A DNA stretch of 64,000 nucleotides, from the NCBI GenBank assembly GCA_001692895.1, contig KV748254.1:714834-778833 (forward strand). The letters run 5' to 3'. The notes beneath the pieces were generated by a model that saw nothing but the letters and a program-made list of their open reading frames with translations, was not told the DNA's origin and searched no databases. Source of the DNA: Cenococcum geophilum 1.58. Its lineage: Eukaryota; Ascomycota; Dothideomycetes; Gloniales; Gloniaceae. Of this stretch, positions 1 to 64,000 are shown in pieces. The first letter of the stretch is position 1; each line of letters starts with the position of its first letter. Both the position numbers and the translations under genes were made by a program.

Positions 1-620
1 ACTTATTTATTAAATCGCTCAGCTTGATCAAAACCACAAACATGATGACATAAATACGAAGATACTGCTTCTCAACTTCCATTTCTCCGAAACGCTTGCC
101 ATCTCTTGTCGTCCCCAAGAACAATACGCGGGATGCGGGTCCACCAACAAGACAATGGGCAAAATATTCGTTCTGGAACCACCATTTGATTATTGAAGAA
201 ACACAGTCGCCAATCAGACCAGGCTTGTCTGGATATAAGAGCAGGATTGAGATAGGATCATCGTATGGATGGATGCTGTGGCTGATTTTCAGAGGACTGC
301 ATGCACAGAATCGGCTGATATGTTCTGGTGAGTTCTCAGCCCGATAAGGCTGGCAGCGGCGATCCGACGTTCTGGCCCACCAGGGGTGCTATCACTCTCA
401 CTTTCCGAGGTTTGGTTCTTTAGACGTCAGCACGAAATTCACAGCATCATCTACAATTCCACGTATGAGCGCCGCTCAACCAGCTGGTTGGCAAAGCTTT
501 TGAGTGCTGAGTGACCGTATTTCAGAATAAATAGATGGGTATCGCTTTTCTAACTTCGTGAATATTATAGAATCAAGCCGTCCATCCCCGAAGCACTTCT
601 AATCCCCTGACAATCAGCGT
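1..620. other. No supported gene
   Basis: I see no convincing coding region here. The open frame at about 96-347 has no recognisable motif, unusual composition and no supporting splice structure. The stretch may hold the 3' flank of the transporter gene on the minus strand and the flank of a neighbour outside the window. Confidence 0.4.
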
Positions 621-2963
621 TTATGTCGTTGTCGAATTGGCCGGCTGAGAGAAATATTGTGCCTGCGATATATTTTGTTAGCATAAGGTTAATCTACTGG
701 GATCGTGCAGTTTTCCACATACCTCGTTTGTGACGAGCAAGCCAGCAATACTCGCGCTGCTAAGCGTTGAAATTACTCCGGATATCAATGCACTCACAGC
801 CAACCTCGAGACATCGCCACTCCTGCCAGGGCTGATTTGACTCAGCACGCCAATCTGGGTACCGAGTGCGCCAATATTTCCGAATCCGCAGACGGCATAA
901 GTGGCAATAAGGCGGGATCGTGATGAAAGAGTTTGGTAAATTGGGTCGGTCTGCAAAGTGCTGAATGCCACAAACTCGTTCGCAATAACCTTGATACCGA
1001 TTAACCTGCCAACGAGAAGCAAGTCTTTACCGGTTCGTGATACTCCGAGCAAGAACGCACTAGATTTGTCAGCAATTCAGGGTCGACCGTACTGAATAAT
1101 GAGAAAATCTTACATAGGGTAGCAGACGTAACCCAGGATCAACTCTAGCGTGAGGTCATACTCTCCATCAAGATTAATATAGTGACCCCACCAGGTGAGA
1201 AGACCATCGACAAAGTTGAGGAGAGCGATAATGCATAGAAGCGTGGCGACGATCATCCCACCAATTCTGTGAAGGTGTCAGCGATTGGCAATCTTATGTT
1301 TGATCCCTAAGGAAAGCTTACTTCAAGCCCAACCAAGCACCATTGGCGAAGGCGTGAAGAGAGTTCGCAGCGCGGTGTTCATCGTCATCTGGAATCACCA
1401 CTCTTCCGGCAGTCAGAGTCTCTTCCTCCTCTGGATAACGAAGTTTGCTAATGGCGAGTGAGGCGGGAATGCTCATGACGCAAGAAGAAATTAGAGCTTG
1501 TGGGTTGATACCCATGCCACTAGTACGCATTAGTCGGACAAACTCTTTCTGCCAAATTCCCATGGATACTCACATATATGCAACGAGCACACTACCCGCA
1601 ATCGTGGCAAAACCAGAGCACATAACTTGGTGCAGCTCTGCCTGGGTAAGGTGAGCAACGAAGGGCCTGATAAGCATAGCGGATTCTCCCTGTCCGATGA
1701 ATGGGGATGCAGAAGCGACAACTGCTTCGGCGCCAGAAACGCGCATGCTCCAGAAGAAGAAGACGGCGAATTTTTGAATGAACCATTGGAGAACGCCCCA
1801 GTAGTACAAAAGCTGGACGAAGGAGACGAAGAAAATGATGGCCGGAATCACACTGGTAAAGAACCATCCCAACTTTGGAACACTCGCATCGGTTAAGAAG
1901 GAGACACCGTCATTGGCGAAGCCGAGGAGTTCTCTACAGAGCGTCGAAATGAATGTGAAGATATCGCTGATAGAAGAGTGTGGTTAGTGTTCTATTTCGT
2001 GCTGGGTATTTGGATTGGTGACTTACTAGCCGGCCTTGGTTCTCAAGACGAATAGAGCAATGATGAATTGAACCAGCATTCCAACAATGACTGTGTGCCA
2101 TTTGATCATCTTCCTGTTCCTTGACGTTGCCCAAAAGACAAAGATGAACACAACCAGGCCAAACAAGCTGACAGCACGGTTTGCTCGTGTGTTATCTTGA
2201 CTCTCCGGGCTGGCAAAAGCTCCGACGATGATCACTGCAAGCGTCAAAGCAGCCCCGGCAGGGATTCTCATCTTCTCAGGAATGAGAGCACCAACTCTCA
2301 CACCAGTATTGTTCCAGACGAAATGCATTGGCCTTGTTACAATGGTGATAGGGACATGCCAGAAGAGGAGTCGCAACATGATGGCTAGCCAGAGGAGGAA
2401 AGGAATGATCCAATTCATGTCATGGCGATGGACGACCAAGCCCGCAATCCACCATCTGCCCAATAGAAATCAGCCTGCATAAAGCCAAGAGGAAACCACT
2501 TTGCGCAAACATTGCGTGTTGCGAGCTCATGGTGCAGCATTTCTTACCCAGTGAAGAGCATTGCGATGAATATGTGGAAGAAGATCCTGTATTTGGCGTA
2601 GAACCTGGAGAAGGCATGGCCTCGAGGATCCTCTTCGTCTCCAGCGCCTTCCACGGGGCTCATGCTGTCCCTGTCCATATCGCCAGTGCTAAACCCTCCG
2701 TTTTTCTCAATGTCCTTCTCTCTGCGCTCGGGGTGCTTTCGGCGGTGGAGCGCATTGTCCATTGGGTCGGGGTCGGGGATCACACTGGGCTCAGCCGTTG
2801 TGCCTTTTGAGTAGGCAATGTCGTCGTGGCGGCCCTTCTCCGCAAAGGCACTGTGATGGAGGTGGGCATGATGATGCTCATGTGCGACGTCGAGCACAGG
2901 GTCGGTATTCTCGACCACACCGGGCATTGGGGAGGCATTGTGCTGGCGGGGAATGTGGGCCAT
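621..2963 (-). CDS. Concentrative nucleoside transporter (CNT family)
   Basis: This is a polytopic plasma-membrane protein of the CNT/NupC family, expected to import nucleosides with protons (family knowledge). Exons on the minus strand are 2963-2548, 2455-2027, 1966-1574, 1519-1322, 1266-1114, 1059-723 and 662-621, giving 655 residues. All junctions have GT-AG ends and matching phase. The start is the ATG at 2963 (MAHIPRQHN); a longer frame upstream has only TTG. A cytosolic tail of about 125 residues, rich in His, Asp and Glu, precedes the membrane domain. Family signatures seen are FTGWWIAGL, SGAEAVVASASPFIGQGES with IRPFV, and GRLIGIKVIANEFVAF followed by ATYAVCGFGNIGALGTQIG. Introns 1-5 all fall in phase 2. 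The last intron (722-663) is inferred from GAG|GTATGT, a GCTAAC branch and CGCAG; if it is not removed, translation stops at 678 after 656 residues. Confidence 0.9.
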
Positions 2964-4282
2964 GTTGAAGGCGGACGAGTGCGATTGTCTGCTGCGGCAA
3001 GAAAACGGCGTTGGAGAAAATGGATCATCGTGATTCTGGCGCAAGTTTATAGAAGTCTAACGCCCGGTACGTTGCACCAACGTCTGCCAGTTAGGGCAGT
3101 GAATGGCGCTTGGCGAACAAAGGCAACTGCCCCTTCAGGCTACGGCGATAGGACCAGCCATGGTTGATTGGACAGCTATCGGTCATCTCCGCCTCCCTTG
3201 TGCTTCAGTAACTGTTTATCGGTGTCGGAGGCTGTTCATCTATTCCTTCCTCGGTGCGTTTGGACGGCGATAAGGCTGTCCTATCGAATAGGACTGTTGC
3301 CAGCATCTAAATTGCCCGCCTATCATCGTCAGCCCGTCAGCCCCAAGCTCTTCTTGGCGTGATAAGCGGCGGCAACTCGGCGGCGAAGGCTTCGGCTGAG
3401 GCACCGTCTTTGGCTGTTGTAGCATTCCAGAACTGACAACTCCCTATTTTGGCACCAAATCGCCGTCCTTCATGCCGGTTTCAGCCGCTCATGTTGTTGC
3501 ACACTGACAACTTGCGATTTGCCACCCGGCGATGCTCCAAGATCAATGTCCCATCGGAACGGTTATACTCGCATTAGTTACCTTCTCAACATGTAAATCA
3601 TCTTCGGAGATTTATAGCGAGCGCATCTATCGTATCTATGAATGCTTATTTGTCCGTCTCGGTCCACAGTAATTAGAAGCCATGTTTATGGCAGAGACTC
3701 GAACCAGTAGCGCATCCTTCCAGATAACGAATTGATACACAACAATATCGTGCATTAGCATCCTTCCCACCTAGCTCTGGTCCGTCTGAGAACATTGCAA
3801 TTGAAGCTAGTTTGCTCCTTAAAGGCGATATCTCGATCGTCTTGGCGTCATCTTCGGACTCGCTCACTCTGCCAGAAGCGGCATCGTAGGTTTGTCGCAA
3901 ACACTTCTCTTCCACCTTCCCTACCAACTTTAATTAGTCACCCTCAAGTGTCCGTGTTCTCAGCTAGTCCCCCATTGATTAGTTCCCAACATACAAATAG
4001 CCTGCGCTCCACCATTATATCTTCAATCCCAACTTCAAGCCTTTCTCTTCTCCTTGCGACCAGCGAATAATTCATAAACGATAATCAGCCACCAAACCCA
4101 AGTCAGCACTCTTCCCTCTTCTCTCCCATTCCTAACACAAAAAAAGAAAACCACACTCACCTCCGCCGCCATCATCACCGCAGGCGGACAACGCGCCCCC
4201 ATAACGACCCCTCCTGCCACCCAGCCGCGCGCCCCAGCTTCCCCGCCGCGTCCGCCGCAAGCGGCAGCACGTCGCGCGTGCC
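2964..4282. other. Intergenic, no supported gene
   Basis: This is the upstream region of the nucleoside transporter. Short open frames occur on both strands but none carries a recognisable domain or joins into a spliced model. An out-of-frame ATG on the minus strand at 3028, upstream of the transporter start, could act as a short upstream reading frame if it is transcribed. Confidence 0.4.
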
Positions 4283-4543
4283 TCACCAGCACCAGCTATT
4301 CGCAACCTCGCTGAGCAGCGTGACCCGGACGCCGCCGCAGCCCCAGTAGACGACGCGGCGCTGCCACGCGGCCAGCTGGTCGACGAGCCGCACCGCGCCG
4401 CCGAACGGCTACAACTGCAGCGCCAGGCCAGCCCCCAGCACCATTGCGCCCTCTGCCATGAACTGGATGTGTGCGGTTAGTCCGAGACATGGGTAGGGGC
4501 GTTGGGGGGACGAGGGAAGTGGGAGGTTTTTGCTGGGAGGCAT
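4283..4543 (-). pseudogene. Broken membrane-protein-like gene relic, GC-rich
   Basis: A minus-strand reading frame starts at ATG 4543 (MPPSKNLPLP) and continues as FMAEGAMVLGAGLALQL, which looks like a hydrophobic helix. It meets TAG at 4411-4409, then runs on in the same frame through RLVDQLAAWQRRVVYWGCGG and RVTLLSEVANSW to TGA at 4285. The stop fits a single CAG-to-TAG change. The stretch is far more GC-rich than its surroundings and its protein-like composition continues past the stop, so I read it as the decayed 5' part of a gene. A GTGAGG at 4287 could be a donor, but I found no convincing next exon. I do not recognise the family. It could also be a chance open frame in GC-rich DNA. Confidence 0.4.
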
Positions 4544-5832
4544 TGCGGGGGGCGGGATCGAGGCGGTTCGGCTGACCAAGAGTCGGTCGAGTCGAGCGCT
4601 AGAGGGCTGGGAGAGCCGCGGCTGTGGTGCTGGGCTTCGGAGAGGGTTGTGGAGGAGGTTCGGGGCTGAAAATGGGCAGGTCAGAGCGGCTTTGTGGCTT
4701 CTTTAAGGCTTCGCCGACGCTCTCGGCTTAGATTCGGCTTCGTCCGGTGCGTAGACGCGGTTTCAGGATGGGCCATCGAGACGACGTGCTGGGCCAGCTC
4801 TAGCCCGCAAGCCACCTGTTGTTTAGAGGGCCTAGGAAGTCGAATTAGGCGTCGCCTTACGCTGGGCCTACCATAGGGTGAACCTTCACGCCAGGGATGG
4901 CTGGTAGAGTGTCGAGAATGTGGAGAGGAGTAGCGAAGTGGCGGCGCTGTGTGAGGGTCCTGGAAGCTCCATTTGGGCGTGAAATGCTGGTGATGACTTT
5001 GCGTAGCACCGCGTTGGCCCAAATCTAGTTGATGACCCTGGAATTTCAATGCGAGCTTTGCGGTGATGAGAGCCTCGTTGGGAATTTAGCAGTCGCTTGG
5101 CATTCCGGCTCGACGATTAGATGCTATTCGAGCTATTTCAGAAAGAGCAGCTTTTTTTGGAGAGAAACTGGGGACCGGTTTAGGTACGCTCCATTTTGGA
5201 GGGAATTACATGAATTGTAAGGAATTAGAAATAAAAAACTGGAGATTTAAGAGAGCTCATATCCTTCACGAGCACAAGAAGATTTTTTTTCAATAGGACG
5301 TTGAAATGAAGACGCAGCATGATTCGACGTGGCTGAGCCGAATCCCTCGCATTGGTAGGCGCCTGGCGTAGACCCTACAGCGTGCACGAACCGCAATCCA
5401 GAGGTGTCAATGGTACAGTGAGAACTCTAATGCCATCTGATGGTAATAAGTAGCATTGGAAAGGAACTTTAAAACCTAATCAGCACGAGTTAAGGATGGT
5501 CAGTAGAGACAAGACTGCAACATGAAAGCATGTTGTCGCGGGATAACTCCCGATACAACAAGATTGTTTGGCAGATAGCCTTAGAAGGCATGTTCTCAAA
5601 ACCATCATTTAACAAGTAATCAAACAATAGGCTTTTCCAACCCAAGAAACCACCCTACACCAGTCCCTGCCAAATGCTAACGAAACAATCTAACAAACCC
5701 TCAAGAAATATACGGTAAGTTGAGATGATCCGTTCAACGCTCGGGAACGCCTTGCTCTCCACCCAGTTAAGTGCCTTGATAACCTTGCGCCACATATGCA
5801 TGGACGATGATAAATTTAGCCTCCCAAAAATA
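4544..5832. other. Intergenic, no supported gene
   Basis: This holds the 3' flank of rmd5 and the 5' flank of the GC-rich relic. Minus-strand frames near 4681-5049 and 5655-5903 are rich in Ser, Arg and His or lack family motifs, and overlap nothing conserved that I can see. Confidence 0.4.
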
Positions 5833-7251
5833 TTATAGAAACACCTTCTTCGCATCACGAGGATGACTTTCTCCGGGGCAGTACGGACATTTGAATTTTG
5901 CACCTTTGCTCAGCTTGTCGAGAGATTCCTGAGCAATAACATGGCCGCACGGCATCATCATCGGAGGGTTCTGATCCGTGCCTTGCTCCTTGGATACAGG
6001 GCATACGAAGATGGAATGGAAATGATATGAGGGCGGCAACGGTATTTCGACCTAGAGTGCCATAATTAGTAGAGCATTTAGGAAAAATATTAGAGAAGGA
6101 GCTTACAGGCAGCTCGTTCTGGGTAGTCCACTCAGTCCGCTTCTCTTTCATAATATTTTGCAACTTTAGAAGAGTCGGTAACGCGATGGCTCCAGCCGTT
6201 GCAGCAATGTACAGCGGGGAGTCTGCCGAAAGCCCCAGAAGCGAACAAAATTCTCTCGTAAATGAATTTGCCACCTCTTCCCACGCAGAGTCGTTGTAAA
6301 AGAACCGTCGATAGGGCGAGTCAGAGATGTTTTGCCAGAAAGCCATTGCTCCTACTAGTTGCTGGACTTCCCGAGCGTATCTATGCTGGAAAGGCCCAAA
6401 TTCACTCCTTGCGTATGCCCATGCACGCAGAGGACCGTTGGCCGAATCTCCCATGTTCCCCTCGCCATCATAACCCACGAATAGACAAACAAATTGTAAT
6501 CGACACAACTCAAACTCGAGATTGCTACCACGGGTTTCTAATACTGCGCTGCGCTCTCTTGCCCACGCGATAGCCGGTGCAAGGTTCCTTTGTTGTCTTA
6601 ACTCACGCAGAATGTGGTACATTTCCGCGAACTGCTGTTGCAGCTTTTCTGAGTTGAAGGTTCCATTCACCAGGTCCTTCTCCCAAGCCTTCTCTTGTAC
6701 GTATGGGTTTGGGGTTCCAGGCGTGGGCTCGGGATGTGGCGGACGAGCCTCCGCTTCTTGGATAAACGTAGAGGCAACAGAGAATTGGCCCTCGCGAAGG
6801 AGGTGCATGGCTATCGCTCGATTGACCAAGGAAGGGTGAGATGAGAGTGCATCATTCTCAGCAGTTGGTAATGGCTTGTCTTTGAATTTCTGGGAGATTT
6901 GTGATTAGTTCACAGTAACACAGCGGACCGCAGGAGACTTCACACCTTATCGAGTGCTTTGGAATATTTGTTGAGACCCGAGTGAATCTTCTTGAGATCG
7001 TCGTTTACTCTATCAAAGGACTGTTTGACGGGATTCTGGAGCTTTGCGAGGGTCATGGGTGTAGAATTAGGGTCTGCATGGGTCCATAATTAGCTAGGAA
7101 TCATTGCAGAGCTGTATTACGGAGTCTTACCTGCTGAGAGAGCTTTCCTAGCGTTTAAAAGTAGATCAATGGTCTTTTGGGCATCATCGATGCTCTTCTC
7201 CAGATTATCTCTCTTCTGTAGCTGCTCGACCTCATGTTTGAGTGCGTCCAT
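5833..7251 (-). CDS. rmd5: GID/CTLH E3 ubiquitin ligase RING subunit (Rmd5/Gid2, RMND5 homolog)
   Basis: This is the RING-type subunit of the GID/CTLH ubiquitin ligase, which in yeast triggers degradation of gluconeogenic enzymes (family knowledge). Exons are 7251-7131, 7073-6946, 6889-6107 and 6051-5833, giving 416 residues; the introns are 55-57 nt and all phases agree. The N-terminus ([17 protein letters not shown]) is helical and coiled-coil-like. The LisH/CTLH region follows, with [19 protein letters not shown] at about 100-120 and [20 protein letters not shown] further on. The C-terminal RING-like domain reads [18 protein letters not shown] and FKCPYCPGE. As is typical of Rmd5, the first CxxC pair is CxxS, so this RING is degenerate and probably works with a partner RING subunit such as Fyv10/Gid9. 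It is divergent from the STB6-like gene, with about 570 bp of shared upstream DNA. Confidence 0.95.
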
Positions 7252-7820
7252 AGCTGTCGACGTCCGCAAAGGCTATCCTAACTAGGACACCTTTCGGAAA
7301 GGAAGTTGAAGGCGTGATTGAAGACAAGAAGAAGAGACGGTTAGAGGTCGTGTTGCCACCGGGATCACATGTCCTGGGTCCATCCTAATCCGACGTTAGA
7401 TGTTGGGGTGGTGTTGGTGCTGCAGGTGATCTACAAGTGACGTGGGGCTAGTCGGGGTTCGTGCGGTCCACAACAAAGTGCTTTTCACTCCTAACAACCA
7501 CTTTCACGCTCCAGAACGGCAAACGATCCTACTTAGAGGAAGGCTAGCAAGCATAGGTAGTTAAGAGTGTTGGCTTCAGCTTTACCACTACAGCCTCCAG
7601 ACGCCGTGGCGACGAGCCTCAGCATCATAGAACTCGGATTGCAGAGCTGGGCACCCAGTCCTCTCTGCGAGCCCCATCTAGATGAGATGAAGACAACAAC
7701 CCGAATGGCTCCGCATATCTGTCTTCGTCCTTGTTGTTCTTGAGATGTTTCAGCGTCACCCAATACCTTCTTAGGACCATCTCCACGACGCCGCATATAA
7801 CTCTATACACACATTCCGAC
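7252..7820. promoter_or_regulatory. Shared divergent upstream region of rmd5 and the STB6-like gene
   Basis: These 569 bp separate two start codons pointing away from each other, so both promoters must lie here. No binding site or core promoter element could be identified with confidence. Minus-strand open frames inside (7533-7870) show no domain. Confidence 0.5.
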
Positions 7821-10558
7821 ATGGACCTTCGTCGGCGCGTTCCTGAGATAGAGACTGCTGTACCAGACATTAAGGACGGTACGGTAGCTACAGGCTACCA
7901 GACTGATTCATCGTTGTCCGGCACAACATCCTTGAAAGACTCTGCAAAGAACCCCTCCGGCCAGACTGCACATCAACGCTTTGTTCTTCCCGATCCTGTA
8001 GCATTTAGGTAGATAGCATGCCATAAAATTTTAGCAAAAGGCTGATTCGCATATATAGATACCTTGAGGAAGACCCTTCTACCACTGTTCTTGCGACGCG
8101 CCAGAAGCTCGAAGGTTACGAAATCTACCTCGTCGAACAATGGGCTTGTTCCAGAACACACCCGACCTTTATCATCACAACTTATACCGGAGACCCTTCA
8201 GATACGGTGGTAGTGAACGTGTTGAGCGTTCCAACGGATGAAGCAGCATGGTCACCCCAAATGAGGGTTTATTTTAGGGCTCTCAGCCAATATCACGCAC
8301 GAAAAAGGGAAACAAATCTTGGAACTCTGTTCATCACAAATCTAAGTGGCTTCCCTTCTTCATTGACAGTTATACCAGTTCCAGATGGCGATGTCAAGAA
8401 GCATCGCGAACTCTTTTTCGTCAACGAAAATTTGAAGAGACTAGGCTGCTCCGGACGTCTTGGAATCAAACTCGCAACTCCAAGTAATGCCACGGTGGCA
8501 AAATTCCATCAGCTTTATAGGACAAGCGATAAGATCCCCTTCTTCAGTTCTGTAATTGAACTTGTCAAATTGTGCCAAGTGGCTCTGGTGTTATTTGGCT
8601 CGCTCAAGCCGGAGTATGCTGATGGACTTCTATGTGACTTTACCGAGAAGGCCATCAATGACTGGTGGGTAGAGTTCGGAACAGAATATTATAGCATTGA
8701 GCCCCATGACGGAATACTCGGCCCTACTACGGTTGCTGCCCTATTGGGAATGCTTATGGGTGCACGGAACCGGCTGAGCGCATATAACGCACCTGTTGCA
8801 AAAGATGTCTTTGACATCGACAGCACGAAACGTGGAATTGCATACTTCCAAAAGTCTCAACGAATGCAAAAGACCCGACGTCTGGATCGCCAAACCCTAG
8901 AGGGACTGCGGAGAGCAACCGCGAAAGCAGCAAGTGGGGAGGGTTGGACTATGCCTCGAGCAGTCAAATCAACTGTTGCAGAACTTAGTGGGAAAGGAGG
9001 TGAGATGGTCATGGGAATGGTTGGTGGCAGAGAGAAAGCCGGAATTGCAGATATCGAAACTGTCGATATTGAAAGGTTCGTTGAACTTGTACATGGTCAA
9101 CGTTCAAAGTGGTTATGGTGGGGAAAACCACGGAAGACGCACACTGGAGACATGTTCAGCCGTTTACCTACAGAAGAAGGTATGATATTCCAAAAGGACG
9201 ATCAAGGCGGTTACGCATGGTCACGACAAAGACGAGAATCCATGCTTGACGACTCTAACTTGCGACGACGTGAGACTGCTGGGGATGATAGAAGGCAGCA
9301 ATCTGATGCCCGAACTAGCTGGGACGGAATTGAAAGAGAGGCGCCATCAAAGAAGGGAGCGCTCAAAAAGACTACTGGGAAAATTGATGCTCGCAGCGGC
9401 TTTGGGCGAATCAAAGATGCAGTAGGACTGCGAAGCCACCAGTCGAAACCATCTAAGGACGAGAATGGCCATGTTACTTCCTATCAATCAAAAGACGAGA
9501 ACGGCTCTGCTGTTCAACATACCGGCGGGGGACTTTCTAAGATCTCCGTCATTTCGCAGAAAGTTGAAGATGGCGGTTTAAAATATAATGCGGGCAGTGC
9601 AGCGAACTCTATCTCATCGCCTCGCCCTGGGGAGTCTTCTCGACCTTCATTTGGACCTACGTTCTCAAAGGTATTGACTGAGACACCCCACGAATCTCAG
9701 AATGCCTTTTTTCCAGATAAAAAGTCAATATCGCAGGGGGCTGAACAACCACAGGTGGATGCCATTCTCAGGTCCGAAGCCGACGAGTCGTCTAAACCAC
9801 CCACGGCCGAGAGCTCAGTTGCAGGCTCAATATATAGAGGCATTGATCTCACAAATCTCTTTCCATCAGATGACGCTCAAGATGTAGGAGTTCTGCTTCG
9901 TAGGACTCTGAGTTTTGATGAGTCCGCTTCCTATCCAAACGAAACCAGGAATGACAACTGGTGGCCCCGCCATCTATCCTTCAGCGTCGCTGAGGACAGC
10001 GTTTTAACATGGAACGCTATTGGTCACGCTTTCGCCCAGACATCGGACAGTAATACGTCTCCAAGGGAACAGATAAGGAGAGAGTTGGTTTTAGCGGATG
10101 AAGCAAAGCGTATGCGGGAGCGTGTTGCACGTTTAAGCAGCATAGACGGCGCTTGGGTAGAAGAAAGGATCATTAATATGCAATACTTGGATGAGCAAGC
10201 GGATCGCGACCAGCAGCAGCTTGATGAGATGTACTATCCTCGCCTCGAGGAGTATCGGGCCCTCCGGGAGGATGCTCATGAGATCTTGACGCAGGAACGG
10301 TCCCAACTGCAGAATGCTATCAAAGATGTTGAGACTCTGGGGGCAAAACTTGAATACGAAATCAATGCTCTTAGAAGCAAGGTTGATGATGTTGATGACG
10401 GAGTTGCTGAATTTGAGAGGCAGGTTGATATTGTAGAAGACAGAGTGAAAGAACTTGAGGAGGTGGTAAGAGAGAAAGAAGGCTGGGCACACTGGATGCT
10501 GAGGGTAATGACGGGCGTTGGCAGGCCGCCGGATCCTACTGTCCCCGCTGCAGGTTAA
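7821..10558 (+). CDS. STB6-like protein (Sin3-binding protein family) with C-terminal coiled coil
   Basis: Exons 7821-8008 and 8059-10558 give 895 residues; the intron is 50 nt and in phase 2. The N-terminal domain, about residues 55-310, resembles the fungal STB6/STB2 N-terminal domain: FRYLEEDPSTTVLATRQKLE, YEIYLVEQWACSR, then FITTYTGDPSDTVVVNV, WSPQMRVYFRAL and GTLFITNLSGFPSSLTVIPV. In yeast these proteins were found as Sin3 interactors (family knowledge); a link to histone deacetylase regulation here is inference. Residues about 330-720 are polar and probably disordered. From about 725 to 875 there is a long coiled coil (EEYRALREDAHEI, YEINALRSKVDDVDD, IVEDRVKELEEVV), then a conserved-looking tail GWAHWMLRVMTGVG. 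The reading frame is also open upstream of the chosen ATG, so a longer start is possible, but ATG 7821 is the first methionine that leads cleanly into exon 1. Confidence 0.85.
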
Positions 10559-11488
10559 GGTCTGGACGTAAGCAACGAGTTCCTCATCCAAGCGTCTCGA
10601 ATGTCTAGAGGACTACTAAGAGACCGAAGATATAATTATAATAAATTTAAAGGCATACCTTGGTGCTATTACCTAGTCTAATGCTGCTGAGAGTTGGTTG
10701 CCTCCCTTTTGTAATGCGCCTTCTCTGTAATTAATAGCTATCTGCATACAAAAATTCTTTTTGAGCGTGGTGGTACCTTGGCTTCCATGAACTTGTTGCC
10801 AAGCAGATCGTGAAGTGTTTCTCTAAATGGAATGGCTAGGAAGCGATCACGGAAATTCCAGCAATGCCGATGAGCTTCTCAAGCTTCGCCCAATCCACCC
10901 AGCCACATCATAGGGCAGTCCGGTTGACAGAAACAGTTTGAGCTGTGGAGTGCTGCGCCTCCTTTTAGCGAACTGCTGCCTGATGCTTAAGGAGGCCGTT
11001 AAATTGTCAATGAGCTCTGACCAAATGCTAGCCACTCAGGCATAGGTACTCAGCGACTACATTCTATCTTTGCTAATGCTGAAGCGTTTAAGCATCTTTC
11101 AAGTTGATATTCCTTGAGTTTAACTCTGTAGTTCTTCGAGTCTCGAAAACGCCTTGGATAAATTTATAAGTTATATACAGCAGGAGGCGATAGTTCTTTG
11201 CACGATCTTGGCTGCATTAGGTTAATAGCAATGTAACCGGGTCCTCCAAGTCACTCCGCCCTTTTCCAAGAGCCCTTGAGAAAAGGGCTCTTGAGCTGCA
11301 ATTGCGCCCACCTGCAAAAAGGCGGAAGATGAGCAAAAGTCCTATGTAATAAGCGTCAGGCCACCTTGTCAATCCTAATTCATTTCATAGTCTGTCTGTC
11401 GTTGAGTCATTGCCGTTAACAAGACGTTTTCTGTCCATCGCGACGTCGACTGCCGCTGCTGACAATTCCCACGAGTTCGACAACGAAG
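10559..11488. other. Intergenic region with a strong hairpin
   Basis: No gene is visible. At 11267-11293 there is a perfect 11-bp inverted repeat, CAAGAGCCCTT and AAGGGCTCTTG, separated by 5 bases. It lies about 195 bp upstream of the fusion gene's start codon, so it could be part of its promoter or 5' UTR, or a terminator-like fold. Its role is unknown. Confidence 0.5.
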
Positions 11489-14400
11489 ATGGAGACCGAA
11501 ATACGAAACAACGATGGACTCGATTTTGGTAGTTCGGCCTTCATGAGCTATAATTCTGTACCCTTACCTCTGAGCCAAGCTGCCACCAGATATCCAGACA
11601 TGGATATCCCGTTACCTCAGCCGGAAGATGCGGTAGACCTAGGCAGTCTCCAGTTTATGACAGATGATCAATCATACCCAGACCCTGCTCAGCAGAGTCA
11701 CATCACCGACTATTATTCAGGGCTGATCGAAGATGAAGCCATCTCGACGGATTCCACAACGCGTTCATCCTTGCCTTTGCCTGTCATGCCAACGAGCCAA
11801 AGCAGTTTCCAAACAATGCCGGACACTCAGCAATCATACCTACCACCCTCATTGGATCCTCTTCTACCTATTCATCAGAGCGATTACAGCTTACCCTCTG
11901 ACCATGACTATGTACCGAATGAGAGCTTTGTAAGCCGTTCCAAGCAGATTGGTGCTTAAAGTGTTTGGATGCTCCTGCTGGAATGGCTTAAGACCGCTTT
12001 GTTGAGCAGTCCTGTAACCACCGTTGGTTACTGAAGGCCTTCAGGCATGCGGGTCTATCCAATCACTTCTGGCATTGACTTCGTGCTCTTCCTTGCTTTA
12101 CTAACGATCATAGGACGTAAATGACATGCCAAATTCTGGTACCTGGAGTAGCCAATTTTCTTCTACGATGGTCGTTGATGACCCGATACCGGCGATAACA
12201 CCACCGTATTCCTCTCTCTATGCTAACCCGCATACCGTGGGTACGGCCAAGCGGCCGCTGTCGAACAACAGTCCTGAATTACCCGCGCCAAAGCGCCAGT
12301 TTCTAACCGACACTCATAACCCGGGCCACTATGTCCCAGTAGAGCTTGACTCCGTGACTTCGAACTCTATATGGAATGCGGACAGACGAGTAGAGTCGTC
12401 TCAGAGCAGCCATCAAAGCGAAGGACTTCCAGGAACGCCAATGCTGCTTGAGCCCCGGACAACATGCCTAGTTCGTCAGGAGGAGATTGGGCTTGACGAG
12501 GATGCCGCCGACGTTTGCGCCATTTGGTTCAGTAAAAAATACTCCGTCTTGCCTAGCGATCAAGACATTGAAGCATTGAGCCACTTAACTAAAGCGTCGA
12601 CCACCGCTGTTAAACATTGGTTTGGCCAGATGCTCAAACAAGGATTGGCAGGACACGATTCTGCCTACAAGTCCCAGTCAACTTTGGCATGCTCTCAAAT
12701 GTCTCTCGAAAAGCAGCAAACGTCGAATGAAACCACCGAAGAAATTCCCCAGCATTCTACCGAGGAGAATACCAGCGAACAACGCGCTCGCGGATCACAT
12801 CGATGCACTGAGGGCCAAGCCAGAAGGCGTTCAGGAAAGAAGAGCTGCACTCCGACAATAAACCCAGAAATGCTCCAGAGGGATGAGAGCAAAATTTTCC
12901 AATGCACCAGGAAATGCGGGAAGCGGTACGGGCGAAAGTGTGACTGGAAACGAAATGAAGAGGAGGGGTACCCATCAAAGCATTGGCTCTGCAGCTTGTG
13001 TCAATCTCAGGGGGAACGGGCTAAACCATGCTATCGAAGGTATCACTTCACCCAACATTTTAACAATATCCACCCTACGCTCTCTGCCGCCGACTATGAA
13101 ACCGCTAGCCTTGTCGAGACGGAGACTACTTTTCCCAGGAAATGCGGATTTTGCCCGAAGCGCTTTGTTAACAGGCAAGAACGTATCGATCATATTGCGG
13201 ACCACTTCAAGAAAGGAAAGTGCATGCTAGACTGGAATGACAGTGATGAGTCTGATGACTTTAATGATGATGATGATAGCGATGATAGCCCGGCAGATGA
13301 TAACGGCGAAGGCAGCGATTCTAGGAGTTCAGGTGACAAGCAGAATCCAGAAAACAATCCCGGCTCCGGAGAATGCGATGACAGTGAAGGAAATGACCAA
13401 AGTGGCCCATCTGCAGGCAGCGGTACGAATTCTCGGAATTCTCCAGCCACGACATTATGGAGAACAAGTTTTATACCGAACAACGTAGACAAGGACCAAG
13501 TTTCAGAGACACAAGGAAATGTCGAACCACCTCAAAGCACAAGCAGCCAATCCCCTACTACATACAACAATCAATCGGACCGCGGATGGTGTATCCTCGA
13601 ATCTCCACCCATAACACCCTTATTCTCTGACATCAATAGCCTGCATGACCCAGATAACCGCCCTATTTCACCAGGTTCCCAATGGAATAAAACTCAGTTA
13701 GACGACTCTTCGATGAAGGGTGAGGATTCTGCGACAGATCGTGGTCAGACCGAAAAAGAGTGTGATATCCGGCCTCCCGGACCCATCCTCGTCACGATGG
13801 CTGCCTGGCCAGCTCATAGCTCCATTGCGAGTGATTTGCTGTATGACCATTTGCCAGGAATTGACCCGCGCAAGAAGAGAAGGTATTCCCAGAACGCCCA
13901 GAGCGATCCTGTACCAAGAATCACTTGCAAGATTTCTAGGCCGGGACCCCACATAAGCAACATATTTAGGCTTGAAAGAGAAAGTAATCTCTCCACTGGG
14001 GAGGTTGTTGAGGCTACCTCAAACACACTATCCTCCCCGTATATCGATTCCGGCGACCCATCGTGCCGCCATAACCCCCTCAATTCTGGTTATGCAACAT
14101 ACCCACCAACTTTAGCTTCAGCTTTGGCCCCAGCATCTGCCCAACCAACTTTAGCCTCAGCTTTTACCCCAACCCAAATGATGCTTGACTTCCCGGCGAC
14201 CGAGGCACTTGTTATTCCGAATGCCTCCGGAAAGCTGTTTTTCTGCACTTATGAAGCTGAGAAAGGAGATGAGAAACGCTTTGGAACGAAATCCGACTGG
14301 AAGAAGCATGAAAAGAGCTTCCATGAGACGGGCAAAGAGTATCGATGTCCTGATCCGAGTTGTTCTTGGACCTCCCGTTGCAAGAATGATTACTATCGGC

Positions 14401-16442
14401 ATTCCGAGCGCCATGGAAGCCTAAACGCTTTACCTGCGTTCAAAATGATGAGAAAATTGTCCCAGAAGACCGCGTTTAGATGCGGCTTCAACCACTGTAA
14501 AATGGTATCTTGTTCATGGAACGAACATTGCAATCACGTTGCAGATCATTTGGAAGTAGTACAAGCAAGTAGTGACCAAGAGAGCACGGGAGCAAAGGAT
14601 TTCCTTGCTTGTCTCGCATTTCTTGGGAAGCACCATTATCCCCGTGCATTCACGAACACTGGGGGTCCGGCCCTTGCTGCATCCGGGTTTAACCTACTGC
14701 AAGACTCTATGCAATCCATTTGGTCGCGTTCGCTCCTTACCAGCCTTCGGCTGCTAGGCACAGGTGGTTTCTCATTAGTGGATGAAGTCCTTGTTCGAGG
14801 AACGAACTTGAAAATTTGCCGAAAGACACTTAAGAAACGAGATAGCTCTGCGTTCGACGATCTTATCCAAGAGGTTGAAGTCTTGCAGCAACTTCGGCAT
14901 CCTCACATAATCCGCTTCCTCGGCACGTACTCTCGAGGCGACAGCCTTTCTATCTTCCTATCTCCGGTCGCAGAAGTCACCCTTTCAGTCTGGCTAGACA
15001 AACATGCTGTGGATATTCCGTCGTATGGACGAGATGATATGACTAAAATGTTTGGATGCCTAGCGTCTTCGGTCCGTTATCTCCATGAGAAGCGACCGTT
15101 GATTAAACATATGGACATCAAGCCCCAAAACATTCTAGTCATGGAAGGCAAGTACGAGTTCCCAAATCTGGTTCTGAGTGACTTCGGCATTTCGGAAATA
15201 TCCAAAGAAAGCCTCTCGAATGCAGGTTCAGGTCCTATGACTCGGCGATACTGCGCCCCCGAAGTAGCAAGCTCTGTTTCCAGAGGAATCGAAGCTGATA
15301 TTTACTCCCTTGGCTGTGTCTTTTTAGAGATAGCCCTTGTCATACATCGCCATGCTGGTCGAGGTTACCGCGAATTCCAAAGCGAGTTCCGCGAAGGAAA
15401 GTGTTATTACAACGACCTTCCGCGCGTTTACTGGTGGATTGATTTCCTTCGAGGACAAGACACTAACCCTAACGGTGGATACATACTCCAAACCGTCAAG
15501 AGTATGCTAAATCCGAAGCCCACCGGTCGACCCGATGCAGCTGCTGTCTCGGCCATTTTTACCCCTGGACCTTGTTGTGTGGCCTGGCCTACTGGTACCA
15601 AATCCTTTCCTGGACCTCTGGAGGAAATTAGTTCCCTGGCTGACGTACTTCTTGAAAAAAGCGATATTAACTTGCAAAAAGAGCTCGATTTGCTGGAAGG
15701 TGCAAATCTACACCAACATCATGATTGTCTGCAGAGCGCCATCCACTGGTTCCAGTTATGTTCTACTCAGCATCCGGCGTGCAATGACATGGGCAACCAT
15801 TCGTCACTACTTCCAACACGTCTTCTGGATGTCCAGCAGACTAGACATGATGAATCTCCTGGTCGGCTTATCTTCACAACTGAACTCCCTTCTAACGTCG
15901 ACTATGTCACACTAAGCTACGTTTGGGGAAATGCTGACCAACTCATGCTCACCACCAATAATGTTCACACTATGCTCCAATCACTTCCAAAAGAAAGCTT
16001 GCCTCAAGCCGTCGCCGACGCTATCTCTGTCACAAGACGCCTAGGCGTCCGCTACCTCTGGGTAGATTCGCTGTGCGTGATCCAAGATTCCCAAGAAGAC
16101 CGGCATAGAGAATGCGACGGGATGGCCGAAGTGTACCGCAATGCTGTACTCACCATTGTCAACAACAGCAACGATCCGCTAATTGCCCACTCGGACGATC
16201 ATTCAATGATCGACTGGCTGTCTCCCGGTTTCGCCTGGGACACACGGGCATGGACGCTGCAAGAGCGACTCCTCTCAAAACGTGTCCTTCACTTGACGGA
16301 CAAGCAGATGTATTGGGAGTGCAATGAGCTCAAAGCTTCAGAAACTTTCCCGCACGGTCTTCCGCCGCTTCTCTGGGAATCGGTCCACTGCCACTCGAAG
16401 CAGCCGCTGCTGCAAGAGCGCCATCCTGCTGGGTTGATTTAG
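11489..16442 (+). CDS. Homeodomain-like / C2H2 zinc-finger / protein kinase / HET-domain fusion protein
   Basis: Exons 11489-11929 and 12114-16442 give 1,589 residues. The 184-nt intron has GTAAGC, TACTAAC and CATAG, and both sides are phase 0. Residues 1-270 are low-complexity with a KRP...APKRQ nuclear-signal-like stretch near 192-209. A KN-type homeodomain-like segment lies at about 272-322 (IWFSKKYSVLPSDQDIEAL, VKHWFGQML). Zinc-finger block 1 is at 409-516 (CTRKCGKRYGRKCDWKR, CGFCPKRF...H...H), followed by a very acidic linker at 520-546. Block 2 is at 856-961 (TKSDWKKHEKSFHETGKEYR). The kinase spans about 1022-1296: GTGGFS loop, Lys about 1051, Glu about 1067, HMDIKPQN in place of HRD, DFG at 1170-1172 and CAPE. 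The HET domain spans about 1397-1551 (VTLSYVWG, GVRYLWVDSLCVIQD, TRAWTLQERLLSKRVLHLT), preceded by the usual LPTRLLDV lead. The main exon is one uninterrupted frame, so the fusion is not a splicing guess. A role in allorecognition or regulated cell death is inferred. Confidence 0.9.
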
Positions 16443-16992
16443 GGACTTTTTCTACATGGAGAAAAAAGGAAAGAATGAAAGAAGTGAAAAAAATTCTTCA
16501 CCAAAAAATTTTCGGGATGGATGGCGCAATGTCTCTATGTTTCCCTTCACTGAAATTGAGACATTTGCTTGGTTTTTTCAGAGGAGTTCCAGCCTTGTCA
16601 TAGTTCTTGAGCGTGGTTGCGAGTTGTGGTGGTCAGATTATTTTCTGCTGTTTTTAATACCCAACTGTCATTAAAATGAAGTTAAGTTGTTCACGGCCAT
16701 TCTAAAAGCTATTATTCTGGACTTGTTAAACCGCTCAGGTTGGCCAATCATTATGAGTAATTGCGGAGACGACATAAATCAAGATATTACCGTTCTCAAA
16801 TATGAAGTATGAGATCTACACTAAATTACCGGAGGTGGAACTGCACCACCAACGCTCTTTTTGCTGACATTTAGGCTACAATTAAACTAGGTTACAATCG
16901 AGTCCTTATTTGCACAGATTTCCCAGCGATAATTCATGCTTAAGAGCGGTTCGTCACAGAGCTGTAATCACGGCCAAAGGAGGCGAGGCTGG
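16443..16992. other. Intergenic, no supported gene
   Basis: This is AT-rich, between the convergent fusion gene and the minus-strand hypothetical gene. It should contain both 3' ends. No terminator or poly(A) signal can be fixed from sequence alone. Confidence 0.4.
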
Positions 16993-18151
16993 CTAGGAGA
17001 GTCTTAGAGAGGCTAAGTCAAGCCATTGGCCGAATTGACAACCCTTTCCTAGGTGTGGGGGTTGATTCTCAAAGCTTTCAGTCTCTGGACTGCTGAGAAT
17101 AGTGTCTCCAAGAGGTTCGTTCATCATCCACCGAAGTAACAACTTGACGTTATCCACATTCTCTTCCTCAAAATCAAGGTACTTTGTCAAGCGGACGACA
17201 AGATATTTGCCGTCAAAATGCACCTGGACAATCCGAACTTTCCGGCCGGCGAAAGTATACACAAAGACCTTTGAGCCTAGTCATCAGCATTAATCACCAC
17301 TCACGGAGCCAGGAAAAAACAAACCGGAAATATCTGATGCTCCTTATATTCCTTTAATTGCATTCGTCCCCTTATAAGACTGACGGCACAGATCATCTCG
17401 CTCCGAAGCAGCTTGTCTTCCCCCGTAGCCTGTTCCACTAGTATGCAGGCAGTGTGCACTTTCGGTCGCGGATAAGGAATAAACACCGTAAGCATCCGCC
17501 ACTTTTGGGTAAGCCGCGAATAGTCGGATAGAAATCTATTCTCAAGGGTACTTGTCCTAAAACAAATCAGCATTCTCCATACATTACTCTGCAATGAGTC
17601 TAGTAGGCCGACGTATCTAAGCCGTTTGCTTTGCCGGTCTGCCAGACCGACTCCACCATAGCACCCAGCAAATCAAACAGGTCCGCCGTCGGTAGGGTAA
17701 TGGGTCTAGTTCGTTGGATTTTGCCAAACCAACCGACCGTCCGGTCGGTTTATTGGAGACATTGTTACTCCGCGATTCCCGAATTAAGAACTCACATTTG
17801 TTCCCAATTTCTTGATGCTAATAGATCCCAATCATAACGGTGAGACCCCAGATACTCAGAAAACCACTGCCCGAGTCCGTAGGCTTCATGAAAATTGTCA
17901 TTGTAGCCTGGAGCAGGTTCATCCCACTCAGGTTTTTCGACTTTTTCGAATAACTCGTCGAATTTATGGGCCGGAAATGGCGTGCAGAAATTAAGGTCAG
18001 TTGTGTCCTCGGGGTGGAGATTCATCTGGAACAACTGAATGCCAAAGGTCGAAAGGTCGCTGTTGTCGATATAAGACGATTGTAGCTGTGTGAAGGTTAT
18101 CTTCATTTTTCCGAGACGATTGTAGTTCTCGAGCCTGGTTTTGAGGTCCAT
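16993..18151 (-). CDS. Fungus-restricted hypothetical protein, spliced
   Basis: Three coding segments on the minus strand read as one gene. Exon A (18151-17796) starts MDLKTRLENYNRLGKMK and contains FTQLQSSYIDNSDLSTFGIQ and FDELFEKVEKPEWDEPAP. Exon B ends at 17325 and contains TQKWRMLTVFIPYPRPKVHT and RGRMQLKEYKEHQIFP. Exon C (17268-16993) contains FAGRKVRIVQVHFDGKYLVV and LLLRWMMNEPLGDT. The 56-nt intron 17324-17269 is phase 0 on both sides. Exon B may begin at 17556, after a TTTTAG acceptor that restores the phase. However, its frame is open and protein-like upstream (LADRQSKRLRYVGLLDSL), so an extra exon or a longer exon B between 17795 and 17557 is likely. The pattern resembles an uncharacterised ascomycete family; I know no function. 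The start could lie further upstream. Confidence 0.6.
17731..17750. repeat. Short perfect palindrome
   Basis: AACCGACCG and CGGTCGGTT form 9-bp arms around two bases. It lies inside the uncertain intron/exon stretch of the hypothetical gene. Its function is unknown. Confidence 0.6.
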
Positions 18152-19061
18152 GACGATTGAGGGCAACTGGAGGTTGGGTTAAGGCGGAAGATGGGAGTAC
18201 GCCTGCGAGATCGCCAGGAACGGTGAATACAAGTGTGGCTCTCGCAAATGCGAGGAGCACTACGGGATCCGTAAATTTACATGTCCAATGAGGAGGCCGG
18301 AATTGAGTCAACAAATTGCCCTTGGCGTGTCACGCGAATATTATTGGCAGAGCAATAAGTCGGTTACGCAGGTCCGAGAAAATAACTGCGGTAATAATAA
18401 TAAACTATCGTTGTTGCATTTCAAGCTATGAAAACGTCGTGAACTCATCCCCAAAGCCTTTAAATGCGTGCATTGCCTCCCACAGTAATCACTATTGTCA
18501 ACTATGCCTTCGGAAAAGAAAAGCCGGAACTGTCCGAAAGCGCAACACCGGCGCTGAACAGCTCAATTAAGCACTTCGAGGTCTAGACTGAGCAGATACT
18601 GGATGTGTTACTAGAAGGAGAACGAGGAGATACTGATCACACATCAGATATCTATAACGAGAAGAAGCTCTGGAAGGCCGGACAACGGGACATATCCATG
18701 ATCATTGAACATTATACATGTGAAGTTCGGCCTTTGCTGAGAACCTTTTCGATAGCGATCCAAACAACGTTAGCACAAAGCCTCTATTGCTCTCACTTCG
18801 GTGAAAACTGAAGTCAGTGTGAGTGACCGAATGGCCATCGTCACAGAGAAGAATAACTTGTAGGCGTTCGAATATCAATCATTACATTCCAGAACTCTGG
18901 TAATATCTAGCCCGAACGGGATTTAGTAGCGCTGGCAGCAACAGGGACATTGCTACGTCACCCTAAAAAGCCCGCATCGCCGCCTAGGCACCGCCCTCGT
19001 ACTCGCTTTTCTGTCCAGCTACTTACATCGTATCACTTTGTCTTATCACCCCAATTATACG
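18152..19061. other. Divergent intergenic region with a possible gene fragment
   Basis: This separates two divergently oriented hypothetical genes. A plus-strand frame at about 18596-18811 (QILDVLLEGERGDTDH, KKLWKAGQRDISMII, YTCEVRPLLRTFSIAI) has protein-like composition, but an in-frame stop lies just upstream and I found no start or partner exon. It may be a relic or chance. Confidence 0.35.
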
Positions 19062-20249
19062 ATGCCCCAAAGGTTGCCTAGAACAGCTAGTGAATGGGCA
19101 CGAGAGGTCAAAAACCATGGATTATCTGATGGAAACATCCATAACGTCCTGGAATACAAGTCGACGTCAAAGATAGAGTTTGAGCGATATCTCTGTCTCA
19201 GAGTTATATGGAGGGTCCGGAAGCAGGCTTACTTCAAGCCGTCTGACTGGCTTCCTGGTGACGCTCTCGTCAAAGCCGAAGAATTCTTAGGAACCATGAC
19301 ATCCTGGTCTAAATACTTGGATTCGATGGGCAAAACGCTGGCTGGCGCTCCTATTGCAGACGTTGGCACCTTCACCCTTGCCCAATATTATCAATTACGG
19401 GTTTACGAAGATATAGACAAGGACCATGGAAATTACGAATTGCCAAAGATTTTTCCAATAGCGGGACGGACCAGTTCCAAAACGACGGAACAGACTGAAT
19501 TAGCACCGACTACTCCGACACGGTTATCCGGAAAGAAGGCCAGCAGAGTGGTACTAACAGATGACTCTGGGGAGTTAGACAGCTTCTGTCCGGGCTCGGA
19601 AGAGAATCTGATATTTGGACCGTGGCACCCCCTCACAATTTCAGCTACAAATGACGAGCTGAAAGTAAACATGGCTCTCGTCTTCTTCCTTAACTCAACT
19701 ACTATGCACCATCCAGACGTTCGAGCGGACTGGAAAATGCACAAGAGATTTTTCAAATTTGGCAACCTGTTCGAGGCAAGCACAGATGGGTACCTGGAAA
19801 AAGGCCAGTCCGGCGAAGTGGGTGCTATTTTGGAAGTGAAAGCATATATCAGGGAAGATAATATACTTCAAATTCAGATGCAGGAAAGTGCTCGAATGGC
19901 GGCTTGGATATTCGCAAATCCCGATGACGGCGAACTGCATCGTTCGGCGAGTGGAAAAGAATCGACCAGGTGAGAATTGCCCATTTTTCTCGGGTGTCGT
20001 GCTAACCAATGCAGGCGGTTGCTTATATCTCAGGACAACCACGAGATATATCTGACCTTTGCGGAATACGATGCAGCGTACGTTGAATACCTTAGAGACA
20101 ACGGCAGTCAGGACTCGTCTGAAACCGCAAAGCGTCCGCGATCATTTATGAGAATGAATCAGTTTGGTCCATGGGACACGACTATTAGCGAGCACATGAA
20201 GCAACTCGGTCATATTGTTTTAGCCTTCACCATTCAGCAAAGCCATTGA
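19062..20249 (+). CDS. Fungus-restricted hypothetical protein, two exons
   Basis: Exons 19062-19969 and 20015-20249 give 380 residues. The intron is only 45 nt, with GTGAGA, a GCTAACC branch and GCAG, and restores Arg across the junction. The start is ATG 19062 (MPQRLPRTASEWAREVKNHG). The frame continues upstream only to a TTG. Visible features are a Trp- and Tyr-rich N-terminal third, a middle segment PWHPLTISATNDELKVNMAL followed by WKMHKRFFKFGNLFEA, and a C-terminal block EIYLTFAEYDAAYVEYLRD with RMNQFGPWDTTISEHMKQL. I see no signal peptide, membrane segment or catalytic motif. Similar proteins of unknown function occur in other ascomycetes, as I recall; no function is proposed. Confidence 0.7.
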
Positions 20250-21683
20250 GAAACAAAATCGGAATCTGGGCAATTGCTGGATATGGCGGTTGGGAAGGCT
20301 GAGAATAGAAGGGACGATGATTGGTTCGAAAAAGGCATTAGGAGTCTCAGAATCACGTAGGTAGCGTAATATCTAATAACAGGAATAGCCGAATATCTCC
20401 ATTTCGATCAATTGGCTGCAGCGCTGCCTAAGTGTTGCATGTTCACTGTTATCATCATCGTTGTAGGGCGCAGTGCCTTCTACTTCTGTACTAGTATTCG
20501 ACAATTAAATGAACTGTCGCCTTGCAATTGAATTGCTAATTATGCCTTTACCACGGCTTCCGTAATCCTTCAATTACCTCCTTCCACGCTTCTCTTGCTC
20601 GTCCGACTCGTGCCCTTTTATTCCTGTTTCCTTGCCGTAGCAGCCTGCTCTACCATGGCATTCCGTAGACATCCCTCTTTCCCCGTTCTAGTGAGCTTTT
20701 TTCAGCTACCGCCTGCGCTGCTTTATCGCCCAACTGGGCACTAAGTGCTAGCTAAGTGTTTCCAAACACAAGGGCCTACGAAGCAGGTTTGAATCAAAAC
20801 TCCTACACAAGGCTGCGCTCAGAGCTCCAAGCCTCTTCTTGCCCTTTTTGTGTCAGTCACTGCCAGAGTTGTCGTAGTTGCCTAACCCGTACACTAGAGC
20901 GTCGGTTCATCTGAACGTGGCATATCAGGGAAGTAACCTCCATTTCCTGATGCAGGTGCACCGTAAGGTCTTTTGCGTTCTAAATAAAAGACTCGTAGTT
21001 CTCGATTATTATCTGAAGCTGGCTCGTCGGGTCAGGTACTCCAGCTGCGGTAAGAAGAGGGCGGCGGTAGTCACGGGAGGGGTGCGGCTGCTACGACTTG
21101 GGCGCGTTGGGCGCGACGACGAGATAACGAATTGGAATCGGGTAAATTGGGCAACCTAGTCTTCTTTGCAGGGGTTAATTTAGTTATTCTAGCCATTAGT
21201 AATAGCTAGGAAGGATGCCGATGTTGCTAGAATCAAGCTTAAAGTAGGTGTATATAGGCCCAATTACCCAGCGCGCGCCTATATAAAATCCGAACCGTAT
21301 ACCAGACCTTCTCACGAAGGTCTAGGACTAAAACAGCCGCTGAGTCACCAATTTGCAGGCGGTGCGGCCCGTGCGCTTAGCGGCATATGGATATTACCCT
21401 ATCCACGTCGATCTCTTGTAAGCCAAGTATTGCAATTTTAGCCTCTGCGAGAGTTTCAGCAGCAGGTGATCATGAACACGTGATTTGTAAGCTGAACAAT
21501 TCAGAGCTTCATGTTACACCATACAACATACATACACAAGCGGGACGCATTGATCCCTTCAACAAACATCAAAAACGGGCCCAAAACACCTTCCAATGCT
21601 GCTCTCATGACCCTCTCCTGCCCCCAAGCCTTTTCCCTACTAATACCGCTCAAAAAGATAGCCATAGTCACGAGAAGAATAGC
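20250..21683. other. Intergenic, no supported gene; small hairpin at 21304-21323
   Basis: Plus-strand frames at 20878-21159 and 21387-21878 lack domains; the latter overlaps the Gln-rich tail of hrd3 on the other strand. At 21304-21323 the arms AGACCTTC and GAAGGTCT surround four bases. This region holds the 3' ends of two convergent genes. Confidence 0.45.
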
Positions 21684-24497
21684 TCAGTGTCCTACACCGC
21701 CGACTTGCCAATTCAAAAACTCCGGATCATTCGCCTGGGGAAACACGCCTCGGTCCTCCTGCTGTCCCTGCTGCTGCTGTCCCTGCTGCTGCTGCCCCTC
21801 TTGCACTTGCCCTGGCCCTTGCCCTTGTTGTCGCTGCTGCTCTGCCCTCCGCTGCCGCCGTGCGCGGTAGTAGACTAGGAAGGCTAGAGCAGCGGTGAGC
21901 GAGAGGATGATGAGGCTTTCGAGAATGTCGGAGTCGATATCCTCATAGTAGTCGTCGTCGGCGCCGGGCATGTGGCCGTCGTGGCCAGTATGCGTGCCGT
22001 CGTAGTCGTCGACCTCCATGTTTTCCCATGCGGCCGCGTCAGCTTCTAGGAAGGCGTGGATCCATTCGGCGAAAGACCAGTCCTTTTTGGGTGCTGTTGG
22101 AGCAGTGGTTAGTCTGAAGCTTAGTGAAGAGATGTAGAATCGATTGAGATGGGGGATGGGATAATATGAGAAGGTAGAATGAAGAGATACATGGGCGGAG
22201 GTAGAGAACAGTGCGGAAAAGTAAGATGACTTACGTCGATCATCTTGAATAGAATTAACACGCCCATTGGTGACAGTGTTCCACCAACTTCGCAAGCGTA
22301 GCTTGTAGAGTGATAACAGTACGGGAAGGTATGCCTCTCGAGGGTTGGTTTCAAGAGCCTGATCGTAGAATCTTTTGGCAAGATGGAAATCCTGCTCAAT
22401 GCCAATCCCATTTTCGTGCATCCAGCCTAGATTCCACATAGCCTGAGCACTTTGCAGCGTCTCTGCTGCAGCAAGATAACATGCAGCGGCCTTTTCCTGG
22501 TCAGGAGGTGTGCCAAGGCCTTTGAGATAATAGTCGCCCATTTTGACCATAGAGTCGATATTCGATTGTTTAGCGGAGCGGGTCCAGTAAATGAGTGCAG
22601 GTGCGGCATCTCCAACCAGAGATACCTTTTGCTTCACGAATGGAATGAACGAACTCAAAGTAAAGCGTGGCTTGACTTGGTCAAGAAGGTAAGCAACGTT
22701 TGCTTGCCCGATTTCAAAGCCTTGCTCAGCGGCCATCATATAGTCGATGAGGGCAGTCTCAAGATTACCGTTTTCATAAGCCTCGTTTGCTTCTTGAAAT
22801 GACGAAAGAATAATTTCTGCTTTTTCTGCCACAATCTTGTAGTACGCAGCTGCGATACCACAAGATTTGTCGCGGCCAACGCCTTGATTGCTGAGCTCAG
22901 CGAGGTAATAGTATGCTTCAATGTGGCCGTTGCGAGCTGCGAGATCGAAATATCTCATAGCTGTTGGGACATCTCCTTGGTCAAGAAACAGAGCCCCAAG
23001 CCTGACCTGCGCGACAGCAAGATCCTGGTCTGCTGCTGGGGCGAAGTAATCTGCGGCTTTGACAGGATCCTTTGGCACCCCTAGCCCATGAAGATACATC
23101 AAGCCCATAGAATATTGAGATAGGGCATCTCCGTTCGCAATACCGCGTTTGAACCATGTCTGGGCGATTGAGAAACTTTGCTCCATTCCCTCGCCACGAA
23201 GGAACATGCGTCCAAGATAACCCGCTGCTTTCGAAGCGAGCTTTTCTGTGCCAAGCGGTACATCGGATTTGGTTTTCCCGTCCCTAGTCCAATACATTCG
23301 GGCCAGCTCAAGGAACCGCTTTTTTGCGGAAGCGAGGTCTCTTTTGAACGCTCTGGAGCCGTCGTAGTGGAGTTTTGCAAGGTTGTACGTGGCTTTTGGA
23401 TCGCCTTTTCTTGCCATCAAATCGAGATATTCCAGGACATCATCGAAGGACGCGTGGACATCTGAGTTTGGCCCTCCTTGTTTGGCGTTGGGTCCAGCGC
23501 TGCTAACGCTTGCTCCCTCTCCATATACACCCCCCTCATCATCCGCAATTCTATACGAATCCTTGACCATGGAATATCCACCAGGAGGCCCTGACCTCAT
23601 ATATCCGATAGCCTTGTCCGCGACCTTTTTATAATGAAAGACAGCTTCTTCACAATTCCTTGGCGTTGCGATTCCAGTATGATGCCTATACGCGACTGTC
23701 ATTTCTGATCGAATATCGCCTTCTTCCGCAGCCAATGTGTGATATAACATTGCTTTCGCCTGATCTTGTTTCACAGCACCTCCAATACCGGTCGCATACA
23801 TAAACCCAACCATGCTCTGGGCGGAGCTGTTCCCATTCAATGTAGCGAGCTCGTGGTATCTTCGGAAGGCCTCAGAATAGTTTCGTGGATGAGTGAAGTT
23901 ACCGTAAAAGTTCATTTCAGCGAGCACGAATATCGCGTCCGGGTTCTTCAGAGCAGCCGCATCTTCCAGCAGCTTAACAGCTTGAGACAGGGGGGGGCTG
24001 AGTTTCTTCGACTGTGGTTTCGAAGTGACAAGATTCTGTTGCGGAGGACCGTTCATGAAAAGGAGGAAGAAGAGTTCTTTGACATAATATGCAGTAGTCC
24101 CAAATACTCCCGTGGGCTTGCTGAATCGAGAAAGATGGTATGTTGAAGGTCGAATCTTGCGAAGGATGGCTGTGGCTTCTTGAACAGCGGAGGCACCTAT
24201 GAAGAATATAAATATTTTATCAATATAAACTGTGATAATGTGGATAATTTGCCCACCGTCATTGCGCGGTTTGCTTCCCCAGCCATCGTCTAATATCGAG
24301 TGATGTCCTAGAGGCTTCTGTGTTCCGTCCCCTCTCACTGAACGCTCATATGCTTGATTCTGGGCAGATGTCACAGCGACGAAGATATATAAAACCACTG
24401 TTATGTGTCGGCGCGTTAGTATCGCCTCTCTTGATCGAAATGGGGAAGTAGACATACCGAAAAAGAGCGGCACGAGCCGCAGGGATGATTGCTTCAT
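21684..24497 (-). CDS. hrd3: Hrd3/SEL1L homolog, Sel1-repeat ERAD receptor
   Basis: This is an ER-membrane protein that recruits luminal misfolded substrates to the Hrd1 ubiquitin ligase (family knowledge). Exons are 24497-24458, 24397-24257, 24196-22235 and 22093-21684, giving 850 residues. The introns are 60, 60 and 141 nt, all phase 1; the first has a TACTAAC branch. Removing intron 1 creates a clean signal peptide (MKQSSLRLVPLFF joined to VVLYIFVAVTSA). The middle of the protein is a chain of Sel1-like repeats: AQSMVGFMYATGIGGAVKQD, SQYSMGLMYLHGLGVPKDPV, AYYYLAELSNQGVG and AMWNLGWMHENGIG. One transmembrane helix near the C-terminus (ILESLIILSLTAALAFLVYY) is followed by RRQRR and a Gln-rich cytosolic tail with QGQQQQ repeats. 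Read straight through, the three introns stay in frame, so an unspliced prediction would wrongly give 937 residues. Confidence 0.93.
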   Translation of the reverse strand: MKQSSLRLVPLFFGMSTSPFRSREAILTRRHITVVLYIFVAVTSAQNQAYERSVRGDGTQKPLGHHSILDDGWGSKPRNDGGQIIHIITVYIDKIFIFFIGASAVQEATAILRKIRPSTYHLSRFSKPTGVFGTTAYYVKELFFLLFMNGPPQQNLVTSKPQSKKLSPPLSQAVKLLEDAAALKNPDAIFVLAEMNFYGNFTHPRNYSEAFRRYHELATLNGNSSAQSMVGFMYATGIGGAVKQDQAKAMLYHTLAAEEGDIRSEMTVAYRHHTGIATPRNCEEAVFHYKKVADKAIGYMRSGPPGGYSMVKDSYRIADDEGGVYGEGASVSSAGPNAKQGGPNSDVHASFDDVLEYLDLMARKGDPKATYNLAKLHYDGSRAFKRDLASAKKRFLELARMYWTRDGKTKSDVPLGTEKLASKAAGYLGRMFLRGEGMEQSFSIAQTWFKRGIANGDALSQYSMGLMYLHGLGVPKDPVKAADYFAPAADQDLAVAQVRLGALFLDQGDVPTAMRYFDLAARNGHIEAYYYLAELSNQGVGRDKSCGIAAAYYKIVAEKAEIILSSFQEANEAYENGNLETALIDYMMAAEQGFEIGQANVAYLLDQVKPRFTLSSFIPFVKQKVSLVGDAAPALIYWTRSAKQSNIDSMVKMGDYYLKGLGTPPDQEKAAACYLAAAETLQSAQAMWNLGWMHENGIGIEQDFHLAKRFYDQALETNPREAYLPVLLSLYKLRLRSWWNTVTNGRVNSIQDDRRKSSYFSALFSTSAHVSLHSTFSYYPIPHLNRFYISSLSFRLTTAPTAPKKDWSFAEWIHAFLEADAAAWENMEVDDYDGTHTGHDGHMPGADDDYYEDIDSDILESLIILSLTAALAFLVYYRARRQRRAEQQRQQGQGPGQVQEGQQQQGQQQQGQQEDRGVFPQANDPEFLNWQVGGVGH

Positions 24498-25258
24498 AAT
24501 GGCTTAAGCTCGACTATCCAGTCAGTCGAAGAAGTGGGCTTCATTTCGACATCTGCTATGAGGTTGACATGTACGCGATTACTCAGGATAGAAAGATGTA
24601 GCGATGCGAATATATCGCGTGGAAGATGACACCTTTTGTCCAGCTCGGCAAACATGGAGCTCCACCAAAGAGGCACGCCAAGGATAAGAGGCGATTAAAC
24701 TGCACATAAACTTACCCATAAACAGAACAAGAACTCGTGGTTATCGTCTCTAACTAATTCCCTTCGATACTAAGCTGTCACATGCTAAGGTCAAACGATT
24801 CTCAATTTACCTCTTCAGCCAGCGTTTTACTCGCAAAGAGGTATCGGACTGCTTCAGCGTGCCTGTTCTTTATTACGCATCCGCCACATCCCTGCGTCAT
24901 CTCTTTCTACATTCGAACACGTCCATATAATTTCTTAGCCCCAGTTAAACCCTTCTCAATCTTTTCAGGCTAGCATACCTGAGACTGTGGCAGAGACAGT
25001 GAAGGAAGCCAGTTTGATCTATCCAAAGATTGAAATTTGAGGTGCTGAAACCGCCCTAGCCTCAAAAGATTCGGACCAGGTTTGGTCCGTGTACAATCTC
25101 CGATTTCTAAGCATATCAACAACGAACTACTTCGCAGCTAAGCATCATGATACTTAGGAAATACTATCTTCCTCCGCTCCACTCTCAAAGAGCCAATTCA
25201 TTATTATACACCAGATAATACCTAAGCAGTGCTCGGAAACCATTTTACCACCTGGCTC
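24498..25258. promoter_or_regulatory. Shared divergent upstream region of hrd3 and the MFS transporter gene
   Basis: These 761 bp lie between two outward-facing start codons. No specific site could be assigned, including an unfolded-protein-response element for hrd3. Confidence 0.45.
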
Positions 25259-27373
25259 ATGGCGGAGCCTAGCAGTACCAACTCGGAGCGCTCTCCTCTC
25301 CTGCCGCAATTACCCACTGCTAGTATATCCTCTGCATCAAAGCCTTCTGGAGCTCTAGCGAATCCAGAGGTAACGCAGCAGAATGATACAGCACCGACGA
25401 TTTCAGCCTTGAGAGGCACCTTGGTTGTGGTATCGATAGGGGTACTCATTTTCCTTCAAGGTAGGTCTCAGGGCGAAATAATCTTCATTTCGCTACTACT
25501 GAATATTTCTACTTTTGCCAAAGAGGCGCCGTTTTCCAAAAAATAGATTACATTCAGACCTTTTATATTTGGTCTAATCTGAATGGATGTCGCTTACGCT
25601 TTGGTAGCTACCAATATGTCAATCCTGACAACGACACAATCAGCAATTGCGGCAGACTTGGATGCATTTGAGGAAGCAAGCTGGCTTACTTCTTCCTATT
25701 TGATTGCCATATCTAGCATCGCACCTTTATCAGGCCGATTATGCCAGCTCTTCTCGCCCCGTTTATGCATGTTCGTGTCTACGGTAATAGTTTGTCTCGG
25801 ATGTATAATTACATCTATATCACCCTCATTGGCAGTGTTTTTACTTGGCCGTGCTGTGACTGGCACTGGCGCCGCTGGTATTATGATAGTAGCCACAATT
25901 ATCGCTGTTCAACTGGCCGGTGCCAAACGGAGAGGCTTGTATATTGGACTCATCAACTCCAGCTTGACGGTTGGTGTTTCATTAGGTGCTGTTATTGCTG
26001 GAGCCTTAGAGCCTAAGTTTGGTTGGGTATGTCGCTATTATCTTCATCTCCTAGAATTTGTGGACGAGCACAAAATATTTCGTCTCATTTTGCTTCCCTG
26101 TGAAATCCGTTTAACCAAGAGGTAGATGATAAGCTAATCATTGTAATAGAAAATCCTTTTCGGCATCCAAGCTCCAATAAGCATGATAGCAGGCCTTTGT
26201 GTATTGTTCGGTATCCCAAAGAAATACCTTACAAGCAATAGCGAGTTTGCTGGCTTCTCGCTGCGGCAGAAGCTCGCCAGTATCGACTATTTCGGAGCCG
26301 TGAGCCTTGTAAGTGCACTTTCAAGCCAGAAATTCTTCAATCTGTGCACTACCTGCCTGAACCAATCTATATATCGACCCGCCTAAAATCATGCCATTTC
26401 GATACCTCATTAAATGTCAATCTAACGCACCCGGCAGACCTCGACAATACTCCTCTTCCTACTCGGCCTTTCAGGTAGACACATAATGCCCACCCCTATC
26501 ATTCTATCATTCCTCCTCTTCCCCCTCTTCATCATCAACGAAACACGCACAGCCAAATACCCCATCATTCCCGTCACCATCCTGCGCTCCCGCGGGACCC
26601 TCCTAACCTGCCTCGCCACCGTCGGCTTCATGATGGCCCGCTGGTCCGTCCTCTTCTACACGCCGGTGTACGCACTCGCCGTGCGCGCCTGGCCTCCCGC
26701 AGTCGCAGGCAGCATCCTCATCCCCACGAACCTCGGCTTCGGGCTCGGCGGCATCCTGGCTGGCGCAATCCACATCCGGCGCGCAGGCAGCTTCTACGCG
26801 CCCAGCCTGGCATCCATGGCGCTGCTACCCGTCACGCTGCTCGTGCTGGCGCTGACGAGCCTGCCCACGACGCCCGCGGCGGGCTACGTGGCGACAGTGT
26901 TCTTCAACGGCCTGCTGACGGGCGCCGCGCTGAACTATACGCTCGTGCATATGCTGCATTTGACGCCGGGCGCGGCGCATCCGATCGCGCTTTCGCTGCT
27001 CGCGACGTTCCGTGGTTTTTCGGGCAGCTTTGGCAGCGCGATTGGGGGCGGGTTGTTCATGCGGATCTTGAGTAGGGAGCTGGAGGACGGGTTTGCGGAG
27101 GCGGGGCTGAAACATCGGGAGGATTTGGTGAGGAGATTGATGGGGAGTCCGGCGCTTGTGAGTGGATTAGAAGGCAAGGAGAGGGAGGTGGCAGTTGGTG
27201 CGTATGTGGCGGGTATTAGAGCACTGTTTTTAGCAGCTATGGGGCTATCGGTGGNCATGGCGTTTATTCAAGCCGGGACTGGATGGAAGGGGGTGACCGA
27301 GGAAGGAGAGATGGGAGAGAGGGAGGTAGAAGAGGAGGTGGAAGGGGAGGAGAGCTTGATTGTAGGGTCGTAG
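25259..27373 (+). CDS. Major facilitator superfamily transporter (DHA2/Vba-like, 14-TMS type)
   Basis: Exons 25259-25460, 25608-26026, 26150-26308 and 26438-27373 give 571 residues, with all phases agreeing. The N-terminal tail SERSPLLPQLP looks like an acidic-dileucine-type vacuolar sorting signal. Membrane segments begin at TLVVVSIGVLIFLQ. Family signatures are ATNMSILTTTQSAIAADL, ASWLTSSYLIAISSIAPLSG, FLLGRAVTGTGAAGIMIV, a conserved RRGLYIGLINSSLTVGVSLG block, and PIIPVTILRSRGTLLT with FYTPVYALAVR. Fungal relatives move basic amino acids into the vacuole or export drugs; the substrate here is not determined. The acceptor for intron 1 is the AG at 25606-25607; a frame starting at 25583 is blocked upstream by a stop. 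Exon 4 becomes strongly GC-rich. One N lies at 27255. A MITE starts a few bases after the stop. Confidence 0.88.
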
Positions 27374-27375
27374 AC

Positions 27376-27653
27376 TATCCCTTAACCCGTTGAAATTCGT
27401 CCAATGATGATCAGCCAATTAAAGTATCTAGATTAGCGACACCCAACGAAATCTACAAGGGGGTAACATGAATAGCTCAGACGCCCCCCCTGCTTTTTTG
27501 GAGAGGAAAATAAGCGAGCCCCGAGTAATATAGCAGGGCTAGGTTATTTTGTGTACTATACTAGCAGGGGGGGCGTCTGAGGCATTGATGTTACCCCCTT
27601 GTAGTCGTGAACTTAAGCGACCTTAGCGTAGGACTCCAACGGGTTAAGGGATA
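27376..27653. mobile_element. Palindromic MITE, TA-flanked (Tc1/mariner-type, e.g. Fot1/pogo)
   Basis: The element proper is 27378-27651 (274 bp), bounded by TA at 27376-27377 and 27652-27653. Its ends are perfect 15-bp inverted repeats, TCCCTTAACCCGTTG and CAACGGGTTAAGGGA. A second, inner inverted pair lies at 27453-27493 and 27564-27604 (CTACAAGGGGGTAACAT and ATGTTACCCCCTTGTAG; CTCAGACGCCCCCCCTGC and its complement), so most of the element can fold on itself. It has no coding capacity and would depend on a transposase elsewhere. TA duplication points to Tc1/mariner. It starts five bases after the MFS stop codon and so probably lies in that gene's 3' UTR. Confidence 0.9.
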
Positions 27654-28300
27654 AAATTAATTGGTAGAAGTATGTTTATACAATCATACGTCATTTCAAT
27701 GACGTTAATACGTACCTAGAAATAACATTGTTTCACCCAGAGTTTCTACTTTTGACGGGACAACCTATATCTAATTGAGATGTTCATGTGTTTTCCGCTC
27801 TTTAATGAAGATCTGAGGTTGTTAGAAAGCATGTCTAGAGTGCTGCGAGCTCCTTACTCGAGGGAGGTGTGCGATTGGAGGCGCGAGCAGCGAGTTCAAC
27901 AAGAAATTATCAAGAGTCTACCCTCGCGGACGAGTCTAAATTCCCACCTAGGTGAATGCATGGTATGAGAAATTCATCGAGCATGTCTTCGTAACTTGAG
28001 CCATGTAATTGACTAGCGTATCGACCCCAATAAATATGCATGTAAGTCTAACATTAAAAATTTAAAACCGGAAAATACAAGCTGGCTCGTAAATAGGAAC
28101 GAAAGGCTCTGCAGAAATAGACCGGCAGTTGCTGGGATGATCATAACATATCTATGAGAGGACAAGAGAAATCATCAGGACTTGTTGAAGTACTACAGGT
28201 AAGATGATTGACCAATCCTCTGGCACTATGTGCCAAACACATTTAGTTGTGTTTATGCTGAGTACCCAAATCCCCTAGTCTAGATAAAACGGTCTCCTAC
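27654..28300. other. Intergenic, no supported gene
   Basis: This lies between the MITE and the 3' end of the cysteine-rich gene on the other strand. The 62-codon frame at 27780 has no recognisable content. Confidence 0.4.
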
Positions 28301-29646
28301 CTATTCCCAAAAGTTCTTCCACTCATTCTCGATCATCTGGATCTGGCTGAGCGTCACTGCAGCCTGTACTTCCATCTGCGATCCTTGATTCCTCGATGCG
28401 TTCACTGCCGTGAAATCGGTCTGTCATGCCATACGAAAATCAATAGGTCAATCTGACTACACATCTCGAGACAATCAACTAGAGTGTGAAGACTTACAGG
28501 ACGAATAACACCCGTCGTAGCCTGCCAGGTCAGGGCACTATGCATCGCAGTGCTTGCCTCTATCAACATCATTTCATTATGATACTTCGCCTGCATTTTC
28601 TGCTGGTGGTAAGTCAGTGTCAACTGATCCGCCTTTTGCGTGAGCTCCATCTGCTTCTGCTTTCGCTCCGTAACCTTCTGGCGTAACAGGCCCGCATCTC
28701 CGGTTGTTAGCGAGTCCTGCCAAAATTGACGTGTGCGTGGGGAATACAGCTGGCACGAGAAACCGTCAGGCGGAATAGACGGCGCGGTGCTAACTTGCCT
28801 CGCGAGCGGAGCCTCATTTCGCACTTCGGAAAGGATAACTTCGGTGTAGCATTCTTGGCAGACAGTGAATTCGGGCACCGAGGACGGCATCGAGTAGCAT
28901 CCCACGTTCTTGACCGTGTTGTTCTTAGGACATTCGGGCAGCAAGGCGTATTTCTCTATGTACTCGGCTGCGGGCGTAAGGTCAAGGTAGCCTGTTTTCA
29001 GCGTCCTTTCGGCAACTTCGACGATCTGGTCGATGTAGCTCAGCGATCTCTGGCTGTTAGGGACCATTAAATCGCAGGTCGCTGGACATGAGGCGCCGCC
29101 TGCCGCGGCGCCGAAAACGCCACGCATAGGAGGGAGGATGGTCTCGATATGAGCGATGCAGTGGGAGCAGATAGTGAGATCTTCTATAAGTGCACCAGTC
29201 CTAGGATTGGGAAGACAAAACCACCGACGCGTTGCCGTCGGTTTCTCGCCTGCCTGCTCGGCCTGGCTATTTGGACACGGACCTTCTGGAACTTGGATAG
29301 CAGCAATCATGCCAAGAAGAGATGCGTCTGGAGCAGACTGAGAGAATAGCCACACCCAAGCTATGTGTACCCACAGATTGCTGAAATCGCATTGGGTCGC
29401 CATAGTTTCTGGCTTCGGCGGCGATCGCGAGAAGAAGCGGGCATACGCGGTTGGTTTGATAGATGTGTCGAAGCAAGTCAGACATATGTCGAAGTTGGGG
29501 AATTGCTGTGGCCCTGAAATCATATACCAATCTTGATGGCCTGTAGCATACTGAGAGCGCGGGCAGTCAGCGAATGGCGGAATTTCCGGGGTAGCTGCTG
29601 GTGCTGACCCTGGCATATTCGATGCCGCTGGGCGCTGCAAAGGCAT
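28301..29646 (-). CDS. Conserved cysteine-rich ascomycete protein of unknown function
   Basis: Exons 29646-28498 and 28420-28301 give 422 residues. The 77-nt intron is phase 0 on both sides, and its removal replaces a spurious tail with TDFTAVNASRNQGSQMEVQA. Cys pairs recur through the protein: FPNFDICLTCFDTSIKPT, WFCLPNPRTG, IEDLTICSHCIAHIETILPP, SCPATCDLMVPNS and PEFTVCQECYTEVILSEV. Their spacing suggests zinc-binding knuckles. Near residue 300, FSCQLYSPRTRQFWQD leads into a charged helical segment rich in Gln and Lys (QKVTERKQKQMELTQKADQ), probably a coiled coil, and the C-terminus is also helical. I recall this Cys and Trp pattern as a recurrent, uncharacterised family of filamentous ascomycetes. 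No signal peptide is seen. It is the last apparently intact gene before the transposon island. Confidence 0.75.
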
Positions 29647-30339
29647 GGTGTTGATGAAGAAATGAAGTGTACTTCTAATTTGACGCTGAAAAGATAACTC
29701 CCAAGGAAGCTTCTTGCGGACAGGTTGTAAAGCTTTGGAGCGTGAAGCGTCGAAGTACTTTTCCTGCAGGCTTCAGCTTCAGCGCTTCCGCTGAGTCTCG
29801 ACCTTCTGCGCAGCGTTGGTGACACGAGCCCGAGGTTCCACCCCCCAAGGCTGCCTAGCCACTTCCATGTCAGTTCTTAAATGCGTGCGATATCTGATGG
29901 GGAAGGTGATCCGCATAGTCAATGTGCTAACTACGATTCTTGGGCTTGGAAATATTTACTTGATTTGCATTAAGATGAAAGTAAGCTTTCTGAAAATGCT
30001 TGATTCAGGATCGTGATCCCTTCGGGGGGCCAACTGACTTCGAAGAAGTATCTGGGAACGGGAATTAAAAGCTTTGAATATCGCAAAAAAAGAATTTGAG
30101 GCGCAAATCCAAGGGGTCGAAGAGAGGGATATCCTGAGTAGACGGAGATGTGTGGCTGGAGGATCTGGAGTGCGCTATTTTAAGAAGCAGGCTTGCATCA
30201 ATACGACGTTATCTCAGTAAGCGACCCAGACGGTAATCGCAATTCCCTAGTACCTAAATAGTATAGCTTTATAAAACCCCTACTAACTTTATAAAACCCT
30301 GCTAGCGTTATATTTTAGAATAACTGTCTTGGTTGTCGA
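29647..30339. other. Upstream flank of the last gene; transition to the repeat island
   Basis: Normal composition gives way to AT-rich DNA at about 30.24 kb. A near-duplicate phrase, TTTATAAAACCCCTACTAAC and TTTATAAAACCCTGCTAGC, occurs at 30269-30305. No gene is supported. Confidence 0.45.
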
Positions 30340-30524
30340 CTTAGTGTCACGGCGACTCAGTCAATCGAGACTCTAGCACTGTAATACAACGAGCGCAAAC
30401 CCGTACAATTGGTAGTCTATTAAGCCGAGGAGCAGAAGGTGGTCGAAAGGACACGTCTATATTGCATAGGCCAAGCCTTAAGCGAACCCCTGACTAGGCT
30501 TCGTAACGGTGCCGTTACACTTAG
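30340..30524. mobile_element. Solo LTR 1 with target duplication CTTAG
   Basis: The LTR is 30345-30519 (175 bp), starts TGTCACGGC and ends GCCGTTACA, which are inverted with one mismatch. It is flanked on both sides by CTTAG (30340-30344 and 30520-30524). No internal region or second LTR is adjacent, so it is most simply a product of recombination between the two LTRs of a full element. Its composition is balanced and it has far less C-to-T decay than the elements to its right. Confidence 0.88.
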
Positions 30525-30696
30525 TAGAACGCGACGCTACTAAAGAGTAATACATCTCTACTAGTTGACTAGTTAACTATTTTAAAAGGTAATCGATTAT
30601 ATTTTAAGGGCCGCCTTATTTATCTATATACTTATTTATATATTTTAGCTGCGTAACGATCGATTTTTAGTGTAACAACGTTCAACTTTTAAAGCT

Positions 30697-30900
30697 CTAT
30701 ATGTAAGGCACATTGCCAGGGCGTACGGTAGGGAGCAGGCAAGCCGAGCATGAGTCACANNGAGAGNCGATGGAAGAGGACGATATGGTAATGAGGGTAG
30801 GCAATAGCCTAAGTACAGAGAGAGACGAACCGATGAGGAGGGAAGGGCTGTAAGCCCAAGGGAGCTTATAAGGAGGTGCCAAAAGATCCCTTACACTATA
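30697..30900. mobile_element. Solo LTR 2 with target duplication CTATA
   Basis: The LTR is 30702-30895 (194 bp), starts TGTAAGG and ends CCTTACA, a perfect inverted match. It is flanked by CTATA at 30697-30701 and 30896-30900. Ambiguous bases near 30760-30767 suggest unresolved copies in the assembly. It sits in AT-rich DNA but is itself GC-balanced, so it probably arrived after much of the surrounding decay. Confidence 0.88.
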
Positions 30901-31576
30901 GCTCTATAGAAATCGTAAATTAAGTCTATTTTTTTGGTATAACAACTTACAGAGCTTAGAGACTCTTATAGGGCGATTTATTAGGTACGAAACCTCTATA
31001 GGAGGTTGATTTGCCTATTGCGACGACTTTAAGCTAAGGTAGGGGCTACCACATCAGCATCCTAGAGGCCTCCTAGCAGGATTTTTATTTTCCTAATCGT
31101 CTTAGTCGAGGGATTAGTTAAGCTCACCTGGCTAAAAGCTCGGCTTACGTGTCTGATACTGCCGATCGTGCCGGGTAAAAGGGGCTAAGCTTATTACTGG
31201 GTGAGCTTAGCGAAACCAAAAGTTGGATAAACTTTTATTTAATAAGACGACGTTTTCCCACTAATTTTACAACGTAAGCGACTCTAAACTACTATATTAA
31301 AATAGGTTAGTATAACTAAAAGGAGTTTATAATATGTTCTTAATATATTTTAAATAATATCTTGCCTAACTTTATATATTCTATTAATTTTCTAAAGCTA
31401 TAAAATGGAGATAGTTTATTATAAGGGTACGAAGAGGCTTTAGAGTAGATTTAAAGGAATATAATATATTCTATTTAAATCTAGGGGTATAGCTTTTATA
31501 GAGAACAAGACGTTATATAAAGAAGAGAAAAGAATAATAAGAGAATCTTATAATTAAATAGTTAGGAGTTGTTACG
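30901..31576. repeat. AT-rich decayed repeat sequence, no gene
   Basis: There is no open frame and the composition is RIP-like. It may contain remnants of further elements; I found no LTR pair within it. Confidence 0.5.
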
Positions 31577-31824
31577 TATAATAAAGCCTTATAGGAAATA
31601 CTACGGTAGACTTGTTAATGGGCTAGGTATATAGGTATAAAATAGTTAACAACGTAAATATAACTGGTAGAGTAGTTGCCTAATAGATTAACTCTAATTA
31701 TATTCTAAGATTTACTATAAAGAAGAGAAGCTATCTATAGAGGCTATATATCTTTAAATATATAACTCCTCCCTATAGTAAAGGTTTAGTACGTTAGTAC
31801 ATTAATATATTAGTACGTCGCGTT
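31577..31824 (-). mobile_element. Element H: truncated LTR of the B/D family, reverse orientation
   Basis: The stretch matches the left part (plus-strand reading) of the LTR copies at 32661 and 48334: TATAATAAAGCCTTATA, ATTAACTCTAATTATATTC and the repeated ACGTTAGT-like units. It stops at GTCGCGTT, in the middle of the LTR, exactly where element D begins. The rest of H is expected beyond the right edge of the window. Confidence 0.7.
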
Positions 31825-31839
31825 TATTACGGACCTTAT
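31825..31839 (+). mobile_element. Element D: first 15 bp of its 5' LTR
   Basis: TATTACGGACCTTAT corresponds to the LTR start TGTTACGGACCTTAT with one G-to-A change. The LTR resumes at 54087 after the insertion of element F; the last five bases, CTTAT, are the duplicated target. Confidence 0.75.
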
Positions 31840-32053
31840 TATAATAGCTTATATAAATGCCTCTAAACTAAAGCTTGTAGAATGCTATATTACGAAAATA
31901 CTAAGCTAAGGAGAAGGGAAAAAAAGGGGTCGCTAGGACCGATGTAAATAAATATATAGGGTAAGCCGCTAAGGCGCTAGCTCCGGGCGAGCTAATTACA
32001 GGTCGGTAGAATATAGCAGAATTTAGCAGGTAACGTGCGATAGCGCCGTTACA
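31840..32053 (-). repeat. Element F left (3') LTR
   Basis: This 214-bp LTR pairs with 53872-54086. In minus-strand reading it starts TGTAACGGCGC. The shared text includes GGGTAAGCCGCTAAGGCGCT and GTCGGTAGAATATAGCAGAA. Confidence 0.9.
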
Positions 32054-32660
32054 TTACCCCCCTCTTTAAAAGAAAGCCTACCCTTAGGCTTAGTTAGAAA
32101 TAGGGTAGCACTAGGCTTATAAATATAGGATTACAAAATATAAGATAAGGAGATAAAGGGGATATAAATAAGTGCGTCCGGACTAAGTATAAAAGGCAAT
32201 TATAGGCTAAGTAGAAGCACTAGGCTAAAAAGAATAGCTACTAAAAGTCTTAGCACGGATCTGGCTAATTAGATAACTTTAACCAGTGGTTAAAGTTCCT
32301 AGATATCTGAAATTTTATAGTACTAGTAGAAAACGGCAGAATATAGCAGAATTTAGTAGTCAGCTGTATTAGGGCTTTGGGGCGTTTTTATCCCTATATT
32401 CTTCCGGTAACTTATTATCTTTATTATACTAGTATTCTATCTATTTATCTAGGTACTTCGGAGGTCTAGGCGTATTAGGGTATTAATTATAGAACTCTTT
32501 AAGCTTTTAGGGGCAGCCTATAAAGTTTTATATAAGGTACTAGGTTGGGTTTAGATTATAGCCCTTTTATTAGATACGGTATTTTAATATTCCCTATACT
32601 ATCTTATAGGCTAATATTTTATTAACTTCCTATTTATTATTACTGTTTACTTAAACTAGT
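32054..32660 (-). mobile_element. Element F internal 3' segment
   Basis: This is the short part of F between its 3' LTR and the inserted element B, ending with the target copy CTAGT at 32656-32660. It should contain the end of the polyprotein; nothing intact is visible. Confidence 0.7.
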
Positions 32661-33079
32661 TATAATAAAGCCTTATAGCAGGAACTACGGTAGACTTATT
32701 AATAGGCTAGGTATGTAGGTAAATAAGAAGTCAACAACGTAATAATAACTAGTAGAGTGGTTGCCTAATAGATTAACTCTAATTATATTCTAAGATTTAC
32801 TATAAAGAAGGGAAACTATCTATAGANACCGTACGTTCTTAAATATATAACTCCTCTCTATAGTAAAGGTTAAGTACGTTAGTACGTTAGTACGTTAGTA
32901 CGTCGCGTTCCTACGTTCCTATATTCCTATATTCCGAACTTATAACATAACTAGCCACGTAACTTAGCTACCCATTATCCTATAGCTTAATTAGTTCCAG
33001 CGCCTCCCGTATTATCTTAACTAACCTGTTTATATCTGTCCTTAGTAGTTGCACTACTGCTAATATAAGGTCCGTAACA
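32661..33079 (-). repeat. Element B left (3') LTR
   Basis: This 419-bp LTR pairs with 48334-48749; differences between the two are mostly transitions. It contains three to four tandem ACGTTAGT units near 32876-32903 and, further on, CCTATATT/CCTACGTT units. Confidence 0.92.
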
Positions 33080-35219
33080 CCATCTCCCTCCTCTTTATCT
33101 TCGTCCTTAAAGATATCCCCTATCTCTAAGTCGTCTATTAGAGGTATAGCATTCCCATCTTTAATTTAGTGACCTTTATTATTCCTAATGCCTTTTATTA
33201 GATCTTCTATGTCTAATCGTTATAACCAGCTGGTAACGTTTATTCTATTACTTAGTAAAGTTATACCGTCCTATTCTTATTATGCGGAGAAGAAGTTAGT
33301 GTATATTGCGATCGTATCTCTATCTAGTTGCTAACTGTAAGGGATATTATTGCGGACACCTCGGGTTGCCCTTAGGACAACCCCCGGACGCCCCTTGAAT
33401 GGTCGCCGGTTACGTGCCAGAGGCACGTGCCCGTAGTATATAGTCTCCACGATCCCAGAGGCCTTACCTCCTCAAGGATTCGTCTCTCTCACCAATCTAT
33501 CCTGTTCCAATCGTGTCCTTATAGCCCCCTGTCTACAAGATCCCCTTATACTAACCTTCTTCCTATACTAAATATACGCGAGCGAATATACGGTCTTCCT
33601 ATAATATTTAATCCATCTTTAACGCTAAGTATACGTGTCTTATTATTTTTTATAACCGTCTAGTTCCTTATCTAATCTCCTCTAGGGTCGCGCGTATTAG
33701 TAGCGGCTAAAAGACTAGAGAGTAAGCTAGCCGAGGCTCTAGCTAAAGTTTAGCGTCGTTTTAATAAAGCGTCTTAGGCTCTAAAAGCTTAACTAGATGC
33801 TTATACTCGCCTAAGCCGTCTAGTAAAGGTTTATAAAAAGGTACGCTTAAAAGAGCTTTATTTAGTAGAGTAAGGTCTATTTAAGCTTAAGGCTAAGGAG
33901 GCTAAAAGGGATTTTAATTAAGAAGAGGCGGAAATAACTAGTACGCTAGTAGTAGATCCTCTAGATAACCTAGCTTATTTATTACCTTTAACTAATTTCT
34001 TTATCTTTAGCTCCTTTTTAATATTACCTAACCTATTTTCTTCTAATACTCCCATACCTTTTCTATAGCATTCTTTAGGTTTTATAGTAGTTCCTAGGTA
34101 GTCTTATTATAGCCTATCTACTTAACCTTATACTATGTTTCTTTATTAATATCCTTATAATTAATAATCTTTAAAACTTACTATTCGTCTTCCTCTTATC
34201 CTCTGTACGTGTCTACCTTATAAACTAATAGCTTAATATTTCTATATACTGGCTCTAGCATCGCGATATATTATATAGGGTAGATCTTCATCTTAGCTAG
34301 TAGGTTTAACTTAAATGTAACCAGTGAAATCCTTTAAATAATCTTAAAAGGTCTTAGTCTAACATAGTCTAACTTCTTACTTAGTCGTTAACTCTTAAAA
34401 TTTTTATATAGTAGCCACACTTTATCTCCCTCCTTAAGATCTGGTCCCTTAGATCTCTTAGCATTATAGTACTTTTTTACTAATTCTATAAGGTCTATAT
34501 AAAGATTCATTAGTGTCTTTATTTTTTCTTTAGCTATACTACTTATTTTCTTTACTTATTATAGTAATAACGATATTTTTAGCTTATATCTATAATTTGC
34601 CTTAAATAGTAATATGCCTATTCCTTTTTATAGTGTTATATTATATATAAACTATATAATTAGTAGTAATAATACCCAATTATTTTGTGCATAATTAATA
34701 TAATGTCTTAGATACTGTTCTAGCGTCTAATTTAATCTTTTTATTTAACTATCTGTCTGTAGGTAATATACGGTAAAAGTTACTACTTAAACTCCTTACT
34801 CTGCTAAAAATACCTTCTAAAATACTGCTATAAATTTTAGATCTCTATTTAATATAATCTTGCTTAGTGCTCTATATTTTATAAACACTTCTTTTATATA
34901 GATTTTAGCGACATCTTCCGCTAAGATTTCTTCTGTGCATGCTATAAAGTAGCCCTATTTAGTTAACTTGTCTATTATTATTAAGATCGCGTTATACTTT
35001 TATCCGGTAATAGGATCTCTTAACTTTAGTAACTTAATAATAAAGTCCTATAATATAACCTCCTATAGTCTTTTTGGTATTTTAATAGGTTATAGCCCTC
35101 TATATAGCTTATGCCTTATTAGTTTATTCCTTTAGTAATCTAGATACTCCTTTATTACTCTTCTTATAATATTCTAGATTCCATTAATAATATATTTTTC
35201 TTAAAGTCTTAATACTAAG
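33080..35219 (-). mobile_element. Element B internal segment, integrase side
   Basis: On the minus strand this carries the degraded integrase and C-terminal part of pol and ends at the target copy CTAAG (35215-35219). It is homologous, in opposite orientation, to about 40.85-42.8 kb of element C. Confidence 0.8.
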
Positions 35220-35640
35220 TGTTACGGACGCTTTAAGTACGATGTTACGACTACTTAGAGAAGAGTTGGAAGAAGCTAGTTAGTTGATATAAGCACGGTC
35301 TAAGATGGAGCCGGTGGAACCATGTGACGAGGAATGGTAGTACGAGTTACGTGAGGTGATCTGTGTGATCTGTGTGATCTATAAGATCTGTGACAGAGTA
35401 GATAGAGTATATGTACATTACGTACGAGAAGGATTTCATAGGAGTACGGTTGTGTATTTAAGGACCCTTAGTCCCTACCTAGATAGTTCCTTCCTTATAG
35501 TAATTCTCAGAATATAATTAGAGTTAATCTGTTGGGCAACCACTCTACCAGTTATTATTACGTTATTGACTTTATTTAATACCTATATACCTAGCCTATT
35601 AATAAGCCTACCGTAGTACTTGCTACAAGGTTCCGTTACA
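35220..35640 (+). repeat. Element C 5' LTR
   Basis: This is 421 bp long, the same length as 42835-43255. It keeps more G and C than the 3' copy: for example GTGTGATCTGTGTGATCT here against GTATAATCTATATAATCT there. Confidence 0.93.
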
Positions 35641-38600
35641 TAATTATTACTATAGTTACGGTTTAATAAGTCGAATAATATGCTACTAAAAGCAGCCACC
35701 ATAACGCTATTAACGGCGGCAACTACTTTAAGGTTAGGAGGTGACACTAATATAGCAGATACTAACTTATAGCAACCTATAACGGTCGGATAACTATAAG
35801 AGATAGTTAACTAGTTAACAGAGAATAATGTGATACTTAAATAAAGGATTAACGGGATAGGAGTAGTAAAGGTTAAGTTACCTTTAATTAAGAGATTCTT
35901 AGGGGAGAGATTAAAGCTTAAAGGATTCCTTACGTAAATGCACTTTAAGGTTACGTAAGAAGGAGTAAAGTTATTAATACCTATAGATTGGATAGCATAT
36001 ATAGAACTATTCCTATTAAGGAGGGCATTTAAATAGTTCGAGCTTTACCTTATAGAAATATAAGTAAATAGAATAATAACTACTAACTAAGACGTATAGT
36101 TTATGTTCTTAAGTTAGGAGGGGTTTATAGAGCGACTTATATAAATGTTTGGAGATCCAGAGGCAGTAACCACGGCGGAAAAAAAACTCCAAGATATTAT
36201 GCAACGAACCTTAGTAATTAAGTATATAACGTAGTTCTAAACGCTAGCTATATAAGTTAAGTGGAATAATAGGGCGCTTATGGTATAGTATAAATAGGGA
36301 CTTAAGGCTAAAGTCTAGGATATAATTATTTTAATAGAAGATACGGACACCCTAAGGGATTTAATAAATTAAGTAATTAAGATTAATAATAGGATCTTCT
36401 AAAGGGAACAGGCTAAAAGAGGTTAGGATAGAGTTCTATAGTTATATAAGGCGCAGAGCACGTAATAACAAAAGCTAAGTTAGAAACTATGGTATGGCGT
36501 AGAGCTAATAGACCTAAGTGGTACTAAAGAAGCCTATAAGAGATAGAGTAAAAAACTATAAAAACCTAGAGGTTAAGGATCTAGTGATTATAGGATTAAG
36601 GAGTATAGGCTAAACTAGGGATCTTATTAGCAGAAGACGTTTAGGCGGACTCTATAATAGAGTTAGTGGTTTAGAAATAGAGCTTATATAAATTATAGGA
36701 AATAAGGTTATTTTATAAGGGATTATAAAGATAGTTAGAGTTACTATGCAATAAAGGGAACTAGACTAATAGTAGAAGACACACATGTATAAAGGGATAA
36801 TAGTGTACTGCGAGGAATAAAAGAGTGTTTAATTAGAAGTTTTGTATTTTATTATAATAACGCATACCGAGTTTATAAGGACGCTAAGTACGGCGTAAGC
36901 TATTGGCTATAAGAACCAGAGTTAAGAGGACTTAAAGGGACTCAAGAGTTAGATAAAGAATAAGATTAACTCTATAAGCTGGATTAAGATATTATAATAA
37001 CATGCGGATAATAATTAGTAACAATAATAATAGAGTTGGAGTATTTATTAATTAATAGCAATAAGGATAGTAAAGGAACTAACTAGGGGTATCTAAACCT
37101 TAATAACGTAATAGAAGTAGAGACTAAGACCGCCATAGAGCAAAGTTTAGTAACGGGTATTATAATACCGTTGGATATAGCATCTATTACTTTATAAGAC
37201 GGAAGGAGCAATATCTAAAGACGATTAAGTAAGCAGATAACTGCTAGTGCTAGCTTACCACTTAATAAAGGCAAAAGGCCATAGGCTTAAGATTCTTAAG
37301 ATGAGATAAGAGATGACTAAGATTCTTAAGACGAGATAAGGCACACCCTAGGACCCATAATGGACGAAAACCGATGGAGTAGGGCAGCGGCTTAGTTTAA
37401 GAACATATAAATAAGCTTGGGATAAGAGTTTCCTACGGCATAAGATTCTTAAGATAAGATAAGTGAGATTTAAGACTCTTAAGATGAGATAAGAACACTA
37501 TAAACGCCTAGTTAGACTAAGGCGGGAGCTAAGCTTAAGCTAGAAGCAAGCTCAGAATTAAAGAATCTAAGGGACTAAGAATTCGGAGTACGAATAAGGA
37601 CACCTATAGGCAAGAGGCAAGGAGCTTCTTTATAGATTAGAGAATCTGTAATATAAATAGTAGTTAGATTAGAAGACTAATATATAGACCTAAAGGACTT
37701 ACTAGGGGAACGTAGTATTTAGCCTAAAGATTAAAAGTTTAATACCAAGATTAGGAAGTATAAAGACTTTAAGGATCTACTTATAAAACGTAAAATAAAA
37801 GAAACCATAGAGGAATTTAGAGTAAGAATTACCTTATAGTAAGAATAGAAACTAAATAAGAGATCTAGTATATTAGGACATATAAGGGATAAAGCGCTAG
37901 TACGAAAAATTACTAATAGGTTAAAAGTAGGCATACTAAGAGCTAAGTGGCTTACTAAACTAGAATAAGAAGAGGATTTAGGGATTCTAACTAGGTTCGA
38001 GGAACGATATACTAAAGGTTGTCACAACGTAGTAATAAAGAGATACTTCTTTATGGATAGACTGTATATACTTAAGCAGCTGTACTAAAAGTAGTATAGG
38101 CAAAGGCATAATAACGAGTGGGAAGATTTCTATATATAGTTGGACGAAAAAGTTGTCTAAGACTACCCGATTATAGAGAAGGCTATAACTTATATTAAGG
38201 GAGCCTTAATTATAACGTTAAAGGATCTAGAGGAGTAATTAGAGGACTAGAAAAGTAAGAGGCGAATCTTAGTACCTATAAACAAAATCGCGACGCTTAG
38301 ATTAATATAAGAAAGGTTTAAACTTAAGGATAAAGACGAGCTAAGAGTTAACCTAAAATATTAAGCATATTATATACTATCGTGGATAGCATACGTGGAT
38401 AATATATATAATATATATAGAGCACCTAAGGACAAAAATCGGAAGTATTTAATAAGAATGTATTAGATGACGGACGAGGCGAAATATTAAAACGCTAAGT
38501 ATATATATGGTTGGTACCCTATAGAAGTTTAAGAACAAGGGGACTTAATACTTTAACTAGAAAGATTCCTTATGGAAGAATGCCTAGATGGACAATAGTA

Positions 38601-41600
38601 GTAGGAATGTCTAGAAAACACCTATCTATAGTATATTAAAGATAAAAAGCGAACTAAGTATTGGCCTAAGTTAGACTAAGTATAAACCAGATTAAGTAGC
38701 TAATAGTTAGGAAAAGTAGAGGCCTATAGGACCAGAGGGAACTAGTGGTAGAGCCTTAGACCCTTAAAGGAATTTAAGGANNNNACCTAAATTTANAAGT
38801 TAANTAGTAAGATTAANAGTTTAAGGCATTAATAGATAGTAGAGTAATAAGGAACTATATCTTGCTAACAGCAGTTAAAAGAATAGGGTTACTATATAGA
38901 CAGAAGGAACACCCTTACCTATTAGTAACAATTTTAGGAGATCTAATAGCCTATAGAGGAGGCATTATTAATCTTAAAATAGGACCTATTTAGCTAACCA
39001 TTAAAGGAAGACCAGTTAAGATGTCTTTTAATATATTACTATTAGGGAATAATAAGGCAGTATTAGGAATGCCTTAGTTATAGGAATATAATCTAAAGAT
39101 CAATTAGATTATAGGTTAGGTTAATATTAGAGATACTTAACGCCGTAAGATGTGATAATAAGCTAAGTTGGTATAGTACTAAGTAGGAGCAACCTATAAG
39201 GAAACAGAGAAAGGACTAAGTTATGTACTAAAGAGATACTATAAGTACGGTAAAAAACTATAGTTACTAGAAAGTAAAAAGCTATTAAAGTATATAGTAT
39301 GGGACTATAAGATAGAATTAGAACTAAGAATAAGTCTAAGGTTCTTTCCAATCTATAAGCTTACTAAAGAGGAAGGTAGAGTATTTAAAGAGTTTATCTA
39401 AGAAAACTTATAAAAGGGATATATTAGACCATCGCAGTTATTAGTAGGTTATCCAGTACTATTTATACTAAAGAAAAATAGCAAACTAAGGCTGTGTATT
39501 AACTATAGATAGTTAAATAGCATCACTAGGAAGAATAGGTATCCTTTACCCTTAATTAGCGAAATATAAGACAGGATCGGTAATGCGCAAATCTTTACGA
39601 AGATAGATCTAAGATAGGCGTACTATTAGATTAGGATTAAGGAAGGCGACGAATAAAAAGCAGCCTTTAGGTTAAAGAAAGGACTATATAAACTATTAGT
39701 TATGCAATTCGGGCTTATAAACGCACTAGTAATATTCTAAAAGCGAATTAATAATGTGTTAAGGGAATACTTAGATAAATTTATCATAGTATATCTTAAC
39801 GATATTATTATCTACTTAATAACTAAGGAAGAACACGGAAAATACGTTGAATAGGTCTTAGAGAGACTATAAGAAGAACAGATGCTAGTAGCAATTAAGA
39901 AATGCGAGTTCTTTACTAGGAAGACCGATTTTATCGGATTTATTATTAAATTAGGCCAACTTAGCATAGATCTAAAAAAGATTAAGGCTATAGTAAATTA
40001 GCAAGAACTAGAGAACATTACGTAGTTAAAATTGTTCCTAGGGTTTTGCAATTACTGCAGAAGGTTTATAGCGCAATAGTTAAAGAATATTAAGCCATTT
40101 ACGCGGTTAACAAAAAAAGAAGAACTATAGGTATAGGGAGAAGAATAATAAGAACTATTTAAGGAAGTTAAAAGGTTGTTTACCTAGGAGCTAGTTCTTA
40201 AGATCTATTAACCAGAACTAGAGACGGTTATAGAAACAAATGTATTAAACTTTATACTAGAAGTATACTTTATATAAAAGCATCTAGATAGATAGCATTT
40301 AGTAGTATACTATAGTTGAAAGATAATACTACTAGAACTGAACTATAACATCTATAATAAGGAGTTATTAGGTATAGTTACAGCACTAAAGGAATGGAGA
40401 GCATTCTTATAAGGTATAGAGAAACTATTTATAGTTAAGACAGACTATAAGAACCTAATAGGATTCCTAATAATAAAGGAACTTAACTAAAGATAGGTTA
40501 GATGGGCAGAGATGCTTGCAGAATACTATTTTAAGATTTAGTATACTAAGGGTACGGAGAATGCATAAGCAGATGCTCTAAGTAGAAAGGCTAAACTATA
40601 GAATAACGAAAAACCATTAGGGGCTTTACTGCGAAAGGATGTAAATGGATTAATTAGGTATAATTATCCAAAGATCGCAGCAACTTAAGAGGATAAGTTA
40701 GAGAAAGTCTACGAGATACTAAAAAGCTTTTGGGTATAAAGAATTCTAAAAGTATAACTAGAAGATCTATAGTTGGATATATACGAAAACTGAGAAGTAA
40801 AGTACATCCTAAGAAGCATAGCAGAGCAATTTATAGAAGATTTCTATAAAGAACTAACTTAAGGACATAATGGAGCTATGGGCTTAGTGTTAAGACTCTA
40901 AGAGGAGTACATTATTAACGGAATCTAAAGGATAGCTAGGAAGGTCACTAAGGAGTATCTAGATTACTAAAGAAATAAACTAATAAGGTATAAGCTATAT
41001 AGAGGGCTACAACCTATTAAAATACCAGAGAGACCATGGGAGGTTATATTATAGGACTTTATTATTAAGTTGCTAAAATTAAGAGACCCTATTACTGGAT
41101 AAGATTATAACGCGATCTTAGTAATAGTAGATAAGCTTATAAAGTAGGGATACTTTTAGCCTATATAGAAGAAATCTTAGCAGAAGATATCGCTAGAATC
41201 TATATTAAAGAAGTATTTATAAGACATAGAGTACTAAGTAAGATTATATCGGATAGAGATCTAAGATTCGTAGCAGCATTCTAGGAGGTATTTTTGGCGG
41301 AGTAAGGAGTTTAAGCAGTAACTTCTACTGTATATTATCCGCAGACAGACGGTTAAATAGAGAGATTAAATTAGATACTAGAGTAGTATCTAAGACATTA
41401 TATTAATTACGTATAGAATAATTAGGTATTACTATTACCAGTTATATAGTTTGCATATAATATAACACCATAAGAAGGAATGGGCACGTTACTATTTAAG
41501 GCGAATTACGGGTACAAACTAAGAACATTGTTATTGCTATATTAAGTAAAGAAGATAAGTAGCAAAGCTAAGTAAAGGATGGAGACTTTAATAAATCTTT

Positions 41601-42834
41601 ATATAAACCTTATAGAAACAGCTAAGGTAGTATAATAAAGAATAAAGAAATACTATAATGCTAAGAGATCTAAGGGACCAGATCTTAAGGAGGGAGATAA
41701 AGTATAGCTACTATATAAAAATTTTAAGAGTTGACGACTAAGCAAGAAGTTAGACTATATTAGACTAGGACCTTTTAAAATTATAAAGAGGATTTTACCG
41801 GTTACGTTTAAGTTAAACTTACTAGCTAAAATAAAAATCTACCTAGTACAGTACATTATAATACTAGAGCCAGCATACGGAAATATTAAGCTACTAGCCT
41901 ACGAAGCAGATATATATAGAGGATAGGAAGAAGACAAATGGCAAGTTTTAAGGATTATTAGTTATAAGGATATTAATAATGAAATATAGTACAAAGTTAA
42001 GTAGATAGGCTATAATAAGACTACTTAGGAGCTACTAAAGAATTTAAAGAACGCTATAGGAAAGGTATAGGAGTATTAGAAGAAAATAGGTCAGGTAATA
42101 TTAATAAAGAAGGATCGCTAAAGAATAAGTTACCTAAGGGGGACCTAGGAAGAGCAACTACCGAACTACTTAGAGTTGTTCCCTTTACTATAGGAAGAGA
42201 GTCAGTTCTCTTATTACCTAGTTCCTGTAGACCTTATTCTATAAGTTTCCACTCCTTAAAACGGACCTTCTCGCGCACTTTTTTAAGACGAATTAACTAA
42301 GTAGACGCAGCAAGACGGGAGTTAAAAGCTCGCTATTAAGTATTAGCAGCCTCTCTCTTAGCGTTATAGGAACGACAAAGTTTAGTAAGGGCTACTGAGA
42401 GCTTATTATTAAGCTTTATAGCAGCAGATTAAATATAAGACTCTATAACAAATTACTTAGGGAACTTAACGACTATTAAGGGTAATAGGACGCGTATATT
42501 TAGCGTTAGAGATAAAGCGAACGTTATAGGACGAACGAATATTCGCTTTAGTGCACTTTAAACATAAAGAGGGTTGCTAGAAGGAAGGACTCGCTAACGT
42601 AATATAAACTAACCCCTCTTTCATATAATAAGAACACGGAGATGGTATAATCTTACCCAATAATAATATTACAGCAATGGTACGAGACCGACGAGCTATA
42701 GAAGATAAGGAAGTTACTTTAGGTATAATAAGTAACAATATTAACCAAATTAATTAGACGGATATTATACCTCTAGTAAACAACTTAAAGATATTTAGAA
42801 TCTTTAAGGACAAAGATAGAGAGGAGGGAGATAG
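35641..42834 (+). pseudogene. Element C gag-pol region, inactivated
   Basis: The gag start reads MLLKAATITLLTAATTLRL from about 35674 and is soon broken by TAG. The reverse transcriptase shows NDIIIY in place of DDI.IY at about 39.79 kb, a loss of an active-site Asp that fits G-to-A mutation. The integrase region includes ERPWEVIL and AILVIVDKL. Stops every few tens of codons rule out a functional product. A few N positions occur near 38.78-38.82 kb. Confidence 0.9.
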
Positions 42835-43255
42835 TGTTACGGACGCTTTAAGTACAATATTATAACTACTTAGAGAAGAGTTAGAAGAAGCTAGTTAGTT
42901 AATATAAGCACGGTTTAAGATAGAGCCGGTAGAACTATATAACGAGGAATAGTAGTATAAGTCACGTGAGGTGATCTGTATAATCTATATAATCTATAAG
43001 ATCTATAATAGAGTAGATAGAGTATACGTATATTACGTATAAGAAGGATTTTATAGAAGTACGGTTGTGTATTTAAGGACCCTTAATCCCTACCTAGATA
43101 GTTCCTTCCTTATAGTAATTCTCAGAATATAATTAGAGTTAATCTATTAGGCAACCACTCCACCAGTTATTATTACGTTGTTAACTTTATTTAATACCTA
43201 CACACCTAGCCTATTAACGAGCCCACCATAGTACTTGCTACAAGGTTCCGTTACA
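42835..43255 (+). repeat. Element C 3' LTR
   Basis: This 421-bp LTR is directly preceded by the polypurine tract. It carries more A/T replacements than the 5' LTR at matching positions. Confidence 0.93.
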
Positions 43256-43260
43256 CTAAG

Positions 43261-46200
43261 CCTATTGCTTTATTGTGTCCTTAAGTTATTCCCTTATAGA
43301 AGTCTTCCATAAAATACTCTACTATGCTTTTTAGGATATACTTTGCTTTTTAATTCTTATATATATCTATCTATAAATCTTCTAGCTATGCTTTTAGAAT
43401 TCTCTATACCTAAAAGCTCTTTAGTGTCTTATAGACTCTTTCTAATTTATTATCCTCTTAAATTGCTACTAGTTTAGGGTAGTTATATCTAATCTATCTA
43501 TCCTTATCTCTACGTAGTATTACTCCTAATAGTTTCTTATTATTCTATAGTTTAGCCTTTCTACTAAGTACGTCTACTCTTATATTCTTAGTTCCTTTAG
43601 TATACTAAATTTTAAAATAGTATTCTATAAGCATCTCTACCTATCTAACCTATCTCTAATTAAGTTCTTTTATTATTAGGAACCCCGTTAGGTTTTTATA
43701 ATCCGTTTTAACTATAAATGGTTTCTCTGCGCCTTATAAGAATGCTCTCTATTTTTTAAGTGCTATAACTATACCTAATAACTCCTTATTATAGACGTTA
43801 TAGTTTAACTTTAGTAGTATTATCTTTTAACTATAATATAATATTAGATGCTATGCGTCCTAGTACTTCTATAGTAAGTATACTTTTAGTGCGTAGTTTA
43901 ATGCATTTATTTCCATAACTATATCTAGTCCTAGTTAGTAGATCTTAAGAATTAGTTTCTAGGTAAACAATTCCTTAAGTTCCTTAAATAACTTCTTTTA
44001 TTTATCTCCCTATGCCTATAGTTCCTTTTTCTTTATAAGCCTAGTAAACGGTTTAATATTCTTTAACCACTATACTATAAACCTCCTATAGTAGTTGCAA
44101 AACCCTAAAAATAACCTTAACTATATTACATTTTCTAGTTCTTGCCAACTTACTATAGCTTTAATTTTTTTTAGGTCTATACTAATATAACCTAGTTCGA
44201 TAATAAATTTAACGAAATTGGTCTTCCTAGTAAAGAACTCGTATTTCTTAATTGCTACTAGCATCTGTTCTTTTTATAGTCTCTTTAAGACCTATTTAAT
44301 ATATTCTCTATATTCTTCCTTAGTTATTAAGTAGATAATAATATCGTTAAGGTATACTATAATAAACTTATTAAGGTATTTTCCTAATACACTATTAATT
44401 CGTTTCTAAAATATTACTGGTATATTTATTAGCCTAAATTATATAACTAATAGTTTATATAGTCCTTCTTATAACCTAAAGGCTGCTTTCTATTTATTAC
44501 CTTTCTTAATTCTAATCTAATAGTACGCCTATCTTAGATCTATCTTCGTAAAGATTTACGCATTACCTATTTAATTCTAGATTTCGCTAATTAAGGGTAA
44601 AGGATACCTATCCTTTTAAGTAATGCTATTTAACTACCTATAGTTAATACATAGCCTAAGTTTTCTATTCTTCTTTAGTATAAATAATACTAGATAACCT
44701 GCTAATAACTATAATGGTTTAATATATCCCTTTTATAAGTTCTCTTAAACAAACTCTTTAAGTGCTCTTAACTCCTCTTAAGTAAGCTTATAGGTTAGAA
44801 AGAACCTTAGACTTATTCCTAGTTTTAACTCTATCTTATAGTCCTATACTATATATTCTACTAGCTTTTTACTTTTTAAGCTTTATAGTTTCTTACCATA
44901 CTTATAGTATCTCTTTAGTACGTAACTTAAGCCTTACTTAGTCTCTTTATATATTACTCCAACTTAGTACTATACTAACTTAGTTTATTATTATATTTTG
45001 CGTTATTAAGTATTTTTAATATTAACTTAACCTATAATCTAATTAATCTTTAGATTATATTCCTATAACTAAGGCATTTCTAGCACTGCCTTATCCTATC
45101 CTAATAGTAGGATATTAAAAGATATCTTAATTTGTCTTCCTTTAATAGTTATCTAAATAGGTCCTATTTTAAGATTAATAATCCCTTCTCTATAAGCTAT
45201 TAGATCTTCTAAAATTATAACTAATAGGTAAGGTTACTCCTTCTGTCTATAAGATAATCCTATCCTCTTAACTACCACTAGTAAGATATAGTTCTGTATT
45301 ACTCCACTATCTATTAACGCTTTAAACTATTAATCCTACTAATTTACTTATAAATTTAGGTGTTGTCCTTAAATTCCTTTAAGGGTCTAAGGCTCTATTA
45401 CTAGCTCCCTTTAGTTTTATAGGCCTCTACTTTTCCTAACTATTAGCTGCTTAATCCTATTATACTTGGCTTACTCTTTAGCTAATACCTAGTTTACTTT
45501 TTATCTTTAATATACTATAAACACGTATTTTCTAAGCATTTCTACCACTATTGTCCGTCTAAGTATTCTTTTATAAGGAATCTTTCTGGTTAAAGTATTA
45601 AGTCTCCTAACTCTTAGACTTCTATTAGATGCCATCTATATATATATTTAGTATTTTTATACTATTACTTATCTAGCGCCTAATATATCCTTATAGGGTA
45701 CTTCCAATTCTTTTCTTTTAGGTTCTTATGCATCTTATATATATTATCTACGTATATAATCCATAATAGCGTATAGTATACTAGGTGCTTTAGGTTAACT
45801 CTTAACTCGTTTTTATCTTTAAGTTTAAACCTTTATTATATTAATCTAAATGTTATAACTTTGTTTATAGATACTAAGATACACCTCTTACTCCTTTAGT
45901 CCTCTAATCGTTCCTCTAAATCTTTTAACGTTATAATTAAGGCCCCTTTAATATAAGTTATAGCCTTTTCTATAATTAGGTGGTTTTAGATAACTTATTT
46001 ATTTAACCATATATAGAAATCTTCCTACTTATTATTATATCGTTGCCTATACCACTTTTAGTATAGTTATTAAAGTATGTACGGCTTGTCCGTAAGGAAG
46101 TATTTTCTTATTACTATATTATAACAGCCCTTTATATATCGTTCTTTAAATTTAGTAGGGATCTTTAGATCCTCTTCACTTTCTAGTTTAGTAAGCTACT

Positions 46201-48333
46201 TGGCTCTTAATATGCCTACTTTAGGCCTATTAGTAATTCTTTATATAGGTGCTTTATCCCTTATACAACCTAGTATACTAGATTTCTTATCTAGTTTCTG
46301 TTCTTACCATGCGATAATTTTTCGCCTAAATTCTTCTATAGTTTCTTTTAGTTTGCGTCTTATAAATAGATCCTTAAAGTTATCTTACTTCTTAATTTTG
46401 GTATTAATATTTCGATCCTATTACTAAGTCTTACTCGCAATTTCTTTAATAGTCCTTATTCTATTGCTAAAATCTTAGTCCTATAAGATTCTTAATCCTA
46501 AGCTTGCTTCTATCTTAAGCTTTACTCTAGCCTTAGTTTAACCAGGCTTCTTTAGTATTCTTATCTTATCTTAAGAGTATTAAATCTCACTTATCTTGTC
46601 TTAAGAGTCTTATATCTTTAGGAAACTTCGTCCTAAGCTTATTTATATATTACTAAATTAAGCCGTTACTCTGCTCTACCGGTTATCGTCTATTATAGGT
46701 CCTTAAGCTTACCTTATCTCATCTTAAGAATCTTAGTCGTCTTATATCTCGTCCTAAGAATTTTAAGCTTTTGGCCTTTTGCCTTTATTAAGTGCTAAAG
46801 TGGTTTATTATCCTACTTCTCTTACGTTTTATAAAGTAATAGACATTGTATCTAGTAGGGTCTTGATCCCTACTAATGTTCCCTATTTTATAGTGGAATT
46901 ATCCTCTACCTCTTATATAATATCTTTAAGATCTATATACTTCTAGTAAGCTACCTTTATTACCTTATCGTTATAGAATATTTCGCCTATATTAAAGTTA
47001 TCGTCCTTAATATCTAATCTGCGAACTAGTTTATTGGTTCCCCTATATTCTGTGGGTTCTAGCTCTTATAGCTAATAGCTTACGCCATACTTAGCGTCTT
47101 TATAAATTCGGTATGCGTTATTATAACAAAACGTAAAACTTTTAATTAAATACTCTTTTGTTCCTTGTAGTATATTATTATCCCTTTATATATATATGTC
47201 GTCTGCTAGTCTCGTTTCTTTCACTATATAGTAACTTTAACCACTTTTATAGTCTTTAATATAGTAACCCTATTTTCCGCAATTTATATAAGCTCCTTCT
47301 TTAAACTATTTTTCTTGCTATAGAGTCCGCCTAAACGTCTTCTGCTATTAAAACCCCTAGTTTAGCCTTTGCTTTTTAGACCTTTAATTACTTAATCCTT
47401 GTCCTCTAGGTTTCCATAATTTCTTATTTTATTTTCTAAATTCTTTAGTACTACTTAGGTCTATTAGCTCTGCGCTATACTATAGTTTCTAACTTAGCTT
47501 TAGTTATTACGTGCTTTACGCCTTATATAACTATAGAACTCTATCCTTACCTCTCTTAGCCTATTCCCGTTAGTAAATCCAATTTTTAATCTTAATTGCT
47601 TAATTTATTAGTTCTTATAGGGTTTCCGCATCTTCTATTAGGATAATTACGTCCTAAACTTTAGCCTTAAGTCCTTGCTTATACTGTGCTATAAGCGCCT
47701 TATTATTCTACTTAACTTACGTCGCTAACGTCTGGAACTACATTATGTACTTAATTGCTAAGGTTTATTATGTAATATTTTGGAGTTTTCTTTCCGCTAT
47801 AGTCGCTGCCTTTAGGTCTCTAAATATTTGTATAAGTTACTTTATAAACCCTTCCCAGCTTATAAATATAAACTATACCTCTTAGTTAGTAATCGTCATT
47901 TCATTTGCTTATATTTCCGTAAGGTAAAGCTTAAACTACTTAAGTGCTCTTCCTGATAGGAATAGTCCCGCATAGGCTATTTAATCTATAGGTATTAGCA
48001 GCTTTGCTCCTTCTTATATAACCTTAAAGTGCATTTACGTAAGGAATCCTTTAAGTTTTAATTTTTCTTCTAAGTATCTTTTAATTAATGGCAACTTAAT
48101 CTTTACTACTCCTATCCCGTTAATCCTATTTTCTAGCGTTATATTATTTTCCGTTAACTAGTCAACTATCTTTTATAGTTGTCCGACCATTACAGATTGC
48201 TATAAGTTAGTATCTGCTATACTAGTGTCGTTTCCTAACCTTAAAGTAGTTACCGCCGTTAATAGTGTTATGGTGGCTGCTTTTAGTGGTATATTGTTTA
48301 ACTTTATTAATACTATAACCTTAGTAGTAAATG
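43261..48333 (-). mobile_element. Element B internal segment, gag to RNase H side
   Basis: On the minus strand, gag begins just inside 48333 (MPLKAATITLL-like), followed by the knuckle, acidic repeat, protease and reverse transcriptase. The largest open frame visible, at 46200-46427 on the plus strand, is antisense to pol and not a gene. Confidence 0.82.
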
Positions 48334-48749
48334 TATAATAAAGCCTTATAGCAGGAACTACGGTAGACTTATTAATAGGCTAGGTATATAGGTAAACAAG
48401 AAGTTAACGTAATAACAACTAGTGGAGTAGTTACCTAACAGATTAACTCTAATTATATTCTGAGATTTACTATAAAGAAGGGAAACTATCTATAGAGACC
48501 GCACGTCCTTAAATATATAACTCCTCTCTATAGTAAAGGTTAAGTACGTTAGTACGTTAGTACGTTAGTATGTCGCGTTCCTACATTCCTACGTTCCTAT
48601 ATTCCGAACTTATAACATAACTAGCCACGTAACTCGGCTACCTTTTATCCTATAGCTTAATCGGTTTTAGCGCCTCCCGTACTATCTTAACTAACCCGTT
48701 TATATCTATCCTTAGTAGTTGCACTACTGCTAATATAAGGTCCGTAACA
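48334..48749 (-). repeat. Element B right (5') LTR
   Basis: This 416-bp LTR pairs with 32661-33079. In minus-strand reading it begins TGTTACGGACC. It also has the ACGTTAGT tandem units (48545-48571). Confidence 0.92.
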
Positions 48750-48754
48750 CTAGT

Positions 48755-51700
48755 AGGGGAAGCTTATTTTTTTGTCTAGGTAATAGGTCGTTTATAGCTT
48801 TCTGTAACTTATCTAATAAGAAGATAGGGTAAACCCTAATTAAATTTGGGAGCTTTACCTTATATAAGTTACCTATCTTCTTAAAAACCTTATATAGTCC
48901 TACTATCTAATAGTTTAGCTTATAGCTGGGTCGTTTGGTTTTCTAATTCCTTATTATAACCTAGACTATATTACTAGGGGCAAAGTTAGGCTCTTAACGA
49001 TGTTTGTTTGCCTACTATTTTATTAACCTTTAAGCTTTTTCTAGGTTCTTATAGGCTACCGTCTAGGCTTTCTCTAAGTATTTAGCGTACTATTAGGCCT
49101 TAGTATAGGATAGCTTCTCTTATATAGTCTAGGGTTCTTCTAGCCTTTTCTAGTTAAAGCTTATATAGGGTAAGTATCCCATTTCTAGCTAAATTAGGGT
49201 AAACCCTATAGAGTTATAGAGTAGGGTTACTTAGGCGTAGTCTATTAATAGTAGTAGTTTAGACCAGTTATTCTAGAAATAGTTAATAAAGGGCCTAAGC
49301 CTCTAGTCTAGGTACTAATTTATAATCTCCGTCTAGCCGTCTATTTAGGGGTAGTAAGCCGTAAAAAGCTTTAGCTTAATGTCTAGGATTTAGGTAAACT
49401 TATTCTAGAAGGCCGATATAAACCATAGCCTATAATTAGATATAATAGTATCTAGTAGTCCGTAGATTTAGTAGACGTAATAAATATATAGCCAGGCCGC
49501 CTCTTTAGTATTAATGTTTTTATAATAGGGAATTAAGAACGGGCGTTTGCTAAAGTGGTTAACTATAACTATAACTATATTATATCCGTTATAGTCCCTA
49601 GGTAGTTTATAGAAGTTTATAAAGATATACTACTACGGGCGCTCTAGTATTAAGAGTAGCTTAAGTAGTCCTAGGGTCTTATCCTATGGGATTATAGCTC
49701 TCCTATAGTTTTTATAGTTCCGTATATATTAATTAATATCCACAACTATTCTTAGCTAGTAGTAGCGGCAGTTAATAATTTTATAGGTCTTATTCTTACT
49801 AGGGTGTGCCATAGAAACTTAGTAATAAGCTTCGCGGATTAGTTTAGTCTATAGATTATTAACGTTAGGGACTATAAGTCGCTCCTAGTATAGGAGCAAC
49901 CCTTCCTCTACTTTAAAATCGGAGTCTTCTTTTACAGCTTAATTATAGAGGGCCTTTAGGGCGTTAGCCGTGCGGTTTATAGTTAGGAGGCGGTTAATTA
50001 GCCCTATTAGTTTATCTAAGGTCTCCTCTATTAATGCTAGCTCGTTTAGCTAGAAGTCTAGCTCCTTAAGAATCCGCAGGTTAAGCTATTTAGGGTAAAG
50101 AAGGGCGCGCGTCTAATATTAGGTCTTTAGCTTATCCTAGGGTCCTATATCTTATTCTCTTTGGGTTAAAGTATTAGCCTTAGAGTTTTGCTTACTAGAA
50201 TAATATATAATCATAAAGAAGAATTAAAAGAGTATCTTAGCCTACTAGGCTTATTATCTAGTAAGCTGCTTTATAGTTATAAAGTACTCTAGGGCTTTAT
50301 AGTCTGTATATATCTTAATCTAGGAGTTTATACCTTTAAGCTTTACGCGCTACTAGGAGAGTAATTAAATAATAGCTAGCATTTCTTTATTATGTACTTT
50401 ATAGTTATACTTAGCTAAGTCTATTATTTTTAAAAAGAAAGTAATAAGGTACTATTTACCGTCTAGATATAACTATAATAAGATTCCCGCTATAACCTTA
50501 TTAAAGGCATCCGTTTCTAGCATTAATTTAAGGTTTAGGTTATAGTAATAAAGGATTAGGGAAGAGATAAGCCAATCCTTTATCTTTTTAAAGGCTTTTA
50601 TATAGTTATTATTAAAGATAAAAGGCGTATCCTTCCTAGTTAGTTATATAAGAGGTTTTACTATAATTCTATAGTTGCGGATAAACTAGTAATAGAAGTT
50701 ATAAAAACTAAGAAAAAATTAGATTCCTTTTACTATATAAGGGGGCTTTTAGTTACGGATTACCTCTACCTTCTTAGGGTTAACCTTAATTCCTTCTATA
50801 GTTATAATAAACCTAAGGTATTTTATACGTTTTACCCTAAACTCGCATTTTGTAATATTAACTTATAAGCCTACGTTCCATAGTTTCTCTAGAACCTTCT
50901 TAATATAAACTTAATACTTAAGTTCGTTGTCTAAGTATATAAGAATGTCGTNTAAGTATACTATACAGAATTCGTCTAGGTAATTAAAAAAACGTTATTT
51001 ATATACCTTTAGTATATAGCTGGTCCGTTTATTAGTCTAAAGGAAAAAACTTTATATTTATAGGAGCTATAACGGGTATAAAACGTGATTAAATCTTTAG
51101 ATATAGGGTCTATCCTAATTTAGTAGAAAGCTTAACGGATATTAAGTTTAGTAAAGATCTTTACCCAGCTTAGATATATAAGGGTTTTATTAATTAAAGG
51201 AATAGGATACTAATCCTTTTAAGTAATAGCGTTTAGCTTTTAATAGTCAATATAAAAGCGAAGGCCTTTATTAGGCTTTTTTATAAATAGGATAGGGGAA
51301 GTAAAAGGGGCTTAATTTAGCTTAATAAACCCTTTATCTAGGTTATTAATCAAGTACTACTTTATTACTTTTAGCTTATCTATTAATTATTAGTAGAGGG
51401 GGCTATAACCTAGTAAGTTATTGCCTTCTGTTTAAATCTTATAATTATATATCTAGTAAGGGGGTAACTTGTCTAAAGCCGCCTTTAAGAATACATCTTT
51501 ATAATTTATATAAATAGTAGGAAAAAGGCGTTTAACTAGTTCCTTATTAGTTTCCTTAGCTAGCTCTTCCTCCCTATTATTAATAATTTAGTTAATCTTA
51601 TATAGTCTTATTATAAAGACCTTATTGTCCTTCTAGTATATATTAAAGTAGAACGCTACAGCGCTAATTACAGCGATGTTTATGGTGGGGGGGTTATATA

Positions 51701-53871
51701 ACAATAGGGGTATATATAACTTTATGGACTTCTAGGGCACTAGCGTTATTATTACTCCTTTTAACTCCTATTATATCTTTTAGAGGTTATCCCTTATATC
51801 CTATTAATGCGTTCTTTTCTATACCGATTAAATCTGCGCAATTTAGATATTATTTATATTACTATCTATCCCACTTCTATATATAGAGTCCTCTTTAAAT
51901 ATAGCGCTTTAGAAGAGTATCTTTATTAGTATAGAGTTCTTTCTAGCTTTACGGCGGGCGTTTTCTTAGGTAAAGGCTAGATTACGGGCTAGGATATCCT
52001 ACTAGTAAGTAGGGTTAGCCCTTATAGCTAATATCTTACGGTTAGTTCAGATCTCCCTAATAAGGAAGGGTAACCTTAGTCTATCCTCCGGCTAGATAAA
52101 CTATCTCTATTATATATTTAACTAAATATTAAAATAGGACATCTATTTCCGTTTAAGGATTATATTATAGGACCCTAGGTCTAGAATATAAAAGGGGATA
52201 CCGTATTAGCGTTATCCGTTAAGAGCGATATATAACTTTAAGATATAGGTAACGGGCCAACCGGCTGGCCGTTATAGCCTTTTACCTAGATAGGCTTCTC
52301 TAGTTAGATGGCTTCTATATTTAGAAACTTAGTAATATTATTTATATAGGCAGTATTTATAAAGGCAAAGCTATTTACTCTAGTATTAATTAGGGTAGTT
52401 ATATTAACTCTATATCTATTTTAAGATACTCTATATAAAACTATAAAATGCTTTCCACCTATTAACTAACTAAGATTAATCTCTTTAAGATTAATAGGGT
52501 ACTTTAGGGGGGAGTCTTTCCCTAGGGTTCTTCTTTTCCCGACTTATTAAACATTTCTCCTTCCTCTATTTCCTTAATATCGCCTATATCCTTTAGCTCC
52601 GGGCAAGATAAGGCAAAGTAACCCTCCTTATCGCAGTTATAGTACGTAGCTAAGGTAGGGTTAATTAGAGTATTGCGGTGAATACTAGTTAATAGCGTAG
52701 TACGTAGCTAGTTAGGCGTTACTCACCAATGCGTAGTTATAACTACTTTTAGTATAAGAGTAGTTATAGCTTATCTTCATGCTCTAGCTCCTATAGGTAT
52801 AGCTAGCGAGTTCCAATTACTATAGAGTTACCTCTACTAATTAGGACGGGCTTTAATCCGCTTTAGTTCTAAGTTTAATAATAGGTAATAAGCTGCGAGT
52901 CTATTATAAGTTGGTAGGTTATTTAAGGTTATAGCAATTTTCTCTTATAGCCGAATTATTAGCTTATTATATAGGTCTAATTAGTAGTTCTTAAGGGGAA
53001 CCTAGCCTTTTCCTGTAAGGTGTAGGAATTAAGTCTAGAATTTAGTAAAGGGTTAGTTTAGTTTTATTATTAGGCGATTATAGTTATACCAGGCATCTTA
53101 TACTTTATTTAGGTTAATATAAATAGCCGCTAGGTACTATATTATCTTATTAATAGATATAAATTAGATAGGGGAATCGTCCTTAAACTTAGCTTAGAGG
53201 TGCCATTAGGCGTCCCTAGTAGTTCAACTAAAGAGGTAGAGTATTTTAGCTTTTTTAGAAAGGAAATAGTTATAGTTAATACGGAGCTTTCTTTATACTT
53301 AAATCCTCTAATTCTTAAAGGTAGGGTTTATCCCATTAGATAGTAGTAGGGGGTTAAAGAGCTTAACAGACTTTAATTACTTTATTATTATATCTATACT
53401 CCCTAGTATATTATATTTAGTAGAGTAAATAGGTCGGCTAAGGCTTTCTAGGATCTCTTATAGGGTCTCTTATATATTTCTCGCTTTAAGATAATCGGCT
53501 TCCTAGCTAGCTACAAGGGCGCGAATCTACTCGCGTACGTTTATAATATTATTATTATCTTTAATTTCTAATCCTAATTGGATCTTAGGTTCCTCTTAAG
53601 TAAAGGCAGCTCTCTTAAATAAGCTTACTTTAGGTGCCATCGTTAGCTTTTTAAGGTTTATTAGTATTATATACTTTAGTTTTAATTCCGGGGGTATAGG
53701 TCTAGTCCTATCTAGCTTATAAAGTAGGATATTATCTAGGCCTTCCTAGGTAATATAGAGTTATTTTAGTGTCTAAGTATAGCGCATTAACGCGTTATTG
53801 CAGACGAAGTTTTTTTTAGGGTGGGATATTATTAAGGCCTTCCCAAGTAGAGTAGGGTGAGCTTAGTATAA
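48755..53871 (-). pseudogene. Element F gag-pol region, inactivated
   Basis: The minus strand encodes a degraded Ty3/gypsy polyprotein. The reverse transcriptase motif lies near 50.95 kb, with gag towards 52.5-53.6 kb. The frame is broken many times. F belongs to a different family from B, C, D and E: its LTR and internal sequence do not match theirs. Confidence 0.8.
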
Positions 53872-54086
53872 TATAACGGCTTATATAAATGCCTCTAAAC
53901 TAAAGCTTATAGAATGCTATATTACGAAGATACTAAGCTAAAAAAAAAGGGAAAAAAAGGGGTCGCTAGGACTAATGTAAACAAATATATAGGGTAAGCC
54001 GCTAAGGCGCTAGCTCTAGGCGAGCTAATTGTAGGTCGGTAGAATATAGCAGAATTTGGCAGGTAACGTGCAATAGCGCCGTTACA
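53872..54086 (-). repeat. Element F right (5') LTR
   Basis: This 215-bp LTR matches 31840-32053. It is followed on the plus strand by the target copy CTTAT. Confidence 0.92.
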
Positions 54087-57000
54087 CTTATATTGGCAGT
54101 AGTGCAACTACTAAGAATAGATATAAATGGGTTGGTTAAGATAGTATAGGAGGCGCTAGAACCGATCAAGCTATAGGATAAGGGGTAGCTAAGTTATATA
54201 ACTAGTTACGTTACAAGTTTAGAACGTGGGAACGTAGGAATATAGGAACGTAACGTACTAACATACTAATATACTAACGTACTAAACCCTTTACTATAGG
54301 GAGGAGTTATATATTTAAGGACACACGGTCTCTATAGATAGTTTCTCTTCTTTATAGTAAATCTTAAAATATAATTAGAGTTAATCTATTAGGTAACTAC
54401 TCTACTAATTATTATTACGTTATTAACTTCGTGTTTATCTATATACCTAGCCTATTAATAAGTTTACCGTAGTTTTTACTATAAGGCTTTGTTATATATT
54501 TACTACTAAAGTTATAGTATTAATAAAGTTAAATAACATGCTACTAAAAGCAGTAGCTATAATAGCGTTAACGGTAGTAACTACCTTAGGATTAGGTAAT
54601 AATACCAATATAGTAAACACTAACTCTTAGCTAGTTACTATTAAATAGCTATAGAAAATATTTAATTAATTAATAGATAATAATGGGATACTTAAAGAGA
54701 GAATTAATAGGATTAGAGCAACTAAGGTTAAGTTACCCTTAATTAAGCAATTCTTAGGGGAGAAGTTAAAACTTGAAGGATTCCTTATATAAATGCACTT
54801 TAAGGTTATATAGGAAAAGTAAAACTAAGGACGCCTATAGATTAAGTCGCTTATATAGAATTATTCTTAACGGAAAGGGTACTTAAGTAGTTTAAATCTT
54901 ACCTTATAGAGGTATAGAAATATAGCATAATAACTATTAACTAGGAGGTATAATATATATTCTTAAATTAGAGTAGATTTATAAAACACTTAATATAGAT
55001 ATTTAGAGATTTAAAAATAACTACTATAGCGGAACAAAAACTTTAAAACCTTGTATAAAGGACTTTAGTAATTAAATATATAATGTAGTTTTAAATATTA
55101 GTAATATAAGTTAAATAGAATAATAAGGCGCTTATAGTATAGTATAAATAGGGACTTAAAGTAAAAGTTTAGGATATAATTATCTTAATAGAAGATGCGG
55201 ATACTTTTAGGGAATTAATTAATTAAGCAATTAAGATTAATAATAGGATTTACTGAAGAGAGCAGACTAAAAAGGGTTAAAATAGAGTTCTATAGTTATA
55301 TAAGATATAGAGCACGTAATAATAAAGTTAAAATTAAAAACTATAGTATAGCGCAGAGCTAATAGACCTAAGTAGTACTAAAGAAAATAAGAAATAGAAT
55401 AAACAACTATAGAAACTTAGAGGATAAAGATTAAGTAATTAAAGGTTTAAGGAGCAAAGGTTAAACCAGGGATCTTAATAACAGAAGACGTTTAGGCGGA
55501 CTCTATAGCTAAAAAAAATAGTTTAAAAAAGGAGCTTATATAAATTGCGGAAAATAAAGTTATTTTATTAGAGACTGTAAAAGTGGTTAGAGTTATTATA
55601 TAGTAAAAGAAATAAGACTAGTAAAAGATATATATATATAGAGGGATAATAGTATACTATAAGGAACAAAAGAATATTTAATTAAAAGTTTTATATTCTA
55701 TTATAATAACATATACTAAATTTATAAGGACGCTAAGTATAGCGTAAGCTATTAGCTATAGAAGCTAAGATTATTAAAGTTTAAAGGAACTAATAAACTA
55801 TCTTATAAATTGGATATTAAGGATAATAAATTTAATATAGGCGAAATATTTAGTAATAATAAGGTAATAAAAGTAGCTTACTAGGAGTATATAGACCTTA
55901 AAAATGTTATATAAGAGGTAGAGGATAATTCTACTATAAAATAGGGAATATTAGTAGGGATTAAGACCCTACTAGATACAATGTCTATTACTTTATAAGA
56001 TGTAAGAGAAGTAGGATAATAAACCACTTTAGCAGTTAATAAAGGCAAAAGGCCAAAGGCTTAAAATTCTTAAGAAAAGATATAAGATAATTAAGATTCT
56101 TAAAATAAAATAAGATAAGCTTAAGGACCTATAACGGATAACAACCAATAAAGCAGAGTAATGGCTTAGTTTAGTAATATATAAATAAGCTTAGGACGAA
56201 GTTTCCTAAAGGCATAAGATTTTTAAAACGAGATAAGTAAGATTTAAAACTTTTAAGATAAGATAAGAACACTATAAAAGCCTAATTAGACTAAGGCTAG
56301 AGCTAAGCTTAAAATAAAAGCAAGCTTAGAATTAAAAATTCTATAGGATTAAGATTTCTAGATATAAATAAGGACTATTAAATAAACTAAGATTAAGAAG
56401 TAAGAAGACTTTAAAGATCTACTTATAAGGCAAAAACTAAAAGAAAATATAGAGGAGTTTAGATAGAGAATCCTTATATAGTAAGAATAAAAGTTAGATT
56501 AGAGAACTAGTATACTAGGTTATATAAAGGATAGAGCACCTATATAAAGAATTACTAATAGGCCTAGGGCAGGCACGCTAAGAGCTAAGTAGCTTACTAA
56601 ACTGGAAGATAAAGAGGATCTAGGGATCCCTATTAGGTTTAAAAAACAATATATAAAAGGCTATTATAATATAGTAATAAGAAGATATTTCCTTATAGAT
56701 AAGCTATATATACTCTAGCAGCTATACTAAAAGTGGTATAAGCAATAACACAATAATAAGTAGGAAGATTTCTATATATAGTTAGATAAATAAGTTCTCT
56801 AGGACCACCTAATTATAAAAAAGGCTATAACTTATATTAAGGGAGCCTTAATTATAATATTAAAAGATCTAGAGGAATAATTAGAGAACTAAAGAAGTAA
56901 GAGACGTATCTTAGTACCTATAAATAAAGTTATAACATTTAAATTAATATAGTAAAGGTTTAAACTTAAAGATAAAAATAAATTAAGAGTTAACCTAAAG

Positions 57001-58954
57001 CACTTAGTATACTATATACTATTATAAATTGTATATATGGATAATATATACAAAATATATAAGAATCTAAAAAAAAGAATTGGAAGTACCCTATAAGAAT
57101 ATATTAGGCGCTAGATAAGTAATAGTATAGAAATATTAAGTATATATATAAATAGCATCTAGTAGAAGTTTAGGAGTTAGGAAACTTAATACTTTAATTA
57201 AAAAGATTCTTTATAGAAGAATACTTAGATAGATAATAGTAGTGGGAATACTTAAAGAATATATATCTATAGTATATAGAGAATAAAAAGCAAACTAGGT
57301 ATTAGCTAAAGAGCGAGCTAAGTATATAAAGATTAAGTAGCTAATAGTTAGGAAAAGTAGAGGCCTATAGAACTAAAGGGAGCTAGTAGTAGAGCTTTAG
57401 ACCCTTAAAGGAATTTAAGGATAATACCTAAATTTATAAGTTAATTAGTAAAATTAGTAGTTTAAAGCATTAATAGATAATAGAGTAATGCAAAACTATA
57501 TCTTATTAGTAGTAGTTAAAAAAAATAGGATTACCTTATAGACAGAAGGAACAACCTTACTTATTAGTTATAATTTTAGGAGATCTAATAGCCTATAGAG
57601 GAGGGATTATTAATCTTAAAACAGGACCTATTTAGATAACTATTAAAGGGAGATAAATTAAGATGTCTTTTAATATCCTACTATTATAACGAGATAAGGT
57701 AGTATTAGATATGCCTTAGTTATAGGAATATAATCTAAAGATTAATTAAATTATAGGTTAGGTTAATATTAGGGATACTTAATAATATAAAATGCAATAA
57801 TAGATTAAGTTAGTATAATACTAAGTTGGAGTAATATATAAAGAGACTAAGCGAGGCTTAAGTTATATACTAAAGAGATACTATAAGTATAGTAAAAAGC
57901 TATAAAGCCTAAAAAGTAAAAAGCTAGTAGATTATATAGTATAAAACTATAAAATAGAGTTAGAACTAGAAATAGGTTTAAGGTTCTTTCTAACCTATAA
58001 GCTTACTTAAGAGGAGTTAAGAGCACTTAAAGAGTTTGTTTAAGAGAACTTATAAAAGGGATATATTAAACCATTATAGTTATTAGCAGGTTATCTAGTA
58101 TTATTTATACTAAAGAAGAATAGAAAACTTAGGCTATGCATTAACTATAGGCAGTTAAATAGTATTACTTGGAAGGATAGGTATCCTTTACCCTTAATTA
58201 GCGAAATCTAGGATTAAATAGGCAATGCGTAAATCTTTATAAAGATAAATCTAAGATAGGCGTACTATTAGATTAGAATTAAGGAAGGTAATAAATAGAA
58301 GGCAGCTTTTAGGTTAAAGGAAGGGCTATATAAACTATTAGTTATATAATTCGGATTAATAAATACACTAGTAATATTCTAAAAGAGAATTAATAGTGTA
58401 TTAGGAGAATACCTTAATAAGTTTATTATAGCATACTTTAATAATAATAATATTTACTTAATAACTAAAGAAGAATATAGAGAATACGTTAAATAGGTCT
58501 TAAGGAGATTACAAGAAAAATAGATACTAGTAGTAATTAAGAAATATAAGTTCTTTACTAAAAAAACCAATTTCGTCGGCTTTATTATTAAACTAGGTTA
58601 TATTAGTATAGACCCAAAAAAATTAAAGCTATAGTAAGTTAGTAAAAACTAAAGAACGTAATATAGTTAAGGTTATTTTTAGGGGTTTATAACTACTATA
58701 GGAGGTTTATAGTATAGTAGTTAAAGAATATTAAACCATTTACCAGGCTTATAAAGAAAGAGAAACTATAGGTATAAAGAGATAAATAAAAGAAGTTGTT
58801 TAAGGAACTTAAAGAGTTATTTACCTAGGAGCTAATTCTTAAAATTTATTAACTAGAACTAGATACAGTTGTAAAAATAGATATATTAGACTTTGTATTA
58901 GGAGTATACTTGCTATAAAAGTATAGAGACGCATAATATCTAGTAGTATATTAT
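54087..58954 (+). mobile_element. Element D: remainder, LTR then internal region, truncated
   Basis: The 5' LTR continues at 54087-54496; together with 31825-31839 this gives about 420 bp, matching the B LTR length. The internal region at 54497-58954 parallels element C: gag (CTACTAAAAGCAG near 54.54 kb), the acidic repeat near 56.07 kb, and reverse transcriptase near 58.1-58.5 kb. It is more AT-rich and more broken than C. Homology to C ends at about 58954, within the RNase H region. Confidence 0.85.
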
Positions 58955-61075
58955 ATCCCCTTTATAGCCACCTTATTTTTTACCCTTCCTTACATCCTCC
59001 CTACCTTAGGAAACACTAGAACGGCAGCTAGTAAACAACCATCACTATTATTAAACAACCGTTGCCAAAACCTAACGACCGTTATTAGAACTAAACGACG
59101 ACCGTTACTAAAATTAGACGACAACCTTTTAAATAACCAGCTAGCGAATACCACGAACGATTTAATTAATTAAATTTAATATCGGCCCATTACCGAATCG
59201 AATTAAGGCCTTCTAGGGAGGTATCCTAGATAACTACTATTTAAATATACAGCTAGCGAACGGCTATAGAGAACGATCTGGATTAATTAGAGCCTTTAAT
59301 CGGGCCGACCCCACCCCTAAATTAAATTAGATACTAATATAAGCAAATAGGCAGGCAGACAGGCAGGTAGGTGGGGACTAGGCCTAGTTAGGAAATCAGT
59401 ATACAGCTGGCGAATTATTAGGAATATCGCCAATTAACGATTTAGAGCCTCTATAAGAGGCTTCTTAGTTAATTAATTAACGCCTAAGTAATTATAGAGC
59501 TCCTATAACAGACACAGGCGGTTAGCAGATTGGATTATTTAGATTATATATAATTAAAATAATTTTGTATTTTTTTAACTAGCTATAAATACTAGAGTGT
59601 TAATATACCCTATTTTTAAATCTAAAAATTTTATTATTGTCCTAATAGTCCGGGTAACCTCCTAATAGGATATTAACTATAAGTGTTTTTTAAAGCTCCT
59701 AATAGCCCTAATAAGAGCTATTAGGAGCTGTTAGTACTATTAGGAGGCATAAACATTTTGCTAATATAGCTAGTCTATAAGCGCTTCTTATATAAATATT
59801 AGGTCGATTATACTCTTTTAGGTCCCTCTTTTCTAGGTAGATTTAATAGTTAGGGTAGTTAAGGCAAGGCCTCGCGATTCTAGTTCGTTAAGTAAGTATA
59901 TTACCTATACTTCTACTATAGCCTACTATCCTCCCTATACTATATAGTGTGCATTAAAGGACTATTATCTCGCCTTCTACTATATTAATAGTATATTATA
60001 GTAGTCCCTACGTAGTTATCTAAGGTCTATTATCTTTTAGGTTATAAACATCAATTATACTAATTTAGCCCCTATCTATAGCTATTTATAATTTAGCTAT
60101 ATTAGGGCTGATAGTATAGTAGCTCTATACCTTTATATTAATTTATTAGCTAATTAGAAAGTATATACGGGTAGCTAGGTCCGGTTTATATAAAAAGTAG
60201 TATTTTTTTAGTTAGTATATTTTACGGGGTTGCTTATTATATACTAGTTCTTATAAGGCTATTATTTAGTACTCTTTTAGGTCTAGGCTATTAAATAAAG
60301 GGCGTATTAATCTATAGTTTAAGTATCTGTAGTTATATTATACTATTATAAGTCCTTTTATTATTCGTCTAGCGACTTATAGGCGTCTTCCCTTTATATC
60401 TAGGGCGTCTTATCTAAGGTTACTATAATTGGGATTCTCTACTAGAATAGGTCTTTGGCCGCATTTATACTGCCTTATAGCTGTCTTACACTCCGTTTTA
60501 CTACTAGCTGTATAGATATGCCCCTACTAGGGTAAGTACCCTAAATCTCTTCTTTTATGCAATTATCTACCCACTATCGCTTACCTTACTTATCTCCTTC
60601 TCCTTATATACGTTTCTCTATAGTATAGCTATAATCTAATATAGCTAGGCTTATTTTATCTTAGTGGCTTCTAGGTATACCTAGTAGGTTTTACACTCTA
60701 ACTTCTACTATACTCTATACTCTTTACCGCAATTTATATATCTAGTTCCCTTATCCTTAAGGCAGTCCTTAGTATTATAGGTATTAGTATACTCTCTATA
60801 CCTAACCTACCTCCTATATACGCTCTAGGTATATCCCTACTATTAGTATCTAAAGCATTATTAGACTTAGACTCCATAGTAGTATAGCTAGGCCTTATAC
60901 CAGAGGTTATTTATAACTGCTCCCTTTTAGGCCAGTACTGCCTATATCTCTTAGGTTAGTAGGTTAATTATTAAAGTACCGCGCGTTTTAACCCTTTAGA
61001 ACCTAGGTAATTCCCCTATATATATTATACGTTCTTTATTAAGCTATATAACTTTAATTATTATAATCCCTAGGG
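58955..61075 (+). repeat. Decayed repeat, possibly part of another LTR retrotransposon (G)
   Basis: No homology to the B/C/D/E family is seen here. The first 0.6 kb is LTR- or UTR-like, with an AGGC/AGGT microsatellite at about 59348-59372. The later part has a weak plus-strand gag/protease-like reading (for example LLLVSKALLDLDSIVV near 60.85 kb). It ends abruptly where E begins. The identity is uncertain; it could also be a non-LTR or unclassified repeat. Confidence 0.45.
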
Positions 61076-61501
61076 TGTTACGGACGCTTTAAGTACAATG
61101 TTACAACTACTTGGAGAGGAGTCGGAAGAAGCTAGTTAGTTAATACAAGCACGGTCCAGGATGGAACCCGTGGAACCATGTGACGAGGAATAGTAAGTAG
61201 AGTCACGTGATGTAATCTGTATAATCTGTATAATCTGTAAGATCTATCGTAGAGCGAATAAAGCAGATAGAGCAAACAGAGTAACAACTTTCTTAGGAGT
61301 ACGGTTGTGTATTTAAGGACCCTTAGTCCCTACCTAGATAGTTCCTTCCTTGTAGTAATTCTTAGAATACAATTAGAGTTAATCTGTTAGGTAACCACTC
61401 CACTAGTTATTATTACGTTAATTAACTTTTATACTTGCATTTTCTATATACCTAGCCTATTAATAAACCTATCGTAGTTCTTGCTATAAGGTTCCGTTAT
61501 A
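61076..61501 (+). repeat. Element E 5' LTR
   Basis: This is about 426 bp and aligns along its length with the C LTRs. It differs from them in the middle (a stretch near 61245-61290) and near the end (TTAATTAACTTTTATACTTG). Confidence 0.9.
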
Positions 61502-64000
61502 TAATTACTACCTAGTTACAGTATTAATATAAGAAGTTAAATAATATGCCACCAAAAGCAGCCACCACGACGCTATTAACGGCAGCAACTACTTTAAGGA
61601 TAGAAGGTAACACTAGTATAGCAGATACTAACTTATAGCAACCTATAACGGTCGGACAGCTATAGGAAATAGTTAACTAGTTAACGGCTAACAATATAGT
61701 ATTAGAAGAAAGACTTAACGGGATAGGAGCAGTAAAGATTAAGCTACTATTAATTAAGAGATTTACAGGAAAGAGGTTAAAGCTTAAAGGATTNCTTACG
61801 TAGATGCACTTTAAGGTCTTATAGGAGGGAGTAAAGTTACCTATACCCATGGATCGGATAGCCTATGCAGGACTATTCTTATTAGGGAAAGCACTTAAGT
61901 GGTTTAAACCCTACCTTACGGAGATATAGGCAAACGGAATAACAACCACTAACCAAGACGTGCGATTTATATTCTTAAGTTAGGAAGAATTCGCAGAATA
62001 ACTTACGCAGATATTTAAAGACCTAGAAGAAATAACTATAGCGGAAAAAAAACTCTAGAACCTTATACAACGAACTTTAGTAATTAAGTATACGATATAG
62101 TTCCAGACACTAGCAATATAAGTAGAGTAGAATAATAAGGCGCTTATAGCACAGTATAAATAGGGACTTAAGGCTAAAGTCTAAGACGCGATTATCCTAA
62201 TGGAAGATGCGGACACCCTAAGGGAACTAATAGATTAGGTAATTAAGATTAACAATTGGATCTACTAAAGGGAATAGGCCAAGAAAGGCTAGGACAGAGT
62301 TTCACAGTTATATAAGGCGCAGAATACGCAATAATAAAAGCCAAGTTAGAAACTATAGTATGGCGTAGAGCTAATAGACCTAAGTGGTACTAAAGAAGCC
62401 TATAAGAAATAGAGCAAACTATAGAAACCCAGAGGACAAGGATTAAGTAATTAAAGGTCTAAGGAGCAAAGGCTAAATTAGGGATCTTAATAGCAGAAGA
62501 TATTTAGGCGGACTTTATAACAAAAGAAATAGTTTAAAGAAGGAGCTTATATAAATTGCGGAAAACAGGGTTATTACATTAGAGACTATAGAAGTAGGTA
62601 GAGTTACCACGTAGTAAAAGGCATGAGACTAGCAGATAATATACACATATAGAGGGACAATAATATGCTGTAAGGAACAAAAGAATATTTAATTAAAAGT
62701 TTTGTATTTTGTTATAATAACGCATACCGAATTCATAAGGACGCTAAGTACGGCGCAAGCTATTAGCTATAGGAGCTAGTACCTATAGGATATAGAGGAA
62801 CTAATGAACTAGTTTGCAGATCGGATATTAAGGACGATAAATTTAACCTAGGTGAAATATTCCGTAATAATAAGGCAATAAGGGCCGCTTACTAGGAGTA
62901 AGTAGACCTTGGAGATGTTATACTAGAGGTAGAGGATGATTCCACTATAGAATAGGGAACATTAGTAGGGATCGAAACCCCACTAGATATAATGTTTATC
63001 GCTTTATAAGACATAAGAGAAGTAGGACAGTGAACTACTTCGGCACTTAATAAAGGCAAAAGGCCAAAGGCTTAAGATTCTTAAGACGAGATAAGAGATA
63101 ACTAAGATTCTTAAGACAAGATAAGGTAAGCTTAAGGACCTATAATAGACAGAAACCAATGGAGCAGAGCAGCAGCTTAGTTCAAAGATATACAAATAAG
63201 CTCGGGATAAGAATTCCCAACGGCATAAGATTCTTAAGACGAGATAAGTGAGATTTAGGACTCTTAAGACGAGACGAGGACACCAGTTAAGCCTAATTAG
63301 ACTAAGGCAGGGGCTAAACTTAAGTTAGAAGTAAGCTCGGGATTAAAGAACCTAAAGGGTTAAGGATTTGGAGTATAAATTAAGACACCTATAAGCAAGA
63401 GGCCAGGAGCTTCTTTATAGATTAGAGAATCTGTAGTATAAATAGTAATTAGACTAAGAGACGAATATATAGACCTAGAGGATTTACTAGTTAAATGAAG
63501 CGTTCGGACTAAAGATTAAAAAATTAATACTAGGATTAAGAAGCAAGACGACTTTAAGGATTAGAGCGTAAGGCGCAAACTAAAAGAAACCATAGAAGAA
63601 TTTAGGTAAAGAATTATCGCGTAGTAAGAACAGAAACTAGATAGGAGATCTAGCATATTGGGACGTATAAAGGACAGAGCACTAGTATAAAGAATTACTA
63701 ATAGGCCGAGAGCAGGCACATTAAGGGCTAAGTGGCTTACTAAACTAGAACAAGAAGAGAATCTAGGGATTCCTACTAGGTTTAAAGAACGATATACTAA
63801 AGGCTGTCACAATACAGTAATAAAGAGATATTTCCTTACGGATAGACCGTATATACTCTAGCAGCTATACCAAAAGTGGTATAGGCAAAGGCATAATAAT
63901 AAGTGGGAAGATTTCTATATATAGTTGGATAAAAAAGTTATTTAAGACCACCTAATTATAGAGAAGGCTATAACGCATATTAAAGGAGCCTTAATTATAA
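61076..64000 (+). mobile_element. Element E: Ty3/gypsy retrotransposon of the C family, runs off the window
   Basis: The 5' LTR is 61076-61501 (TGTTACGGACGCTTTAAGTA to CCGTTATA). Gag starts at 61546 (MPPKAATTTLLTAATTLRI) and is readable through many stops: LKWFKPYLTEI, IAEKKL, NNKALIAQYK and GLKAKV are typical retrotransposon-gag features. A CCHC-like knuckle lies near 62.55 kb, then the acidic repeat near 63.08 kb. E keeps more G and C than C, B or D, so it is the least RIP-mutated copy. Its left flank TAGGG (61071-61075) is the expected target duplication. One N lies at about 61795. Confidence 0.88.

Follow-up and report, generated by a model that had tools for sequence, protein, structure and literature searches.

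Does a single gene of Cenococcum geophilum encode one protein running from a homeodomain-like segment through C2H2 zinc fingers and a protein kinase into a HET domain, and what might such a protein do? The question is raised by a locus in the window, as we call the whole stretch of 64,000 nucleotides analysed here, for which an earlier note had suggested a fusion of no described kind that could act like an integrated-decoy immune receptor. The available text of PMC5023957 describes a C. geophilum genome of 178 Mb in which the HET, NACHT and WD40 families have expanded; the assembly analysed here (177.19 Mb) has many HET loci. In the accessible parts of PMC10890737 and PMC10197012, HET genes are presented as a fast-turning family with an unknown output mechanism.

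Gene model and domain organization

The features of the locus are collected in Table 1. The encoded product comprises 1589 amino acids, in the order homeodomain fold, C2H2 block (block A), variable linker enclosing another C2H2 block (block B), kinase and HET domain; one other in-frame choice, an alternative donor at 11912, would yield 1583 amino acids. The single long exon that the earlier note had described, running from the homeodomain-like segment to the HET domain without a stop, is confirmed: exon 2 is open for 1442 codons, against 243 codons at most in 500 shuffled versions of positions 11489–16442.

Table 1. Coordinates of the features of the locus, given as positions in the window.
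Feature	Position	Strand	Evidence
Exon 1 (residues 1–147)	11489..11929	+	ATG and donor site; P0122 continues over the intron
Intron, GTAAGC ... TACTAAC ... ATAG, 184 bases	11930..12113	+	absent from P0122
Exon 2 including stop codon (residues 148–1589)	12114..16442	+	open frame
KR-x12-KR (residues 193–208), resembling a bipartite nuclear localisation signal	12249..12296	+	conserved KR pairs
Homeodomain-like segment (residues 271–338), C-terminal end WFGQMLKQG	12483..12686	+	predicted fold
C2H2 block A (residues 399–513); ligands present in fingers 2 and 3, no His in finger 1	12867..13211	+	ligand counts
Variable linker (residues 514–1023), start acidic	13212..14741	+	linker lengths among relatives
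Block B, probably a captured C2H2 fragment	14174..14544	+	87% DNA identity to contig C14:1110967-1111337 (-)
Protein kinase (residues 1024–1300), HMD replacing HRD	14742..15572	+	Pfam 8.4e-37, catalytic residues, model
Kinase-HET joint, invariant CC (residues 1301–1302)	15573..15767	+	C and C in 159/159
HET (TIR-like) domain (residues 1366–1560)	15768..16352	+	Pfam HET 1.9e-26; E1480
C-terminal tail (residues 1561–1589)	16353..16439	+	segment 1546–1589 covered in 119/120 listed relatives

The database protein P0122 is identical to residues 1–412, with no interruption at the intron; its last six residues differ, and we take them to be adapter-like. Its source label, lgn, presumably stands for the Logan assemblies. 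As a protein record, it reads as spliced RNA would. P0003 and P0004 continue from an exon-1-like start through to the HET domain in a single frame.

The kinase and HET parts had been described as joined without a break, and none is found between them. The sole break seen lies in the linker, N-terminal of the kinase: P0121 corresponds to the N-terminal half and P0137 to the kinase-HET half, in two frames (longest contig of the source 57984 for both), which suggests one locus in two frames. Several other relatives appear, among the matches listed, as one half only. Since one relative has its halves in two frames, the intact single protein may be dispensable.

A conserved N-terminal half with altered residues

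The homeodomain-like segment scores under the Pfam cut-off (14.8 bits against 24, best E 0.026), but its predicted structure presents the three-helix homeodomain fold, which supports this identity for residues 271–338. The canonical homeodomain residue Asn 51 of WFxN is gone in 103 of the 104 family proteins bearing the motif, Asn following WFG or WFS only in P0033. The homeodomain-like segment of the earlier note thus stands by its predicted fold and not by its sequence score or its asparagine.

The C2H2 parts likewise fall under the Pfam cut-off (best E 0.029). At the site of the finger-1 histidine, following DWKR, the family proteins carry Asn (100), Lys (8), Ser (3) or Gln (1), and His in 0 of 112; this finger is modelled at a pLDDT below 50. 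The ligands of finger 3 are kept, each cysteine in 128/129 proteins and the histidines in 128/128 and 126/127. Two zinc-finger blocks can be upheld in part: within block A, the ligands are retained in fingers 2 and 3 whereas finger 1 lacks its histidine, and block B has a counterpart at another locus and is absent from P0001–P0003. Block A is nevertheless the most conserved part measured, with a median identity of 0.73 in the 106 of 120 listed relatives that cover it, as compared with 0.51 for the kinase and likewise for the HET domain.

An unfused relative, P0133 from Rhizodiscina, consists of the homeodomain-finger half, gives no Pfam match to either a kinase or a HET domain, and retains both the finger-1 histidine and the Asn at WFGN (it brings the motif-bearing proteins to 105). 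Judged from these residues, the N-terminal half of the window family is conserved yet altered, with its canonical DNA contacts lost. Both KR pairs of the motif upstream are conserved at ≥90% (alignment A2, 53 sequences) and present in the window protein, where they may have a nuclear role.

The kinase and the HET domain

The kinase described in the earlier note, with its glycine loop, HMDIKPQN, DFG and APE, is borne out, with a Pkinase match of 2.9e-35 on exon 2 and with catalytic residues that are invariant in the family where covered. Among the kinase-HET proteins including that of the window, and where the position is covered, the catalytic Lys and Glu are found in 156/156, HxD, DFG, APE and the activation-loop Thr in 159/159, and the three glycines of the loop in 154/154, 155/155 and 154/155. 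We consider the kinase as intact-looking and of the Ser/Thr type. The HRD arginine is replaced, the four commonest residues in the 159 proteins being Met (130), Leu (21), Gly (4) and Thr (3); HMD also occurs in related kinases without HET and is therefore no special sign of immunity. DAPK was considered as the nearest solved kinase and set aside, the similarity being generic.

The HET match reaches 93.6 bits against a cut-off of 22.5 (1.4e-23 for exon 2 alone) but spans positions 1–87 of the 146 of the profile only; the RAWTLQER block further downstream lies outside the matched part and was recognized by eye. The window copy lacks four residues after LTIV that are present in P0001, P0002, P0003 and P0137. 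A HET domain with all its conserved blocks, as first described, is upheld for the Pfam score and the signature S, W, D, C, QD and E residues, and by eye for the later block. E1480 is Glu in 153/158 family proteins and 27/27 HET-only proteins, and W1463 is kept in 156/158. According to the accessible part of PMC9815663, HET and TIR domains share a functionally relevant glutamate, to which E1480 would correspond.

In a model of residues 1015–1589 (mean pLDDT 79.4), the structural elements of the kinase are present, as are those of the HET domain. Structural comparison of this model returned kinases, which filled the list; by sequence, the HET domain gave one match in the PDB (E 0.31).

A variable linker with a probably captured fragment

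The shortest of 119 linkers has 157 residues and the longest 795 (median 267). Block B of the window linker matches contig C14 over 371 bases at 87% DNA identity, and it is therefore probably captured from another locus of the same genome. The C14 copy lies within a separate frame of 452 residues, to which residues 806–962 match at 69% on the protein level; a longer codon alignment has 82% identity. The dN/dS ratio between the two copies is 0.74 (bootstrap 0.45–1.31, 154 codons), a value compatible with relaxed constraint or with drift. Block B is missing from the close relatives P0001–P0003, whose linkers carry, at another place, about 200 residues absent from the window copy; C14 would be the donor, and block B would have been gained in the window rather than lost by these relatives. 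In P0137 the corresponding piece has diverged, with 57/89 residues identical as against 273/278 in the kinase. By eye, this piece runs further into the C14 sequence. A second, rearranged copy of the gene had been considered as the source of block B and was rejected, no such copy having been found among the own-genome candidates scored and the match being to C14 instead.

Other linkers hold other pieces. That of P0009 has ankyrin repeats, that of P0026 a piece of NPHP3_N, and that of P0051 motifs of the Zn2Cys6 and P-loop kinds (the P-loop matches being weak). P0005 carries an Hsp70-like motif, and P0001–P0003 share a short kinase-like stretch. C2H2-like motifs occur in 10 of the 119 linkers, 0.92 being expected from shuffling; seven remain after exclusion of P0074 and P0075, in which the boundaries cut block A, and of the doubtful P0082, and nine further rows of the scan carried cysteines only. 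Common ancestry of all extra linker fingers was rejected: P0005, P0008, P0017 and P0031 group together, but their profile misses block B of the window. One member of alignment A4 has a Patatin match (E 0.00017), and the linker motif scan found no Patatin in the linkers. Extra Pfam families are few in 141 family proteins, and most linkers have no recognisable domain.

Distribution of the family

Residues 260–1589 match 147 proteins at E ≤0.001, in searches that require shared five-residue words and a length window. Among the best 120 of these 147, the same order of fingers, kinase and HET domain is found in 97, and in 87 of them the homeodomain part is present as well. Non-NCBI sources account for 39 of the 97, a split that is based on a hand-entered list of NCBI sources. 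The search of other proteomes that the earlier note had proposed thus recovers the domain order, and the uniqueness that it had suggested gives way to a family; a unique fusion is rejected. With kinase and HET as the query, 8000 candidates were scored and 333 matched; among the best 120 of the 333, all proteins with both domains score at least 253 bits, P0173 at 267 bits has the kinase only, and from 154 bits down either the kinase or the HET domain is found, never both.

A tree of the kinase-HET part was built from 74 rows, of which 60 carry a species name; species generally understood as related broadly cluster in it. Five species appear twice and four of the pairs are close; the two rows of Boeremia exigua stand apart (end branches 0.19 and 0.10), and this species may carry a second copy. 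No second copy was found in the C. geophilum genome among the 32 of 410 candidates that were scored. Named members include Zopfia, Mytilinidion, Lophium and Delitschia, from the Dothideomycetes including the Mytilinidiales, and many of the others presumably belong to the Pleosporales; Cenococcum itself is placed in the Gloniales. That many related fungi have the same combination points to a signalling protein maintained over a long time, and less to an isolated fusion event or to an incompatibility gene under rapid change.

Proposed function and alternative explanations

The reading that we prefer, tentatively and at somewhat less than an even chance, is that of a conserved, probably nuclear kinase-HET signalling protein with an anchor derived from a transcription factor. 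The N-terminal half would derive from a homeodomain and C2H2 transcription factor that has lost its canonical DNA contacts and kept the fold, two fingers and the nuclear-signal-like motif, and through it the protein would be brought into the nucleus and onto a partner protein or a DNA site. This placement would control the kinase, the kinase would release the HET domain, and the output would be TIR-like signalling or local cell death. We infer the nuclear location, this order of events and killing or NAD consumption by the HET domain; alternatively, the HET domain may be an interaction module only. If the model is true, a TIR-type output is tied to a transcription-factor scaffold outside plants. 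A HET domain kept with its own kinase across species offers a fixed handle on whether HET domains are enzymatic and whether they are controlled by phosphorylation, and block B would illustrate how a variable linker acquires fragments in nature.

Conservation between species, and the lack of a second copy among the own-genome candidates scored, would also suit a regulator of growth, development or stress that has been domesticated; its HET domain would serve only in dimerisation or as an NAD-linked module, with no cell death. The accessible parts of PMC10197012 and PMC10890737 add that allorecognition involves no more than a minor share of HET genes. As the HET signature residues including the glutamate are retained, and as overexpression of a HET domain is given as sufficient for death in the available text of PMC12881547, we regard this regulator as a real possibility but a doubtful one. 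In the integrated-decoy reading, the linker or the degenerate transcription-factor half would be a bait bound by an invader product and the HET domain the death output. Kinase and HET residues kept in frame with a transcription-factor half that lacks its canonical DNA contacts would fit a decoy, as would the foreign linker pieces (C2H2 in the window and those of P0009, P0026, P0051 and P0005), and zinc fingers and kinases are common extras of Sordariales NLRs in the accessible text of PMC12258605. In the decoy model as set out in the available part of PMC4246468, however, relatives should differ by exchange of the integrated domain; here the linker content alone varies, and block A stays the same. 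There is no constant nucleotide-binding domain, recognisable domains are absent from most linkers, and a disordered linker may merely tolerate insertions, the constraint on block B appearing relaxed. We therefore consider such a bait sensor unlikely, and are similarly sceptical of its nuclear version, an immune sensor without a nucleotide-binding domain in which a fixed anchor and a fixed kinase-HET output flank an exchangeable slot repeatedly collecting NACHT, ankyrin, zinc-finger and Zn2Cys6 pieces as baits. A fast-evolving receptor does not agree with block A being the most conserved part, nor with the second copy missing among the candidates scored.

A classical heterokaryon-incompatibility gene with incompatible alleles would account for the HET domain and for linkers and block B that differ strongly between close relatives (P0137, above); kinase and HET are nearly identical in those same relatives and the family is common to many species, which makes this very improbable. 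That an assembly or gene-model error has joined neighbouring genes could be argued from the P0121/P0137 halves and from the relatives appearing as one half among the matches listed; set against one open exon and the finger-kinase-HET order recurring in the best matches, 39 times outside NCBI, it hardly deserves consideration.

Comparison with known systems

Searches of the open-access literature, partly aimed elsewhere and including member locus tags and kinase-HET phrases, found no description of a homeodomain/C2H2-kinase-HET architecture in the texts available. According to the accessible part of PMC12258605, zinc fingers and kinases belong to the most frequent additional domains of NLRs in Sordariales; a sensor role is proposed for the zinc fingers, and the kinases are seen as possible decoys. 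The general sensor/decoy idea is thus already known; within the literature searched, it is the architecture, together with its conservation, that appears new.

In the finger-kinase proteins on contigs C77 and C42 of the same genome, a C2H2 block precedes the kinase as in the window protein; neither gives a HET match, and the homeodomain match of C77 is weak and under the cut-off (E 0.11). A common origin is not supported, the C77 and C42 kinases not grouping with the family in a kinase tree with weak deep branches.

With the HET-domain proteins (PF06985; HET-E, HET-D, HET-R, TOL and PIN-C) the window protein shares the HET signature residues, but its HET domain is C-terminal, after a kinase, and the Pfam scan of exon 2 finds no NACHT or WD40. 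The window family is common to many species, whereas HET is described in the available text of PMC10890737 as the domain with the greatest copy-number variation in Sordariales. Fungal NLRs with zinc-finger or PKinase extras (PMC12258605, accessible part) join the same kinds of domain to cell-death-type domains. Unlike them, the window family has neither NACHT/NB-ARC nor repeats as constant parts (Pfam, exon 2 and 141 relatives): ankyrin is seen in P0009 only, beside the NPHP3_N piece of P0026 and the weak P-loop matches of P0051. Finally, although it has no NB or LRR and its domain order differs, the window protein is analogous in parts to systems that combine a TIR-type with a transcription-factor domain, together with a kinase in WRKY19.

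Genomic surroundings of the kinase-HET gene

Base composition changes abruptly near 30 kb of the window, where G+C falls from about 48% to about 31%, and the AT-rich part (30000–64000) contains no open frame of 200 codons. Two dinucleotide indices that serve as measures of repeat-induced point mutation, TpA/ApT and (CpA+TpG)/(ApC+GpT), take values of 1.68 and 0.38 there, a composition that resembles the state after this process. The frames adjoining the kinase-HET gene are ordinary genes, in which a CTLH domain, a set of Sel1 repeats and a low-scoring match to MFS were detected.

Frames adjoining the main gene and counterpart of its linker fingers (block B)
Feature	Location	Strand	Basis
Adjoining frame	window 5855–6904
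Adjoining frame	window 21684–24503
Adjoining frame	window 26426–27373
C2H2 frame, 452 residues, matching block B	L012:715–2073	−	sequence match

The sequence of the block B counterpart, which lies on another contig, contains one N, and a Pfam search of this frame gave no match.

Related genes and domain partners

Across the whole genome assembly 150 HET matches were scored out of 439 candidates, a figure that is a lower bound. The same genome also carries C2H2-kinase genes without HET at L035 (contig C42), where kinase and fingers are split over two adjacent frames, and at L038 (contig C77), where a weak homeodomain match is also present. Among database proteins, P0136, a relative of the family's conserved fingers (block A), continues into a weak patatin start (E 0.0015, below the cut-off) where kinase and HET would stand, and the fungal protein P0238 fuses a PNP_UDP domain to a related kinase.
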